A DNA stretch of 51,646 bases. Origin: Anaerolineae bacterium (GTDB taxonomy: Bacteria; Chloroflexota; Anaerolineae; 4572-78; J111). The notes beneath the pieces are model-generated. The model did not search any database. It was not told the origin of the DNA and saw only the letters and a program-made list of their open reading frames with translations. Shown in pieces: positions 1 to 51,646 of this stretch. The stretch covers positions 1-51,646 of the forward strand of contig JAFGDY010000097.1 of the NCBI GenBank assembly GCA_016931895.1, written 5' to 3'. Numbering within the stretch: the stretch's first letter is position 1; each line of letters starts with the position of its first letter. The position numbers and the translations under genes were made by a program.

Positions 1-214
1 CCCTTCAATCCCAACTATTTTGCCCCTTTTTTATCCCTTTTTTCCCTTTCCTATTCTCCTGCAAAAGTCGAGTGAGAAATGAGAAATAAAATATGAGGAA
101 TTTGGCGTGAGGATTGATGAGTTGGCAATTTCTAATTTCCCAAATCGTTAAACTTTTTGCTCCTTGGGCAAGTCTTTTATTTTTAAGAGGTTAAGGCCTG
201 AGGGCTTGCGAAAA
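1..214. other. Intergenic edge, no gene seen
   Basis: No coding region is recognisable here. Bases 1-60 are strongly pyrimidine-rich on the plus strand, and 61-110 hold degenerate GAGAAAT/GAGGAAT-like short repeats. This stretch lies downstream of the minus-strand PPIase gene. I found no convincing terminator hairpin with a T-run. Confidence 0.5.
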
Positions 215-1507
215 TTATTGAGACCGTTGCTGCTCAAGCACAGGGTCAGCAGGCGCTTTGTCCGTTGTCCAGAAATCCTCAATGGTTGCGTTTGCGCGTA
301 ATTCGCTTAACCACTCGCTGTAGGCCAGTTGCTGGCTCAAACGATAATCAGCCGGAGATAATTCGCGGGTTTCGCGGGCCAATACTTCCAGCACGTGCCA
401 GCCAAATTGGGTTTCAATTGGCTCGCTAATTTCACCAATGGGCAGGGTGAAAATAGCTTCATCAATTGGAGATACAAACCGTCCGCGCGGCACAAAGCCT
501 AAATCGCCTCCGGACATGGCGCTGCCTGGGTCTTGAGATAATTCGCCGGCCAGGTCGGCAAAATCTTCGCCGGCCTGGAGGCGGTTGATCACTGCCTGGG
601 CTTCTTCTTCGGTTTCAACCAAGATGTGGCGGGCATGGGCTTGCTCGGCCAATTTGGGAACTTCGCTGCCTATGGCTTCTTGCAGCTTTTCTCGGAATAT
701 CATCATCTCCATAATGTGCCGATAGGTAGCTTCATCAACCCCGGCGTTTTCGGCCAATATATTCAGCCAGTTTGTGTACTGCGTGCTCAGGCTGTTTTCA
801 TCAATCACGTTCAGGGTGGGGGTGGGAGCCGAGGTGGGTGTATCCACGGGGGTGGCCGTCGGTGTGATTTCCTCGGTGACGGTGAGGGTGGGCGAAGGGG
901 TAAAAGTGGGTGTGGGCGTCCACAGGGCGGCTGTGGCCGAGGCCTCCACCCGGGCCGTTCTGGTTTCCGAGGCCGCCGCGGTTGTCAGTCCGCCTGATTG
1001 TCTGGCCAGGAAACGATTGATGGCTTCGGTGACTTCTGCTTCAGAAGCGGTGATCCCTCGTTGGGCGGCTTCGGTTTCTATCAATTCGTCCTCTATCATC
1101 ACCTCAAGCGTATCGCGGTCAACAAGGAAACGTTGCTGTTGAAGCTGGCTGGCTCGTTGCTCAATTTGACCCATCAACAATTCGGCCAATTGGGTGTCGC
1201 CGGACTGGATTAATTCTTGCCGTTGGGTCAAAAGCTGTTGGAGCTGCTGATCGAGCATAAAGCGCTCATACTTTACCCTGGTTTGGTAATTACGCGTAGA
1301 AATTTCTACGCCGTTTACCGTAGCCACCGGCGAATTAGGCTCAAGGACAAATGTTTGCAAAAGGCCAAAGCCCAAAACAATGGCCACCAGGACCGCTACT
1401 ATGCCCAAACCAGTATAAATAAGGCGCAGTTGTTTTTGTTCTTTACGGGAAAGGGCTAATTGTTTACGGGTGGGCGCTCTACCGGGCTGAACTTCGCGTT
1501 TGGTCAT
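215..1507 (-). CDS. Membrane-anchored parvulin-type peptidylprolyl isomerase
   Basis: This 430-residue protein is predicted to catalyse cis-trans isomerisation of prolyl bonds in exported proteins, like PrsA, SurA or PpiD. It has a basic N-terminus, one membrane segment at about residues 28-55, and a SurA_N/PpiD-like helical region. A Thr/Pro-rich insert follows at about 195-235. The rotamase domain is at about 290-385, with the family signatures ARHILV, GGDLGFV and FGWHVLEV. The start is supported by a GAGGAG Shine-Dalgarno seven bases upstream. It is the last gene of the rpsF-ssb-rpsR group, 87 bp after rpsR, with a palindrome in the gap. The low-complexity insert inside the chaperone part is unusual, since PrsA and SurA proteins usually lack one. 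The family is clear; the exact clients are unknown. Confidence 0.85.
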   Translation of the reverse strand: MTKREVQPGRAPTRKQLALSRKEQKQLRLIYTGLGIVAVLVAIVLGFGLLQTFVLEPNSPVATVNGVEISTRNYQTRVKYERFMLDQQLQQLLTQRQELIQSGDTQLAELLMGQIEQRASQLQQQRFLVDRDTLEVMIEDELIETEAAQRGITASEAEVTEAINRFLARQSGGLTTAAASETRTARVEASATAALWTPTPTFTPSPTLTVTEEITPTATPVDTPTSAPTPTLNVIDENSLSTQYTNWLNILAENAGVDEATYRHIMEMMIFREKLQEAIGSEVPKLAEQAHARHILVETEEEAQAVINRLQAGEDFADLAGELSQDPGSAMSGGDLGFVPRGRFVSPIDEAIFTLPIGEISEPIETQFGWHVLEVLARETRELSPADYRLSQQLAYSEWLSELRANATIEDFWTTDKAPADPVLEQQRSQ

Positions 1508-1545
1508 AAATCTCCTCGATAATTGTTTGAGAAAGAATGAGGCGA

Positions 1546-1563
1546 GCGACCCAGCTGGGTCGC
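1546..1563. repeat. Perfect 18-bp palindrome between rpsR and the PPIase gene
   Basis: The sequence GCGACCCAGCTGGGTCGC is its own reverse complement. On the minus strand it is followed by a short pyrimidine stretch (TCATTCTTTCTC), not a clean T-run. It may be a weak terminator or attenuator that lowers transcription into the PPIase gene, or a protein-binding site. The function is inferred. Confidence 0.5.
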
Positions 1564-1594
1564 CCGCAGCAAAAAAGCGTCAGTAAAGTTGTTT

Positions 1595-2020
1595 CTAATT
1601 TTTGCCGTACAGGCGATGGTGTTCGTCGGTGAACGGGGCCAGGGCCAGGTGCCGCGCCCGTTTGATGGCCGTGGCCAACTGGCGTTGATGTTTGGCGCAC
1701 GTGCCGGTTTTGCGACGAGCGCGAATACTGCCATTGCTGTTCATAAAGCGGCGTAAGGTGTCAATGTTTTTCCAATCAATCACTTTCACCTTGTCTACGC
1801 AAAAAGTGCAGACTTTACGGCGCGGCTGAAAACGGCCCATCGGTCGTTTGTAATCGTCGGAGGTGTCCCGATCCCGTTGTTGCCGGTTATACCGGGATCG
1901 TCGTTGTTGTTGCTGCCTCTGTGGGGGCTTACGGCGCGCCGGTTCGTCCTTCTCGTCGCCCTCGTCAATGTCGTCTTCAATTTCTTCAATTTCATTGTTG
2001 GTTTCAAGTTCTTCAGCCAT
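1595..2020 (-). CDS. rpsR: 30S ribosomal protein S18 with long N-terminal extension
   Basis: The C-terminal ~85 residues are a normal S18 that binds 16S rRNA together with S6 in the small-subunit platform. The zinc-type (C+) ligands are visible: C71 and C74 in CTFC, then C108 and H111 in GTCAKH. The protein is 141 residues, against about 75-85 for typical S18. The extra ~56 residues comprise an acidic stretch (1-27) followed by an Arg/Gln-rich stretch (29-50). The start at 2020 is preceded by an AGGA motif about 9 bases upstream. The gene sits 14 bp downstream of ssb in the conserved rpsF-ssb-rpsR order. The core identification is secure; the extension's role is unknown. Confidence 0.95.
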   Translation of the reverse strand: MAEELETNNEIEEIEDDIDEGDEKDEPARRKPPQRQQQQRRSRYNRQQRDRDTSDDYKRPMGRFQPRRKVCTFCVDKVKVIDWKNIDTLRRFMNSNGSIRARRKTGTCAKHQRQLATAIKRARHLALAPFTDEHHRLYGKN

Positions 2021-2034
2021 AGCTGTTTTCCTAT

Positions 2035-2460
2035 CTATTTTTCAAAATCTAAATGGTCAACAAAATCAAAGGCCAGGTCTTTGTCGCCATAACCATCATT
2101 CTCAGCTTTATCCTGCTGGTCTTTATTTCTGGGCCCCAGGATAATCATTTCATTGGCCACAACTTCCGTACGAAAGTGCCGTTGACCGTTTTCATCTTCC
2201 CAACTGCGCGTTTGCAATCTCCCTTCCACGTAAACCTGTTGGCTTTTAGACAGAATTTGATTGCAAATTTCAGCCAGATTTCCCCAGGCTACAACATTAA
2301 ACCACTCCGTTTCCTCCCGCCGTTCTCCATCGGGGGCCGTCCAGGTGCGGCTGGAGGCCAGGCTAAATGATGTAACCGGCTTGCCAGAGGGCGTGTACCG
2401 CATTTCGGGGTCTCGCCCGATATTACCGATAACCATTACTTTGTTCAATCCTCTTGACAT
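2035..2460 (-). CDS. ssb: Single-stranded DNA-binding protein
   Basis: This is an OB-fold protein that coats ssDNA in replication, repair and recombination. The N-terminal signature MSRGLNKVMVIGNIGRDPE and the downstream WFNVVAWG and YVEGRLQTRSWED motifs are classical. I chose the internal ATG at 2460 (141 residues) because GAGAGG lies 9 bases upstream; the longer reading frame to 2487 adds nine residues with no family match. The C-terminus ends in FVDHLDFEK and lacks a typical DDDIPF-like acidic tip, so partner binding through the tail may differ. It lies between rpsF and rpsR, as in many bacteria. Confidence 0.95.
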   Translation of the reverse strand: MSRGLNKVMVIGNIGRDPEMRYTPSGKPVTSFSLASSRTWTAPDGERREETEWFNVVAWGNLAEICNQILSKSQQVYVEGRLQTRSWEDENGQRHFRTEVVANEMIILGPRNKDQQDKAENDGYGDKDLAFDFVDHLDFEK

Positions 2461-2495
2461 TTTATTAGCCTCTCTATCTAAGACCAAATCAGAAA

Positions 2496-2783
2496 TTAAC
2501 TTTCAACTTTAACCAGCAGATACCGGATAATGTCCTCTGACAATTTTAGTTCGCGCTCTAATTCTATGATTGAGGCTGGGGGAATTTTGGCCTGGAACAA
2601 CACGTAAGTGCCTTCCCGATAATTGTTGATGGCATAGGCCAAATTTCTTCGGCCCCATACATCAACAGACGTCACTTCTCCGTTGACCGTGCCGACAAAC
2701 TTGGTGACCTGATCAACGACACCCGTGACGTCTTCACCCTCGATCGTGGGCTTGATGATGAACGCAAGCTCATAGTCTCGCAT
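2496..2783 (-). CDS. rpsF: 30S ribosomal protein S6
   Basis: A 95-residue S6 of normal length. It starts MRDYELAFIIKP and contains DVWGRRNLAYAINNYREGTYVL, the typical core strands of the ferredoxin-like fold. S6 pairs with S18 on the 16S rRNA platform. The start has a strong AAGGAGGT Shine-Dalgarno. It is the first gene of the operon and carries a hairpin leader upstream that could bind the S6:S18 complex. Confidence 0.97.
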   Translation of the reverse strand: MRDYELAFIIKPTIEGEDVTGVVDQVTKFVGTVNGEVTSVDVWGRRNLAYAINNYREGTYVLFQAKIPPASIIELERELKLSEDIIRYLLVKVES

Positions 2784-2821
2784 GCCAGTTTACCTCCTTT
2801 CTACGGATTTAGCCCCTAGTC

Positions 2822-2871
2822 TTTGCCAGGAGCAGAAAGAATGGAGCCGGTCAGTGGCTCCATTTGGCAAA
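2822..2871 (-). promoter_or_regulatory. Hairpin leader of rpsF, candidate S6:S18 autoregulatory element
   Basis: Read on the minus strand, two nested perfect stems are visible. The outer stem is TTTGCCA/TGGCAAA. The inner stem is AATGGAGCC/GGCTCCATT and closes a seven-base loop ACTGACC, so ACCGG sits at the loop-stem boundary. The element lies between the rpsF promoter and its start codon. S6:S18 leaders are known in many bacteria and carry a CCG feature in a hairpin that mimics the rRNA site. The match here is by position and general shape only. Confidence 0.55.
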
Positions 2872-2876
2872 ACAAT

Positions 2877-2904
2877 ACTATATCACAAATTCTATTGAAC
2901 GCAA
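2877..2904 (-). promoter_or_regulatory. Sigma70-type promoter of the rpsF operon
   Basis: On the minus strand a -35 box TTGCGT (2899-2904) and a -10 box TATAGT (2877-2882) are separated by 16 bp. Transcription would begin near 2870, just before the leader hairpin. Confidence 0.6.
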
Positions 2905-3164
2905 AATGCGCTATGTTTGGCGGACCGGCAATCCCTAAGGAAAAACGACGAAGGACGAAGGACCAACGACGAACGACGGACGACGAAACCTGGCCATTGG
3001 TCGTTGGTCAGAATGACAAATTGTAACCGGATTGTAATGCTTATATTAAAAAATTTGTGGTAAGCTAACGATAAGAAGTTTAGCTGGATAATCTTTGCAA
3101 TATTCCGGGGAAAACTTCTCATTCACCTGAACTTTTAAAATATTTTTCACAGGAGCCAGGATCA
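2905..3164. repeat. Intergenic region with degenerate ACGACGA repeats and an inverted repeat
   Basis: No gene is seen. Bases 2941-2990 consist of loose copies of ACGACGA, AAGGACG and GGACGACG. Within them GACCAACGAC (2961-2970) is matched by its exact reverse complement GTCGTTGGTC (3000-3009), which would form a long-looped hairpin. A weak plus-strand promoter candidate for the receiver gene has TTGTAA at 3021-3026 and TATATT at 3042-3047, but its 15-bp spacer is short. Confidence 0.45.
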
Positions 3165-3566
3165 ATGCCCACCATTCTCTACGCCGAAGATGACGTTGAA
3201 CACCGAGAAATGATGCGCGTCATCCTAAAAGACACCGACATCACCCTTGTTGAAGCCACCAACGGCCAGGAAGCTTTGCAGAAGATCCAGCATCAACACC
3301 CCGATCTGGTTTTGCTGGACCTGTTTATGCCCAAACTGGATGGCCATGGCGTGATGGAGGCATTAAAATCCGACCCCGAAACCAGCCATATTCCCATTAT
3401 TGTTCTTTCGGCCTGGTCTACCGGCGACAACCGGAAGCGGGCCAGAAGTGCTGGGGCGCTGGAATTTATTGCCAAACCTTATGATCCGGTTGAATTGGTG
3501 AGCGTGGTTAGAGATTATCTGGCCGGTCGCATCGGCTCGCCCCAGCAGGCGCTTTCTCAGGGGTAA
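3165..3566 (+). CDS. Single-domain response regulator (receiver only)
   Basis: This 133-residue protein is almost entirely a CheY-like receiver domain. The acidic pocket D9/D10, phosphorylated Asp D52 (LLDLFMP), switch Ser S82 and conserved Lys K104 (AKPYDP) are all present. There is no output domain, so it should act by protein contact or as a phosphorelay shuttle. AGGAG lies 12 bases upstream of the ATG. No histidine kinase is adjacent; the hybrid kinase and the kinase-like protein at 32-41 kb are the only visible candidates in the window, and a link to them is speculative. Confidence 0.9.
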   Translation: MPTILYAEDDVEHREMMRVILKDTDITLVEATNGQEALQKIQHQHPDLVLLDLFMPKLDGHGVMEALKSDPETSHIPIIVLSAWSTGDNRKRARSAGALEFIAKPYDPVELVSVVRDYLAGRIGSPQQALSQG

Positions 3567-3692
3567 ACATAGCCAGCGTTTGCCCGGTATCAGTTTACTT
3601 TGGCTACTTCCGGCAATTTATCCTGTTGTCGGGCTAAAGTAGGCGGCAGCTTGTGCTCCAGGCAGACTTGAACAGGAGAATCGTTTACGCCT

Positions 3693-3800
3693 ATGGCGCC
3701 AATCTGGGAGTGGGGCAACCAGCTCATTATTTCTATTCAAGCCGTCCACAATCCTGTCCTGGACGGCTTTTTTAATGCCGTCATTTTTTTGGGTGAGTGG
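3693..3800 (+). pseudogene. Remnant of a PAP2-type phosphatase gene (N-terminus only)
   Basis: The frame starting at ATG 3693 reads AIQ-type PAP2 N-terminal sequence: a Trp-rich start, then LIISIQAVHNPVLDGFFNAV and IFLGE. This resembles the first helices of bacterial PAP2 membrane phosphatases (commonly I/L-Q-x-x-x-x-P-x-L-D-x-F-F-x-x-x-T-F-L-G). After GE at about 3796 the similarity stops and the frame runs on only to 3881. None of the catalytic motifs are present. It looks like a gene truncated by deletion up against the next gene. The rest of 3567-3877 shows nothing else. Confidence 0.5.
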
Positions 3801-3877
3801 CGGCGCGTTGTGGCTGTTCAAGCGGGTCAACCTGGCCTGACTTTACAAAACTCCATTTTTTATGTAAACTTTCTGGT

Positions 3878-5668
3878 ATGACGACAGGAAACCTCGACCG
3901 TTCCGCAAAACTGATTGGCCTGCTCTGGCTAATAACCTTGACCCTGTTTGCGCCTGCTGCCGTGGCCCAAGAACCGTCTTCCCCTGCTGCGCCTACCCCC
4001 TTTGACCCTCGTTTTGGTGTGGTTGACAGTTTTGTCAATACTCAGGAGGCCAACGCCGCCGGCGCGGGCTGGACGCGCGTTTTCTTCCGCTGGGATGTGG
4101 TTCAACCCGCCGGCTCCTTTGACTGGAAACCAAGCAACGTGCCCGACACTTTCCTGGACGCCGAAATTGCCGCCGGCCGGGAAGTGGTGGCCGTATTGAT
4201 TGGCACGCCCACTTGGGCCACCGACCGGGCCGTGTCAACCGCTGTGCCACCGCTTGAAGCGTGGGGCGATTTTGTGTTTAAAATTGCCACCCAGTACCAG
4301 GGGCGGATCCGGCATTGGGTGGTGTGGCACCAGCCTGATATTACCGATCCCGCTTCTGCCGGCCATACCTGGGACGGGAGCGAAGAAGAGTATTATCGCC
4401 TGCTCAAAGAAGCTTATCTCAAAATCAAGGCCGTTGATCCACAAATGCAAGTCCACCTGGCCGGGTTGACCTACACCTGGGATTTCAACCGGGGCCAAAA
4501 ACAATACCTGGCCCGCCTGTTAGACGTGATTATCACCGACCCGCAGGCGGCCAACGAAAATTACTATTTTGATGCCGTCGGCTATCACGTTTACTACTCG
4601 CCGCGCCAAATCCTGGATGTCATCACCGATGTGCGCAGTATTCTTGACTCCTACGGCCTGGGGCAAAAGCCCATCTGGATCACCGAAACCAACGCGCCTC
4701 CCTCTGAAGATTACATTGAGCCGGTGGCCATACCGGGACCTTTTAAGGTGACACTAGAGGAACAAAGCGCATTTGTGATTCAGGCTTTTGCCCTGGCCCT
4801 AGCCGGCGGCGCGGAGCGAACCGCTTTTTTTAAAATGTGCAACGAGCGCGACGAAACGCCTTATGGCCTGTTGCGTAGCGATAACTCTCGCCGCCCGGCT
4901 TTTCAGGCCTTCCAGGTGGTCACTACCTATTTTGCCGGAGTGCAAAATACAAGCTGGTTGCAAGAAGGCAGCGTTTACATTGTCACGCTAGATCGCGGCG
5001 GTCAAACCACTACGGTGCTGTGGAACATGGCCACCGCCCCCACCATTTTCACCCTCAACGCCATTGCCCCTCAAGCCTTGCTGGTTGACGAGCGCGGCAA
5101 CCAACAGCCCCTGGCAGCCAATGGCAATGCCTATACCATCCCTTTACCCGGCGCGTTATGCAGCAACAAACCCGACTGTTTTATCGGCGGCGCGCCCCGT
5201 TTGCTTGTGGAAACCGGTTCGCCGGACCAGCGCGCCCCGCTGCTGCCGGTATTGACCTCCACGCCAACGCCTACCCCACCGGCCCCAACAGATACGCCCG
5301 TTCCCACCCCTACCCCTTTGCCGCCCCCCACCTTGACTTCCACTGCCGTTCTTGAACAAAGCGCAGCCGGAGAATCGCCAGTCGCAACCTCCACGCCTGT
5401 AATTGGCGAGGCCACGAGTGAGGAAGTTTCTCCGGCAGCAACGACCGAGGCGCCAGCCGCAGTTGCTGTGCTGCCAGACCCAGACGTTGGGGTCTCAGCG
5501 CCGGACGAAGGAGAAGCCGCTGTACCCGAATTGACTCCGGTGCCCCCCGTCACCTTCAGCACCGTTATGACCCCCCGTCGGATATTATGGTTGCTGATTA
5601 TTGGCCTGATTATTTTTACGGTGACTTACGGTATCCAGGTGGTGATTTGGTACCGGGTCCGGCGATGA
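3878..5668 (+). CDS. Membrane-anchored GH39/GH5-like (beta/alpha)8 protein, altered acid/base residue
   Basis: I place the start at ATG 3878 (597 residues) because it gives a signal peptide (LIGLLWLITLTLFAPAAVAQ); the frame is open upstream to 3797, but that part is not family-like. Residues ~35-340 resemble the clan-A barrel of GH39-type hydrolases: FFRWDVVQP, WVVWHQPD, VGYHVYYSP and IWITETN. The usual acid/base motif W-N-E-P is WHQP here, with Gln at residue 152. The nucleophile Glu is kept at E270. A Thr/Pro-rich linker (~455-560) leads to a C-terminal membrane helix and a short basic tail, so the barrel would be displayed outside the cell. It may bind rather than cleave glycans. It is convergent with the next gene, with an 11-bp gap. 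Confidence 0.75.
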   Translation: MTTGNLDRSAKLIGLLWLITLTLFAPAAVAQEPSSPAAPTPFDPRFGVVDSFVNTQEANAAGAGWTRVFFRWDVVQPAGSFDWKPSNVPDTFLDAEIAAGREVVAVLIGTPTWATDRAVSTAVPPLEAWGDFVFKIATQYQGRIRHWVVWHQPDITDPASAGHTWDGSEEEYYRLLKEAYLKIKAVDPQMQVHLAGLTYTWDFNRGQKQYLARLLDVIITDPQAANENYYFDAVGYHVYYSPRQILDVITDVRSILDSYGLGQKPIWITETNAPPSEDYIEPVAIPGPFKVTLEEQSAFVIQAFALALAGGAERTAFFKMCNERDETPYGLLRSDNSRRPAFQAFQVVTTYFAGVQNTSWLQEGSVYIVTLDRGGQTTTVLWNMATAPTIFTLNAIAPQALLVDERGNQQPLAANGNAYTIPLPGALCSNKPDCFIGGAPRLLVETGSPDQRAPLLPVLTSTPTPTPPAPTDTPVPTPTPLPPPTLTSTAVLEQSAAGESPVATSTPVIGEATSEEVSPAATTEAPAAVAVLPDPDVGVSAPDEGEAAVPELTPVPPVTFSTVMTPRRILWLLIIGLIIFTVTYGIQVVIWYRVRR

Positions 5669-5679
5669 GAGGATGGCTG

Positions 5680-7776
5680 TCAATCACCCGCAATTTCTAA
5701 GGTGCCCAGCAACACACTATCAGGAACCGGCCCAGATGGCCCGTCAATTACTTTCAGCCGCTCGCTGGTGGCCGGGTTGTACATACCGGTCAATAGCAAA
5801 TACTGGCCGGGGGTAACGCCGGCTTCCAGCGTAAGGTCATAGCGGTCCGCCAGCACCTCGTTGGGACGCCAGCGCGAGGTGGGCAGCGTCCCGCCAAAAG
5901 GCTGCTGATCCTGCTGGGCCTTGACAAAACCATCCGGCGCGGTTAGGTGCACAAAAACAGTGTAATCTACGGCCGGGGTTTTCTGGGCGCGCCAGGCGAG
6001 GATGACCCGCCGGGAAGCTGGGTTGTTTGGGGGACTTATAACTTCGTAGCCCACCAGTTCAAGACCCCCCTCCAGCGCGGCCAACGGCTCCACTTCCCTC
6101 ACCGGCGAAAAAATGCACCATTTGCAGGGCAAGCCGGGGTACGCCAAATCCAACGCCCAATTGGGGGGAAGCTGTTCAAACACGATCAATTCATTATCGC
6201 GTTGAAAATAACCGGCCAGGGCCTGGCGGCGGCGACGAGCCGTATCGTCGTCAACAATAAGGTAATCCGGCCGGCGGGCCTGCACGTAACCTTCCATAGC
6301 GGGCCAGCTATCCACCTCAACCGGCAGCCGTTCAAAGGTAAAATGGGCCGGGAATTTCCACAAAGGCAACGACTTACTCGGCCCAAATGTCACCAGGGTC
6401 TTACCGGCAGGCCGATCCGTCGAGAGCCACTGCACAATTTCTTCCTCCTCGGCGTTGTGGCTGCGGTCGGATTCGTAGGGATTAACGGTCAAGGCCCAGG
6501 CCTCAACCCGGAACGTGTCAATCAGCCACCACGTCCCTCCTCCGATGATCAGGGCCAGGACCAGCCGGTAGAGTCTGGTTTTACTCAAAGATCGCCGGTT
6601 GGCCGTGATTTTTGATGAGGTTAAGTGGCGTTCTACTCCCCCCATCAAGTTGACCACCGCATCGGCCAGAACCAGGTAAATTGGCCCTAACAAGGGCACA
6701 ATAAAACGGGTCTCGGCTGAAGAGCCGGCCACGTACCAGGTGAAAAAGAGATAAAAAAGGGCGCAGAGGAAAAAGGTGAACCAGAGAATGTTTTTGCGCC
6801 GGGCCAGGTACGCCCGCAGGCCCCGGCGCTGAAAAACAATGAGGAAAATAAAGAGGCCGATAACCAAGGCCCCTAAAACCGGCCCCAGCCAGGGCGGCTT
6901 AAAAGTTCGGCCTGGAATGAGGCTGTGGGCCACAACCGGGTTGAGTCGCCTTAATCCTTTTTGGATACGCGCCAGTATGTCGGCAGGGGTGTGCGTGTCC
7001 ATGTAGGTGGAAAAAGTGGGTAAATCCGCCGGGTCTTCGGTGTTGATCTGTTCCAGTTGGTCCATCCACATAATGTGTTGGGTGGCAAAATTGTAGGTGG
7101 GGCTGCCAAACTCGTTGGCATTATAAATCAACAGCGGCAGGGAGACAATGATAAAGACCAACGGCACCAGCAGCAGTTCAAAATGGCGGATGACCTTGAG
7201 CCGGTAATATAGGAGCGCGGTCAAGCCCCAGGCCGCCAAGAGAACCGGGGCCGAACCCTTGGTGAGAAAAGCCAGGCCAACAAAGAGGCCGGCCAGTAAA
7301 CAATATTTCCACCTGGCCAGGCTTTTGATCAAAAAATACCAGGCCCCTACCATGATCAAGGCTAACAGGGTGTCGGCATAAACGGTGGCGGCGCGGATAT
7401 GAAACTCTTTATTGGCGGCCAGCAGAAAAGCGGCCAGCAGCCCTGCCCGCCAGCCAAAAAGGCTTGCTCCGGCGGCAAAAACCGCCAGCACCGCCAGCGC
7501 GCCGGTGCCCAGGGTGACCAGTTTAGCCGTGGTAAAATAACTCCACTCCCGCTTGGCAAAAGGGGCGAGTTGGAGGGCGTACAGCGGGGGGCGAGTGCCG
7601 TCGCTGAGAACACCAGACTCGCGCAAAGCCAGGCCCAGGGCCAGGTAGGCGCTTTCATCGCCGTCGCTGGAGAGATGATTGAACAGTATTTTGGGCAAAC
7701 CAACCACAGCAAAACGGGCCACGATAAGCGCCAGCAGAAAAATGAGCAAGGTGTACCAAAATTTGGATGAGCGCAT
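5680..7776 (-). CDS. GT39/PMT-like multi-pass membrane glycosyltransferase
   Basis: A 698-residue integral membrane protein. The ATG at 7776 is preferred: it is preceded by AAGG about 8 bases upstream and gives a hydrophobic first helix. The longer frame to 7884 adds 36 non-membrane residues. The first extracytoplasmic loop carries DGDESAYLALGLALRE, the acidic motif expected for polyprenyl-phosphate-sugar-dependent transferases of the ArnT/PMT type. About 10-12 membrane helices follow. A soluble C-terminal part from ~470 ends in a beta-rich region (VDYTVFVHLTAPDG). It probably transfers a lipid-linked sugar to an exported acceptor. Donor and acceptor are not shown by the sequence. Confidence 0.75.
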   Translation of the reverse strand: MRSSKFWYTLLIFLLALIVARFAVVGLPKILFNHLSSDGDESAYLALGLALRESGVLSDGTRPPLYALQLAPFAKREWSYFTTAKLVTLGTGALAVLAVFAAGASLFGWRAGLLAAFLLAANKEFHIRAATVYADTLLALIMVGAWYFLIKSLARWKYCLLAGLFVGLAFLTKGSAPVLLAAWGLTALLYYRLKVIRHFELLLVPLVFIIVSLPLLIYNANEFGSPTYNFATQHIMWMDQLEQINTEDPADLPTFSTYMDTHTPADILARIQKGLRRLNPVVAHSLIPGRTFKPPWLGPVLGALVIGLFIFLIVFQRRGLRAYLARRKNILWFTFFLCALFYLFFTWYVAGSSAETRFIVPLLGPIYLVLADAVVNLMGGVERHLTSSKITANRRSLSKTRLYRLVLALIIGGGTWWLIDTFRVEAWALTVNPYESDRSHNAEEEEIVQWLSTDRPAGKTLVTFGPSKSLPLWKFPAHFTFERLPVEVDSWPAMEGYVQARRPDYLIVDDDTARRRRQALAGYFQRDNELIVFEQLPPNWALDLAYPGLPCKWCIFSPVREVEPLAALEGGLELVGYEVISPPNNPASRRVILAWRAQKTPAVDYTVFVHLTAPDGFVKAQQDQQPFGGTLPTSRWRPNEVLADRYDLTLEAGVTPGQYLLLTGMYNPATSERLKVIDGPSGPVPDSVLLGTLEIAGD

Positions 7777-7885
7777 ATTTGACCTTAAGGCAATATTGAT
7801 GATGGGGCCTATTGTAGCACGTTGTCGGCAATCGCTCCAATATGGGCCGGGTGGTGTGCGGGCGTTTACGGCCCGGCGAGTCACA

Positions 7886-7914
7886 AAAAGGCCGGTTTAC
7901 CAGACCGGCCTTTT
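7886..7914 (-). terminator. Intrinsic terminator after the dockerin operon
   Basis: On the minus strand GGCCGGT pairs with ACCGGCC around a seven-base loop, flanked by A4 and T5. It lies 40 bp beyond the stop codon of the gene ending at 7954. The A/T flanks make it usable in both directions. Confidence 0.8.
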
Positions 7915-7953
7915 GCTGAGTTTTTCATTGGTTGGCAATAAACTGTTGGCTGG

Positions 7954-9144
7954 TTACTCCCACACAGCATCAACATAATAACTCATGTAACCCCTGGGCC
8001 ACTCGCTGCCCCAAGATTGCAGGTACACCCGGCAGTGGTTGCTGTTGAACCATGTGCCGTAAGTGCGGGTTCCGGCTTCATCCGTCAGCATACAACTTGC
8101 CGGATAAAGGGTTAATCTTTTGCTGTAACTGTAACGGGGCGGACTCACATCAATAGATTGGTATTGGTAACGGCAGCCATAGTAGCCATAACAAACGTAC
8201 CCGTCGTCGTCCCGGATTTCGATGTTGATGGGCAAGTAATAGGAATTGGCAGCGGAAGAGTACCGTGACGCCCAGGGAAAATAGGCGTATCGCCACCACC
8301 CCAACCGCCAGTAGGGCCAGATTTCGTAGCTATCATAGGCCGTAGACGTACGAACTGGAACCTGGCTTACCGACACCATCGCATAAGGGTCGGGGGCGGA
8401 GGTTGAATCTGTCGCGTCATATATTTTTAGGTAATTAAGGCTGACCCCCACCCGGAGCGGTCGGTATTGGTAATACTGTGCCTCGGCCTCAAACTCGTTC
8501 GCTTCAACGGGCAGGTCAAAAGCTCCAAACTCCACGCCGCTAACTTCAACTTCGGGCAGCGGGGTGGGGGTGACTACGATTGCGCCTGCCGCCGGTTCAA
8601 GCTGGCCGTAGTTGCTGGCCAGGATGGCCAAATCAAAAATGTCTACGGCGCCGTCAAAGTTGATGTCGGCAGTTGGGTCGTCTGTGCCGTAGCGGGCGGC
8701 GACAAAGGCAAGATCAAAAATATCAATGGGTTGATTTTCCTCATCGGTTATATCGTCCCGGGCTACCGCATGCTCATCCTTGACCGGCTCGCCTAACTCC
8801 GCTGCGCTGGGCGGATCAATGATGATGTCTGTGTCCGGCGGTGCGGTGGTGGGTTCGGTTTCAGTAGTTGGTTCCGGCGTCACCTCCGGCTCCAGGATCA
8901 GGCCGACATCCACCGGCGCGGCGGTGGGGTGTTGGTCAATTGCCTGGTCACCCGTTTTGGTGGTTGGCTCCGGCGTGGCCAGCGGCGAGACCGGCGCTAC
9001 CGGAGTGGCAATTTCTTCGTGCGCCGAGTCAGGTTCCTGCGCCCAGGCCAACCGGCCGGCCTGGCTCCAACCGATCACGAGGATCACTAACGTGGCCACA
9101 ATTACCAGTTTACTAAACTGCCAATAAAAACTACGTCTATTCAT
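7954..9144 (-). CDS. Secreted protein with dockerin-like repeats and a C2-like C-terminal domain
   Basis: The start at 9144 is fixed by a perfect AGGAGGT seven bases upstream, giving 396 residues. Residues ~10-36 are a signal peptide or anchor ending in AWAQ. A Pro/Thr/Glu-rich linker follows. A paired Ca-binding dockerin-like module comes next: QPIDIFDLAFVAARYG, then DINFDGAVDIFDLAILASNYG (about 135-185). The C-terminal ~200 residues are rich in Tyr, Trp and Ser. They contain LKIYDATDS, DPYAMVSV and INIEIRDDDG, which resemble the strand and Ca-loop pattern of C2 domains; this is my reading, not an established family. The gene follows the SBBP gene by 38 bp and shares its operon. No cohesin is visible in the window. 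Confidence 0.75.
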   Translation of the reverse strand: MNRRSFYWQFSKLVIVATLVILVIGWSQAGRLAWAQEPDSAHEEIATPVAPVSPLATPEPTTKTGDQAIDQHPTAAPVDVGLILEPEVTPEPTTETEPTTAPPDTDIIIDPPSAAELGEPVKDEHAVARDDITDEENQPIDIFDLAFVAARYGTDDPTADINFDGAVDIFDLAILASNYGQLEPAAGAIVVTPTPLPEVEVSGVEFGAFDLPVEANEFEAEAQYYQYRPLRVGVSLNYLKIYDATDSTSAPDPYAMVSVSQVPVRTSTAYDSYEIWPYWRLGWWRYAYFPWASRYSSAANSYYLPINIEIRDDDGYVCYGYYGCRYQYQSIDVSPPRYSYSKRLTLYPASCMLTDEAGTRTYGTWFNSNHCRVYLQSWGSEWPRGYMSYYVDAVWE

Positions 9145-9182
9145 TTGTTTAACCTCCTCTTGGGTTAATCCGCTTTTTATTC

Positions 9183-12100
9183 TCATTCCTGCTCAAGCTC
9201 AGGATGACGTTGGCCGTAATGGCTGGCGACAAAGGTCAGGTCAAAGATGTCTACCACGTTGTCCTCATTGAGGTCGGCAGTGGCGTCATCGCCGTTATAC
9301 CGGGAGGCGATGAAGGTCAGGTCAAAGATGTCAACCTGGCGGTCGTCGGTTACATCACTCCGGGCTAAATCCTCCATTGAGAAAATATCAATATTGATTT
9401 GGTCGCTGTGGTCTGGTTGAGCCGCCGGTTGAACGCCCCAGCAAGGGTTGGTATGATCGCCGATGATGGTGATAATTCCCGGCGTTGTGCCGCTGGAAAC
9501 GTAAACACGGTTGGTGGTCCGGTCCACGGCAATGCCTTCGGTTGGCCCGGCTCCAACATTGGAGGGGTAGGGAACGTGGAAGTACCCGGCCCAACCTTTA
9601 GGAATCAGTAAAGCCTGGTTGGCCTCGCTACCGTCGCCGGTGGTGGTGGTAGCCCACACGTGCCCGCCGTCAAACCAGGAGCCGAGGTTGGGGTTAACCG
9701 CAATCGCCCGAAGGGGGAGAGGGCGGTAGCGATTGAAGCCGCGTTGGAAAGAAGCCCATCCCAGAAATTGGTCGGGCTGTCCGTGCAGCCAACTGATGGG
9801 CACAATCCGGTTGGTGTGCACCGTAGCCACGTAAACTATGTCTCGGGTTTCGTCAATGGCAATGCCGTAGGGCCGGCCGCTGTCCCACAGAGACACTTTT
9901 TTGCTCACCGTGTCGCCCTCAATAACGGTCACCCAATTGTCGCCAAAGTTGGCCACGTAAACTTTTCCGGTGTTGGGATTTACGGCCAAATGGCGCGGTT
10001 GAAGCAGCGTATCGGTGAGGGTAGCGGTCACCGATAGCGTTGCGGCATCTACCACCGTCACCGAGTTGTCCTGGCTGTTGGCCACGTATACCCGGTTATT
10101 GGTGGAATTGTAAGCCACGCCCCACGGCCCCTGGCCAACCTGAATAGAAGATAGCACGTTAAAACCGGTGGCCTCCTGGTTGGCCTGGATGGGGGTCAAC
10201 AGATCAAGTTCGTAATTACTGACCCAGATGATGTTGTTGGTGGCATCGTAGGCCAGGCCGTTGGCCGAGGTGATGCCGGTGATGGTTTGCAGCACCGTGT
10301 TGGTGTTGCTGTTTATCACCGAAACGCTGTTGCCGCCAAAGTTAGCCACGTAAACCCGGTTGCGGCTGGGGTCCACGGCCACGCCGCGCGGGGTGTCGCC
10401 CACGGTGATGTCGCCCAGATGAGCGGGACCGCAATCGTGGGCCGGCACGGGCGAGGGTTCTGGCGTGGGCGTGGGGGTGGGTTCGGGTTCCGGTTCGTCG
10501 CTGCCGGTAGCCAGTTTGGCCACAAACGCGTCCATGCCTTCCAGCACCGAATCAAACGCCCCTTCGGTGATGGGGAACTGGGGCGAACCGGCTGTTCCGG
10601 CCACGTACACATGGCCGGCCTGGTCTATGGCCAATCCTTCGGCCCGGTCGCCGCCATCGCTGCCGCCCAAAAAGGTGCTGTAGGTCAGGGTCGAGCCGTT
10701 GGAGTTGATGCGGCTCACAAAAGCATCAGAGCGGGCGGGCGACTCGTCGCAACTTTCGCACACGGTATCAAAAGCGTTGGGCGTGGTGGGAAAATCCGTA
10801 GAGTAGGTGTAGCCGGTCACATAAACGCTGCCGGCCCGGCTGACGGCCAGGTGAAAGCCGTAATCGTAGCTGCTGCCGCCCAGGTAACTGGCGTAAATCA
10901 GGGCATTGCCGGCGGGGTTGAGTTTGGCCACAAAAGCGTCGGAGTAGGTGGGGCTGGGGCCACATTCGGTGCAAGCATCGTCAAACACGCCCTCGGTTAC
11001 GGGAAAGTCGGGCGAGGCCGTATGGCCGGAGAGGTAGGCATTACCCAAGCTATCCAGGTCAAGGGCGTACACGTAGTCTGACATGCTGCCGCCGATAAAG
11101 GTGGCGTATACCAGGTCTGAGGCATCAAGGTTTAGTTTGGCCACGTAACCATCGCTCCCTTCGTAGGTGGTGTCAAACGCGCCCTCGGTTACAGGAAAGT
11201 CGGGTGAAACGGTCCAGCCGGTCACATAGGCGTATCCTTGTTCGTCTACAGCAATATCGTAGCCGTAGTCGCCGTTGGCGCCGCCCAAAAAGGTGGCGTA
11301 AATTAATTCGGTGGCGTCGGGATTCAACTTAACCGCGTAGGCTTCATTCAGTTCATTGACCCGGTCCAAAACGCCTGGCGTTACCGGAAAGTCATCAGAA
11401 AAAGTGGAGCCGGAGGCGTAAACGTATCCGGCTTCGTCAACATCCAAATCCCAGCCAAAATCGCCGTCGCTGCCGCCGAGCAGGGTAGAGTAGACCAGGG
11501 CCGTGCCGGTGGGGTTGAGTTTGGCAATAAAAGCTTCGGCGCTGCCTTCCATCATATTGTCAACAACGCCGGGGGTGGTAGGGAAGTCGGTTGAAGCCGT
11601 GTTTCCGGTAAGGTACACATAGCCGGCTGCGTCCACCTCAAGGCCCCGGCTGTATTCAAAGTTGTTGCCGCCGATGAAAGTGGCGTAAACCAGGCCAGTG
11701 CCGTCGGGTGTCAGTTTGACCACGTAACCGTCGGTTTCGTCGCCCTCAACGGTGGCGTCAAACGCGCCGGGGGTGAAGGGAAAACCGGGGTAGGCCTGGC
11801 CGGTGATATAGGCGTAACCATCGGCGTCAACGGCCAGCCCCAGCCCCGATTCTAGCAGCCCCTCTCCGCCCAAAAAGGTGCTGTATTGCAGGTCGGTGGC
11901 CCCGGCAATGCTCAAGGCTGGCTGGCCGCTAATGATGATTTTTACGGTGGTCAGGTAAGGGGCCACAATTTTGTTGTCTTCTACTATGGGTTTGATAGTT
12001 GAGGTGTCCACGGCCTGCTCGTCGGCGGTGACAACTTCTAAGAGAGGCAGCGCGACTTCTCCCACGGCAGTGTCCAGGTGCAGCAGGCCCTGGTTGTCCA

Positions 12101-12725
12101 CGGCGATGTGGTTGGCCCCGGCAACTTCTAAACGGATCTGTTGGAGCAGCGCGTCAAGATTTTCAGGATTATCCAGATCGTCCTGACGCACAATAAGGCG
12201 CTGCACCAACCGGCCGTTTTCGCCGGTCACTTCCCAATCAAGGCCGGGGTAAAGGTCTATGTAGCGCACGCCGCCCCACACCGGCACGTCGGCCTGCCAC
12301 TGGGCCGGGTTATTGCCCAGGAAATAGGAAACGCGCGTATTTTGCCGGTTGAAAGGTTCCAGGCGGGGGTGGGGATTGGCTTCCATAAAAGTGAGCTTAA
12401 GATTGACTCCCTGGCGCGGTTCGTTTTGGGCCGTTGATTGGGCCGTGATGGCCTCTATCTCGGCCATAGGATTGGGGTCTTCCAGCACGGTCAGCCACAG
12501 GGCGTCATCCGTGAGGCGGAGGTTCATTTGCCCCATGCTGGCCTGAAAGCGAGACTGCTCATCGCCGGAAAACTGGCCCACATTTTCAATGAACAGGGCC
12601 GACGCAGCCGGCTGCGCCAGGGCCAGGGGGGGGGATGATTCCGATGATGTAGCCCAAACCAAAACCAGACAAGTCAAAATAATGATTTTGCCGACGATCC
12701 AATAAACATTTTTTTGCGTGTTCAT
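9183..12725 (-). CDS. Large secreted SBBP-repeat / YVTN-propeller protein with dockerin-like C-terminus
   Basis: The ATG at 12725 is chosen for its GGGGAAAGGAATT upstream sequence and a following signal peptide, giving 1180 residues. The order of parts is: a beta-rich N-terminal domain (~35-260) as often precedes SBBP repeats; about eight SBBP repeats (~270-730) with the recurring YATFIGG, D-x-x-G-x-x-Y-V/I-T-G and FPVT-x-G-x-F-D pattern; a Glu/Pro/Thr linker; then a YVTN-type propeller (~760-1100) with repeats such as NRVYVANFGGNSVSVI. A dockerin-like pair closes it (QVDIFDLTFIASRYN and NVVDIFDLTFVASHYG). It is probably an extracellular or surface-bound adhesion or scaffolding protein. No enzymatic motif is seen. 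Confidence 0.85.
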   Translation of the reverse strand: MNTQKNVYWIVGKIIILTCLVLVWATSSESSPPLALAQPAASALFIENVGQFSGDEQSRFQASMGQMNLRLTDDALWLTVLEDPNPMAEIEAITAQSTAQNEPRQGVNLKLTFMEANPHPRLEPFNRQNTRVSYFLGNNPAQWQADVPVWGGVRYIDLYPGLDWEVTGENGRLVQRLIVRQDDLDNPENLDALLQQIRLEVAGANHIAVDNQGLLHLDTAVGEVALPLLEVVTADEQAVDTSTIKPIVEDNKIVAPYLTTVKIIISGQPALSIAGATDLQYSTFLGGEGLLESGLGLAVDADGYAYITGQAYPGFPFTPGAFDATVEGDETDGYVVKLTPDGTGLVYATFIGGNNFEYSRGLEVDAAGYVYLTGNTASTDFPTTPGVVDNMMEGSAEAFIAKLNPTGTALVYSTLLGGSDGDFGWDLDVDEAGYVYASGSTFSDDFPVTPGVLDRVNELNEAYAVKLNPDATELIYATFLGGANGDYGYDIAVDEQGYAYVTGWTVSPDFPVTEGAFDTTYEGSDGYVAKLNLDASDLVYATFIGGSMSDYVYALDLDSLGNAYLSGHTASPDFPVTEGVFDDACTECGPSPTYSDAFVAKLNPAGNALIYASYLGGSSYDYGFHLAVSRAGSVYVTGYTYSTDFPTTPNAFDTVCESCDESPARSDAFVSRINSNGSTLTYSTFLGGSDGGDRAEGLAIDQAGHVYVAGTAGSPQFPITEGAFDSVLEGMDAFVAKLATGSDEPEPEPTPTPTPEPSPVPAHDCGPAHLGDITVGDTPRGVAVDPSRNRVYVANFGGNSVSVINSNTNTVLQTITGITSANGLAYDATNNIIWVSNYELDLLTPIQANQEATGFNVLSSIQVGQGPWGVAYNSTNNRVYVANSQDNSVTVVDAATLSVTATLTDTLLQPRHLAVNPNTGKVYVANFGDNWVTVIEGDTVSKKVSLWDSGRPYGIAIDETRDIVYVATVHTNRIVPISWLHGQPDQFLGWASFQRGFNRYRPLPLRAIAVNPNLGSWFDGGHVWATTTTGDGSEANQALLIPKGWAGYFHVPYPSNVGAGPTEGIAVDRTTNRVYVSSGTTPGIITIIGDHTNPCWGVQPAAQPDHSDQINIDIFSMEDLARSDVTDDRQVDIFDLTFIASRYNGDDATADLNEDNVVDIFDLTFVASHYGQRHPELEQE

Positions 12726-12958
12726 AATTCCTTTCCCCTTTCTTTTGGCCGGAAACAAAAAGAGCCAAACCCGTAACGGGCCGGCTCCATTATTGATATT
12801 GAATTGAATCCCAAACAGGCAAAGCAGCACCTTTTGGGCTGCCCGCGTATTGAACGGCATCGCCAAAAGAACATTGGTGGGTCACAATGCTTCACCTATT
12901 TGGATGAGTTGTTAAAGAGCTATCAGGTAGAATGGGCTGAATAGAGATAAACCCATCC
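12726..12958 (-). promoter_or_regulatory. Long structured 5' leader of the dockerin operon
   Basis: About 230 bases separate the predicted transcription start from the ATG at 12725. On the minus strand it contains CATTG/CAATG (loop TGACCCAC), a hairpin with arms CCCAAA and TTTGGG (12810-12838) with an inner AGG/CCT, and then an intrinsic-terminator-like hairpin 32 bases before the start codon. This arrangement suggests conditional termination by a riboswitch or attenuator. It does not match the conserved cores of c-di-GMP-I, TPP, SAM, cobalamin or glycine riboswitches as I know them. The leader is in frame with the gene from 12866, but the extra residues do not look like protein. Confidence 0.5.
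12757..12787 (-). terminator. Intrinsic terminator hairpin inside the leader
   Basis: On the minus strand GAGCC and CCCGT arms pair with ACGGG and GGCTC around a tiny loop with a small internal mismatch, followed by TTTTTG. It precedes the coding region rather than following it, so it should act as an attenuator. Confidence 0.6.
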
Positions 12959-12964
12959 TAATCT

Positions 12965-12993
12965 ATCATAACATAAAATCGAGAGATTTTCAA
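12965..12993 (-). promoter_or_regulatory. Sigma70-type promoter of the dockerin operon
   Basis: On the minus strand a -35 box TTGAAA (12988-12993) and a -10 box TATGAT (12965-12970) have an ideal 17-bp spacer. The predicted start is near 12958. Confidence 0.65.
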
Positions 12994-13029
12994 TTATACC
13001 TTGGGCCTAGCTCCAAAATCGTACAGACT

Positions 13030-13052
13030 CTAAGGGTTTCAAAAACCTTTAG
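13030..13052 (-). terminator. Weak terminator hairpin after the lipoprotein gene
   Basis: On the minus strand CTAAAGGTTT pairs, with one mismatch, with AAACCCTTAG around a TTG loop, about 10 bp past the stop codon. There is no clear T-run, so termination would be inefficient. Confidence 0.35.
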
Positions 13053-13061
13053 GATTTCCGG

Positions 13062-14375
13062 TTATTGACTCAAATAGGCCAGACTGTCGGCAAAAGGTGG
13101 CTCAGAGGGATCAAGGACGGCGGCTTTTTGTAGGTCGGCCAAAATCTGCGGGTCATGCGGGTCAACCAGGTAATTGGCCCAGGCTTGCAAAAAGTAAGCG
13201 GCGGCCAAATCGGGTTGAACCTCCAGGGCGGCGGTAGCCCGGCCAACGATCCGGTCGCGCAGAGTGTCTTCCCAGCCTTGGGCCGGGGTTTCCACCACCA
13301 GCGGCGACATTGGGCCAAAAAGTTCTTCAACCGGATAGGGCCGCATCAAGTCAAGCGCGGCGGCGTAATCGCCATAAAATACGTGGCTCAAAAGGGGATA
13401 GGCTCCGATGTTAATTTGCTCAATTAGGTCTTCGGTTTGCATGCTGATGAGGATGTTGTTCCAGACCACGGTTTTGTTTGAGGCGTCAATGGCTACAGCC
13501 TGGTCAATGGCGGCCTGGGCGTCTTTCCACAACCCGGCTTCGGCCAGGGTGACGGCGCTGTTGTTGGCTTCGCGCAGGTCGGCGGGAGCGGAGTCGGGCA
13601 GCGGGGTCAGAGTGACTTCAACCAGTTGCTCGCCATCCCACTGCCACACCTGGAAACCGGGCAGCCACACCCCGCAGGCGTAACAGAAAACGTAGGGGTC
13701 GGTGGTATTAAGGACCACTTCCAGGGTGCCATCGTTGTTTACATCGGCGGTTTGGCCCGCGCCGGGGCTGGAGCTAAAACCGCTCAGGGCAATTTGCAGG
13801 TCTTGGCTATCAAATTTGAATAAATGGTACGTGCCGCTGTGCGCCCCGACCCCTGCCTGTAACTCCAGCCAGATGTTCTCCGGTTCTAATCTTACCTGCT
13901 GCACCGTGTCTTCACCCACGTAGTCGGCATCGTCCATTTCCACCTGGCTGAGTTCTTGCCACTGGCCGTTGTCATAAGCATAAATGGCCACAAATTGCAT
14001 TTGCTCTTTTTCAAAGTTACGCAACCCGTAACTGAAGGCGGCCCACAACGGTTGTTGCCCCTCGCCCACGGTCAGGGGCAGAACCTTGACCCCCTCAATG
14101 CCAAAGCTGTCAGGTGCCAGCGGCCCATCCGGGTAAATTTGGGCCATAAGTTGTTGGGCCAACTCATCTATGGAGGGAGGCGGCGTGGGAGTAGACGTAG
14201 GCGGCTCCGGGGTAGAGGTGGGCGGTTCGGGCGTTGGCGAGGGCGGTTCTGTGGTGAAGGTTGGCGTGTCGACAGGAATTGGCGTGTTGGTGGGTGGGGG
14301 GGGAGTGGATGTTTGGCCGCAAGCGGTTATGGTGAGCAGTAAAATTAAGCTAATGAATAGGAGGGTTTTGTTCAT
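13062..14375 (-). CDS. Lipoprotein with Thr/Pro-rich linker and TPR-like C-terminus
   Basis: A 437-residue lipoprotein: the signal peptide ends in a lipobox LTITAC with the lipidated Cys at residue 19. A Thr/Pro-rich spacer follows (22-67). The central part has a beta-rich domain with an FG-GAP/Ca-loop-like segment DVNNDGTLEVVLN, and the C-terminal ~170 residues look like helical TPR-type repeats (WKDAQAAIDQAVAIDASNKTVVW, then LEVQPDLAAAYFLQAWANYLVDPHDP). AAGGAC lies 7 bases upstream of the start. It is probably an outer-face anchored protein of unknown role. It is upstream of, and co-oriented with, the dockerin operon but separated from it by that operon's promoter. Confidence 0.75.
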   Translation of the reverse strand: MNKTLLFISLILLLTITACGQTSTPPPPTNTPIPVDTPTFTTEPPSPTPEPPTSTPEPPTSTPTPPPSIDELAQQLMAQIYPDGPLAPDSFGIEGVKVLPLTVGEGQQPLWAAFSYGLRNFEKEQMQFVAIYAYDNGQWQELSQVEMDDADYVGEDTVQQVRLEPENIWLELQAGVGAHSGTYHLFKFDSQDLQIALSGFSSSPGAGQTADVNNDGTLEVVLNTTDPYVFCYACGVWLPGFQVWQWDGEQLVEVTLTPLPDSAPADLREANNSAVTLAEAGLWKDAQAAIDQAVAIDASNKTVVWNNILISMQTEDLIEQINIGAYPLLSHVFYGDYAAALDLMRPYPVEELFGPMSPLVVETPAQGWEDTLRDRIVGRATAALEVQPDLAAAYFLQAWANYLVDPHDPQILADLQKAAVLDPSEPPFADSLAYLSQ

Positions 14376-14398
14376 GAATTTGTCCTTTTTTGATAGAT

Positions 14399-17300
14399 TT
14401 ATAGTAACGTTACCGGGTCAATATCAACCCGCCAACCCTGGGGCAGGGGCGTCAGCGGGCGCAGAATTGCGGCCGGGTCCTGGGCGCGGAGCAGAATGTG
14501 CCAGCGGTATTGATTGCGCACCCGGCGCACGTAAGCGGGCGTGGGGCCAATGATCTCAACCGCGGGCAGCCCCTGCCGTTCGATGTACAGCCGTAGCCGG
14601 TCGGCCAATTTTTGAGCCTCGGCGGCGCTGCGTTCCGGGCCGGGGCCGCTGTAGAGCAGCAGGGCCAGGCGTTTGAAGGGCGGGTAGGTTTGCTCGCGCC
14701 GGAAGGCCAGTTCGGTGTGGTAGAAGCCTTCGTAATCGTGATTGGCCGCGGCTTCGATGGCCACCTGGTCGGGATTGTAGGTTTGGACGATGACCCGGCC
14801 GCCCAGGGGACTGCGCCCGGCCCGGCCCGCCACTTGCATTAATAATTGAAAGCTACGCTCGGCGGCGCGGAAGTCGGGCAGGTAGAGGGCGGTGTCGGCG
14901 GAGATAACGCCAACCAGCGTAACCAGGGGCAGGTCCAGCCCTTTAGCCACCATTTGCGTGCCCACCATCACGTTGGCCTGCCCGGCCATAAAGTGGCGCA
15001 AAAAAACATCGTGGCTGCCTTTTTGGCGGGTGGTGTCCCAATCCCAGCGAATAGTTTGGGCCTGGGGAAACATCTTTTTGACCGTTTCTTCCACGCGCTG
15101 CGTGCCCAGGCCAAAGTAACGGATGCGTTCACTCTGACATTCCGGGCAAACCTGGGCGGGACGGGCGCGATAGCCGCAGTAATGGCACACCATCAATTCG
15201 CCGCTGGTGTGGTAGGTGAGGGTGTTTTCGCAGTGGGGGCAGGCCATCACGTAACCGCAATCGCGGCAGATGACAAAACTGGCTGCGCCGCGCCGGTTCA
15301 AGAACAGAATGATCTGTTCGCCGCGGCCGAGCGTTTCCCGGATGCCGTCTTGCAGCGCCCGGCTGAAGATGGTGCGATTGCCCGCTTTCAATTCGTCGCG
15401 CAGATCAACCACCCGGACCTCCGGGAGGGGCAGCGCCACAAAATCCGCCGGCTGGCCATCGGCTGTTGCCGGTTCCATCGGTTTCATTCTGCCGCCTGCC
15501 GTCTTTCGGCGTTTGATCAACGCCTGCTGCACGGCCAGGTGTTTGGTGTGGGCCAGGATGCGCGTGGGCAGGGTTAATAGTTTGTACTCGCCGCGTTCGG
15601 CCCGGCGATACGTAACGATATCGGGGGTGGCGCTGCCCATGATCACCAGGGCCTGGCTCAACCGGCCCAGTTCAAGGGCGGCCTCGCGGGCGTGGAAAAT
15701 GGGCGGGCGATCGCGCTGTTTGTAGACCGGTTCGTGTTCCTCGTCAACTACCAGCACGCCCAAATTTTTAACCGGCGCAAACAGGGCCGAGCGCGGACCG
15801 ACCACAATCGGCAGTTCGCCGGCCCTCACGCGCTCCCAGGTGTCGTATCGCTCCCCCGGCGATAGGGCGGAATGCCATACGGCCACTTTGCCCGGAAAGC
15901 GGGCCGAGACCCGTTCTACTGTTTGGGTGGCCAGGGTGATTTCCGGCACCAGCATGATGATTCCTTGACCAGCTTTTAGAGCGGCGGACATGGCCTGCAG
16001 GTAAATTTCGGTTTTGCCGGAGCCGGTCACGCCGTGCAGCAGAACGGGGCGGTGGTCGGTAAAATCCGGCTGCCAGCAGCGGGTGATTTCCTGCCACACG
16101 GTTTGCTGTTCGGCGGTCAGTTTGGGTGGGGCGTCCAGGGTGAAACTGCGCCCGGCCAGGGGGTCGCGCCAACGGCGAGCTTCGTCCAGACTGATGAGGC
16201 CGGCTTTGGCCAGGTCGCGCAGGGTGGGCAAGGTGGCATCGGTTTGGGCATAGACCCAGCCAATCCAGACCGGGCCGTCCTCTTCGGCCAGCAGGCGCAG
16301 CACGGCGGCATGTTTTTGCGCGCCGCGCAATTGGACAATGGCCTCGGTGAGTTGCTCAACGGGCAGGGTCAGGGCAATGCGTTCCGGTTCGTCAAAACGA
16401 ATGATCAAGCCTTTTTTCAAAAGGGTGTAGATATGATTTCGATTAGCTTTAGTGGCAGTTATAACCTCATCAATCAACGCCGGTTGCTTTTGGACACTCA
16501 GATAACGTATGATCTGTTGTCCGGTCTTAGATTTAATGAGAGTATTGAGTTTAGGTGGTTCGGTCTCACCCCCCGATAAATTTTTGGTGCCAGTTTTTTT
16601 ATATTGAGAAAAAAGCGCGGCTTTGATAATGTCTTTTTGATGAGGGGAAATGGCTAACCGCGTTTGAGCAGGGATAATTTCTACCCAACTTGGTTCGGTC
16701 AATAATTTGACCTGCTCTTTGGAGGAACAGTCTGTCTGAGCCAACACGTCGGCCAGCGCAGGCAGGGGATCATCCAGGTTGGCCAGGTAAAGCAAGAGAT
16801 CGGCTTGTTTTGAGGCGTGGCCGAGGGTGGGCAGCACGGCCTCAACCTCGTCGGGGGGAATGAGCAGTTCCACCATCCGTTCCAGTTTGGGGCCAACGCG
16901 AGGTTTGCCCAGGGTGGCTTGTTTGCGGGCCAAACCCTTTTGGATTAAAGCTTCGGCCGCAGTTTGGTCAACTTCGGCCAGGGGGGCGGTGTGGTGCTGG
17001 CGGAGATAGGTTAACAAAATCTGTTCCGGCGCGTTGAGTTCTGCTTGAGCGCCGGCAACGGGCGTGGGTTTCAGCGTCCATTCCGGTTTGCGGCTGGAGC
17101 CGGGCGGCAAAAAGTATTTCAGGCAAATGGCCAGGGGCGCCAGCGTTTCCCGTGAAAGCCAATAAGCCAGGTTGATTTGGGCCGGGGTGAGTACAGGCTC
17201 TGGATCAAGGATTGCGGCGATTGGTTTGGTTTCCGCTACCGGTGAGCTGTCGCTCAACCCCACGACAATGGCCGGCAATTGTTGCGTGCGGAAGGGCACG

Positions 17301-17518
17301 GCCACAAGCTGACCAATTTGTATTTGGTTTTCCAGGTGAGGGGGCAGGTGATAGTGGAAGGTTAGGGCCAGGGGGTTTGGGTCGGGTTGGATGGGTAAAT
17401 CCGGCTCCGCTAGAGTTTCGGTTTCGGGGTAGGGCATGGCGGCGTCTTGGGGCGTCTCAATGAAACTGCGCCGGTCGCGTTTGATAATGGGGCGGTCTAC
17501 AACAACTTCAACGTACAT
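14399..17518 (-). CDS. priA: Primosomal replication protein N' (PriA helicase)
   Basis: PriA recognises stalled forks and reloads the replisome. This protein has 1039 residues, longer than the usual ~730-830. A PriA-type N-terminal DNA-binding domain is present at ~50-130 (LTFHYHLPPHL, GQLVAVPF). A long variable winged-helix region follows. The helicase core has Walker A GVTGSGKTE and the box DEEH. The zinc-binding cysteines are visible as CRDC, CPHC, CHYC and CPEC. Helicase C motifs (LFLNRRGAA, VGTQMVAKGLD, QVAGRAGR) are intact. The start ATG overlaps no gene but follows the MEMO-like stop by two bases, implying translational coupling. The extra length is mainly in the first 450 residues. 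Confidence 0.95.
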   Translation of the reverse strand: MYVEVVVDRPIIKRDRRSFIETPQDAAMPYPETETLAEPDLPIQPDPNPLALTFHYHLPPHLENQIQIGQLVAVPFRTQQLPAIVVGLSDSSPVAETKPIAAILDPEPVLTPAQINLAYWLSRETLAPLAICLKYFLPPGSSRKPEWTLKPTPVAGAQAELNAPEQILLTYLRQHHTAPLAEVDQTAAEALIQKGLARKQATLGKPRVGPKLERMVELLIPPDEVEAVLPTLGHASKQADLLLYLANLDDPLPALADVLAQTDCSSKEQVKLLTEPSWVEIIPAQTRLAISPHQKDIIKAALFSQYKKTGTKNLSGGETEPPKLNTLIKSKTGQQIIRYLSVQKQPALIDEVITATKANRNHIYTLLKKGLIIRFDEPERIALTLPVEQLTEAIVQLRGAQKHAAVLRLLAEEDGPVWIGWVYAQTDATLPTLRDLAKAGLISLDEARRWRDPLAGRSFTLDAPPKLTAEQQTVWQEITRCWQPDFTDHRPVLLHGVTGSGKTEIYLQAMSAALKAGQGIIMLVPEITLATQTVERVSARFPGKVAVWHSALSPGERYDTWERVRAGELPIVVGPRSALFAPVKNLGVLVVDEEHEPVYKQRDRPPIFHAREAALELGRLSQALVIMGSATPDIVTYRRAERGEYKLLTLPTRILAHTKHLAVQQALIKRRKTAGGRMKPMEPATADGQPADFVALPLPEVRVVDLRDELKAGNRTIFSRALQDGIRETLGRGEQIILFLNRRGAASFVICRDCGYVMACPHCENTLTYHTSGELMVCHYCGYRARPAQVCPECQSERIRYFGLGTQRVEETVKKMFPQAQTIRWDWDTTRQKGSHDVFLRHFMAGQANVMVGTQMVAKGLDLPLVTLVGVISADTALYLPDFRAAERSFQLLMQVAGRAGRSPLGGRVIVQTYNPDQVAIEAAANHDYEGFYHTELAFRREQTYPPFKRLALLLYSGPGPERSAAEAQKLADRLRLYIERQGLPAVEIIGPTPAYVRRVRNQYRWHILLRAQDPAAILRPLTPLPQGWRVDIDPVTLL

Positions 17519-17520
17519 AA

Positions 17521-18360
17521 CTATTTGCTAAAGGCCACGGCAGCATAACCAACCACGCTGCTTTTATCTGGATGGACATTCCCACTGGTGGCATATTTGA
17601 GCAAGTGGCCCTGGGTTGCGCCTAAGGCTTTGGCGGCGTGAATAACCGTAGCCACCGGACCGGCCCCACAGGCTCCTTCACCACGTTGACAATTTTGGGC
17701 GTGCCGGGCCAGGCCGTCGGCGTCTAAATTGAGCATAAATTGGAGGGTGGTTTCATCCAGGCAGCGGGCGGTGGCGTCGTCAAAAAAGTGACTCAAATCA
17801 CTACTGGCGACGAACAGGGTTGGGTTGAATTGTTTGGGATCAATTACTTTGACCAGAGCGTCGGCCAATTGGCGGCAGGTTGGCGGGGATGGATCGCCCA
17901 TGATCAAGGGCACAAGGGTGAACTCTTGCAGGGTCATCTGCAAAAAAGGCAGTTCAATTTCCAGGGAGTGTTCGGCGTCGGTGGGCAGCCATTTGAGTTT
18001 GATTTCATTTTGCAGGGTTTGTAAAAAATCTCGGTTTACGGGAATGTCGCCCAGGGGGGTGCGCCAGGCGTCAACGTCCACGGTGGCAATCTGCCCCCAG
18101 GCTGCGCCCCGGTGATCGGGACCGATCAGGATAACGGTTTCAAAAATGCCAGGGGTCAGGCCGGCGAAAGCCGCTGCCGCCACGTGGCCGCTGAAACGAT
18201 GCCCCGCGTGAGGAGCCACCAGACCCACGATCTCGCCGGGGTCAACTTCAGCCGGAGCGCCGTGCAGATAGCTTTGAATACTGTTGGCCAATTGGGGCGC
18301 ATTGCCGCTGTACCACATTCCATCGGCAAAGCGCGGTTCCCGAATACGCAGTGCAGACAT
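17521..18360 (-). CDS. AmmeMemoRadiSam system protein B (MEMO1-like)
   Basis: A 279-residue MEMO-family protein, structurally related to class III extradiol dioxygenases. The motifs VAPHAGHRFSGHVAAAAF, LIGPDHRG and ASSDLSHFFDD supply the conserved His and Asp positions of the putative metal site. A GGGAGGTGA Shine-Dalgarno precedes the ATG by 4-5 bases. The usual partners (AMMECR1-like protein A and the radical SAM protein) are not adjacent. The enzymatic role of the bacterial family is not settled. It is co-oriented with priA and the rhomboid gene. Confidence 0.9.
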   Translation of the reverse strand: MSALRIREPRFADGMWYSGNAPQLANSIQSYLHGAPAEVDPGEIVGLVAPHAGHRFSGHVAAAAFAGLTPGIFETVILIGPDHRGAAWGQIATVDVDAWRTPLGDIPVNRDFLQTLQNEIKLKWLPTDAEHSLEIELPFLQMTLQEFTLVPLIMGDPSPPTCRQLADALVKVIDPKQFNPTLFVASSDLSHFFDDATARCLDETTLQFMLNLDADGLARHAQNCQRGEGACGAGPVATVIHAAKALGATQGHLLKYATSGNVHPDKSSVVGYAAVAFSK

Positions 18361-18389
18361 TTTTCACCTCCCAAAAATTGTTGAATATT

Positions 18390-19169
18390 TTAGCCTAAAA
18401 TGCCCGACCAATACGACATCGCCAGCGACACCCCGCCGGACAACGTGACAATCGCCAGCGCCGGCATCCACCAGCGTTTGAGTAAAGAGGTGGTGTCTAC
18501 CACGCGGGGGTTAAGCGTATACCGGTCAATGATGTCATAGCGGGGAGCCAAACCGTAACCCATAACAAAACCGGCCAGCAAACCGCCCAGGTGGGCCATG
18601 TTGTCAATGTTGCGAGCCGTAAAACCAAATATCACGTTGATCACAATGATCAAAATTGTGTTCATCATTCGTTGGCGGCCAAAATGGCCAAACGTTTCCC
18701 GGTGCAACAAAAAGAAGGCCAGGTTCATGCCAATCACGCCAAAAATGGCCCCGGAAGCCCCGGCAGAGAAAACCAATGGGCCGCGCCAGGCAAAACTGGC
18801 CAAACTGCCAAACAGTCCGGCCAGGATGTAAACGGTAATGAAACGATCTGGCCCGTAAAGCCGTTCCATCTCTACCCCAAAAATGAAAAGGGCGTAGGCG
18901 TTGAACAGCAGGTGCATTAAACCGATGTGGAGGAACATTGAGGTAAATAAACGCCACGTTTGGCCCTGCAAAATCAACACGCCAACGTTGGCCCCAAATG
19001 CAACTAACACGTCGCTATCCTGCGATCCCCCGGCCAGGCCCATGGCTAACCAAACCACGACGATGAGGCCGATCAAGATGTAGGTAAAAAAAGGTTTATG
19101 CAGCGGCAGCGGCAAAGAAGTTCCTGCTGACGACGGGGGAGTTCGGTTAATGTCTGACTGACTGGTCAT
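18390..19169 (-). CDS. Rhomboid family intramembrane serine protease
   Basis: A 259-residue integral membrane protein with about seven hydrophobic helices. The catalytic Ser lies in GASGAIFG, and the partner His in NMAHLGGLLAGFVMG, as in GlpG-type rhomboids. The conserved helix 2 pattern FLHIGLMHLLFNAYALFIFG is also present, including the oxyanion-hole His and Asn. It should cleave transmembrane substrates inside the bilayer. Its start codon overlaps the gmk stop by four bases (ATGA), so the two are translationally coupled. Confidence 0.93.
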   Translation of the reverse strand: MTSQSDINRTPPSSAGTSLPLPLHKPFFTYILIGLIVVVWLAMGLAGGSQDSDVLVAFGANVGVLILQGQTWRLFTSMFLHIGLMHLLFNAYALFIFGVEMERLYGPDRFITVYILAGLFGSLASFAWRGPLVFSAGASGAIFGVIGMNLAFFLLHRETFGHFGRQRMMNTILIIVINVIFGFTARNIDNMAHLGGLLAGFVMGYGLAPRYDIIDRYTLNPRVVDTTSLLKRWWMPALAIVTLSGGVSLAMSYWSGILG

Positions 19170-19789
19170 AAGTTAATCTCTCTTTGTTTTACCCGGCACT
19201 TTTCGGCGGTAATGATAGCGGCGATGGTGCGACAGGTTTCGTTCAATTTGTCTTCCGCATTGATGACCAGGTAATCAAATAAATCAAGCCGTTTTAATTC
19301 CTCCCGCGCCGTGGCGATGCGTATTTTGAGCTGGTCGTTGGGGTCGGTTTGGCGCTGTTTAAGCCGCCGGATCAGGGCTTCTTCGGATTCGGCCGAGAGG
19401 TAGATGAGCACGGCCTCCGGCACCAACCGCCGGATGGTGGCCGCGCCTTGCACGTCAAGGCGCATGATCACGTCTTGGCCCGTAGCCAGGGCTTGGCGCA
19501 CCTGTTGTTTGGGAATGCCTTTGTAATCGCCATAAACCAGGGCATATTCCAGCAGTTCGTCGTTTTCAATCATGTCGGCAAATTCATCTTTTGAAACAAA
19601 AAAGTAATCAACTCCCTCCACTTCGTCGGGGCGTTGGGGGCGGGTGGTGGCAGTGACCACAAAGTGAAAGGGGGAGCCGGATGCTTTGAGGCAGTTGATG
19701 GTGACATCTTTGCCCACTCCCGACGGCCCGGAGATGACGATGAGGAGGGGGTTTTGCTGATAATTGTACGGTTCAATGCGATGGCTCAA
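19166..19789 (-). CDS. gmk: Guanylate kinase
   Basis: A 207-residue enzyme that converts GMP to GDP with ATP. The P-loop is ISGPSGVGKDV. The GMP-binding signature TTRPQRPDEVEGVDYFFVSKDEF and the catalytic region DVQGAATIRR follow in the normal order. The N-terminus has about 15 extra residues before the P-loop strand. It is the first gene of the group gmk-rhomboid-MEMO-priA. Confidence 0.95.
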   Translation of the reverse strand: MSHRIEPYNYQQNPLLIVISGPSGVGKDVTINCLKASGSPFHFVVTATTRPQRPDEVEGVDYFFVSKDEFADMIENDELLEYALVYGDYKGIPKQQVRQALATGQDVIMRLDVQGAATIRRLVPEAVLIYLSAESEEALIRRLKQRQTDPNDQLKIRIATAREELKRLDLFDYLVINAEDKLNETCRTIAAIITAEKCRVKQREINL

Positions 19790-19807
19790 AGGACGCTCCC
19801 TAAAAAA

Positions 19808-19837
19808 TTGTAAATGGTGAATTGTTAATGGTATAAT
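19808..19837 (+). promoter_or_regulatory. Sigma70-type promoter of the FmdB-like gene
   Basis: On the plus strand TTGTAA (19808-19813) and a perfect TATAAT (19832-19837) are separated by 18 bp. The ATG lies about 27 bases after the predicted start site. Confidence 0.65.
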
Positions 19838-19870
19838 ACACCCATCAGCTTTTGTGCGCCAGAGAGGTGA

Positions 19871-20275
19871 ATGATGCCCATTTATGAATATGGCTGTTAC
19901 GACTGCCGCAAACGGGTCAATGTTTTTTTTCGCAGTTTTGCCGATGTTGAGACCAAAGAGGCGATCTGTCCCCGCTGCGGCGGCAGCAATCTAAAACGCC
20001 TCGTCTCCAAAGTGGCCTTTGTGCGGTCCGAAGAAAGCCGGTTGGAAAATCTGGCCAACCCCGGTAGTTTGGCCGGCCTGGATGAAAATGATCCCAAATC
20101 ACTCGCTCGCTGGATGCGCAAGATGGGGAACGAGATGGGTGAAGATTTAGGCGATGAATTTAATGAGGTTGTTGACCGGCTAGAGGCGGGCGAGGACCCC
20201 GATTCGATTGAAAAATCAATGCCAGATTTGGGCGGCGCTGGCGCTGGCGGCGCAGATGACGATTGGTTTGGTTAA
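19871..20275 (+). CDS. FmdB-family zinc ribbon protein
   Basis: A 134-residue protein with an N-terminal zinc ribbon: CYDC at residues 8-11, and CPRC about 25 residues later. This is the FmdB/putative regulatory domain found widely in bacteria. A long acidic helical tail follows, ending in a Gly/Ala-rich stretch. Two adjacent ATG codons (19871, 19874) are possible starts; GAGAGGTGA immediately upstream serves either, and the second gives the family-typical MPIYEY N-terminus. It stands alone on the plus strand between two minus-strand operons. Its biological role is not known. Confidence 0.85.
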   Translation: MMPIYEYGCYDCRKRVNVFFRSFADVETKEAICPRCGGSNLKRLVSKVAFVRSEESRLENLANPGSLAGLDENDPKSLARWMRKMGNEMGEDLGDEFNEVVDRLEAGEDPDSIEKSMPDLGGAGAGGADDDWFG

Positions 20276-20322
20276 GGAATTAGTCTTATGCTCAAACTCG
20301 GTGTGGCCCCAAACTGAGCCGT

Positions 20323-20958
20323 TTAACGTTTGATGATTTTTCCCAACCGGCTGCAAATAAGCCGGTTGATTTCTTTTATAGAGGCCGTAGCCTCCACCAC
20401 CAGCCAGCGTTCCGGCTTGGCCCGGGCCATTTCCAGGTAGCCCTGCCGTACTCGTTGATGAAAGGCCAATTCCAGCCGGTCCATCCGATTCCACTCGCCC
20501 TGGCCGGCGGTATTGGCCGAGGCTTTGCGTTTTAGTCCCTCCTCCACCTCCAAGTCAAGATAGATGGTCAAATCTGGCTTTAAACTTTGGGTGGCAAAAT
20601 TGGTGATCACCCGCAGCGTGTCAAAATCCAGTTGGCGACCATAACCCTGGTAAGCATACGTGCTATCGGCATAGCGGTCGCACAAAACAATTTCCCCTTG
20701 GGCCAGGTGGGGTAAAATGATCTGCTCCACCAATTGGGCGCGGCTGGCCGAATAAAGCAGGATTTCAGCCCTGGCGGTCATTTCGGCGTTGCCAATGTTG
20801 TGCAATATCTCTCTAATTTGATCGCCAATGGCCGTGCCGCCTGGCTCGCGGGTGTGGTAAACCCGGTAGCCTTGCTGTTGCAAGTGGTCGCTCACTAACT
20901 CAATTTGGGTGCTTTTGCCTGAACCGTCGGGGCCTTCAAAGGTGATGAATAGACTCAA
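20323..20958 (-). CDS. tmk: Thymidylate kinase
   Basis: A 211-residue dTMP kinase. The P-loop is FEGPDGSGKST at residues 7-17. The DRY-type motif LCDRYADSTYAYQGYGR and the TIYLDLEVEEGLKRK segment follow. The enzyme makes dTDP for DNA synthesis. Its ATG overlaps the stop of the R3H/AAA gene by four bases. Confidence 0.96.
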   Translation of the reverse strand: MSLFITFEGPDGSGKSTQIELVSDHLQQQGYRVYHTREPGGTAIGDQIREILHNIGNAEMTARAEILLYSASRAQLVEQIILPHLAQGEIVLCDRYADSTYAYQGYGRQLDFDTLRVITNFATQSLKPDLTIYLDLEVEEGLKRKASANTAGQGEWNRMDRLELAFHQRVRQGYLEMARAKPERWLVVEATASIKEINRLICSRLGKIIKR

Positions 20959-22577
20959 GATTTACCCCCGGCCGGCGCGTCCCGGTAAATGCGTACCCGC
21001 CGATTTGGCTCCCGGCCCAAACTGTGGGAAACCAGGTTGGCCTGGCGGGCCATCTGGTGTTGTTCGCGGCGAATATAGGCGCTTTGTGGCGACAACTCGA
21101 TATTGCGAGCGCCCGACAAAACCCGGCGAATAGCATCTTGCGTTTCCCGGCGCACAATGGCCATAGGATCAATTTCCTCGGCGCTCAGGGCAAAAATGTC
21201 GGCCAGGCAGGACTCTATTTGCACCACCGTGTTAGAGCGAAGCACGTAAACCGGCGTGCCCAATCGTTCCGCTTCGGCTACAGGTTGGGGCCGTTTCCGA
21301 TAGTAACTTTTGAGGGTCATCAAAACATCGGCCTGGTTCAGGTCGTCTACCAAAATAACGGGCAGTTGGAGCGACCTGGCCGCCTGTCGCAGCCGGTTTT
21401 GCCCCACGCCGTAGGCAAAGATTTTTTGGGGCGGCAATGTTTTGGTATCTTCAAATTCAGGCAAGCCCTGGGCGGCTCTTCTCCCCCTAAAATCTCCATA
21501 ATCACCGCTAACGGTTTTAGCGGTTGATTTTTCCGGGCGCTCCAACGGCGGAGTCTCTATTTGGATTTCCCCCCCCTCATCACGATACCGAATTTCGGGC
21601 ACGAGCGGCCTTAAACGCAGCAGCGTGTCTACGGCGCGGGCCACATCATAATGGACGGCAAAGGTATAGCGGTTCTGGATTTCCACCAGCACATCAAACG
21701 TAGGCGGCGCGCGGCGTTCTAAAACGGTTTTTTGGGTGCCACGCCGCCGGGCTTCTTCGTCTGAGAGGGTAACGCTGTCAATGCCCCCCACCAGGTCGGC
21801 CAGAGTGGGGTTCATGAGCAGATTTTCCAGGGTGATGCCGTGCGCGGTGCCCACCAACTGTACGCCGCGTTCGGCAATGGTGCGGGCGGCCTCGGCCTCC
21901 AGTTCGCGGCCAATTTCGTCAATAATGATCACTTCCGGCATGTGGTTTTCCACGGCCTCAATCATTACCTCGTGTTGCAGGCTGGGTTTGGCCACTTGCA
22001 TGCGCCGGGCGCGGCCAATGGCCGGATGGGGGATGTCGCCATCGCCGGCGATTTCGTTGGAGGTGTCTACAATGATCACCCGCTTTGTTTCGGCCAGCAC
22101 GCGGGCTGCTTCACGCAGCAGGGTGGTTTTGCCCACCCCCGGCGGGCCAAGCAGTAACAGGCTCTTGCCCGATTCCAAAATATCCTGAACAATGTCAACT
22201 GTGCCAAAAACCGCCCGGCCGACCCGGCAAGTCAAGCCAACAATTTCCCCCTGCCGGTTACGGATACCCGAAATGCGATGCAGGGTCCGTTCGATCCCGG
22301 CCCGATTGTCGCCCATAAATTGGCCAATCCGCTGGATCACATAGTCAATGTCGGCCTGGGTGATCTCCTGTTCGCTCAAGATCATTTCCCGGTCAATAAA
22401 GCGGGCTTCGGGCTGCCGGCCCAGGTCCATGATGATCTCGATGAGTTTTTCCCCCTCATTAACCTTATCCAGCACTGCTCTGATGTAAGGCGGCAGCACC
22501 CCTAAGAGCGCATCCAGGTCGTCGGTTATCTTTACCTGGTGCAGGGGTTCGTTTTTGATTTCAATTGGGTTTGACAT
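20955..22577 (-). CDS. R3H domain / SpoIIIAA-like AAA ATPase
   Basis: A 540-residue protein if it starts at ATG 22577; a TTG five codons upstream at 22592 is the alternative. An AAA domain resembling SpoIIIAA/PilT-type ATPases is central: Walker A LLLGPPGVGKTTLLRE, Walker B PEVIIIDEIG. The C-terminus carries an R3H single-stranded nucleic-acid-binding domain, with Arg and His spaced as in AYIRREQHQMARQ. Between them is a proline-poor spacer with a domain containing IFAYGVGQNRLRQA. The family is common in Chloroflexota, Cyanobacteria and plastids; its function is unproven. It lies between the GNAT gene and tmk. Confidence 0.85.
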   Translation of the reverse strand: MSNPIEIKNEPLHQVKITDDLDALLGVLPPYIRAVLDKVNEGEKLIEIIMDLGRQPEARFIDREMILSEQEITQADIDYVIQRIGQFMGDNRAGIERTLHRISGIRNRQGEIVGLTCRVGRAVFGTVDIVQDILESGKSLLLLGPPGVGKTTLLREAARVLAETKRVIIVDTSNEIAGDGDIPHPAIGRARRMQVAKPSLQHEVMIEAVENHMPEVIIIDEIGRELEAEAARTIAERGVQLVGTAHGITLENLLMNPTLADLVGGIDSVTLSDEEARRRGTQKTVLERRAPPTFDVLVEIQNRYTFAVHYDVARAVDTLLRLRPLVPEIRYRDEGGEIQIETPPLERPEKSTAKTVSGDYGDFRGRRAAQGLPEFEDTKTLPPQKIFAYGVGQNRLRQAARSLQLPVILVDDLNQADVLMTLKSYYRKRPQPVAEAERLGTPVYVLRSNTVVQIESCLADIFALSAEEIDPMAIVRRETQDAIRRVLSGARNIELSPQSAYIRREQHQMARQANLVSHSLGREPNRRVRIYRDAPAGGKS

Positions 22578-22593
22578 TGGTTGCGTTTCCAAA

Positions 22594-23628
22594 TTAGGGC
22601 CTATGTTGCGGTACGGGTCGTGGCTCCATGCTTTCGGCGTGAGAGATGGCCGGTGTGGCGGCGCTTTCCGATGAGCTTTCCAGGCCCGGGATTAAGGCCG
22701 GTGATTTATCTCGAACCCGCACCACCATTGGTTTAACTACCAACGTTTGGGTAGTCAGCGGCACAAAACCCAAATCCGTCAGCACCGAGCGCCAGCCGAT
22801 TTCATATTGTCTGACCGCAAAATAGACAGGCAAATGAGGGTTTTTGTTGCCGGTCAGGTTCAAGGCTGCTTTGGCCAGGGCTTTAGCCTGGTCTATGGCC
22901 TCTGGATGCAACAAGGTTCTCATCCAGTAGCCCCGCTTGCCCGTGCGCAGGTGCAGAGCGCCCAGCAGTTCGCCGTTTTCTTCCCACACGTAACCGTTTT
23001 GACATCCCGGTTCGCCCCAGCGTTGTTGGGGCAAGGCCCATAATCCCTGGCCCAATCCTTCAATATTTTGCACCGGGCGGGGTGTTACGGTGGCATATAA
23101 TTGTTGCAGCCCCCAGCCATCGCTGGCCTGCTGCGGACGCAAGCTTATGTTTGTTTCAAGGGCCGTTCCGGGGGGTGTTGGGTTAAATTGGTAGATGTCT
23201 TCCTGGCTATATTTGATGAAACCAATATTTTTAAACAGATGGAACTCTTCGCTGTCTACGGGTAGGCTGGCGTAAAGCCGAAAGCAGCCGCGTTCTGCCG
23301 TTTGTACGCATAGGTGGGTAAGCAGCCGTTGCCAGATGGCGTGATTGCCGTTGCCGGTCTCAAGCGCGGGCGACATAAACACTACATCGCGGTCAGGGCG
23401 GCCTGGTCGCGTGCGTATTTGGGCCAATCCCAGCAGCCGGCCGTTTTCATCTTGTTGGTCAAGAATGAAGGTTGAAGGGCCTGTGCGGGGAAAAAAGAGG
23501 CTATTAATCAGCACCGAGCGTAGCAAAGAACGCGGGTGAGTCAACTGCTCTTCAATGTTTAAAGGCGTCCCCACCTGCTGTAGGCGCGTCACAAGTTTTG
23601 CGTCGCGCAAATTAAAGGGTCTTATCAA
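22594..23628 (-). CDS. GNAT-like acetyltransferase family protein
   Basis: A 344-residue protein with a two-part layout. Residues ~1-160 and ~165-310 each look like a GNAT-type alpha/beta unit; the second contains SLRPQQASDGWGLQQLYATVTP and ELLGALHLRTGKRGYWMRTLLHPEA. A disordered C-terminal tail ends the protein. No clear substrate motif is seen and the Q/RxxGxG/A acetyl-CoA loop is not obvious, so activity is uncertain. The start is a TTG codon at 23628 with only a weak ribosome-binding site. It heads the GNAT-R3H-tmk operon. Confidence 0.65.
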   Translation of the reverse strand: MIRPFNLRDAKLVTRLQQVGTPLNIEEQLTHPRSLLRSVLINSLFFPRTGPSTFILDQQDENGRLLGLAQIRTRPGRPDRDVVFMSPALETGNGNHAIWQRLLTHLCVQTAERGCFRLYASLPVDSEEFHLFKNIGFIKYSQEDIYQFNPTPPGTALETNISLRPQQASDGWGLQQLYATVTPRPVQNIEGLGQGLWALPQQRWGEPGCQNGYVWEENGELLGALHLRTGKRGYWMRTLLHPEAIDQAKALAKAALNLTGNKNPHLPVYFAVRQYEIGWRSVLTDLGFVPLTTQTLVVKPMVVRVRDKSPALIPGLESSSESAATPAISHAESMEPRPVPQHRP

Positions 23629-23683
23629 GGCTCAATACCCGGTTAAGGGCCACTGCTTTGGGGGCAGGGCGCTTTTTTTGATA

Positions 23684-23730
23684 ACCTTAGTTGATTAAGG
23701 TATTGTACTCAGGATAAGAGGGGTTGGCAA
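23684..23730 (-). promoter_or_regulatory. Promoter of the GNAT-R3H-tmk operon with overlapping palindrome
   Basis: On the minus strand TTGCCA (23725-23730) and TACAAT (23702-23707) have a 17-bp spacer. Immediately downstream, covering the predicted start site, ACCTTA (23684-23689) and TAAGGT (23696-23701) form a perfect inverted repeat around six bases. This is a plausible repressor site. Confidence 0.55.
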
Positions 23731-23890
23731 GTAGAGTTTAATGCTCATTTGCAGTGTGACCGCCCCAACCTTAACTTTACTTAACATTGTTCGCCAAATC
23801 AGCCGTTTATTGGTATACTGGTAACAGACTCCCATATTCTCCGTAAAGTGTCAGGCGAGAGAGTCGCCAAACTGTATTTGGAGGCAGGTT

Positions 23891-26053
23891 ATGGCCCTGG
23901 TCACTGTTTCAGCAGATAAGCATTATCTGGTCAACCCGCACGGCGGGCCTTTTTTTGCCATTGGCGTTAATTATTCCGGCTATTTTGATCGCGCCTGGAA
24001 GATGTGGGAAACTGGACTATACGACCCCACTTTGATTGCCCGCGATTTTCGTAAAGCTCAACAGAGCGGTTTTAATACCGTCCGCCTTTTTGCTCACGCC
24101 GCCCTTTTGGAGGAGATTCGCCGGGATAAGTTTGACAAATTGGACCAAACCTTATCCATTGCCCAAGACCATCACTTATTGGTGCTGCTCACGCTCAACG
24201 ACGCCCATGCCCTTAATCTGGAACGAGTGGGCCAATTGGACGCCAAAATTGCCGCGCGTTACCGGGATGTGCCTACGCTTTGCGCTTACGACTTGGAAAA
24301 TGAGCCGGTCTTTTATAACCTGGTGGCTGCCGTGTATCCAGAGGCGTATCGCCCACCGGTGCATACCGGCCAATTGATTGACCACTACGGCGAGCGAGTT
24401 GGCCCCGCCGAAGCGCTTGAGTTGCAGCGCCAGCGGCGCATCCCCGGCCACCTGGACGAAGAAACCGCCTACTATTACATCAACGCCCTGCGCATCTTCC
24501 TGGAATATGATGCTGCCGTAAACACCTTTGTGAAGCAGGGGCAAGGTACGCTGATAGACTTTATGCTCTCAGATGATTCCAGGCCCTGGTATCCGCTTAT
24601 CAGTGTGCTGGATGGAACCGTGGAAAAATGGCTCCAGGCCCGCCTTGAGCCTATCCGGGCCACGGGCTGCCGGCAGTTGTTGACCGTGGGTTGGAATTGG
24701 CTCCACTTTGCCGGGCTGCCGGCTAATCGGCTCCTCGATTTTCAGGCTTACCATAACTATACCCCGCTCTCGATGCACGGCTTCAATACCAATATTGCTC
24801 ACTTAGAGGGTCTGCGGCGAGCCTTTCCCCACCAGCCTATCATTTTTGGCGAATTTGGCTGGAGCAACCAAAGTGGGACCACGTCTTCCGGCAGCCGTCC
24901 GGTGCCGGCCGAGTATACCGCCCTTTACGAAGCCGCCACGCTGGCTTTTTTGCGAGCCAATGAATTTGCCGGGGGCTTCAAATGGATGCTCAACGACGTA
25001 GCGAGCACGGACAATCCTTATGAAGCCAGCTTTGGCGTTTTCAGCGTTGGCGACCAGGCCAAACCTGTCCGCAATCTGGTGCAGCGTTTTAGCGCGGAAT
25101 GGCTCCCGGTTGGCCAGGAAGGCGACTTTATCCATCTCCGCGAAGTGGAGACCGGTCTGGCTTATCGTTTTGACCTGCCGCCCCACATCACGCTTGGCGG
25201 CCAAAATTATCAGGATGATAACCTTAGCTGGCAAGCGGAAAACGCCGATCACTGTTTTATTAATATAGACCATCAACAACTATTGATTGACGCGCAGCAG
25301 GCCGGGCGTCTCTCCCTTGCCCCCTGGGATTTAGCGCCCGGCTGGAATCGAGCCAGGGAAACTGAAGTATACCGGGTATTTAGCCAGCAGCATCGCACGC
25401 GCCAACAGACCTTTGCCGCGGGGGAGAGCGTGGTGCTCGACGTCCAGCCCGGCGCTCAATATGCTGTGGTGATGGGCGTCGAAACGCCTCTTTATTCCCC
25501 ACCCGGCGATACCGTTGAGATACAACCCCAGCCGGGTGAGCACGTGGTGCTTTTTGGTGATTTTGAGAACTATTTACATGCCGCCCTCAAGTATTTGAAA
25601 CGTTTTATCCCCGATTTTACTTTTGTGGCAGACCAGGTGGCCGGGCGCTGGCCTTACGTAACGGTGGTCGCTTCGCCGGAACAAATTTCGGATGAGGTTC
25701 TGGACAACATTCGCGGTTTGGGCGCAGTGCTGGTTGAGCGGGTGGCGGCCGATACCCCGGCGGCCACGGAAACAAAATTAAATGAAATGGCCCAACAGGG
25801 CCGCCGCTTTCTCACTGCCGTTGTCCCGCCCCAAGAGGAACCCCCCGCCCAACCCGAAGAGCCTACCCCTGGTCCCGATGGGACAGGCGATACCTACGTT
25901 GTCCAACCCGGCGATACGCTGAGCAAAATTGCCCAGCAAATATACGGCGACTATCGTCTCTGGCGGCTCATTTTTGAAGCCAATCAAGACAAAATTTCCG
26001 ATCCCGGCCTGATCCGGGTGGGAATGGAATTGCGCCTGCCGGAGAGGGGATAA
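23891..26053 (+). CDS. GH5-like glycoside hydrolase with C-terminal LysM
   Basis: A 720-residue clan-A hydrolase. The barrel (~5-380) has the acid/base Glu E138 in LENEP and the nucleophile Glu E321 in IIFGEFGW. A beta-rich region (~400-560) and a short alpha/beta domain follow, then a Pro-rich linker and a LysM repeat (YVVQPGDTLSKIAQQIYG to MELRLPE, ~670-718). There is no classical signal peptide, although LysM normally binds cell-wall glycans outside the cell. GGAGG lies 6 bases upstream of the ATG. It precedes a GH3 gene by 12 bp. Residues 1-380 are clearly paralogous to the protein at 28318-29889. The exact substrate is unknown; a beta-linked glucan or mannan is likely. Confidence 0.82.
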   Translation: MALVTVSADKHYLVNPHGGPFFAIGVNYSGYFDRAWKMWETGLYDPTLIARDFRKAQQSGFNTVRLFAHAALLEEIRRDKFDKLDQTLSIAQDHHLLVLLTLNDAHALNLERVGQLDAKIAARYRDVPTLCAYDLENEPVFYNLVAAVYPEAYRPPVHTGQLIDHYGERVGPAEALELQRQRRIPGHLDEETAYYYINALRIFLEYDAAVNTFVKQGQGTLIDFMLSDDSRPWYPLISVLDGTVEKWLQARLEPIRATGCRQLLTVGWNWLHFAGLPANRLLDFQAYHNYTPLSMHGFNTNIAHLEGLRRAFPHQPIIFGEFGWSNQSGTTSSGSRPVPAEYTALYEAATLAFLRANEFAGGFKWMLNDVASTDNPYEASFGVFSVGDQAKPVRNLVQRFSAEWLPVGQEGDFIHLREVETGLAYRFDLPPHITLGGQNYQDDNLSWQAENADHCFINIDHQQLLIDAQQAGRLSLAPWDLAPGWNRARETEVYRVFSQQHRTRQQTFAAGESVVLDVQPGAQYAVVMGVETPLYSPPGDTVEIQPQPGEHVVLFGDFENYLHAALKYLKRFIPDFTFVADQVAGRWPYVTVVASPEQISDEVLDNIRGLGAVLVERVAADTPAATETKLNEMAQQGRRFLTAVVPPQEEPPAQPEEPTPGPDGTGDTYVVQPGDTLSKIAQQIYGDYRLWRLIFEANQDKISDPGLIRVGMELRLPERG

Positions 26054-26065
26054 AGGAAAACCTAA

Positions 26066-28261
26066 ATGTCCAAAACACCTACCTACACAAACCCCCAGCG
26101 CCCTACTGCTGAAAGAGTGGCCGACTTGTTGAGCCGGATGACCCTGGCCGAAAAAATCGGCCAGATGTGCCAACTGGATGGCCGGCAGAACGCCGAAGCA
26201 TTGCTGCAAGAAAAACACATCGGCTCGTTCTTGCACATCATTGGCGAAAAAACTAATGAACTGCAAAAACTGGCTGAACAAACCCGGCTCGGCATCCCCC
26301 TTATTTTTGGCATTGATGCTATTCACGGCCACTGCTTTTGGCCCACCGCTACGGTTTTTCCCACGCAGTTAGCAATGGCCTGTTCTTGGAATCCGGACCT
26401 GGTCGAGAAAATGGGTCAAATTACAGCCAGAGAGGCCAGCTATACCGGCATGCACTGGACATTCTCGCCGGAGTTGGATGTGGCGCGCGACCTGCGCTGG
26501 GGCCGCATTGACGAAACCTTTGGCGAAGACCCCTTCCTGGTAGGCATGTTGGGCCGGGCGCTGGTGCGCGGTTACCAGGGGCAAAACCTGGCCGACCCCG
26601 AAACCATTTTGGCCTGTCCCAAACACTACGCCGGTTACTCCTGCACTCAGGGCGGGCGCGACGCCTCCGAAGCCGACCTATCGCAACGCCACATGCGTTC
26701 CATCTTCTTGCGGCCCTTCCACGAGGCAGTCAAGGCCGGCTGCGCCACTATTATGGCCGGCTACCAGTCCATTGACGGCGTGCCCTGCACGGCCAATCAT
26801 TGGTTGCTGACCGAGGTGCTAAAAAAGGAGTGGGGCTTTGCTGGCTTTGTAGTGACGGATTGGAACAATATCGGCCAGATGTACCTGAACCAAAAAGTCT
26901 GCGCCACCCTGGCCGAAGCCGTGCAAAAGGCTGTGGCCGCGGGCAATGACATGATGATGAGTACGCCCGCATTTCCCGATATTGCCTTAAAACTGGCCCA
27001 AAGTGGGGCGTTGGACCTGGCCCAAATTGATGAAGCCTGCCGCCGCATTTTGCGCCTCAAATTTGAGTTGGGCTTGTTTGACCAGAACCGCTACGCTAAC
27101 CTGGAGAAAGGTCGGGAAATTATTGGTTGCGCCGAGCATCGGCAGGCGGCCCTGGAGAGCGCCTACCAGTCAATAGTTTTGCTCAAAAATCAGGATAATC
27201 TGCTGCCCCTGGCTAATGACCTCAAACGTATCGCCGTGATTGGCCCCAATGCAGATGACGTCATTGCCCAACTTGGTGATTGGGTCTTTTTGGGCGTCAT
27301 GGAAAGTATTATGTCGGGCAACCAGGAAAAATTTCTAGAAGCGCTTGAGCGAGAAAATGTGGTCACTGTTTTAGAGGGAATCCGGCAGCGAGCCGGAGCA
27401 GCCTCTCGCGTGGACTATTGCCGGGGCTGTGATGTCATCAAACCGGACACTTCAGAAATTGCAGTAGCAGTGGAACTGGCCCGCCAGGCCGAAGTAGCGA
27501 TTGTGGTGGTGGGCGATACCCTTTCCCAAAACGGCGAGGTGCGCGACCGGGCCAATCTTGATTTGAGCGGCGGCCAACAGCAGCTTTTGCAGTCCGTTCA
27601 TGCCACCGGCACGCCGTTGGTAGTAGTCCTCATCAACGGCAAACCATTGAGTATCCCCTGGGTGGCGGAGCATGCTCACGCTGTTGTGGAAGCCTGGAAT
27701 CCCGGTTTGGCCGGCGGCACCGCCGTTGCGGGCCTTCTTTTTGGCGACCGCAATCCCGGCGGCAAACTGGCTATCTCCTTCCCCTATCACGTTGGCCAGC
27801 AGCCGGTTTATTACAACCAGATTCCGGGCTGGCACACCCATCGTTATGTTGACATGCCGCCGGAGCCGCTGTTTGCCTTTGGCTATGGCTTAAGCTACAC
27901 CAGCTTTGCCTATGCCAATCTGAAACTTGGGGCCAAAGAGTTGGCCCCAGGCCAGAACCTCCAGGTTGAAATTGAGGTGCGGAATACCGGCCGGCGCGCC
28001 GGCGTCGAAATCGTCCAGCTTTATCTTAACGACGTTTATAGTTCGGTGACCACGCCCGTGAAAGAACTCAAAGCCTTTGCCCGGGTTGACCTGCAACCCG
28101 GCGAAAAAAAGACCATTTTGCTGGAAGTGCCCTACCAACATCTGGCCCTGGTCAATCAATACCTGGAAACCGTGGTAGAGCCGGGCGAATTTGAGGTGAT
28201 GGTGGGCGGTTCCTCCCGCGACCAGGATTTGCTCAAAGACACGTTTGCCGTGGTCGCTTAA
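26066..28261 (+). CDS. bglX: Glycoside hydrolase family 3, beta-glucosidase type
   Basis: A 731-residue GH3 enzyme of BglX-like layout: barrel domain (~10-340), alpha/beta sandwich (~370-580) and a fibronectin-III-like C-terminal domain (~630-725). The nucleophile Asp is D265 in VVTDWNN, and the family motifs KHYAGYSCTQGGRDASEADLS and IGPNADD are present. It lacks a signal peptide, so it should act on imported oligosaccharides in the cytoplasm. AAGG lies 7 bases before the ATG. It lies between the two paralogous GH5-like genes and is probably cotranscribed with them. The symbol rests on family resemblance only. Confidence 0.9.
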   Translation: MSKTPTYTNPQRPTAERVADLLSRMTLAEKIGQMCQLDGRQNAEALLQEKHIGSFLHIIGEKTNELQKLAEQTRLGIPLIFGIDAIHGHCFWPTATVFPTQLAMACSWNPDLVEKMGQITAREASYTGMHWTFSPELDVARDLRWGRIDETFGEDPFLVGMLGRALVRGYQGQNLADPETILACPKHYAGYSCTQGGRDASEADLSQRHMRSIFLRPFHEAVKAGCATIMAGYQSIDGVPCTANHWLLTEVLKKEWGFAGFVVTDWNNIGQMYLNQKVCATLAEAVQKAVAAGNDMMMSTPAFPDIALKLAQSGALDLAQIDEACRRILRLKFELGLFDQNRYANLEKGREIIGCAEHRQAALESAYQSIVLLKNQDNLLPLANDLKRIAVIGPNADDVIAQLGDWVFLGVMESIMSGNQEKFLEALERENVVTVLEGIRQRAGAASRVDYCRGCDVIKPDTSEIAVAVELARQAEVAIVVVGDTLSQNGEVRDRANLDLSGGQQQLLQSVHATGTPLVVVLINGKPLSIPWVAEHAHAVVEAWNPGLAGGTAVAGLLFGDRNPGGKLAISFPYHVGQQPVYYNQIPGWHTHRYVDMPPEPLFAFGYGLSYTSFAYANLKLGAKELAPGQNLQVEIEVRNTGRRAGVEIVQLYLNDVYSSVTTPVKELKAFARVDLQPGEKKTILLEVPYQHLALVNQYLETVVEPGEFEVMVGGSSRDQDLLKDTFAVVA

Positions 28262-28317
28262 AAGGTGATGGTTCCCGGATGAATTAATGAGTGTGGGGGT
28301 GATTCGAGTCAAAGGAT

Positions 28318-29889
28318 ATGTCTATTGTCACGCTCAACCCGGCCAAAGCCGGTTTTCTGGACCCGTCTGGTCAACCTCTCTGGATTCACGGGGTAAACTA
28401 CGAGGGCTTTTATGACCGCGCCTGGGCCATGTGGCGGCCCGACCTGTACGACCCCGGCCTCATTGCCCACGATTTTCAAAAAGCCCGGGCCAGCGGCTTC
28501 AATTCGGTGCGCTTCTTTGTGCAAAAAGAGAACCTTGATGAAGTCAACAACGGCAATTTTACCCGCTTTGATACCGTTTTTAATTTGGCCCGCGAGCATG
28601 GCCTATACGTGCTGCTTACCTTTAACGATTATCACAGTCCGCACTTGGCCGACGTGGGCCGTTTTAATAGTAAAATTGTGACGCATTTTAAAGGCAACCC
28701 GATTGTATTGGGCTGGGATTTGGAAAATGAGCCGCGCCTTTATAACTTGCTCGTCGCCACTTATCCCGACCAACTGCCGCCCTTATTGACATCCGCCTTG
28801 GTTGATGCTTATGGTGAATTGGTTTCGCGGGCCGAGATGGGCAGCCGCAATATTCCTGGCCTGTTGCGTGACAAACCCGACCTGGCCTATTATTACGTGA
28901 ACGCGGTAGAGGCTTACGTGCGTTACAGCGGCGAAGCCTCGGCCTACCATGGCACCTTGATAGACTACATGCGGGCGCCCGAAGCTCAACCGTGGCAGCC
29001 TTTTCTGCAATTGCTTGATCAGACCATTGCCGCCTGGCTCAAACCGCAACTTGAACCGATGAAAGCGGCCGACCCCACCCGGCTTTTTACCATCGGCTGG
29101 AACTGGCCGATTTTGGCGGCGCTGCCCGCCAATCGGATGCTTGATTTTCACCAGATTCACCAGTACGGTAACGTTGGCTACGACACTCTGCAAACCATCC
29201 TGGCTATGCTTCGTTCCCTGCGAGATACGTTTCCCGATATGCCCGTGATGATGGGCGAGTATGGTTATTCCACGGATGAAAGTAAAAAAGCTGAAACATC
29301 GCGCCCGGTTGACCCCCGGATCGTGGCCTTACATGAAGCGGCCACGCTCTGTTTTTTGCGGGCCGAGGGTTTGGCCGGAGGGCATAAATGGATGCTCAAC
29401 GACGTGCGGGCCGCGCCCAATCCTTTTGAAGCCGGGCTGGGCCTTTACGCCAACGGCGACTTGGCCAAACCCTCTCAACGGATGTTTGCCCACCTGGCCA
29501 CCCTCTGGCGCAATAACCAGAACCCCGGCCAACTGGCCCTTCAACCCGACGAACGCAGCCTGATCCGGTTTGTCTATCGAACGGCTACCGGGGGTTTGGC
29601 CGGCGGAAGCGGTTCATCCCAGGCCGGCTTAAATTGGCAAACACCTTATCCAGCCCATCTTTTTCTCACCTGGTTGGCGGACGGCCAAACGCGCCTGGAA
29701 AGCGACGCGGCCATGGACCTTGAGTTTGCTCCGTCTGACGTTGTGCCTGATTGGCCTGACAACCAGGGAGCCAGCGTTTATCGCTTGTACAGCAACACCT
29801 TCAACCCTGAAGGCGCCTGGCCGGCCGGTCAGCAGATACCGATCTCCCTGCAAGATAATTTCCCCCGCCTGGTAACGCCATTGGCATAA
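28318..29889 (+). CDS. GH5-like glycoside hydrolase (paralogue of the LysM protein)
   Basis: A 523-residue clan-A hydrolase that aligns from residue 1 with the protein at 23891, with the acid/base Glu at the same number, E138 (LENEP); the nucleophile is E314 (MMGEYGY). It also shares the start YDRAWAMW, the segment MLNDVRAAPNPFEAGLG, and the beta-rich C-terminal part. It lacks the LysM. There is no signal peptide. AAGGAT precedes the ATG. Together with GH3 it forms a three-gene oligosaccharide-degrading unit. Duplication followed by loss or gain of LysM is the simplest history. Confidence 0.82.
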   Translation: MSIVTLNPAKAGFLDPSGQPLWIHGVNYEGFYDRAWAMWRPDLYDPGLIAHDFQKARASGFNSVRFFVQKENLDEVNNGNFTRFDTVFNLAREHGLYVLLTFNDYHSPHLADVGRFNSKIVTHFKGNPIVLGWDLENEPRLYNLLVATYPDQLPPLLTSALVDAYGELVSRAEMGSRNIPGLLRDKPDLAYYYVNAVEAYVRYSGEASAYHGTLIDYMRAPEAQPWQPFLQLLDQTIAAWLKPQLEPMKAADPTRLFTIGWNWPILAALPANRMLDFHQIHQYGNVGYDTLQTILAMLRSLRDTFPDMPVMMGEYGYSTDESKKAETSRPVDPRIVALHEAATLCFLRAEGLAGGHKWMLNDVRAAPNPFEAGLGLYANGDLAKPSQRMFAHLATLWRNNQNPGQLALQPDERSLIRFVYRTATGGLAGGSGSSQAGLNWQTPYPAHLFLTWLADGQTRLESDAAMDLEFAPSDVVPDWPDNQGASVYRLYSNTFNPEGAWPAGQQIPISLQDNFPRLVTPLA

Positions 29890-29946
29890 CGGCCAATTTG
29901 AGGTAAAATCCTCCTAAATTCCATAACGAAAAAGAGATACCAGACC

Positions 29947-31182
29947 ATGAATAACAGTGTATTTGATATTCTCCAAGAACGCGGTTTCATCGCCCAGGTT
30001 ACAGACGAGGAAGCCGTGCGGAGAGAACTGGCAGAGAAAAAAATAACCTTTTACATTGGCTTTGACGGCACCGCCGACAGCCTGCATGTTGGCAACCTGG
30101 TGACCATTATGGCTATGCTGCACATGCAGCGGGCCGGTCATCGGCCCATTGGCCTGGTGGGGGGCGGCACCACCATGGTGGGCGACCCCAGCGGCAAAAC
30201 CGAAATGCGCAAGATGCTAACGGAAGAGGAAATTCAGGCCAATGTGGATAAATTGCACGCGCAACTCAATCATTATCTGCATTTTGATGAGGGCCGGGCC
30301 ATTGCCGAGAACAATGCCGGCTGGCTGTTGAGCCTGAACTATATCAAATTTTTGCGGGATATTGGCCGCCATTTTAGCGTTAATCGCATGCTGGCTGCCG
30401 AAGCTTACAAGCAGCGCCTGGAAAAAGGGTTGAGTTTTATTGAATTCAATTATCAACTGTTGCAAGCCTATGATTATTTGATCCTTTACCAGCGATACGG
30501 CTGCACCATGCAGATGGGCGGCGACGACCAGTGGGGCAACCTGCTGGCCGGGGTTGACCTCATTCGCCGCGTTGAAGGGGCAACGGTGCATGCGATGACC
30601 TACCCTCTGTTGACGACGGCCAGCGGCGCCAAAATGGGCAAAACGGCGGCCGGGGCGGTGTGGTTGGATGCTAATAAACTCAGCCCTTATGACTACTACC
30701 AGTACTGGATTAATTGCGACGACCGCGATATTGAAAAACTGCTTAAAGTTTTTACTTTTTTGCCGATGACGGAAATCAAACGTTTGGCCGCTCTGTCCGG
30801 AGCCGAATTGCGGGAAGCCAAACAAATTTTGGCCTACGAAGCCACTGCCATCACCCACGGCCAGGCCGAGGCTCGCGCGGCTCAACAAGCCGCTCAGGCC
30901 GCCTTTGCCCAGGGGGGTGATTTAGAAGCGATGCCGACCACCCTGGTGTCGCCGGCCAGGCTGCAAGGCGGTATTGGCGTTTTGGAGATTTTTGCCGAGG
31001 TTGGTCTGGCCCACTCTCGCGGCGAGGCCCGGCGGATGTTGCAGCAGGGCGGGGTTTATGTGAATGATCAGCGAATAGAGCAGGTTGAGACAGTTCTCAC
31101 TCCCGATGATTTGACCGATGGCGGGATTTTGTTACGGGCCGGGAAAAAGAAATATCACCGTTTGGCGCTTGAGGAAAGTTAA
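29947..31182 (+). CDS. tyrS: Tyrosyl-tRNA synthetase
   Basis: A 411-residue class I synthetase of the bacterial TyrRS type. The HIGH-like motif is HVGN in GFDGTADSLHVGNL. The tyrosine-binding region LLQAYDYLILYQRYGCTMQMGGDDQWGN is intact. The KMSKS-like loop is KMGKT. An S4 RNA-binding domain closes the protein (SRGEARRMLQQGGVYVND). It charges tRNA-Tyr. It is 57 bp downstream of the GH genes, with an AGAG motif before the start. No T-box leader is visible. Confidence 0.97.
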   Translation: MNNSVFDILQERGFIAQVTDEEAVRRELAEKKITFYIGFDGTADSLHVGNLVTIMAMLHMQRAGHRPIGLVGGGTTMVGDPSGKTEMRKMLTEEEIQANVDKLHAQLNHYLHFDEGRAIAENNAGWLLSLNYIKFLRDIGRHFSVNRMLAAEAYKQRLEKGLSFIEFNYQLLQAYDYLILYQRYGCTMQMGGDDQWGNLLAGVDLIRRVEGATVHAMTYPLLTTASGAKMGKTAAGAVWLDANKLSPYDYYQYWINCDDRDIEKLLKVFTFLPMTEIKRLAALSGAELREAKQILAYEATAITHGQAEARAAQQAAQAAFAQGGDLEAMPTTLVSPARLQGGIGVLEIFAEVGLAHSRGEARRMLQQGGVYVNDQRIEQVETVLTPDDLTDGGILLRAGKKKYHRLALEES

Positions 31183-31212
31183 GGCTAAAGGGTGATTAGG
31201 CCTAAATAAAAA

Positions 31213-31238
31213 TTGCCCTGGGAGGTTCCAGGGCAATC
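31213..31238. repeat. Hairpin downstream of tyrS
   Basis: ATTGCCCTGG pairs exactly with CCAGGGCAAT around six bases. On the plus strand no T-run follows, while on the minus strand it is followed by TTTTTATTTA. It may be a weak terminator for tyrS or a leftover of one. Confidence 0.45.
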
Positions 31239-31255
31239 GCATTTAGAGAGGGAGA

Positions 31256-32284
31256 GTGAACAACGAGGAGCGTATACCGCCTGTTACCCACATTTATACC
31301 CAACTCTTTGTGTTTTGTCAAGGGGGAAAATTCGAAACAGGGTTATTAATGATGCCTCCAAAATCTTCTCCTGGCCCCGGCCGTTTCTCCCGCCGATATT
31401 GGCTGCGGCTGGTCGTTTTTCTGTCCGTTACCCTGGCTGTGGCCTTGCTGGGCTTGTTGATTTATTTTATAAATCTCCAGGTTAAAGTTTTTGTAACCCC
31501 TCACCGAAATGCCAACATTGGTTCGCCCACAGAGATCAGTTCAATTTATGAAGATATTACCCTGACCACGGCCGACGGTTTAAAAATATCGGCCTGGTAT
31601 ATCCCTGGTTCAAAACCCGGTGGCTTGGTGCTGGCGCATGGCATTGACGCCAATCGCTCGGCGTTAGTGCCGGAGGCAAAAATATTGGCTGAGGCCGGGT
31701 ATCATTTGTTGATGCTTGATTTGCGGGCGCACGGCCGCAGCGAAGGAGAAATAGCTACTTATGGTTATCGGGAAGCCTGGGATGTGCAGGCCGCCGTGGA
31801 TTATCTGGCGGCTGCGCCGGAGGTGGAACAGATTGGGGCCTTGGGTACCTCGTTTGGCGGGGCGGCGGTAGTCCGGGCTGCCGCCGCAGACGAGCGGATT
31901 AAGGCGGTGGTGATTGAAAGCAGTTACAGTAGTTTAGCGGAGGCGGTTGACGATGCTTTTGCAGACCTTTCCATCTTTCCCCAGTGGCCCTTTGCGCCGC
32001 TGCTGGTCAGTTTGGCGGAACGAAGGGTTGGCCTGGAAATCACCCAGGTCAATTCAGCCCGCGACCTGGCTTCCCTCTCCCCTCGCGCAGTGTTGATTAT
32101 TCATGGAGCGCACGATCCTCTTTTTCCCCTGCATCACGCGCAGAAAATGTACGAGTCGGCCCAAGAGCCAAAGCAGTTGTGGATCATTGAGGACATGGGG
32201 CATGATAATCCCGCCTTGGGCCGGGAGGAGGAATACAGGCAGCGAGTGGTCACATTTTTTGACACAGTTTTTGCGGATCAGTGA
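31256..32284 (+). CDS. Membrane-anchored alpha/beta hydrolase
   Basis: An alpha/beta-hydrolase-fold protein, 342 residues from the GTG at 31256 (GAGAGGG just upstream). ATG codons at 31349 and 31352 would give ~311 residues with a basic N-terminus directly before the membrane helix, and are also plausible. One helix anchors it (LRLVVFLSVTLAVALLGLLIYFI), placing the enzyme outside the membrane. The nucleophile elbow is GTSFGG, with Ser 199 counted from the GTG. The acid and base of the triad are likely in GAHDPLFP and DMGHDNP. It resembles BEM46/YfhR-type serine hydrolases. The substrate is unknown. Confidence 0.8.
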   Translation: MNNEERIPPVTHIYTQLFVFCQGGKFETGLLMMPPKSSPGPGRFSRRYWLRLVVFLSVTLAVALLGLLIYFINLQVKVFVTPHRNANIGSPTEISSIYEDITLTTADGLKISAWYIPGSKPGGLVLAHGIDANRSALVPEAKILAEAGYHLLMLDLRAHGRSEGEIATYGYREAWDVQAAVDYLAAAPEVEQIGALGTSFGGAAVVRAAAADERIKAVVIESSYSSLAEAVDDAFADLSIFPQWPFAPLLVSLAERRVGLEITQVNSARDLASLSPRAVLIIHGAHDPLFPLHHAQKMYESAQEPKQLWIIEDMGHDNPALGREEEYRQRVVTFFDTVFADQ

Positions 32285-32313
32285 TAATCCTTGCCTTTTA
32301 AAGGCCCCAAAAA

Positions 32314-35184
32314 TCAGGGCGCCCAGGCCGGATAGTGTTCATTAACTGTAGGCGTGTCGGTGAATTGAGTCCACTCGCTTTTGGGGATCTCGCCGGAAGC
32401 GCCGGTAGGAGCGGGGATGGTGTAAATATCCCAATTGCCGCCGCCGTTGTAGGCAAAGGCAATCGTCCGACCATCGGGCGACCAGGCCGGTTCGCGTTCG
32501 TCAGCCGGGTCATTGGTCAACCGGGTCACTCCGCCATCGGTCACGCTAACAAGGTATAGATTCCAGTTCCCGTCGCGGTCGGAGCCAAAGGCCAATCGGT
32601 GCCCGTCAGCCGACCAGGTGGCAGGCCAATCGGCTGCCGGATTATCGGTGAGGCGCTGTTGGTTGCTGCCGTCAATATTCATTACGTAAATTTCCACGTT
32701 GCCATCCCGATCAGACACAAAAGCGATTTTGCGGCCGTCGGGCGACCAGACCGGCCATTCGTCGTAGCCCCGGCTGGTGGTCAGTTTTTGCAGATTGCCA
32801 CCGTCAGCATCCATCATGTAAATGTCAACGTTGCCGTCTCGCCCGGAACTGAAAGCTATTTTATGTCCGTCCGGCGACCAAGAGGGTTGCGTATCATAAG
32901 CGGCCGCTTTGGTCAGGTTGAGCGGTTGGCTGCCATCGGCGTTGGCCGTGTAAATCTCGTAGTTGTTATCGCGCTTGGAAGTGAAAAGTATCCGGTCTCC
33001 CTGCGGCGACCAACTCAGACCGCTGTCGGGAACGATGCTGCCGGCTGTTTCCAGGGAAGTGCTTGCTGTGTCGCCCAATGGATTTAGAGCCACCAATTGA
33101 CCGGCTACAAAGGATAATCCTTGGGCGGCGGGACGGGTCGGGGGTTGTTCAACAAGGGCCGCAGGGGGCGTTTCCTTGGCCGTGGGTTGGGGGATGAGGT
33201 TTGGGGTTTGCGTAGGCGTTTTGGTTGAGGTTACGGTGAGGGTTGGCGGTTCCTGGGTAGGCGTCGAAGTGTTTGTAGCCGGAATGGTTGCCGCAGGCGT
33301 ATCTGTTGGAATCAGGGTAGGTGGTTCGGTGGGCGGCAGGGTAGGCGTAGCCGAGGCTGGGGGGGCAACGGTTGGGGAAGATGTTGCTGAAGGTGTTGCG
33401 GTGGGCGCCGGGGCTATGCTTTCCTCTGGGGTGGCTGTATCTGGCAAACCGGCGGCGATGCTGGTGGGCGAAGCGACTGTTGTAGCCGCCACTTCTTCTT
33501 CGCCAACCGGGCCGTAGATAACGGCCAGCATGGCCACAATGGAGGCAATAATCAATAATAATCCCAATAAGATAAAACCAAAACGGCCAATATAGGTGGG
33601 GCTGTAGCGGCCAACGGGCGAGCCAAAGCCGCCTTTGGCGGTGGGTGCAATCGTGGCCGGTTCTGCCGCGGCCAGGGTTTCTTCTTGGTCGGAAACAGCT
33701 ACCTGCGTTTCTGTTTTTTTGTTAATTGTATCCCAAAGCGACACGGGTTCCTCCTGTTCAAGGACGGTCACGGCAAGCGGTATCTGCGCCGGTATTGCGG
33801 CTGCGGGCATTGGGGCGGGGATGGCCGCCGGAGTTTTAGCGGGCGGCGGTTCAAGCGGCAGGTTGATGTAAAAGGTAGAGCCAACGCCCAAAACACTGGT
33901 GACCCACATGTGCCCCCCGTGCAATTCAACCAGGCCCTTGCTGATGGCCAGGCCCAGGCCGGTGCCCTGGCGTTGTTTAGCCAGGGTGCCGCTGCCGCGC
34001 CCAAATTCCTGGAAAACCAGCTCCATTTCCTCACGGTGCATGCCAATGCCGGTGTCGGAGACAAAAATGAGCAGTTCTTTGGCGTTCAACTCGGCTTGCA
34101 CTTCAATGATGCCCTGGTCGGTGTATTTGACCGCGTTGTTCAAAACGTATAACAAGACTTGCCGGATACGTACCGGGTCCAGTTTGAGCTTGGGTAAATT
34201 CTCTGGTACCTGGCAGCGTATTTCTAAGTTCTTCCCCCGGGCCAGGCCGCGCGTGGTGCTGACCACTTCATTAATCAGGTGGGTAATGTCAACCTCCTGG
34301 TAGTTCAGGGCAACTCGCTCGTTTTTGAGTTGGGCCATATCTTCCAGGTTGACCACCAGGTTGTTGAGATGATAGATTCTTTGCCATACTTTTTCCAGCA
34401 AACCGGCCTGCTCGTTGGGGGAAGCGCTCTCGCCGATCTGATCAACCAGTCGCTCCAACTCTTCCACCGATGTATCCAGTTCATTAATGGCGCCCTTGAT
34501 GAGTTGGTGAAGCCCCTGGCTTTTTTGTAAGGCCAGTTGGTGGGCTTGATGGGCTTCGCCCCGGCCGGTCAATAATTGTTGTTTGAGTTCTTCGGTTCTG
34601 GCCTGAAGTTCGGTAATTTTGTCCTGAGCTTCCATCATTTCCAGAGTGCGCTCGCGGAGCAGCTTTCTGCTTTCTAATAGGTGTTCGCCCAACTTTTCTA
34701 TATGGCGTCTCCCTTCAATCACCAGGAGCAAAGCTACAATAATCAGGCTAAAAGGGGGTAAAAGGGTGATGAAAACCGCGCCCGATAGTTGCTGCGTCAG
34801 GGCCACCACCAGCACAATCATCACCACGGCCAGCAGGCCGATGAGGATAGTGGCCAGCGGATTTAAAAGCAACCCCGCAATGATAATAATGGGGATAAAA
34901 AGATAGGGGATAAAACCAACGACGCTGGACTGGAGAAATATAGCGGTAGCAATGCCAAACAGTTCCAGCACCAATATGTAAACAGCAACCACAAGCCGGC
35001 TAACTCGCCGCAGGCCAAAGGCCACCAGGGCCACAATCATCAAGGCAATGGCGCGGAAAAACCAGGGCGACGAAAACCCGCCGATGACTAGGCTGCTCAA
35101 GGCCGTAATCAGACCCACCAGAATCAGGCCAAAAACAATCCGATCAAACAACATCTCCCGCATCTGTCGTGTTTCGTCGTTCAT
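32314..35184 (-). CDS. Membrane histidine-kinase-like module fused to extracellular TolB-type propeller
   Basis: A 956-residue chimera. I chose ATG 35184 because AAAGGAG lies 9 bases upstream; the frame is open further but not protein-like. The order is: five to six membrane helices (~13-165), a coiled coil (~170-215), a DHp-like pair of helices, and an HATPase_c domain (~305-430; N box VLNNAVKYT, G1 DTGIGM, G2 GTGLGLAIS). Then come a linker, another membrane helix (~530-555), a long Thr/Pro-rich stretch, and six PD40/TolB repeats (SWSPDGHKIAFSSGRDGN type). At the phospho-His position (His-Glu-x-x-T) the sequence is N-E-L-D-T, with Asn 234. The propeller should lie outside the cell. It is divergent from the Ser/Thr kinase gene. 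Confidence 0.82.
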   Translation of the reverse strand: MNDETRQMREMLFDRIVFGLILVGLITALSSLVIGGFSSPWFFRAIALMIVALVAFGLRRVSRLVVAVYILVLELFGIATAIFLQSSVVGFIPYLFIPIIIIAGLLLNPLATILIGLLAVVMIVLVVALTQQLSGAVFITLLPPFSLIIVALLLVIEGRRHIEKLGEHLLESRKLLRERTLEMMEAQDKITELQARTEELKQQLLTGRGEAHQAHQLALQKSQGLHQLIKGAINELDTSVEELERLVDQIGESASPNEQAGLLEKVWQRIYHLNNLVVNLEDMAQLKNERVALNYQEVDITHLINEVVSTTRGLARGKNLEIRCQVPENLPKLKLDPVRIRQVLLYVLNNAVKYTDQGIIEVQAELNAKELLIFVSDTGIGMHREEMELVFQEFGRGSGTLAKQRQGTGLGLAISKGLVELHGGHMWVTSVLGVGSTFYINLPLEPPPAKTPAAIPAPMPAAAIPAQIPLAVTVLEQEEPVSLWDTINKKTETQVAVSDQEETLAAAEPATIAPTAKGGFGSPVGRYSPTYIGRFGFILLGLLLIIASIVAMLAVIYGPVGEEEVAATTVASPTSIAAGLPDTATPEESIAPAPTATPSATSSPTVAPPASATPTLPPTEPPTLIPTDTPAATIPATNTSTPTQEPPTLTVTSTKTPTQTPNLIPQPTAKETPPAALVEQPPTRPAAQGLSFVAGQLVALNPLGDTASTSLETAGSIVPDSGLSWSPQGDRILFTSKRDNNYEIYTANADGSQPLNLTKAAAYDTQPSWSPDGHKIAFSSGRDGNVDIYMMDADGGNLQKLTTSRGYDEWPVWSPDGRKIAFVSDRDGNVEIYVMNIDGSNQQRLTDNPAADWPATWSADGHRLAFGSDRDGNWNLYLVSVTDGGVTRLTNDPADEREPAWSPDGRTIAFAYNGGGNWDIYTIPAPTGASGEIPKSEWTQFTDTPTVNEHYPAWAP

Positions 35185-35342
35185 TGAAGGTTTCTCCTTT
35201 GGTTGTGCCATCTCCGCCTGGCTCAACAGAGAATGAGAACAGCCAATTAGAGATACGTCAGCACGCTTTATGGCGTCAGCGACCTGGCCCGGTTTAATTG
35301 TGGTTGTTAAAGAACAAAATGGGAGTATCACTACCTTAAGAA

Positions 35343-35372
35343 AGATTACCACACTTGTTGAGTCAAAATCAA
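35343..35372 (-). promoter_or_regulatory. Candidate promoter of the kinase-propeller gene
   Basis: On the minus strand TTGATT (35367-35372) and TAATCT (35343-35348) are 18 bp apart, leaving a leader of about 150 bases. The match is moderate. The rest of 35185-35431 shows no gene. Confidence 0.35.
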
Positions 35373-35431
35373 TAGTCAAAAGGTTAGGGGTAGGAAATAT
35401 CAGGCCTCTAAAAAACGACATGTTTGTGGGG

Positions 35432-35459
35432 TTGACACCATAGGACGATGGTGTAAACT
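35432..35459 (+). promoter_or_regulatory. Promoter with palindromic operator for the Ser/Thr kinase operon
   Basis: A consensus -35 box TTGACA (35432-35437) and TAAACT (35454-35459) are 16 bp apart on the plus strand. ACACCAT (35435-35441) and ATGGTGT (35448-35454) form a perfect inverted repeat that fills the spacer. A dimeric regulator bound there would block RNA polymerase. Start of transcription is expected near 35466. Confidence 0.6.
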
Positions 35460-35503
35460 AAAAGATATAAGCGTTGTTCTGGACAATATCAAGAGGATGA
35501 GCC

Positions 35504-38500
35504 ATGAAAAATTCCTCTGTTTCTCGTTTTGGCAGGCGATACACCGAATCCGAAGAGATTGGGGCTGGGGGAGGAGGCCGGGTTTATAAGGCTTATGATA
35601 CGGTGCGGGCGGAATATGTGGCGGTGAAAGAGTTGAGCCGGCGCCACGTGGACTCGTCTGCGGCTGTGCTCCGGTTCAAAAATGAGTTCCGCATCATGTC
35701 GGAATTTCAGCACCCCAATATGGTGCGGGTGTTTGAGTTTGGCCTGAGCCACGATAATATCCCCTTTATGACCATGGAATTTGTGCCTGGCCACAATTTA
35801 TCGGCGCTGGCCAACCCTTCGGTGAAACAGGTGGTTGACATCTTGAGCCAGGTTTGCCAAACGCTGGCCGTGATTCATTCGCGGTTGTATGCCCATCGAG
35901 ACCTGAAGCCCAGCAATATCAAACTTTTAGACGACGGCTCCATTAAACTGCTTGATTACGGGCTAATGAGCCAGTTGGGCATTCCGGCCCCCGGCAAAAT
36001 TTCGGGCACGGTGTATTATTTGGCCCCGGAAGTTATTGTAGGGGGCGTTATTGATGAAAGCACCGACCTTTATTCCCTGGGCGTGATTGGTTACGAACTT
36101 TTGACCGGCGCCCGGCCTTTCACTGGCAACAGCGCAGAAATCTTACAAGGTCATCTCAAACAAAACCCGCCTGCCCCCATGACCCTTCGCCCCGATGTTC
36201 CCCCCTCTCTAAATAGCCTGGTGTTGAAACTGTTGGCCAAAGACAAACAGCAGCGTTATCGGAACAGCGCCGCTGTTTTGGAGGATTTACAGCTCATTAG
36301 CGGTAAGGGTGGGCTGATTGAAACAACGGGCCAAAAATATGGTTACTTATATAGCCGTAAATTAGTGGGTCGCACCAAAGAAATTGAATATTACCAAAAA
36401 TGTCTCCGGCAATTAAACCAGGGCCAAAGTACCTCCTTATTTATTGGCGCGCCGGCCGGAATGGGTAAAACAAGATTGCTCAATGAGATGAGAACCCTGG
36501 CCGAACTGGAGGGAGTGTCGCCGCTCTATCTCGGTGGCCAGCGGGCGGATGACCGCGTTTATGGTTGGACGGCCGGGTTGTTGCGGCAATTAGCCTCGCT
36601 TTCAACAGAACAAGAAATCCGCCAGTATGGTCAGGCCCTGGCCCGGGTTTCCGGTGAACTTCAGGGACCTGCGCCGGGTAATGGTAATGGCCAGCCGCTT
36701 TCTGACGAAAAAATCGTGGTGGCTGTGATCGCCTGGTTTGGGGCTGTTACTCAAAGAACACCCCTTATCTTGTTTCTTGACAACCTGCACTGGCTGGATT
36801 TAAAAAGCGGGCGGGTTTTGAACGAGTTGATTCGTAACCAAAACAAGCTCAGGATAGCCGTTGTTGGCGCTTTCAGAAATGACGAAGTGGAGAAAACATC
36901 GCCGCTCTGGCACACGCTTGAAGAAGGGTTGACCGAGTATCTGGAGTTGGCCCCCTTAACCGAACCCCTGGCCCGCACTTTGCTGGAGCAACTCCTTTAT
37001 CCAACGGCCATCTCCGCCGAATTTTCAACCTATATTTTCAACAACAGCGGCGGCAATGTTTTTGATGTATTGGAACTTTTACGGTATATGATTACCGCAG
37101 GACACCTGACCAAATCAGGCGGCCAATGGCAGGAGCCGGTGAATCTTGACACCCTTTCGCTGCCTAAAACGTTGGCCGATCGGTTGGCGCGCCGCCTGGA
37201 TAAGCTGAGTGACGAGGCCAGCTTACTGGCCGACGCAGCCTCTATCCTGGGTGACGAACTGAATCTGGAAAGCTGGCAGGCTGTTTCAAGTTATGCCGAG
37301 GACACCTTTTTCCGGGCTATTGATGATTTGCTGGCGCAGCAAATTGTGATCAAAACCAACGGCGATTATCAATTTGGGCACGACCGTATCCGGCACATCC
37401 TGTACAAAAACTTGTCAAAAGCACAGAAAAAGGATTATCATTTACGGGCGGCCAAGTTTTTTGAGGAGAAATTGCCGGAAAGCCAGCGCCGGCTTGTGCC
37501 TACCATTGCCCGGCATTTTGTGGCGGCGGAGTCCGGGGTTCAAGCAATTGACTATTCCCTGCAAACCGCCCGGGCCGCCGAGCAGAATGGAGCGGAATGG
37601 GAAGCCTTTGCCCATTACCAAAACGCTGCCCGTTTTTTGGAAACAGAGCCTACTTACCCAAACCGGCACGTCCTGTTATTGGAGATTTACGAAAAGGCTG
37701 CCCAATTCAGCAGCGCCGCCTGGATTGACGCGGCTACCTGCCTTAAATGGTTGCAACAGGCCATTGAATTTTATGCCCAAGAGCAGAACAGAGAGAAGGT
37801 ATTTGACCTATCCCTGGCTTATATTGTTACCTGCGCCATTACCAGCAACTACCAGGCGGCTCGTTACAAAATTGCGGCAGTGCTTCAGACTGGGCAGGTG
37901 GCCGCCGGGACAACGGCCTGGGCTATTTTGCATGGCGCAGGTGTTTGCCTGGTGGATTGGTACCAGGGTTATCAAAATGATTGTTTGGCGCATGCCGTGG
38001 CGGCCATTGATATTTTTGAAGCGCAACTGGAAACACTGCCGGCAGAGGTGTGGCCGGCCTATTCCTGGGCCTTGTTCTGGCGCGATAAAGCCAGGGCTTA
38101 CCTGGGCCAGCCCATTGACATGGCCAATATCGAAAAAATCCACCAATTGATGGTTGAAGGCAAATCGGACCAGACCATTTACTGGCATACCTTAACCGCA
38201 GTGGGGGCCAGGGCCGCTTTTACCGGCCGCTGGGCCGATTTGCTGGCCTGGAAACAATTGGCTTCCCAATTATCCCGGGAAATGGGCAAAATCTACTGGT
38301 TTGAGTGTTGGATTTCTCATTCTTACCTCTACGGCGCGCTTCAACATGGCGAATTGGCCCAATTAAAAAACCATATCGAAAGAGTCCGGGCCAGTCCCGA
38401 CCCCTATCAGGTGCGTTTGGCTTATCTATTCCAGGGCCGGTTAGACCTGATCCAGGGCCAGTACCAGGCCGCCGAAAAAAGCTTTCAACAGTTCCTCTGG

Positions 38501-39118
38501 TTGGAGGAAGAGAGCCAGGATAATTCTTACCTGGAAGGGTTTATTTACCTGGCCAAAACATACCTGGCCACCGGCCAGCTCGACCAGGCCGGGAGGTATA
38601 TTGAGCAGGGCGTGCCGTTAGCCGTCGCCGGAAATTATGAAAACCCCTTGTACCAACTTCAAATTTGGCTATTAAAGGCTGAATGGGCCATGGCCAAAGC
38701 CAATTATATCCAGGCAACCCAATACCTGGCCCTCAGTTTGGTGCTGGCCGAGTGGCTGGATAACCCTATCCAGACCGCTTTTATTCAGAAGATGTGGGGC
38801 GAGTTATGCCTTCGGCAAAAGGATTTTGAGCAGGCCAGGCAGCGGTTAGGCCAGGCCAGCGCTATTTTTCTATCGCTGGATAATAAATATCAGGCCGGAC
38901 AGGTGGTCAAAATTCTGGAGTCTTTGCCCCACCCGCCCTCCCTGGCTCCCAAACCGGCCAAAACTCTAGACAACCGTCAATTTACTGAAACCGGCTCAGA
39001 AGAAGGAAGCGATATCCGGTTAGAAGATAAGGTTATGGCTAAACTCAAAGAGTTAGCCAGAAAAACTCAACCTAAAGCCACAAGTAAGCCGTTAGAAGAA
39101 ACGGACACGGAGATATAG
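35504..39118 (+). CDS. Ser/Thr protein kinase-AAA ATPase-TPR signalling protein
   Basis: A 1204-residue protein. The N-terminal Hanks-type kinase (~10-270) has the Gly loop GAGGGGRVYKAYD, ATP-binding Lys K42, catalytic loop HRDLKPSN (Asp 133) and a Mg-binding DYG rather than DFG (Asp 151). An AAA_16-like ATPase follows (~290-560) with Walker A GAPAGMGKT (Lys 322) and Walker B LILFLDNLHWLD. The C-terminal ~550 residues are TPR-like helical repeats. The layout matches the N-terminal part of HstK-type proteins, in which such a module continues into GAF and histidine kinase domains. Here those lie in the next gene, 37 bp downstream. No membrane helix is visible, so it is cytoplasmic. Confidence 0.9.
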   Translation: MKNSSVSRFGRRYTESEEIGAGGGGRVYKAYDTVRAEYVAVKELSRRHVDSSAAVLRFKNEFRIMSEFQHPNMVRVFEFGLSHDNIPFMTMEFVPGHNLSALANPSVKQVVDILSQVCQTLAVIHSRLYAHRDLKPSNIKLLDDGSIKLLDYGLMSQLGIPAPGKISGTVYYLAPEVIVGGVIDESTDLYSLGVIGYELLTGARPFTGNSAEILQGHLKQNPPAPMTLRPDVPPSLNSLVLKLLAKDKQQRYRNSAAVLEDLQLISGKGGLIETTGQKYGYLYSRKLVGRTKEIEYYQKCLRQLNQGQSTSLFIGAPAGMGKTRLLNEMRTLAELEGVSPLYLGGQRADDRVYGWTAGLLRQLASLSTEQEIRQYGQALARVSGELQGPAPGNGNGQPLSDEKIVVAVIAWFGAVTQRTPLILFLDNLHWLDLKSGRVLNELIRNQNKLRIAVVGAFRNDEVEKTSPLWHTLEEGLTEYLELAPLTEPLARTLLEQLLYPTAISAEFSTYIFNNSGGNVFDVLELLRYMITAGHLTKSGGQWQEPVNLDTLSLPKTLADRLARRLDKLSDEASLLADAASILGDELNLESWQAVSSYAEDTFFRAIDDLLAQQIVIKTNGDYQFGHDRIRHILYKNLSKAQKKDYHLRAAKFFEEKLPESQRRLVPTIARHFVAAESGVQAIDYSLQTARAAEQNGAEWEAFAHYQNAARFLETEPTYPNRHVLLLEIYEKAAQFSSAAWIDAATCLKWLQQAIEFYAQEQNREKVFDLSLAYIVTCAITSNYQAARYKIAAVLQTGQVAAGTTAWAILHGAGVCLVDWYQGYQNDCLAHAVAAIDIFEAQLETLPAEVWPAYSWALFWRDKARAYLGQPIDMANIEKIHQLMVEGKSDQTIYWHTLTAVGARAAFTGRWADLLAWKQLASQLSREMGKIYWFECWISHSYLYGALQHGELAQLKNHIERVRASPDPYQVRLAYLFQGRLDLIQGQYQAAEKSFQQFLWLEEESQDNSYLEGFIYLAKTYLATGQLDQAGRYIEQGVPLAVAGNYENPLYQLQIWLLKAEWAMAKANYIQATQYLALSLVLAEWLDNPIQTAFIQKMWGELCLRQKDFEQARQRLGQASAIFLSLDNKYQAGQVVKILESLPHPPSLAPKPAKTLDNRQFTETGSEEGSDIRLEDKVMAKLKELARKTQPKATSKPLEETDTEI

Positions 39119-39155
39119 GGGGCTATTCAAAATAGAATTATTAAGGTCTCGTATC

Positions 39156-41564
39156 ATGAAAGAGTTAGTTCAATTAGAAGGCGATAAAATCATCAAAAAA
39201 ATTTCCCTGCAAAAGAGCCGGTATAGCCTGGGTAGAGACCTGGAAAATGACCTGGTTTTTGACGGGGCCAAGGTATCGCGGGTGCATGCGTTGCTGGTTG
39301 AAGATGGGGATACTTATTGTATTGTTGATCAAGATTCCAAAAATCACGTTTTTGTTAATGGGGAGCGAGTGAAAAAGAAACGTTTGACCTCCGGTGACAA
39401 AATAGATTTATCCCAGGACATCTCGCTGGTTTATTTGATTGAAAACGAGGTTGACGAAAAATTTACCCACATCTTGAATCGGGTGTGGGAGATTGTGGAC
39501 AAGCAGGACTTTTTGCGGCTCAAAGAAGTTACGGACCGAATCATTTCTTTAGACAGTTTGGAAGATATTTTGGACATTATCCTGGCCAATGTTATTCGTT
39601 TGGTAAACGCCGAACGGGGTTTTATTGTTTTAACAGATGAGCAAGGAAAGATTCAAACAAAGACCAGTGTCAGCCATCATCTTTCTTTGCAGGATAAAGA
39701 TCCGCACCAGGCTGTTTTTGCCCGTTCAATTGTGCAACAAGCCATTCAAAGCAGAGAAAATGTATTCTTGTTAAACACCGAGGAAGAGGCAGATCATCTT
39801 TCTGACAGTATCCTTGAACTCGATCTCAGATCGGTGATGTGCGCGCCTCTTATTTTTGGCAACCAGTTGGTTGGCCTCTTGTATGTGGATTCCAGCTCCC
39901 GGGTGGCCGATTTTAACGAAGTTGATCAATTTGTTTTTGCCACGCTCTCGGATTATGCGGCTATTGCCATAAAAAATGCCAAGCTGTATAACCAGGTGCA
40001 GCGGTCCAACCAAGAATTGCGGGCCGAGATTGAAGAATCTGAAGCGCGGTATCGCCAGGTGGTTGAGTTTTCGCCGGAAGCCATAGCCGTTCACAGTGAA
40101 GGGAAAATTCTGTTTGTGAATCCGGCCGCAGTGAAATTATTGGGGGCGGAAAAACCTGAAAACCTGATCGGTACGCCGGTTTTTGAACGGGTGCATCCTG
40201 ATTTCCGGGACGTGGTGGTTGAACGAATCCGGATGGAGAATGAAGGTTATGCGGTTCCTCCCCTGGAAGAAAGATTCTTGAAGCTAGATGGCACCCCCGT
40301 TGAAGTTGAGGTTATTGGCGTGCCGTTTGTTTTTAGAGGCCGGCCGGCCTCCCTGGTTATCTTTCGGGATATTTCCCAGCGTAAGCGGATGGAACAGGAG
40401 TTGCTCCGGGCGCAAAAATTGGAATCGGTCGGCGTGTTGGCCGGAGGTATTGCGCATGATTTCAACAACATTCTCCAGGTTATTCGGGGCAATGCCTTAA
40501 TGGCCAAAGTCAACATGGACGACAAAGAGAATATGGAGCTGTGTTTAACCGCTATCGAAAAGGCCGTGTCTCATGCCGTCAGCCTCACCTCACAACTGCT
40601 GACGTTTTCTAAGGGCGGCACCCCGGTGACCAAAGCCACCTCCCTGGAGTCTCTTATCGAAGAATCGGCTGGTTTTGCCTTGCGCGGCAGTAACGTGGCT
40701 TACACCCTTGATTTTGCCGAGGATTTATATTTTGCCGAAGTAGACAGCGATCAGATCAACCAGGTTATTCATAACCTGGTGCTCAATGCCGACCAGGCCA
40801 TGCCCGCCGGAGGAACCGTTACCATTTCGGCTTCTAATTACGTGGTCAGCAACACTCAACCTGACCCGCGCGGCCTCAAAGAGGGCCGCTATGTTAAAAT
40901 TTCGGTTAAAGACCAGGGAGTGGGCATGTCTGAGGAAACTCTGGAAAGAATTTTTGATCCCTACTTTACCACCAAAGAAGAAGGCAGTGGTTTGGGATTG
41001 GCCTCTTGTTATTCCATTGTGACCAAACATGGGGGCATTATTGAGGCGGAGTCTGAGGAAGGAAAAGGTTCTATTTTTACCCTGTATATCCCCGCTTCGG
41101 GCAAACAGCCGGAAAAGAAAGAGGCAACGGGCTGCGCCGGCACCTTGGCCGGTAAAATATTGCTCATGGACGATGAGGATACGGTGCGGGATACGGCCGG
41201 CAGAATGTTACAACGAATAGGCTGTGCGGTTGAAACTGCGGCAGACGGGGTAGAAGCCATTGAACGCTATTTGCAGGCCAAAGAGTCCGGCGAGCCGTTT
41301 GATTTGGTTATCTTTGATTTGACCATCCCCGGCGGCATGGGCGGGCGCGAAACAATAGCCAGGCTGAGAGAGCACGACCCGCAGCTTAAGGCCATTGTGG
41401 CCAGTGGCTATAGCAACGATCCCGTTATGGCCAGCCCGGAACAGTATGGCTTCCAGGGCGTCATTTCTAAACCGTTCAATGTGGAAGAGTTAGCCAGAGT
41501 GATAGAAAAAGCATTATCATCCCCTACGGCGCAACCGGTGTCAATGCCAGGGGTAGCTCGTTAA
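39156..41564 (+). CDS. FHA-GAF-PAS hybrid histidine kinase with receiver domain
   Basis: An 802-residue cytoplasmic hybrid sensor kinase. Domain order: FHA (~18-92; GRDLENDLVFD, SRVHALL, HVFVNGERV), GAF (~125-280), PAS (~290-410; RYRQVVEFSPEAIAV), HisKA with phospho-acceptor His H434 in GIAHDFNN, HATPase_c (N box HNLVLNADQAM, G boxes DQGVGM and GSGLGLA), and a C-terminal receiver (~670-790) with phospho-Asp D721. FHA binds phosphothreonine, so the upstream Ser/Thr kinase is a natural input. The gene is 37 bp after the kinase gene, probably in one transcript. Its last 41 bases overlap the convergent DUF4340 gene. Confidence 0.92.
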   Translation: MKELVQLEGDKIIKKISLQKSRYSLGRDLENDLVFDGAKVSRVHALLVEDGDTYCIVDQDSKNHVFVNGERVKKKRLTSGDKIDLSQDISLVYLIENEVDEKFTHILNRVWEIVDKQDFLRLKEVTDRIISLDSLEDILDIILANVIRLVNAERGFIVLTDEQGKIQTKTSVSHHLSLQDKDPHQAVFARSIVQQAIQSRENVFLLNTEEEADHLSDSILELDLRSVMCAPLIFGNQLVGLLYVDSSSRVADFNEVDQFVFATLSDYAAIAIKNAKLYNQVQRSNQELRAEIEESEARYRQVVEFSPEAIAVHSEGKILFVNPAAVKLLGAEKPENLIGTPVFERVHPDFRDVVVERIRMENEGYAVPPLEERFLKLDGTPVEVEVIGVPFVFRGRPASLVIFRDISQRKRMEQELLRAQKLESVGVLAGGIAHDFNNILQVIRGNALMAKVNMDDKENMELCLTAIEKAVSHAVSLTSQLLTFSKGGTPVTKATSLESLIEESAGFALRGSNVAYTLDFAEDLYFAEVDSDQINQVIHNLVLNADQAMPAGGTVTISASNYVVSNTQPDPRGLKEGRYVKISVKDQGVGMSEETLERIFDPYFTTKEEGSGLGLASCYSIVTKHGGIIEAESEEGKGSIFTLYIPASGKQPEKKEATGCAGTLAGKILLMDDEDTVRDTAGRMLQRIGCAVETAADGVEAIERYLQAKESGEPFDLVIFDLTIPGGMGGRETIARLREHDPQLKAIVASGYSNDPVMASPEQYGFQGVISKPFNVEELARVIEKALSSPTAQPVSMPGVAR

Positions 41565-42090
41565 GCAGGCGATGCAGTTCATTAATGGCAAAGCTAAATA
41601 CCAAATAGACTGTCTGCTCGTCTCCGGCCAGGCGCAGGTAACGATTGTCTTTGACCGGCGTTTCATGGCCGGTGTAGAGAATGATTTTTTGTCCGTTTGA
41701 GATAATGAGCGTAACAGTTAACTGGGGCGGGTTAAGGCCGTATTGGGCCAGGTTGGTGACATGGGTGATAACCCGGCTGGGTTTTAAATACCCCAGCCGC
41801 GTTACCGCGCCATTAACCCGAACCTGATCAATCGCTTCCGCCGGAACCGGCGTTGGTGCTAACATCTCCCACTCTTGGGTGAGGGTTTCATCGGTCCGGG
41901 CAAAGTGGGCTGTCCCTTGCGGGCCTTCAATTTCCAGGGCCACAAGGTCGTATTCGCCGTACTCCGGGCCGTAAATGGTGGGGTCGGTTGGCCCCGCCTC
42001 ATCATCATTTCCCCTGATTTCAAAAAAGTAGATATAGCTTGCCAAAGCAACCAATAAAATAATCAGGCCTATTGTGGTTTTAAAGTTCAT
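41524..42090 (-). CDS. DUF4340 protein, last gene of a Gld-type ABC operon
   Basis: A 188-residue protein starting at ATG 42090, which overlaps the stop of the GldG-like gene by four bases (ATGA). The frame is open to 42291 but that part is a shadow of the upstream gene. One N-terminal membrane helix (TIGLIILLVALASYIYFF) is followed by a beta-rich extracytoplasmic domain, with DLVALEIEGPQGTAHFAR and the duplicated-looking VTRLGYLKPSRVI. DUF4340 proteins are commonly found beside GldG-like proteins. The 3' end overlaps the convergent hybrid kinase by 41 bp. Confidence 0.75.
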   Translation of the reverse strand: MNFKTTIGLIILLVALASYIYFFEIRGNDDEAGPTDPTIYGPEYGEYDLVALEIEGPQGTAHFARTDETLTQEWEMLAPTPVPAEAIDQVRVNGAVTRLGYLKPSRVITHVTNLAQYGLNPPQLTVTLIISNGQKIILYTGHETPVKDNRYLRLAGDEQTVYLVFSFAINELHRLLNELPLALTPVAP

Positions 42091-43658
42091 CGTCGTTTCC
42101 ACCAGAGGCCCAGCCCGGCTATTAATACGGCCAGGGGGATGATAATGAGCGTGGTCAAGATGGTGACGGTAATTTGCATGGAGGTGAGGAACAGATTGCG
42201 ATTGGTGGGCGATTTGGGCCGAATGGAAATCAGGTCTTCCTCCTCGGCCAGCCAATCCACCGTATTGACGAATAGGTCCAGATTGGCCCACTGCGGCGAG
42301 GCGTTTTGGTTGGTCACAAATCCGGCATCGCCAAACACGGCCAGCCTGACCCCATTCTCAATGTCTTCGGCGGCTGCGGCCAGGTGCAGGGGGCCGACCA
42401 GGTCAACGTCTGGAGTGTACTCAGGTTGGGCCGTTTCTAAGTCTGTTTCTGCCCAACTGCCCGCGCTGGTGGACAGAAGCGGCCAGGTTATTTTGCCAAT
42501 GCCCTCTATTGGCGTTATGGTAATTGACCGGGCCATGGGATAGAAGGATTGAAAACCGTTCAGGCTGCGGGTAATTTCGTGATAGGGGTATTGGTAAATC
42601 AGCGGCGCAATGATTTGCGGCACCAGCCCGTCCGGCCCTAACGTAACCAGAGAATAATTGGCGTCTTCTATTACAAAATCATTGCCCAGGGCCAGGCCGT
42701 AAGTTTTCAACATTCCGGCCAACGGCGCCGGCTCCAGGGGGTCAACCAAAAGCATCAGCTTGCCGCCGGCGGTCAACCAATCCTCAACAAGTTTAACTTC
42801 CGTATTTAACAGTTCGCGGTCGGCGCCGGCCAGAACCAGCACGGTGGCATCGGCGGGAATGGTTTCGCTGGCGGCCAGGTTAAGGGTTTCAACCCGGTAA
42901 CCTTCCTGTTCCAGGGCCTGTTTGACCTGGCTGTAACCCTCTTCCGCGCCGTCGTTAAGGCTGTGCTCGCCGTGGCCGGTGATAAAATAAACGTTTCGGT
43001 CTGCATTGTTGGTTACCCGGACCAGGCCGCTGGTAATAGATTGCTCGTCTACGCCGGAAGTCTCGTACCGATTATCGCCGCTGACAAATACCAACCCGTA
43101 GTTGCTGAGTTCGTATTTTTCGGCCAGAATTGGCTCTATCTCGGGGTCGTGAAATTCAACCAGCAAACGGTCGCTGTAATGACGATAACGTTCCAGGTAA
43201 TCATTGGCCAGCTTCAGGCGCGGGTCGCTGTTTTGAAAAAAGCCAATCACTTCTACCGGGCGATCCAATTGCTGCAAAATTTGCATGGTCTGTTCAGACA
43301 GGGTAAATTGGCCGGTTTCGGTCAGGTCGTATTCCCATTCATACTTAACAACCAGAAAATTGATCAATCCCAAAATGCCGATAAAGGCGAGGCTTTTGAC
43401 CGCGGCGTTGGAGGCATATTTAACCTGTCGCCCGGTCAAGGCGGCGCGAATGGCCTCAGGGCGCAAAAATGCGGCGGTCAACAATAGCGCCGCGCCAATA
43501 CCAGCTCCAATTTGGGTTTGCGCCGCCCAGGCCGGGTTCAGAAAGTAGGTGATGCCGCTGCCAATTAAAACCAGTAAACCCACCAGGGCAATCACCCCGG
43601 CATAAGCGCGAAGCGAGTAGCTGTTTGGGGGTGAAGCTTTTTCGGCCATTATCGCCAT
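42087..43658 (-). CDS. GldG-like auxiliary protein of an ABC exporter
   Basis: A 523-residue membrane protein of the GldG/ABC_transp_aux family. It has three N-terminal helices, a large extracytoplasmic domain (~115-480) with YDLTETGQFTLSEQTMQIL and FITGHGEHSLNDGAEEGYSQVK, and a single C-terminal helix with a short basic end. It overlaps the permease gene by 10 bp and the DUF4340 gene by 4 bp. In Bacteroidota the Gld transporter supports gliding; elsewhere, including here, the cargo is unknown. Confidence 0.85.
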   Translation of the reverse strand: MAIMAEKASPPNSYSLRAYAGVIALVGLLVLIGSGITYFLNPAWAAQTQIGAGIGAALLLTAAFLRPEAIRAALTGRQVKYASNAAVKSLAFIGILGLINFLVVKYEWEYDLTETGQFTLSEQTMQILQQLDRPVEVIGFFQNSDPRLKLANDYLERYRHYSDRLLVEFHDPEIEPILAEKYELSNYGLVFVSGDNRYETSGVDEQSITSGLVRVTNNADRNVYFITGHGEHSLNDGAEEGYSQVKQALEQEGYRVETLNLAASETIPADATVLVLAGADRELLNTEVKLVEDWLTAGGKLMLLVDPLEPAPLAGMLKTYGLALGNDFVIEDANYSLVTLGPDGLVPQIIAPLIYQYPYHEITRSLNGFQSFYPMARSITITPIEGIGKITWPLLSTSAGSWAETDLETAQPEYTPDVDLVGPLHLAAAAEDIENGVRLAVFGDAGFVTNQNASPQWANLDLFVNTVDWLAEEEDLISIRPKSPTNRNLFLTSMQITVTILTTLIIIPLAVLIAGLGLWWKRR

Positions 43659-44356
43659 CTCCTCATTTCCAGCACCCGGGTGGCCAAAAAGAGCGAGGCC
43701 GCCGTAACGCTGAGAAAATAGACGATATTGGTAGAGGTGATTAGGCCCAGCAGAAAGTCAAAAAAGTGCTGCTGAAGTGAGAGGTATTCAAGCAGGCTGC
43801 CCAGGAAACCCGGGAAGGTATTGCCCAGGCCGCCGGCCAGCCAAAACGTCAACCCCAACGCCACCCCCAAAACCGCGGCCACAATTTGATTGGCCGACAT
43901 GGCCGAGGTAAGCATACCAAAGCCAAGCAGAACCGCGCCCAGCAAAATCACGCCCAAATAGCCGGAAAACGTGACCGGCAGGTCGGGATTGCCGTAGCGG
44001 GTCAACAGAAAAAGATAGTACAGCGTGGGGGTCAGCATGGCCAGAAAAAAGAGAAAAGCGGCCAGGAATTTGCCTACCACCACCTCCCCATCGCGCACGG
44101 GGGCGGTTAATAGCAACTCCAGCGTGCCCGACCGCGCTTCTTCGGAGAGCAAGCGCATGGTCAGGATGGGGGCGACAAATAACAGAACAATGCTGATCAC
44201 CTGAAAAACCTGGCCGAGGGTAGCCACTCCGCCCAGGACCACCGTAAAAACAAAGAATAAGCCGGTGATAAATAAAAAAGCCGCTCCCACCACGTAGGCC
44301 ACAGGCGAAACAAAAAAAGCGGCCAGTTCGCGTTTGGCCACAACCAAAGTATTCAT
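43649..44356 (-). CDS. ABC-2 type permease (GldF-like)
   Basis: A 235-residue permease with six membrane helices. I chose ATG 44356 (MNTLVVAKRELAAFF), which overlaps the ATPase stop by four bases. It has the ABC-2 pattern RELAAFFVSPVAYV and LLLTAPVRDGEVVVGKFLAAF. It forms the membrane channel with the ATPase encoded directly upstream. The upstream frame extension to 44440 is the shadow of the ATPase gene. Confidence 0.88.
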   Translation of the reverse strand: MNTLVVAKRELAAFFVSPVAYVVGAAFLFITGLFFVFTVVLGGVATLGQVFQVISIVLLFVAPILTMRLLSEEARSGTLELLLTAPVRDGEVVVGKFLAAFLFFLAMLTPTLYYLFLLTRYGNPDLPVTFSGYLGVILLGAVLLGFGMLTSAMSANQIVAAVLGVALGLTFWLAGGLGNTFPGFLGSLLEYLSLQQHFFDFLLGLITSTNIVYFLSVTAASLFLATRVLEMRRWR

Positions 44357-45279
44357 TGTTTGAGTTCCTGGTCGGCGGTGAGTTGCAGAAAAATATCTTC
44401 CAGGCTGGCGCTGATGGCGCGTAATTCCAGCAGACCCCACCCGTTTTCAACCACCCGTTGGGCAATGGCCGGGCGACAGTCAAGGCCCCTTACACATTCC
44501 AACTCAAACTCGCCGGGTTCTATCTGGCTGGCCTGGCTCACCTCCGGCAGAGATTTTAATATCTCCACAGCATTGTTTGGCGCGGTCACGGTTTTAAGCC
44601 TGATTCTTTCGCCGCCCTCTAACCGGGCGACCAGGCCGGCAGGCGTATCTTCGGCCACAATCTGGCCTTTGTTGATGATGAGCACCCGGTTACAAATCTG
44701 CTCTACTTCCGAGAGGATGTGGGTGCTCAAAATAACGGTGTGGTTGGCGCCCAAAGCCCTGATCAACTTACGCACTTCGATGATTTGTTTGGGGTCCAGG
44801 CCAATGGTCGGCTCGTCCAGGATCAGCACTTCGGGGTCGTGGACAATGGCCTGGGCAATGCCTACCCGCTGGCGCATTCCTTTGGAGAGTTTGCCGATCA
44901 ACACGTTACAGTGATGCCCCAGGTCTACCTTTTCCAGCGCCTCTTTCACCTGCCGGCCCCGGCCATTTACTTTACGCAAAGCGGCCACGTAATCCAGATA
45001 ATCTCCCACCGTCATGTCCTGGTAAAGCGGCACCGATTCCGGCAAATAGCCAATCCGTTTGCGCACCTCCAAACTGTGATAAAAAACGTCAAAACCATTG
45101 ATGGAGGCTGTGCCGGTAGAGGGGGGCATATAGGCCGTTAAGATACGCATGGTGGTGGTTTTCCCTGCGCCGTTTGGACCCAGAAAACCTAAGATCTCGC
45201 CCGGGTTAACGTGAAAACTGACGTTTTGAATGGCGGCCCGCGGGCCGTAATACTTGGTGAGGTTGTCGGCTTGAATCAT
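44353..45279 (-). CDS. ABC transporter ATP-binding protein (GldA-like)
   Basis: A 308-residue ATPase. ATG 45279 gives the usual MIQADNLTKYYG beginning; a CAGGAG motif lies 15 bases upstream, a little far. Walker A is GPNGAGKTT, the signature is LSKGMRQRV, Walker B is VLILDEPTIGLD, and the switch His is in ILSTHILSEVEQ. A C-terminal ~90-residue regulatory domain follows. It powers the permease and GldG-like subunit encoded next in the operon. This is the first gene of the operon ATPase-permease-GldG-DUF4340. Confidence 0.92.
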   Translation of the reverse strand: MIQADNLTKYYGPRAAIQNVSFHVNPGEILGFLGPNGAGKTTTMRILTAYMPPSTGTASINGFDVFYHSLEVRKRIGYLPESVPLYQDMTVGDYLDYVAALRKVNGRGRQVKEALEKVDLGHHCNVLIGKLSKGMRQRVGIAQAIVHDPEVLILDEPTIGLDPKQIIEVRKLIRALGANHTVILSTHILSEVEQICNRVLIINKGQIVAEDTPAGLVARLEGGERIRLKTVTAPNNAVEILKSLPEVSQASQIEPGEFELECVRGLDCRPAIAQRVVENGWGLLELRAISASLEDIFLQLTADQELKQ

Positions 45280-45498
45280 AGCGAGGCGAAAAATCTCCTG
45301 ACCAGATTGGGGATATAGTTGGGCAGACACCTTTGCCTTGTCCGGGGTTTGGCCGGGCAAAGAGGTAAACAAACCAGAACCACCTCTGGTAGCGGTCGGG
45401 TCTACCCTTAAAATAGTACGGGTTTGTGATTAAAGCAAGATTAAGATTCAATAAAAAGTCAATGAGAAAGCCCAAAATAGTTCGGGATTCTTTTCGAT
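45280..45498. other. Intergenic region between ABC operon and small-RNA promoter
   Basis: No gene seen. A minus-strand TACTAT near 45410 could be the -10 box of the ABC operon, but the -35 region is poor. Otherwise I find nothing notable. Confidence 0.4.
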
Positions 45499-45527
45499 TT
45501 GACAATTGACCATAACTGATTTACAAT
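45499..45527 (+). promoter_or_regulatory. Strong sigma70-type promoter
   Basis: A perfect -35 box TTGACA (45499-45504), a 17-bp spacer and TACAAT (45522-45527) lie on the plus strand in a gene-free region. Transcription should start near 45534, about 310 bases before hppA. Confidence 0.7.
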
Positions 45528-45533
45528 CGCTGC

Positions 45534-45612
45534 TTGGCAAGGGATTTAATGTAGAGTAAAAATATCGAGCAGTGTAGCTCAGGCTTCGCAGCACCGGCGA
45601 AGCATTTTTTTT
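45534..45612 (+). ncRNA. Candidate small RNA of about 80 nt
   Basis: A consensus promoter and a good terminator bracket this stretch, with no start codon and coding frame of interest between them. The RNA would end in a terminator hairpin and T8. The 5' half is A/T-rich and contains the words GCTTGGCAAGGG and GTGTAGCTCAGG. The sequence does not fold as a tRNA. It could be an independent regulatory RNA, or an attenuated leader of hppA that is normally cut off before the gene. Confidence 0.5.
45583..45612 (+). terminator. Intrinsic terminator of the candidate small RNA
   Basis: GCTTCGC (45583-45589) pairs perfectly with GCGAAGC (45597-45603) around a seven-base loop, followed by A and eight T. 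Confidence 0.8.
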
Positions 45613-45842
45613 GCCCGGATAAAGTTTTTGCCCGGCATGTGTCATTTGTCCGCTTTAATAGTGACATTTTCCACTAGATTTGATACCTTAATTGACCTAT
45701 ACTGTTAGGGTTAAAAAGACACACCGATAAGCAAAATTGTAAATACGAGCAAAAAGCCCTGCGGCCCTCGGTAACATTTCAGGCTATTTCGCCTTAGCCA
45801 AGGCGTTCATAAAAATACATTCAGTTTTTGAGGAGTCAATCT
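45613..45842 (+). promoter_or_regulatory. hppA upstream region with a hairpin near the start
   Basis: No coding frame is seen. GCCCGG occurs twice after T-runs (45613 and 45630 area). Near the gene, CGCCTT (45790-45795) and AAGGCG (45800-45805) form a perfect hairpin 37 bases before the start. A TATACT box occurs near 45700 but without a well-spaced -35 box. Confidence 0.35.
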
Positions 45843-48206
45843 ATGTCGCGTTTTAAAGTTATTCTATTTAGTCTTTTGATAATGCTCTTTACTGCGCCAA
45901 CCGCCCTGGCGGCGCCGCTGCCACAGGATGCGCCCGAACCACTACCCTGGCTGTGGTGGTTAGGGCCAATTGGTTCTCTTATTGCCTTTGTTTTTGTTTT
46001 CGTTTTCTATAATTCGGTGATGAAGGAAAGCGAAGGCACCGAGGTAATGGCCGAAATTGCCCAGGCCGTGCGCGAAGGCGCCATGGCTTATCTCAGGCGC
46101 CAATACAAGGTAGTAATCATTGCCTTTGTGGTGCTCTTTTTGCTGTTTGCCATCTTGGCTTACGGCTTTGGCGTGCAGAACCAGGTTATTCCCTTTGCCT
46201 TCCTCACCGGTGGGTTCTTCTCCGGTTTGTGCGGCTTTATTGGCATGAAAACGGCCACCAATGCTTCGGCCCGCACGGCCAATGCGGCCCGCCGCAGTTT
46301 GAACGACGGCCTGCAAGTGGCCTTCCGCGCAGGCGCGGTAATGGGCCTGGTCGTGGTCGGCTTTGCCCTGCTTGACATTGCCGCCTGGTTCTTGATTTTG
46401 TACTATCTCTTCCCTGTCTCCTTCTTTGGGGAGATGAATCCCCTGCCCCAAATTACAGTGATTATGCTGAGTTTTGGCATGGGCGCTTCTACCCAGGCGC
46501 TCTTTGCCCGTGTGGGCGGCGGTATCTATACCAAAGCGGCCGACGTGGGCGCGGACCTGGTGGGTAAAGTGGAAGCCGGCATCCCCGAAGACGACCCCCG
46601 CAACCCCGCCACCATCGCCGACAACGTGGGCGACAACGTGGGCGACGTGGCCGGGATGGGCGCCGACCTGTATGAATCTTATGCCGGTTCTATCCTGGCC
46701 AGCGCCGCCCTGGGCGTGGCCGCCGTAGCCACCGAAGCCGCCACCAATCCAGCGTTTTTGCAGGGTTTTAGCGAAATTGGCATGCAGTTGCGCTATATGG
46801 CCGCGCCGTTGGCCCTGGCCGCCGTGGGCGTGGTTCTGTCGGTTATTGGCATTTACCTGGTGCGCACCAAAGAAGGCGCCACCATGAGCGACCTGATGGG
46901 CGCAATTAATAACAGTATTACCTATAGTTCCATCGGTATTGCCATTGTCAGCCTGGGCATTGTTTATCTACTGGATTTGAACAAGCCGTTGATGCTCTGG
47001 CTGGCAATTGTGGCCGGTTTGGTGGTGGGGGTCATCATTGGCCGCGCCACCGAGTATTATACGTCTGACGATAGGCCGCCTACCAAACGCATTGCCGACC
47101 AGAGTTTAACCGGCCCGGCCACCGTGATTATTGAAGGTTTGGCCGTGGGCATGCGCTCCACCGCTATCCCGGTTATCTCTGTGGTGCTGGGCATTGCCGT
47201 GAGCTTTTATCTCCCCGGTGGGGCGAGCAACACCCTGATTGGCCTGTACGGGGTTGGTTTGGCCGCCGTAGCCATGCTTTCTACCCTGGGTTTAACCCTG
47301 GCCACCGACGCCTACGGTCCCATTGCCGATAACGCGGGCGGCAACGCTGAAATGGCGCACCTGCCGCCGGAAGTGCGCCAACGCACCGACCAGCTTGACG
47401 CGGTGGGCAATACGACCGCCGCCACCGGCAAAGGTTTTGCCATCGGTTCCGCCGCCCTCACCGCGCTGGCGCTGCTGGCCTCTTACCTGGAAGAAATCCG
47501 GTTTGGCCTGATTCACCTGGGCACAAAAGTAACCGAAGTGCCCATTCCGGGTTACAGCGGCATGGTAAAAGTGGCCGAGATGACCATGGGCGACTTTGCC
47601 GCTTACTACAATATCAACCTGTTAAACCCGGCGGTGTTAATGGGCATCTTTATGGGGGCCATGACCGTGTTTCTCTTCTCCGCCATGACCATGAGCGCGG
47701 TAGGCCGCGCGGCCGGGTCAATGGTGCAAGAAGTGCGCCGCCAGTTCAAAGAATTTCCCGGCATTTTGAAAGGCGAACAAAAGCCGGACTATGCTCGTTG
47801 TGTTGAGATCAGCACCGCCGGCGCGCAGAAAGAAATGATTGCGCCGTCGGTGTTGGGTATTGGGATGCCTATTGTAGTGGGCTTATTCTTGGGCGTGCCC
47901 GGCGTGATGGGCCTGCTGGCCGGCGGCCTGGCCACCGGCTTTACCGTGGCCGTGATGATGGCCAACTCCGGCGGAGCCTGGGATAACGCCAAGAAGGGCA
48001 TTGAAAAAGGCGCGTACGGCGGCAAAGGTTCCGACTCGCACAAAGCTACCGTGGTGGGCGATACCGTCGGCGACCCCTTCAAAGACACCACCGGCCCCTC
48101 ACTCAACATCCTCATCAAGTTGATGTCAATGGTGTCCATTGTGTTTGCCGGTTTGATCTCGCAGTTAGGCACCGGCGGTTTGTTGGGCATGATTCTGGGC
48201 GGGTAA
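45843..48206 (+). CDS. hppA: Membrane-bound ion-translocating pyrophosphatase, predicted K+-dependent type
   Basis: A 787-residue enzyme that hydrolyses cytoplasmic pyrophosphate and pumps H+ or Na+ outwards. The ATG at 45843 has GAGGAG eight bases upstream; a TTG five codons earlier is less likely. About 16 membrane helices are present. The substrate site is intact: DVGADLVGKVEAGIPEDDPR, then DNVGDNVGDVAGMGADLYES, and near the end GDTVGDPFKDTTGPSLNI. The segment GNTTAATGKG has Ala where K+-independent enzymes carry Lys, so K+-dependence is predicted. Whether H+ or Na+ is moved cannot be read safely. It has a signal-like N-terminus ending in ALAAPLPQ. Confidence 0.96.
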   Translation: MSRFKVILFSLLIMLFTAPTALAAPLPQDAPEPLPWLWWLGPIGSLIAFVFVFVFYNSVMKESEGTEVMAEIAQAVREGAMAYLRRQYKVVIIAFVVLFLLFAILAYGFGVQNQVIPFAFLTGGFFSGLCGFIGMKTATNASARTANAARRSLNDGLQVAFRAGAVMGLVVVGFALLDIAAWFLILYYLFPVSFFGEMNPLPQITVIMLSFGMGASTQALFARVGGGIYTKAADVGADLVGKVEAGIPEDDPRNPATIADNVGDNVGDVAGMGADLYESYAGSILASAALGVAAVATEAATNPAFLQGFSEIGMQLRYMAAPLALAAVGVVLSVIGIYLVRTKEGATMSDLMGAINNSITYSSIGIAIVSLGIVYLLDLNKPLMLWLAIVAGLVVGVIIGRATEYYTSDDRPPTKRIADQSLTGPATVIIEGLAVGMRSTAIPVISVVLGIAVSFYLPGGASNTLIGLYGVGLAAVAMLSTLGLTLATDAYGPIADNAGGNAEMAHLPPEVRQRTDQLDAVGNTTAATGKGFAIGSAALTALALLASYLEEIRFGLIHLGTKVTEVPIPGYSGMVKVAEMTMGDFAAYYNINLLNPAVLMGIFMGAMTVFLFSAMTMSAVGRAAGSMVQEVRRQFKEFPGILKGEQKPDYARCVEISTAGAQKEMIAPSVLGIGMPIVVGLFLGVPGVMGLLAGGLATGFTVAVMMANSGGAWDNAKKGIEKGAYGGKGSDSHKATVVGDTVGDPFKDTTGPSLNILIKLMSMVSIVFAGLISQLGTGGLLGMILGG

Positions 48207-48225
48207 TAGCTACTGTTGCCTTATC

Positions 48226-48267
48226 AAAAGGCCTGGCGGTCTTTAAGACCGGGCAGGCCTTTTTTTA
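48226..48267 (+). terminator. Strong intrinsic terminator after hppA
   Basis: AGGCCTG pairs with CAGGCCT and GGTCTT with AAGACC, with a small internal loop, flanked by A4 and T7. It starts 19 bp after the stop codon. It isolates hppA from the NACHT locus. Confidence 0.85.
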
Positions 48268-48319
48268 ACCAGGTAGCAGTTCACCCTATAATCTGTTCGG
48301 CAATCTCTCTTTTGTGTGA

Positions 48320-48325
48320 TATAAT
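48320..48325 (+). promoter_or_regulatory. -10 box of the small membrane protein / NACHT locus
   Basis: A perfect TATAAT lies 78 bp before the ATG at 48404. The -35 region (TTCGGC at 18 bp) is weak, which fits low or regulated expression. Confidence 0.45.
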
Positions 48326-48403
48326 CGTAGTGGCAAAAAGCCTAAGTCATAGGGTTGCAAAGCTGGCTTTGCGCTCCATAAACATCAATCAGGAGGGAAC
48401 ATT

Positions 48404-48745
48404 ATGGACACGCTCCAGGTTATCGCGCTGATCATTATTGCCCTGGTCATTTTGGCCGTAATCATTGCCTTTCGCCAGAGATTGGGCCTGAGTTTGAAAT
48501 TTCTGGGGCTTGACGTGCAAGTTGAAGCCGAAAATGAAGGCCGCCCGCCCCAGGCTCAAACCCAGCCGCCGCCCCCCGCCGGGGTTAGGGTAAAAGATGC
48601 CAAAGCTACCGCAGGCGGCTTGCTGATTGAAGAGGGCCAATCGGCGCAGGGAACGGGCATTGACGTTGAAGGCGTTGAGGTAAAAGACGACATCGTCATT
48701 GGCAAAGGCCAAAGCGGTTCCCCAAAAGACCGGCCCCTGACGTAG
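48404..48745 (+). CDS. Small membrane protein with beta-strand-like tail, upstream of NACHT gene
   Basis: A 113-residue protein with one N-terminal membrane helix (LQVIALIIIALVILAVIIAF, ~4-24), a short basic stretch, a Pro/Gln-rich hinge (~47-63) and a tail with alternating Val, Asp and Gly: VRVKDAKATAGG, GIDVEGVEVKDDIVIGKG. The tail resembles the repetitive beta-strand segments often found next to NACHT-type proteins in Chloroflexota and Cyanobacteria. AGGAGGG precedes the ATG by 8 bases. It ends 38 bp before the NACHT-FGE gene, whose first residues (AGGDINVNQQNIF) have the same beta-strand flavour. It may tether that protein to the membrane. No named family is recognised. Confidence 0.7.
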   Translation: MDTLQVIALIIIALVILAVIIAFRQRLGLSLKFLGLDVQVEAENEGRPPQAQTQPPPPAGVRVKDAKATAGGLLIEEGQSAQGTGIDVEGVEVKDDIVIGKGQSGSPKDRPLT

Positions 48746-48783
48746 ACGCGGGGGAGGGCGGCCGTTCAACTCACTTTGAGAAT

Positions 48784-51246
48784 GTGCAGGCCGGCGGCGA
48801 CATTAACGTCAACCAGCAGAATATCTTTATGCCCCCGTCGGAGCCGGACCGGGCTGAGCAACTGGCTAAATATTTGGGCGTAATGGTCAAAATCTTTGAC
48901 GACCTGCCGCTGGCCCCCTTTGACCCCACCGGCGAGTGCGTTAATATCAACCTCAACCAGGTGTACGTTAGCCTGGATGCCCAGACCGCCCGGCCCATAA
49001 CGCTTGAGGATGGGCAGGCCGGGCAAACCCAGGCTGTGCTGGCCGCGGCCAACCAGCGCGATAAGTTGATTGTCTTGGGCGACCCCGGCTCCGGCAAGTT
49101 TACCTTTTTGAAATTTTTGGGGCTGTGCCTGGCCCAGACCCACCTGGCCCCACCGCAGCAAGCGGAGTGGCTGGCCCGCCTGCGCTGGCCCGTTTATCCT
49201 GAGCAGCCGGAACGCCAGGCCCGCGGCCCGCAGGAAAAAGATGAACCCTTGGGCTACCTGGCCTGGCAGCGCCCGTTGTACGTGCCGGTGCTGGTAGTGA
49301 TGCGCCGATTTGTTGACGTCTCGCTCAATGTTGCCTCGCCCCTGGCCCTGTGGGAACTGATAAAACTGGACCTGGCCGAAAGGGGCTTAACCGATACCGC
49401 CCCCGCGCTTTACGAAACCCTCCGTCGGGGCCAGGCCATGCTGCTACTGGACGGCGTGGACGAAGTGCCGCCCGACCGCCGCCGCCAGGCCTGGCAGTCC
49501 ATTGGCGCGCTGGCCCGCGGCGCCTTCAACCAATGCCCCTGGATTGCCACCTGCCGCGAACTCTCTTTTATTGAAACAGAAGCCGCCGCCAGGGCCGACG
49601 AGCGGGTGATCCTGGCTCCGTTGCAGCAGGCCCAAATCACCGGCTTTATCACAGCCTGGTATCAGGTGTTGGTGCAAAAAGGCAACAAATCGCCCCGCGA
49701 GGCCGAACAACTGACCACCCATTTGATCAACGTGGCTACCCAGGACCCCCGCGTCCATTCCCTGGCCCAAAACCCCATGCTGCTGACCATTATGGCCATT
49801 GTGCAAACCTACCGGGGCGCGTTGCCCCGCGAGCGGGCCAAACTTTACCAGGCCTGTATTGAAATTATGCTGGTGCGCTGGCAGGTGCAAAAAGAAGGCC
49901 CGCAGCACGAACTGCCCGCCTCCCTCAAAGGGGCCAGCCTGGAAACCCTGCAAGCCCTGCTGCAAGAGATTGGCTGGGAGGCCCATCATGCTCCCGGCGG
50001 CGCGGCCGGCCGCGCCGCCGATATTCCCGGCGAGCGCGTTTTTGCCCTTGCCCGCAAACATCTTAAAGACATCGAGCAGGTAACCGCCTTTATGCAGTAC
50101 ACCGAAGAACGGGCGCACCTGCTGATTGGCCGGGGCGGCGAGGACAAACCCTACTACAGTTTCCCCCACCGCACCTTTCAGGAATACCTGGCCGGGTGTT
50201 ACCTTTCTAACCAGGACGATTTTGGCGAGCAGGCCGCGGCCCTGGCCGGTGACGACACCTGGCGCGAAGCCCTGTTGCTGGCCGCCGGCAACCTGGTTTT
50301 TAACATGCAAACCCTGGGCCACCGGGCCTTATTGGCGGCCCTGGCCGACATGCTGCCCGAAACCCAACCCGCTCCCGGCGACGCCCCCGGTTGGCAGTTG
50401 GCGTGGCGCGTGGGCGAAATGCTGGCCGTGCTGGGCGCAGCAGACGCCGCCAAGTATCGCCAGGGCCAAAAGCTGCTGCCCCAGGCCCGGGCCTGCCTGG
50501 CCGCCCTGCTGGCCCACGGCCAATTACAGCCCGCCGAACGCGCCGAAGCCGGGCAAACCCTGGCCGCCCTGGGCGACCCGCGGCCTGGTGTAGGGGTAAC
50601 GGAAGATGGATTGCCCCATATTGCCTGGCGCGCCATCCCCGCCGGTGAATTTATCATGGGCCAGGGCCAAGACGCCCACCCCGTTACCCTGCCTGCCTTT
50701 CAAATTAGCCAATATCCCCTCACCAATGTACAATACGGCGCGTTTGTGGCGGCCGGCGGGTATGAGCATAAAGATTATTGGCCCGAAGCCGTTGCCGCCG
50801 GTTACTGGCGGGAGGGCAAGTTCAAAGGATGGGCGGATGAAGAACCCCGCGACCGGCCCTATGATTTTGGCCCGCCCTTTAACCTGCCCAACCACCCGGT
50901 GGTGGGCGTAAGCTGGTACGAGGCGGTGGCCTTTTGCCGCTGGTTGGGCGAGCTGTGGGGCTGCCCGGCGCGCCTGCCCAGCGAGGCCGAATGGGAAAAA
51001 GCCGCCCGTGGCGCCGACGGCCGGCCCTATCCGTGGGGAGACCACCAGAAGGTGGCCACCCGGTGCAATATGGCCCAAACCGGCCTGGGCGCACCCTGCG
51101 CCGTGGGCATGTTCCCCGCAGGAGCCAGCCCCTACAACGTGTTTGATATGAGCGGCAACGTGTGGGAATGGTGCAGCACGTTTTGGCAAAAAAAAACCTT
51201 ATCCTTTTCGGGTTGTGGACGAGTGGACGGCGGACTATTTGAGTAA
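48784..51246 (+). CDS. NACHT NTPase-FGE/SUMF1 protein, frame lost near the 3' end
   Basis: 820 residues as read from the GTG at 48784, whose ribosome-binding site is weak. The NACHT-type NTPase (~70-390) has a P-loop G-D-P-G-S-G-K-F-T (Lys 105, Phe 106 where Ser/Thr is expected) and an intact Walker B LLLDGVDEV (Asp 223, Asp 226, Glu 227). Helical NACHT-associated sequence includes FPHRTFQEYLAGCYL at ~460. An FGE-sulfatase (SUMF1-like) domain runs from ~605: IPAGEFIMGQG, FQISQYPLTNVQYGAFV, GVSWYEAVAFCRWLG, LPSEAEWEKAARG, YPWG and NVFDMSGNVWEW. After WQKK the frame leaves the family and stops at 51246; the missing end lies in another frame. Such proteins are found in candidate conflict systems. 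Confidence 0.85.
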   Translation: MQAGGDINVNQQNIFMPPSEPDRAEQLAKYLGVMVKIFDDLPLAPFDPTGECVNINLNQVYVSLDAQTARPITLEDGQAGQTQAVLAAANQRDKLIVLGDPGSGKFTFLKFLGLCLAQTHLAPPQQAEWLARLRWPVYPEQPERQARGPQEKDEPLGYLAWQRPLYVPVLVVMRRFVDVSLNVASPLALWELIKLDLAERGLTDTAPALYETLRRGQAMLLLDGVDEVPPDRRRQAWQSIGALARGAFNQCPWIATCRELSFIETEAAARADERVILAPLQQAQITGFITAWYQVLVQKGNKSPREAEQLTTHLINVATQDPRVHSLAQNPMLLTIMAIVQTYRGALPRERAKLYQACIEIMLVRWQVQKEGPQHELPASLKGASLETLQALLQEIGWEAHHAPGGAAGRAADIPGERVFALARKHLKDIEQVTAFMQYTEERAHLLIGRGGEDKPYYSFPHRTFQEYLAGCYLSNQDDFGEQAAALAGDDTWREALLLAAGNLVFNMQTLGHRALLAALADMLPETQPAPGDAPGWQLAWRVGEMLAVLGAADAAKYRQGQKLLPQARACLAALLAHGQLQPAERAEAGQTLAALGDPRPGVGVTEDGLPHIAWRAIPAGEFIMGQGQDAHPVTLPAFQISQYPLTNVQYGAFVAAGGYEHKDYWPEAVAAGYWREGKFKGWADEEPRDRPYDFGPPFNLPNHPVVGVSWYEAVAFCRWLGELWGCPARLPSEAEWEKAARGADGRPYPWGDHQKVATRCNMAQTGLGAPCAVGMFPAGASPYNVFDMSGNVWEWCSTFWQKKTLSFSGCGRVDGGLFE

Positions 51247-51400
51247 AAATGTTGGGCGGGTGTTGCGGGGAGGATCGTTTTATGAGAACGCTGAGCACGT
51301 GTGTTGCGCGTCGCGCCTCGGGCACGGTCCGAACGGCAGGCTCTGGTATCTCGGTTTTCGGGTGGTGCGCCCCCCAGTTTTTGGGGAATCTGGTCTCTGA
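51188..51400 (+). other. Out-of-frame C-terminus of the FGE domain behind an A9 run
   Basis: Nine A occur at 51188-51196. With one A removed, the frame continues as W-Q-K-K-P-Y-P-F-R-V-V-D-E-W and on to GRVLRGGSFYENAEHVCCAS and YLGFRVVRPPVFG, the normal end of an FGE/SUMF1 domain, stopping at 51398-51400. The restored protein would be about 871 residues. The cause is either an indel in the sequence or strain, or slippage on the A-run that yields a second, full-length product. Confidence 0.85.
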
Positions 51401-51415
51401 AACCTCTGGTCTCTG
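51389..51415. repeat. Short direct repeat
   Basis: TCTGGTCTCTG occurs at 51389-51399 and again at 51405-51415, straddling the end of the FGE reading frame. It probably marks insertion or repeat-slippage at the border of the palindrome cluster. Confidence 0.5.
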
Positions 51416-51443
51416 GCCCGCTGAAAATCTGAATCTTACCGAT

Positions 51444-51467
51444 GGTTACGGTTATTCAACCGTAACC
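51444..51467. repeat. REP-like palindrome 1
   Basis: Perfect 10-bp arms GGTTACGGTT and AACCGTAACC around the loop ATTC. The arms are identical to those of palindrome 4. Confidence 0.8.
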
Positions 51468-51476
51468 AGCCTCTAT

Positions 51477-51492
51477 GCCGAGTTAACTCGGC
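51477..51492. repeat. REP-like palindrome 2
   Basis: A 16-bp perfect palindrome GCCGAGTTAACTCGGC with no loop, 9 bp after palindrome 1. Confidence 0.75.
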
Positions 51493-51500
51493 CTAATACC

Positions 51501-51524
51501 GGTTGCAGTTTCAAAACTGCAACC
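51501..51524. repeat. REP-like palindrome 3
   Basis: Perfect 10-bp arms GGTTGCAGTT and AACTGCAACC around TCAA. It follows the same plan as palindromes 1 and 4 but differs at two paired positions per arm, so the pairing is kept by compensating changes. Confidence 0.8.
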
Positions 51525-51546
51525 ATCACTATCGCGGCTTATCGCT

Positions 51547-51570
51547 GGTTACGGTTTTCAAACCGTAACC
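51547..51570. repeat. REP-like palindrome 4
   Basis: Perfect 10-bp arms GGTTACGGTT and AACCGTAACC around TTCA, the same arms as palindrome 1. Confidence 0.8.
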
Positions 51571-51578
51571 TGTCTTAT

Positions 51579-51592
51579 CGGATTTTAATCCG
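51579..51592. repeat. REP-like palindrome 5
   Basis: Arms CGGATT and AATCCG around TT, 8 bp after palindrome 4 and ending three bases before the ATG of the putative transposase. Confidence 0.7.
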
Positions 51593-51595
51593 CCC

Positions 51596-51646
51596 ATGCG
51601 TTCAAGATATAAAATCACCGAGCAAACCCCCGTTTATTTCATTACC
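51596..51646 (+). CDS. 5' end of a REP-associated (RAYT/Y1) transposase, cut by the window
   Basis: From ATG 51596 the frame reads MRSRYKITEQTPVYFIT and runs off the window. RAYT proteins (TnpA_REP, IS200-related Y1 HUH transposases) commonly begin with a basic residue, Tyr/Lys and then a D/P-x-x-Y-F-V/I-T strand of this type. Only 17 codons can be read, so the catalytic His-x-His and Tyr are not seen. The cluster of palindromes immediately upstream is what such transposases act on, and supports the call. There is no clear Shine-Dalgarno, since the start directly follows palindrome 5. Confidence 0.6.
   Translation, partial: MRSRYKITEQTPVYFIT

What the first reader, a model, noticed from the sequence alone, without database searches (positions are those of the whole stretch)
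51421..51646. Palindrome cluster next to a putative RAYT transposase start
Five perfect palindromes lie within about 150 bp. Three share the plan GGTTRCRGTT-N4-AACYGYAACC, with paired changes that keep the stems, and spacers are 9, 8, 22 and 8 bp. The frame beginning three bases after the last one reads like the N-terminus of an IS200-related RAYT protein. Known REP elements are short, imperfect stem-loops with a foot; perfect, loopless or 4-nt-loop palindromes of several different sequences next to one transposase would be an unusual REP type. They also sit at the end of a NACHT-FGE gene, so the element may have entered there.
Basis: partly seen in the sequence, partly recalled or inferred. 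Interest (0 to 1): 0.75.

Follow-up and report, generated by a model that had tools for sequence, protein, structure and literature searches.

The report
Hairpin arrays beside a REP transposase
The palindromes are real: they are one copy of a small, ordered set of three DNA hairpins that is scattered through this bacterial family, lies on both sides of a hairpin-cutting (REP-type) transposase gene, keeps its hairpins while the letters change, and also rides inside unrelated mini-transposons.

Summary
Five perfect palindromes (P1-P5) lie at 51443-51592 and ATG follows at 51596. The window is a whole contig. Contig C74 overlaps its last 87 bp exactly and completes a 179-codon RAYT: REP-associated tyrosine transposase, NCBIfam 107.5 bits against a cut-off of 80, with HUH and catalytic Tyr. 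An in-frame TAG replaces an otherwise invariant Trp.

P1-P2-P3 is a unit. A model built from 13 copies finds it in 9 of 61 near genomes, tens of copies in some. Across 50 copies, 96% of stem cells pair and 21 of 27 pairs show two-sided changes. Arrays flank this RAYT, a RAYT relic in a sister species, and the RAYT's closest relative (Nitrospinota, about 50% identity), but none of 27 other RAYT-like loci in eight related genomes. GTAG tags are absent; inverted (T/C)GAT feet mark both ends.

In one relative the array sits in a 135-bp TIR element with 8-9-bp target duplications. In another it is one of several hairpin cassettes inside a different TIR shell, and has sharp edges without duplications.

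Verdict: a non-GTAG REPtron variant whose REP-like unit is three separate, co-varying hairpins. RAYT cleavage of it is inferred, not shown.

The parts
51443..51468 (+). P1: palindrome TGGTTACGGTT-ATTC-AACCGTAACCA; first hairpin of the three-hairpin unit; 5' foot CGAT
   Evidence: homologues and covariation
51477..51492 (+). P2: loopless palindrome GCCGAGTTAACTCGGC; central hairpin
51501..51524 (+). P3: palindrome GGTTGCAGTTT-CA-AAACTGCAACC; third hairpin; its outer side (51525-51528, ATCA) is the inverted TGAT foot
51547..51570 (+). P4: palindrome GGTTACGGTTT-TC-AAACCGTAACC; foot CGCT; contig C74 begins inside it
51579..51592 (+). P5: palindrome CGGATT-TT-AATCCG, three bases before the RAYT ATG
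   Evidence: a counterpart at the same place in the G221 relic
51435..51535 (+). three-hairpin unit P1-P2-P3 as matched by covariance model R1 (98 bits)
51596..51646 (+). first 17 codons of the RAYT gene (MRSRYKITEQTPVYFIT); it continues in contig C74 (L041:37-576), 179 codons with one in-frame TAG at codon 119
   Evidence: 87-bp exact overlap; families; alignment; fold
48784..51401 (+). neighbouring NACHT-FGE gene: open frame ends at 51246; another frame carries on the FGE C-terminus to about 51401 after an A9 run near 51190

Best explanation
This is the 5' side of a RAYT locus (a REPtron) of the non-GTAG, subclass-2.6-like kind. Its REP-like repeat is an ordered unit of three separate hairpins (P1-P2-P3) bounded by inverted (T/C)GAT feet. 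Shown: the RAYT identity, arrays on both sides of this RAYT clade, dispersal through intergenic DNA, conservation of the three hairpins by compensatory change, and sharp unit edges without target duplications in one genome. Inferred: the RAYT binds the single-stranded hairpins (as on the lagging-strand template), cuts near the feet and moves or copies the unit in trans, so that hairpins and protein co-evolve. Once present, arrays also hitch-hike inside TIR mini-transposons, which spread them with target duplications. P5 beside the start codon may damp RAYT translation (inference). The window's own RAYT carries a TAG at an invariant Trp and is probably inactive.
For: RAYT: NF047646 107.5 bits against cut-off 80, Y1_Tnp, best solved relative 4er8 TnpAREP by sequence and by fold (model pLDDT 88), HUH and Tyr invariant. 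Array homology. Covariation: 13 of 28 pairs and 21 of 27 pairs, 0 of 500 shuffles. Linkage: R1 hits both sides of this RAYT, of the G221 relic and of the Nitrospinota RAYT; no hit at 27 other RAYT-like loci of eight related genomes; window and Nitrospinota RAYTs form a 100/98 clade. Five-palindrome leader colinear with the relic's. Unit edges in many contexts, no TSD. Feet. Intergenic in 57 of 63 with no strand bias.
Against: No cleavage or movement was observed. The arrays with proven insertion footprints (G261) moved as TIR elements with 8-9-bp TSDs, not by Y1 chemistry. G161 has tens of arrays but no RAYT with an array was found among its three matches (genome about 80% complete). The linkage rests on three loci, one a relic. 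The window RAYT has a premature stop. Absence of TSDs in G161 could reflect age.
Confidence: 0.7

Rival explanations
1. The arrays are hairpin filling of ordinary DDE-type MITEs. The DDE transposase alone spreads them; their place beside three RAYTs reflects RAYT-locus DNA caught in MITEs, or MITEs landing near RAYTs.
For: G261: about ten full 135-bp elements with TIR GGCTAYCMACTTAAG, own-flank TSD score 5.7 against 0.12 for crossed flanks. G161: a TIR shell with 107 ends carries arrays in 16 of 30 exact-TIR loci and other hairpins in most of the rest. G221 copies show TIRs and some 7-bp TSDs.
Against: The shells of the genomes differ while the core is homologous; the core has its own edges in unrelated contexts and no TSD there; the window and Nitrospinota arrays lie beside RAYTs without such TIRs; arrays are tied to one RAYT clade.
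Confidence: 0.17
2. The array is a structured RNA or regulatory element (terminator, mRNA stabiliser, protein-binding RNA) kept by selection on the host.
For: Strong covariation of three stems, mostly intergenic positions.
Against: No Rfam match in four loci searched; tandem-gene orientation is even, 16 same and 15 opposite; copy number varies widely between near relatives; stems are nearly perfect palindromes, equally good on both strands; no shared neighbour gene was seen.
Confidence: 0.08
3. Chance palindromes or an assembly artefact at the contig end.
For: The cluster lies at a contig end and the RAYT is joined through an 87-bp overlap.
Against: Homologous arrays inside other contigs and genomes; shuffles give none; RAYT homology of about 50% runs across the join.
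Confidence: 0.02

Closest known systems
RAYT / TnpAREP subclass 2.6 (Bertels group 5), Quentin et al. 2018 (PMC6006769)
   Same: About 179 aa, NH[LIV]H, Q of WQ, YIHxNP; relatives mostly in Bacteroidetes; no GTAG; atypical flanking structures with copies elsewhere in the genome.
   Different: Here the flanking structures are strong, near-perfect palindromes in a fixed three-hairpin order; the paper describes weaker structures. YIHFNP differs by one letter from the listed YIH[QN]NP, and the W of WQ is a stop in the window copy.
GTAG REPs and group 3 REPtrons (S. maltophilia, Marinomonas; PMC8266576)
   Same: Perfect palindromes with 2-4-nt loops beside a RAYT, inverted orientation around the gene, a tetranucleotide foot outside the hairpin.
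   Different: No GTAG or GTGG anywhere in 51421-51600; the foot is (T/C)GAT or CGCT; the unit has three different hairpins.
REPIN (Bertels and Rainey 2011, PMC3116915)
   Same: About 100-bp intergenic unit, two outer REP-like hairpins in inverted orientation, a pairing spacer with compensatory changes, linked to a RAYT.
   Different: P1 and P3 are not kept complementary to each other (75% paired against 73.8% shuffled), so no single long hairpin is conserved.
BIMEs, and TIRtrons (Di Nocera et al. 2013, PMC3733652)
   Same: Mosaic arrays of palindromes; precedent for RAYT genes flanked by TIRs and for REP remnants fused to unrelated stem-loops.
   Different: Here the same array core is found inside differing TIR shells in different genera, with true target duplications in one of them.
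Bacterial MITEs
   Same: In G261 a 135-bp non-coding element with TIRs and 8-9-bp TSDs.
   Different: The window copy has no such TIR; in the G161 shell the internal hairpin cassettes vary between copies.

Membership tests
RAYT / TnpAREP | HUH motif and catalytic Tyr in a Y1 domain | tested here: met
   H60, H62 and Y140 invariant in 27 homologues; aligned to 4er8
RAYT / TnpAREP | matches the curated family model over its cut-off | tested here: met
   NF047646 107.5 bits, cut-off 80; transpos_IS200 only 19.8 against 55
RAYT / TnpAREP | TnpAREP fold | tested here: met
   Foldseek best hit 4er8, E 9.7e-9, TM 0.62/0.67
RAYT / TnpAREP | intact reading frame | tested here: not met
   TAG at codon 119, an invariant Trp; this bears on activity of this copy, not on family membership
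REPtron | RAYT gene flanked on both sides by palindromic repeats in inverted orientation | tested here: met
   P1-P5 upstream; GCGACTAAAGTCGC and GGCTGCGGTTGCATAACCGCAGCC(ATCA) downstream; R1 39 bits downstream
REPtron | GTAG/GTGG tetranucleotide 5' of the hairpin | tested here: not met
   none in 51421-51600; TGAT/CGAT instead in 37 of 50 (5') and 40 of 50 (3'). Subclass 2.6 and class 3 loci also lack GTAG (PMC6006769)
REPtron | copies of the repeat elsewhere in the genome | tested here: met
   2 close further copies plus weaker ones in G000; tens of matches in relatives
REPtron | RAYT cuts single-stranded REP DNA | not testable with these tools
   needs protein and oligonucleotides
TnpAY1 subclass 2.6 | motifs NH[LIV]H, WQ, YIH[QN]NP and atypical flanking structures | tested here: inconclusive
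   NHLH and Q met, W is a stop, YIHFNP; groups with Bacteroidota RAYTs in the tree; the subclass HMM was not run
REPIN | two inverted REPs with outward feet | tested here: met
   inverted TGAT feet outside P1 and P3
REPIN | the two REPs pair into one long hairpin | tested here: not met
   P1-P3 pairing at shuffle level; seven copies fold as separate hairpins
MITE | TIRs with target duplications | tested here: inconclusive
   met for the G261 shell and some G221 copies; not for the G161 array unit; no such TIR seen at the window copy

The most novel reading that the evidence does not exclude
A Y1-transposase clade shared by two phyla mobilises an ordered three-hairpin array, with GAT-type feet instead of GTAG, whose stems turn over freely while the three-hairpin plan is kept; the array doubles as an exchangeable cassette inside unrelated DDE mini-transposon shells, so one repeat is spread by two kinds of transposase.
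Probability: 0.35. Interest if true: 0.65.

Novelty: new variant of a known kind. Interest (0 to 1): 0.5.

Why it matters
Subclass 2.6 RAYTs were noted only as having 'atypical' flanking structures. This gives one such clade a concrete candidate substrate with a covariance model, many natural variants and feet to mutate, so RAYT-repeat co-evolution outside the GTAG world can be tested. The nested TIR shells suggest a second route by which REP-like repeats spread, which would change how copy numbers of REPs are read.

Tried and rejected
Rfam search of four loci: nothing. A parent DDE transposon for the G261 TIR was sought; the extra single TIR-like hits lie in ordinary genes, and L323 in G161 holds no transposase. 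One long REPIN hairpin between P1 and P3: not supported (the constrained-energy version of this test was blocked by my own constraint and says nothing beyond the free folds). A repeat of the FGE C-terminus elsewhere in the held sequence, as for a diversity-generating retroelement: none found. The up/down labels are swapped for minus-strand matches because genome-search loci are not reoriented; only presence of palindromes was used. The first TSD script used a wrong length range and was redone. The whole genome was not available as a file, so copy numbers come from searches with candidate limits and are lower bounds. Long-read proof of the C97-C74 join was not available.

Full report
Observation. 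Dinucleotide shuffles of this stretch give on average 0.27 palindromes with arms of 6 or more and none with arms of 10 or more, against 5 and 3 seen. As single-stranded DNA the stretch folds with z = -11.

The gene. The window is the whole contig C97 of a 6.06-Mb, 320-contig genome. Contig C74 starts with an exact copy of the last 87 bp and carries the frame on to 179 codons. The protein matches NCBIfam REP_Tyr_transpos at 107.5 bits (cut-off 80) and Pfam Y1_Tnp. By sequence and by predicted fold (pLDDT 88) its best solved relative is E. coli TnpAREP bound to a REP hairpin (4er8). His60, His62, Trp119 and Tyr140 are invariant in 27 homologues (the window copy read with TAG as Trp for the alignment and fold); codon 119 is TAG in this genome, so this copy is probably inactive or is read poorly. 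The motifs NHLH, (W)Q and YIHFNP resemble subclass 2.6 of Quentin et al. (PMC6006769), listed as NH[LIV]H, WQ, YIH[QN]NP with 'atypical secondary structures'.

The unit. Two further places in the genome, C72 and C128, carry P1-P2-P3 in the same order and spacing without a RAYT. In 13 copies from three genomes, 13 of 28 stem pairs show changes on both sides, against 4.5 in shuffles. A covariance model, R1, built from these finds the array in 9 of 61 near genomes: many matches in G161, G221 and G261, fewer in G269, G296, G211, G231 and G200 (arrays are nearly symmetric, so each place often matches on both strands, and counts are lower bounds). In a 396-genome sample of the class, only seven genomes of the same family (the window's own included) and one of the same order match at E 1e-4. 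Each genome has its own stems and cores: loops ATTC or ATGT in P1, centres GTTAAC, CTTAAG or TATATA in P2, TTCAAA or TACACA in P3. In 50 copies 96.1% of stem cells pair, 21 of 27 pairs have two-sided changes, and 236 cells have them against 83 in shuffles. A pairing of P1 with P3, as in a REPIN, is not kept; seven copies fold as separate hairpins. GTAG and GTGG are absent from 51421-51600; instead TGAT or CGAT stands directly outside P1 (37 of 50) and, on the other strand, outside P3 (40 of 50).

Link to the RAYT. R1 hits upstream (98 bits) and downstream (39 bits) of this RAYT, upstream and downstream of a RAYT relic in the same-genus genome G221 (33-34 bits), and upstream and downstream of the RAYT of a Nitrospinota MAG (25-27 bits, E about 0.002), the closest named relative at 50% identity. 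The relic (residues 1-22 joined to 146-178) keeps a leader colinear with P1-P5, its stems changed. At 27 other RAYT-like loci of eight relatives there is no hit. In a tree of 74 proteins the window and Nitrospinota RAYTs form a clade with support 100/98, far from the genome's other two Y1 proteins in the tree. Other RAYTs of the class have palindromes of their own, so the general pattern is the known one: each RAYT clade with its own repeat.

How it spreads. Arrays are mostly intergenic (57 of 63 outside open frames of 90 aa or more) and show no bias of orientation. Two patterns were seen. In G261 about ten full 135-bp elements with TIR GGCTAYCMACTTAAG surround the array; flanks match as 8-9-bp duplications in most (score 5.7 against 0.12 for crossed flanks). 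G221 copies often lie in another shell (TIR like TTCTACAATGTCACATT) with some 7-bp duplications. G161 has 107 ends of a third TIR; of 30 exact-TIR loci I read 16 with the array (some lacking P3), 10 with a GTCATTCCCGC hairpin cassette, and four others. In G161 the array also has sharp edges of its own, TTCCTGATC outside P1 and ATCATG outside P3, in some 15-20 left and 11 right contexts, and there no target duplication is detectable (2.4 against 2.4 for crossed flanks). The spacer after P3 in the window (ATCACTATCGCGGCTTA) resembles the end of the G261 element (ATCACTGTCGCGGCTTAAG), which suggests that the G261 core came from a RAYT leader.

Mechanism. Shown: RAYT identity, linkage to one clade, conserved hairpins, dispersal, hitch-hiking in TIR elements. 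Inferred: recognition of single-stranded hairpins and cutting near the GAT feet, as TnpAREP does with GTAG REPs (PMC8266576). The main rival is that TIR transposases alone spread the arrays. The lack of an array-linked RAYT in G161 and the nonsense codon here are the main points against.

Known or new. RAYT genes flanked by inverted REPs are known (PMC2817692), as are perfect palindromic REPs (PMC8266576), REPINs (PMC3116915) and RAYT loci with TIRs (PMC3733652). In the open literature searched I found no description of a three-hairpin, GAT-footed unit or of such units as cassettes in TIR shells.

Noticed in passing
window 48784-51401 (+): The NACHT-FGE gene's open frame ends at 51246, but after an A9 run near 51190 another frame continues with a typical FGE C-terminus (LRGGSF...GFRVVRPP) to about 51401: a frameshift or a homopolymer error. 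The NACHT score is just under the Pfam cut-off.
   Followed up: partly
L315-L344 (G161): A TIR shell (TTAAGTAGTTTTCAGAACTAACTTGT, 107 ends) holds different hairpin cassettes in different copies.
   Followed up: partly
L005 (G000:C87) 1251-3345: Another Y1 transposase of the same genome lies among its own long perfect palindromes (AGAAGTTCAACTTTTT... and AGAAGTCGGGCTTTTTT..., arms 16-17).
   Followed up: no
L216, L219, L260, L263: A four-hairpin variant of the array has an extra palindrome (GCTGAAATAATTCAGC or similar) between P1 and P2.
   Followed up: no
L083:2700-2910 and 3560-3850: The Nitrospinota RAYT is flanked by 96-98% identical array copies, one upstream and two in tandem downstream, with GGATTTGCAATCC-type cores and GCT feet.
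   Followed up: partly
window 49995-50020: A 13-bp-arm perfect GC-rich palindrome lies inside the NACHT-FGE reading frame.
   Followed up: no
L008 (G000:C54:71-247): A further degraded Y1 transposase with an in-frame TAG lies at a contig start.
   Followed up: no
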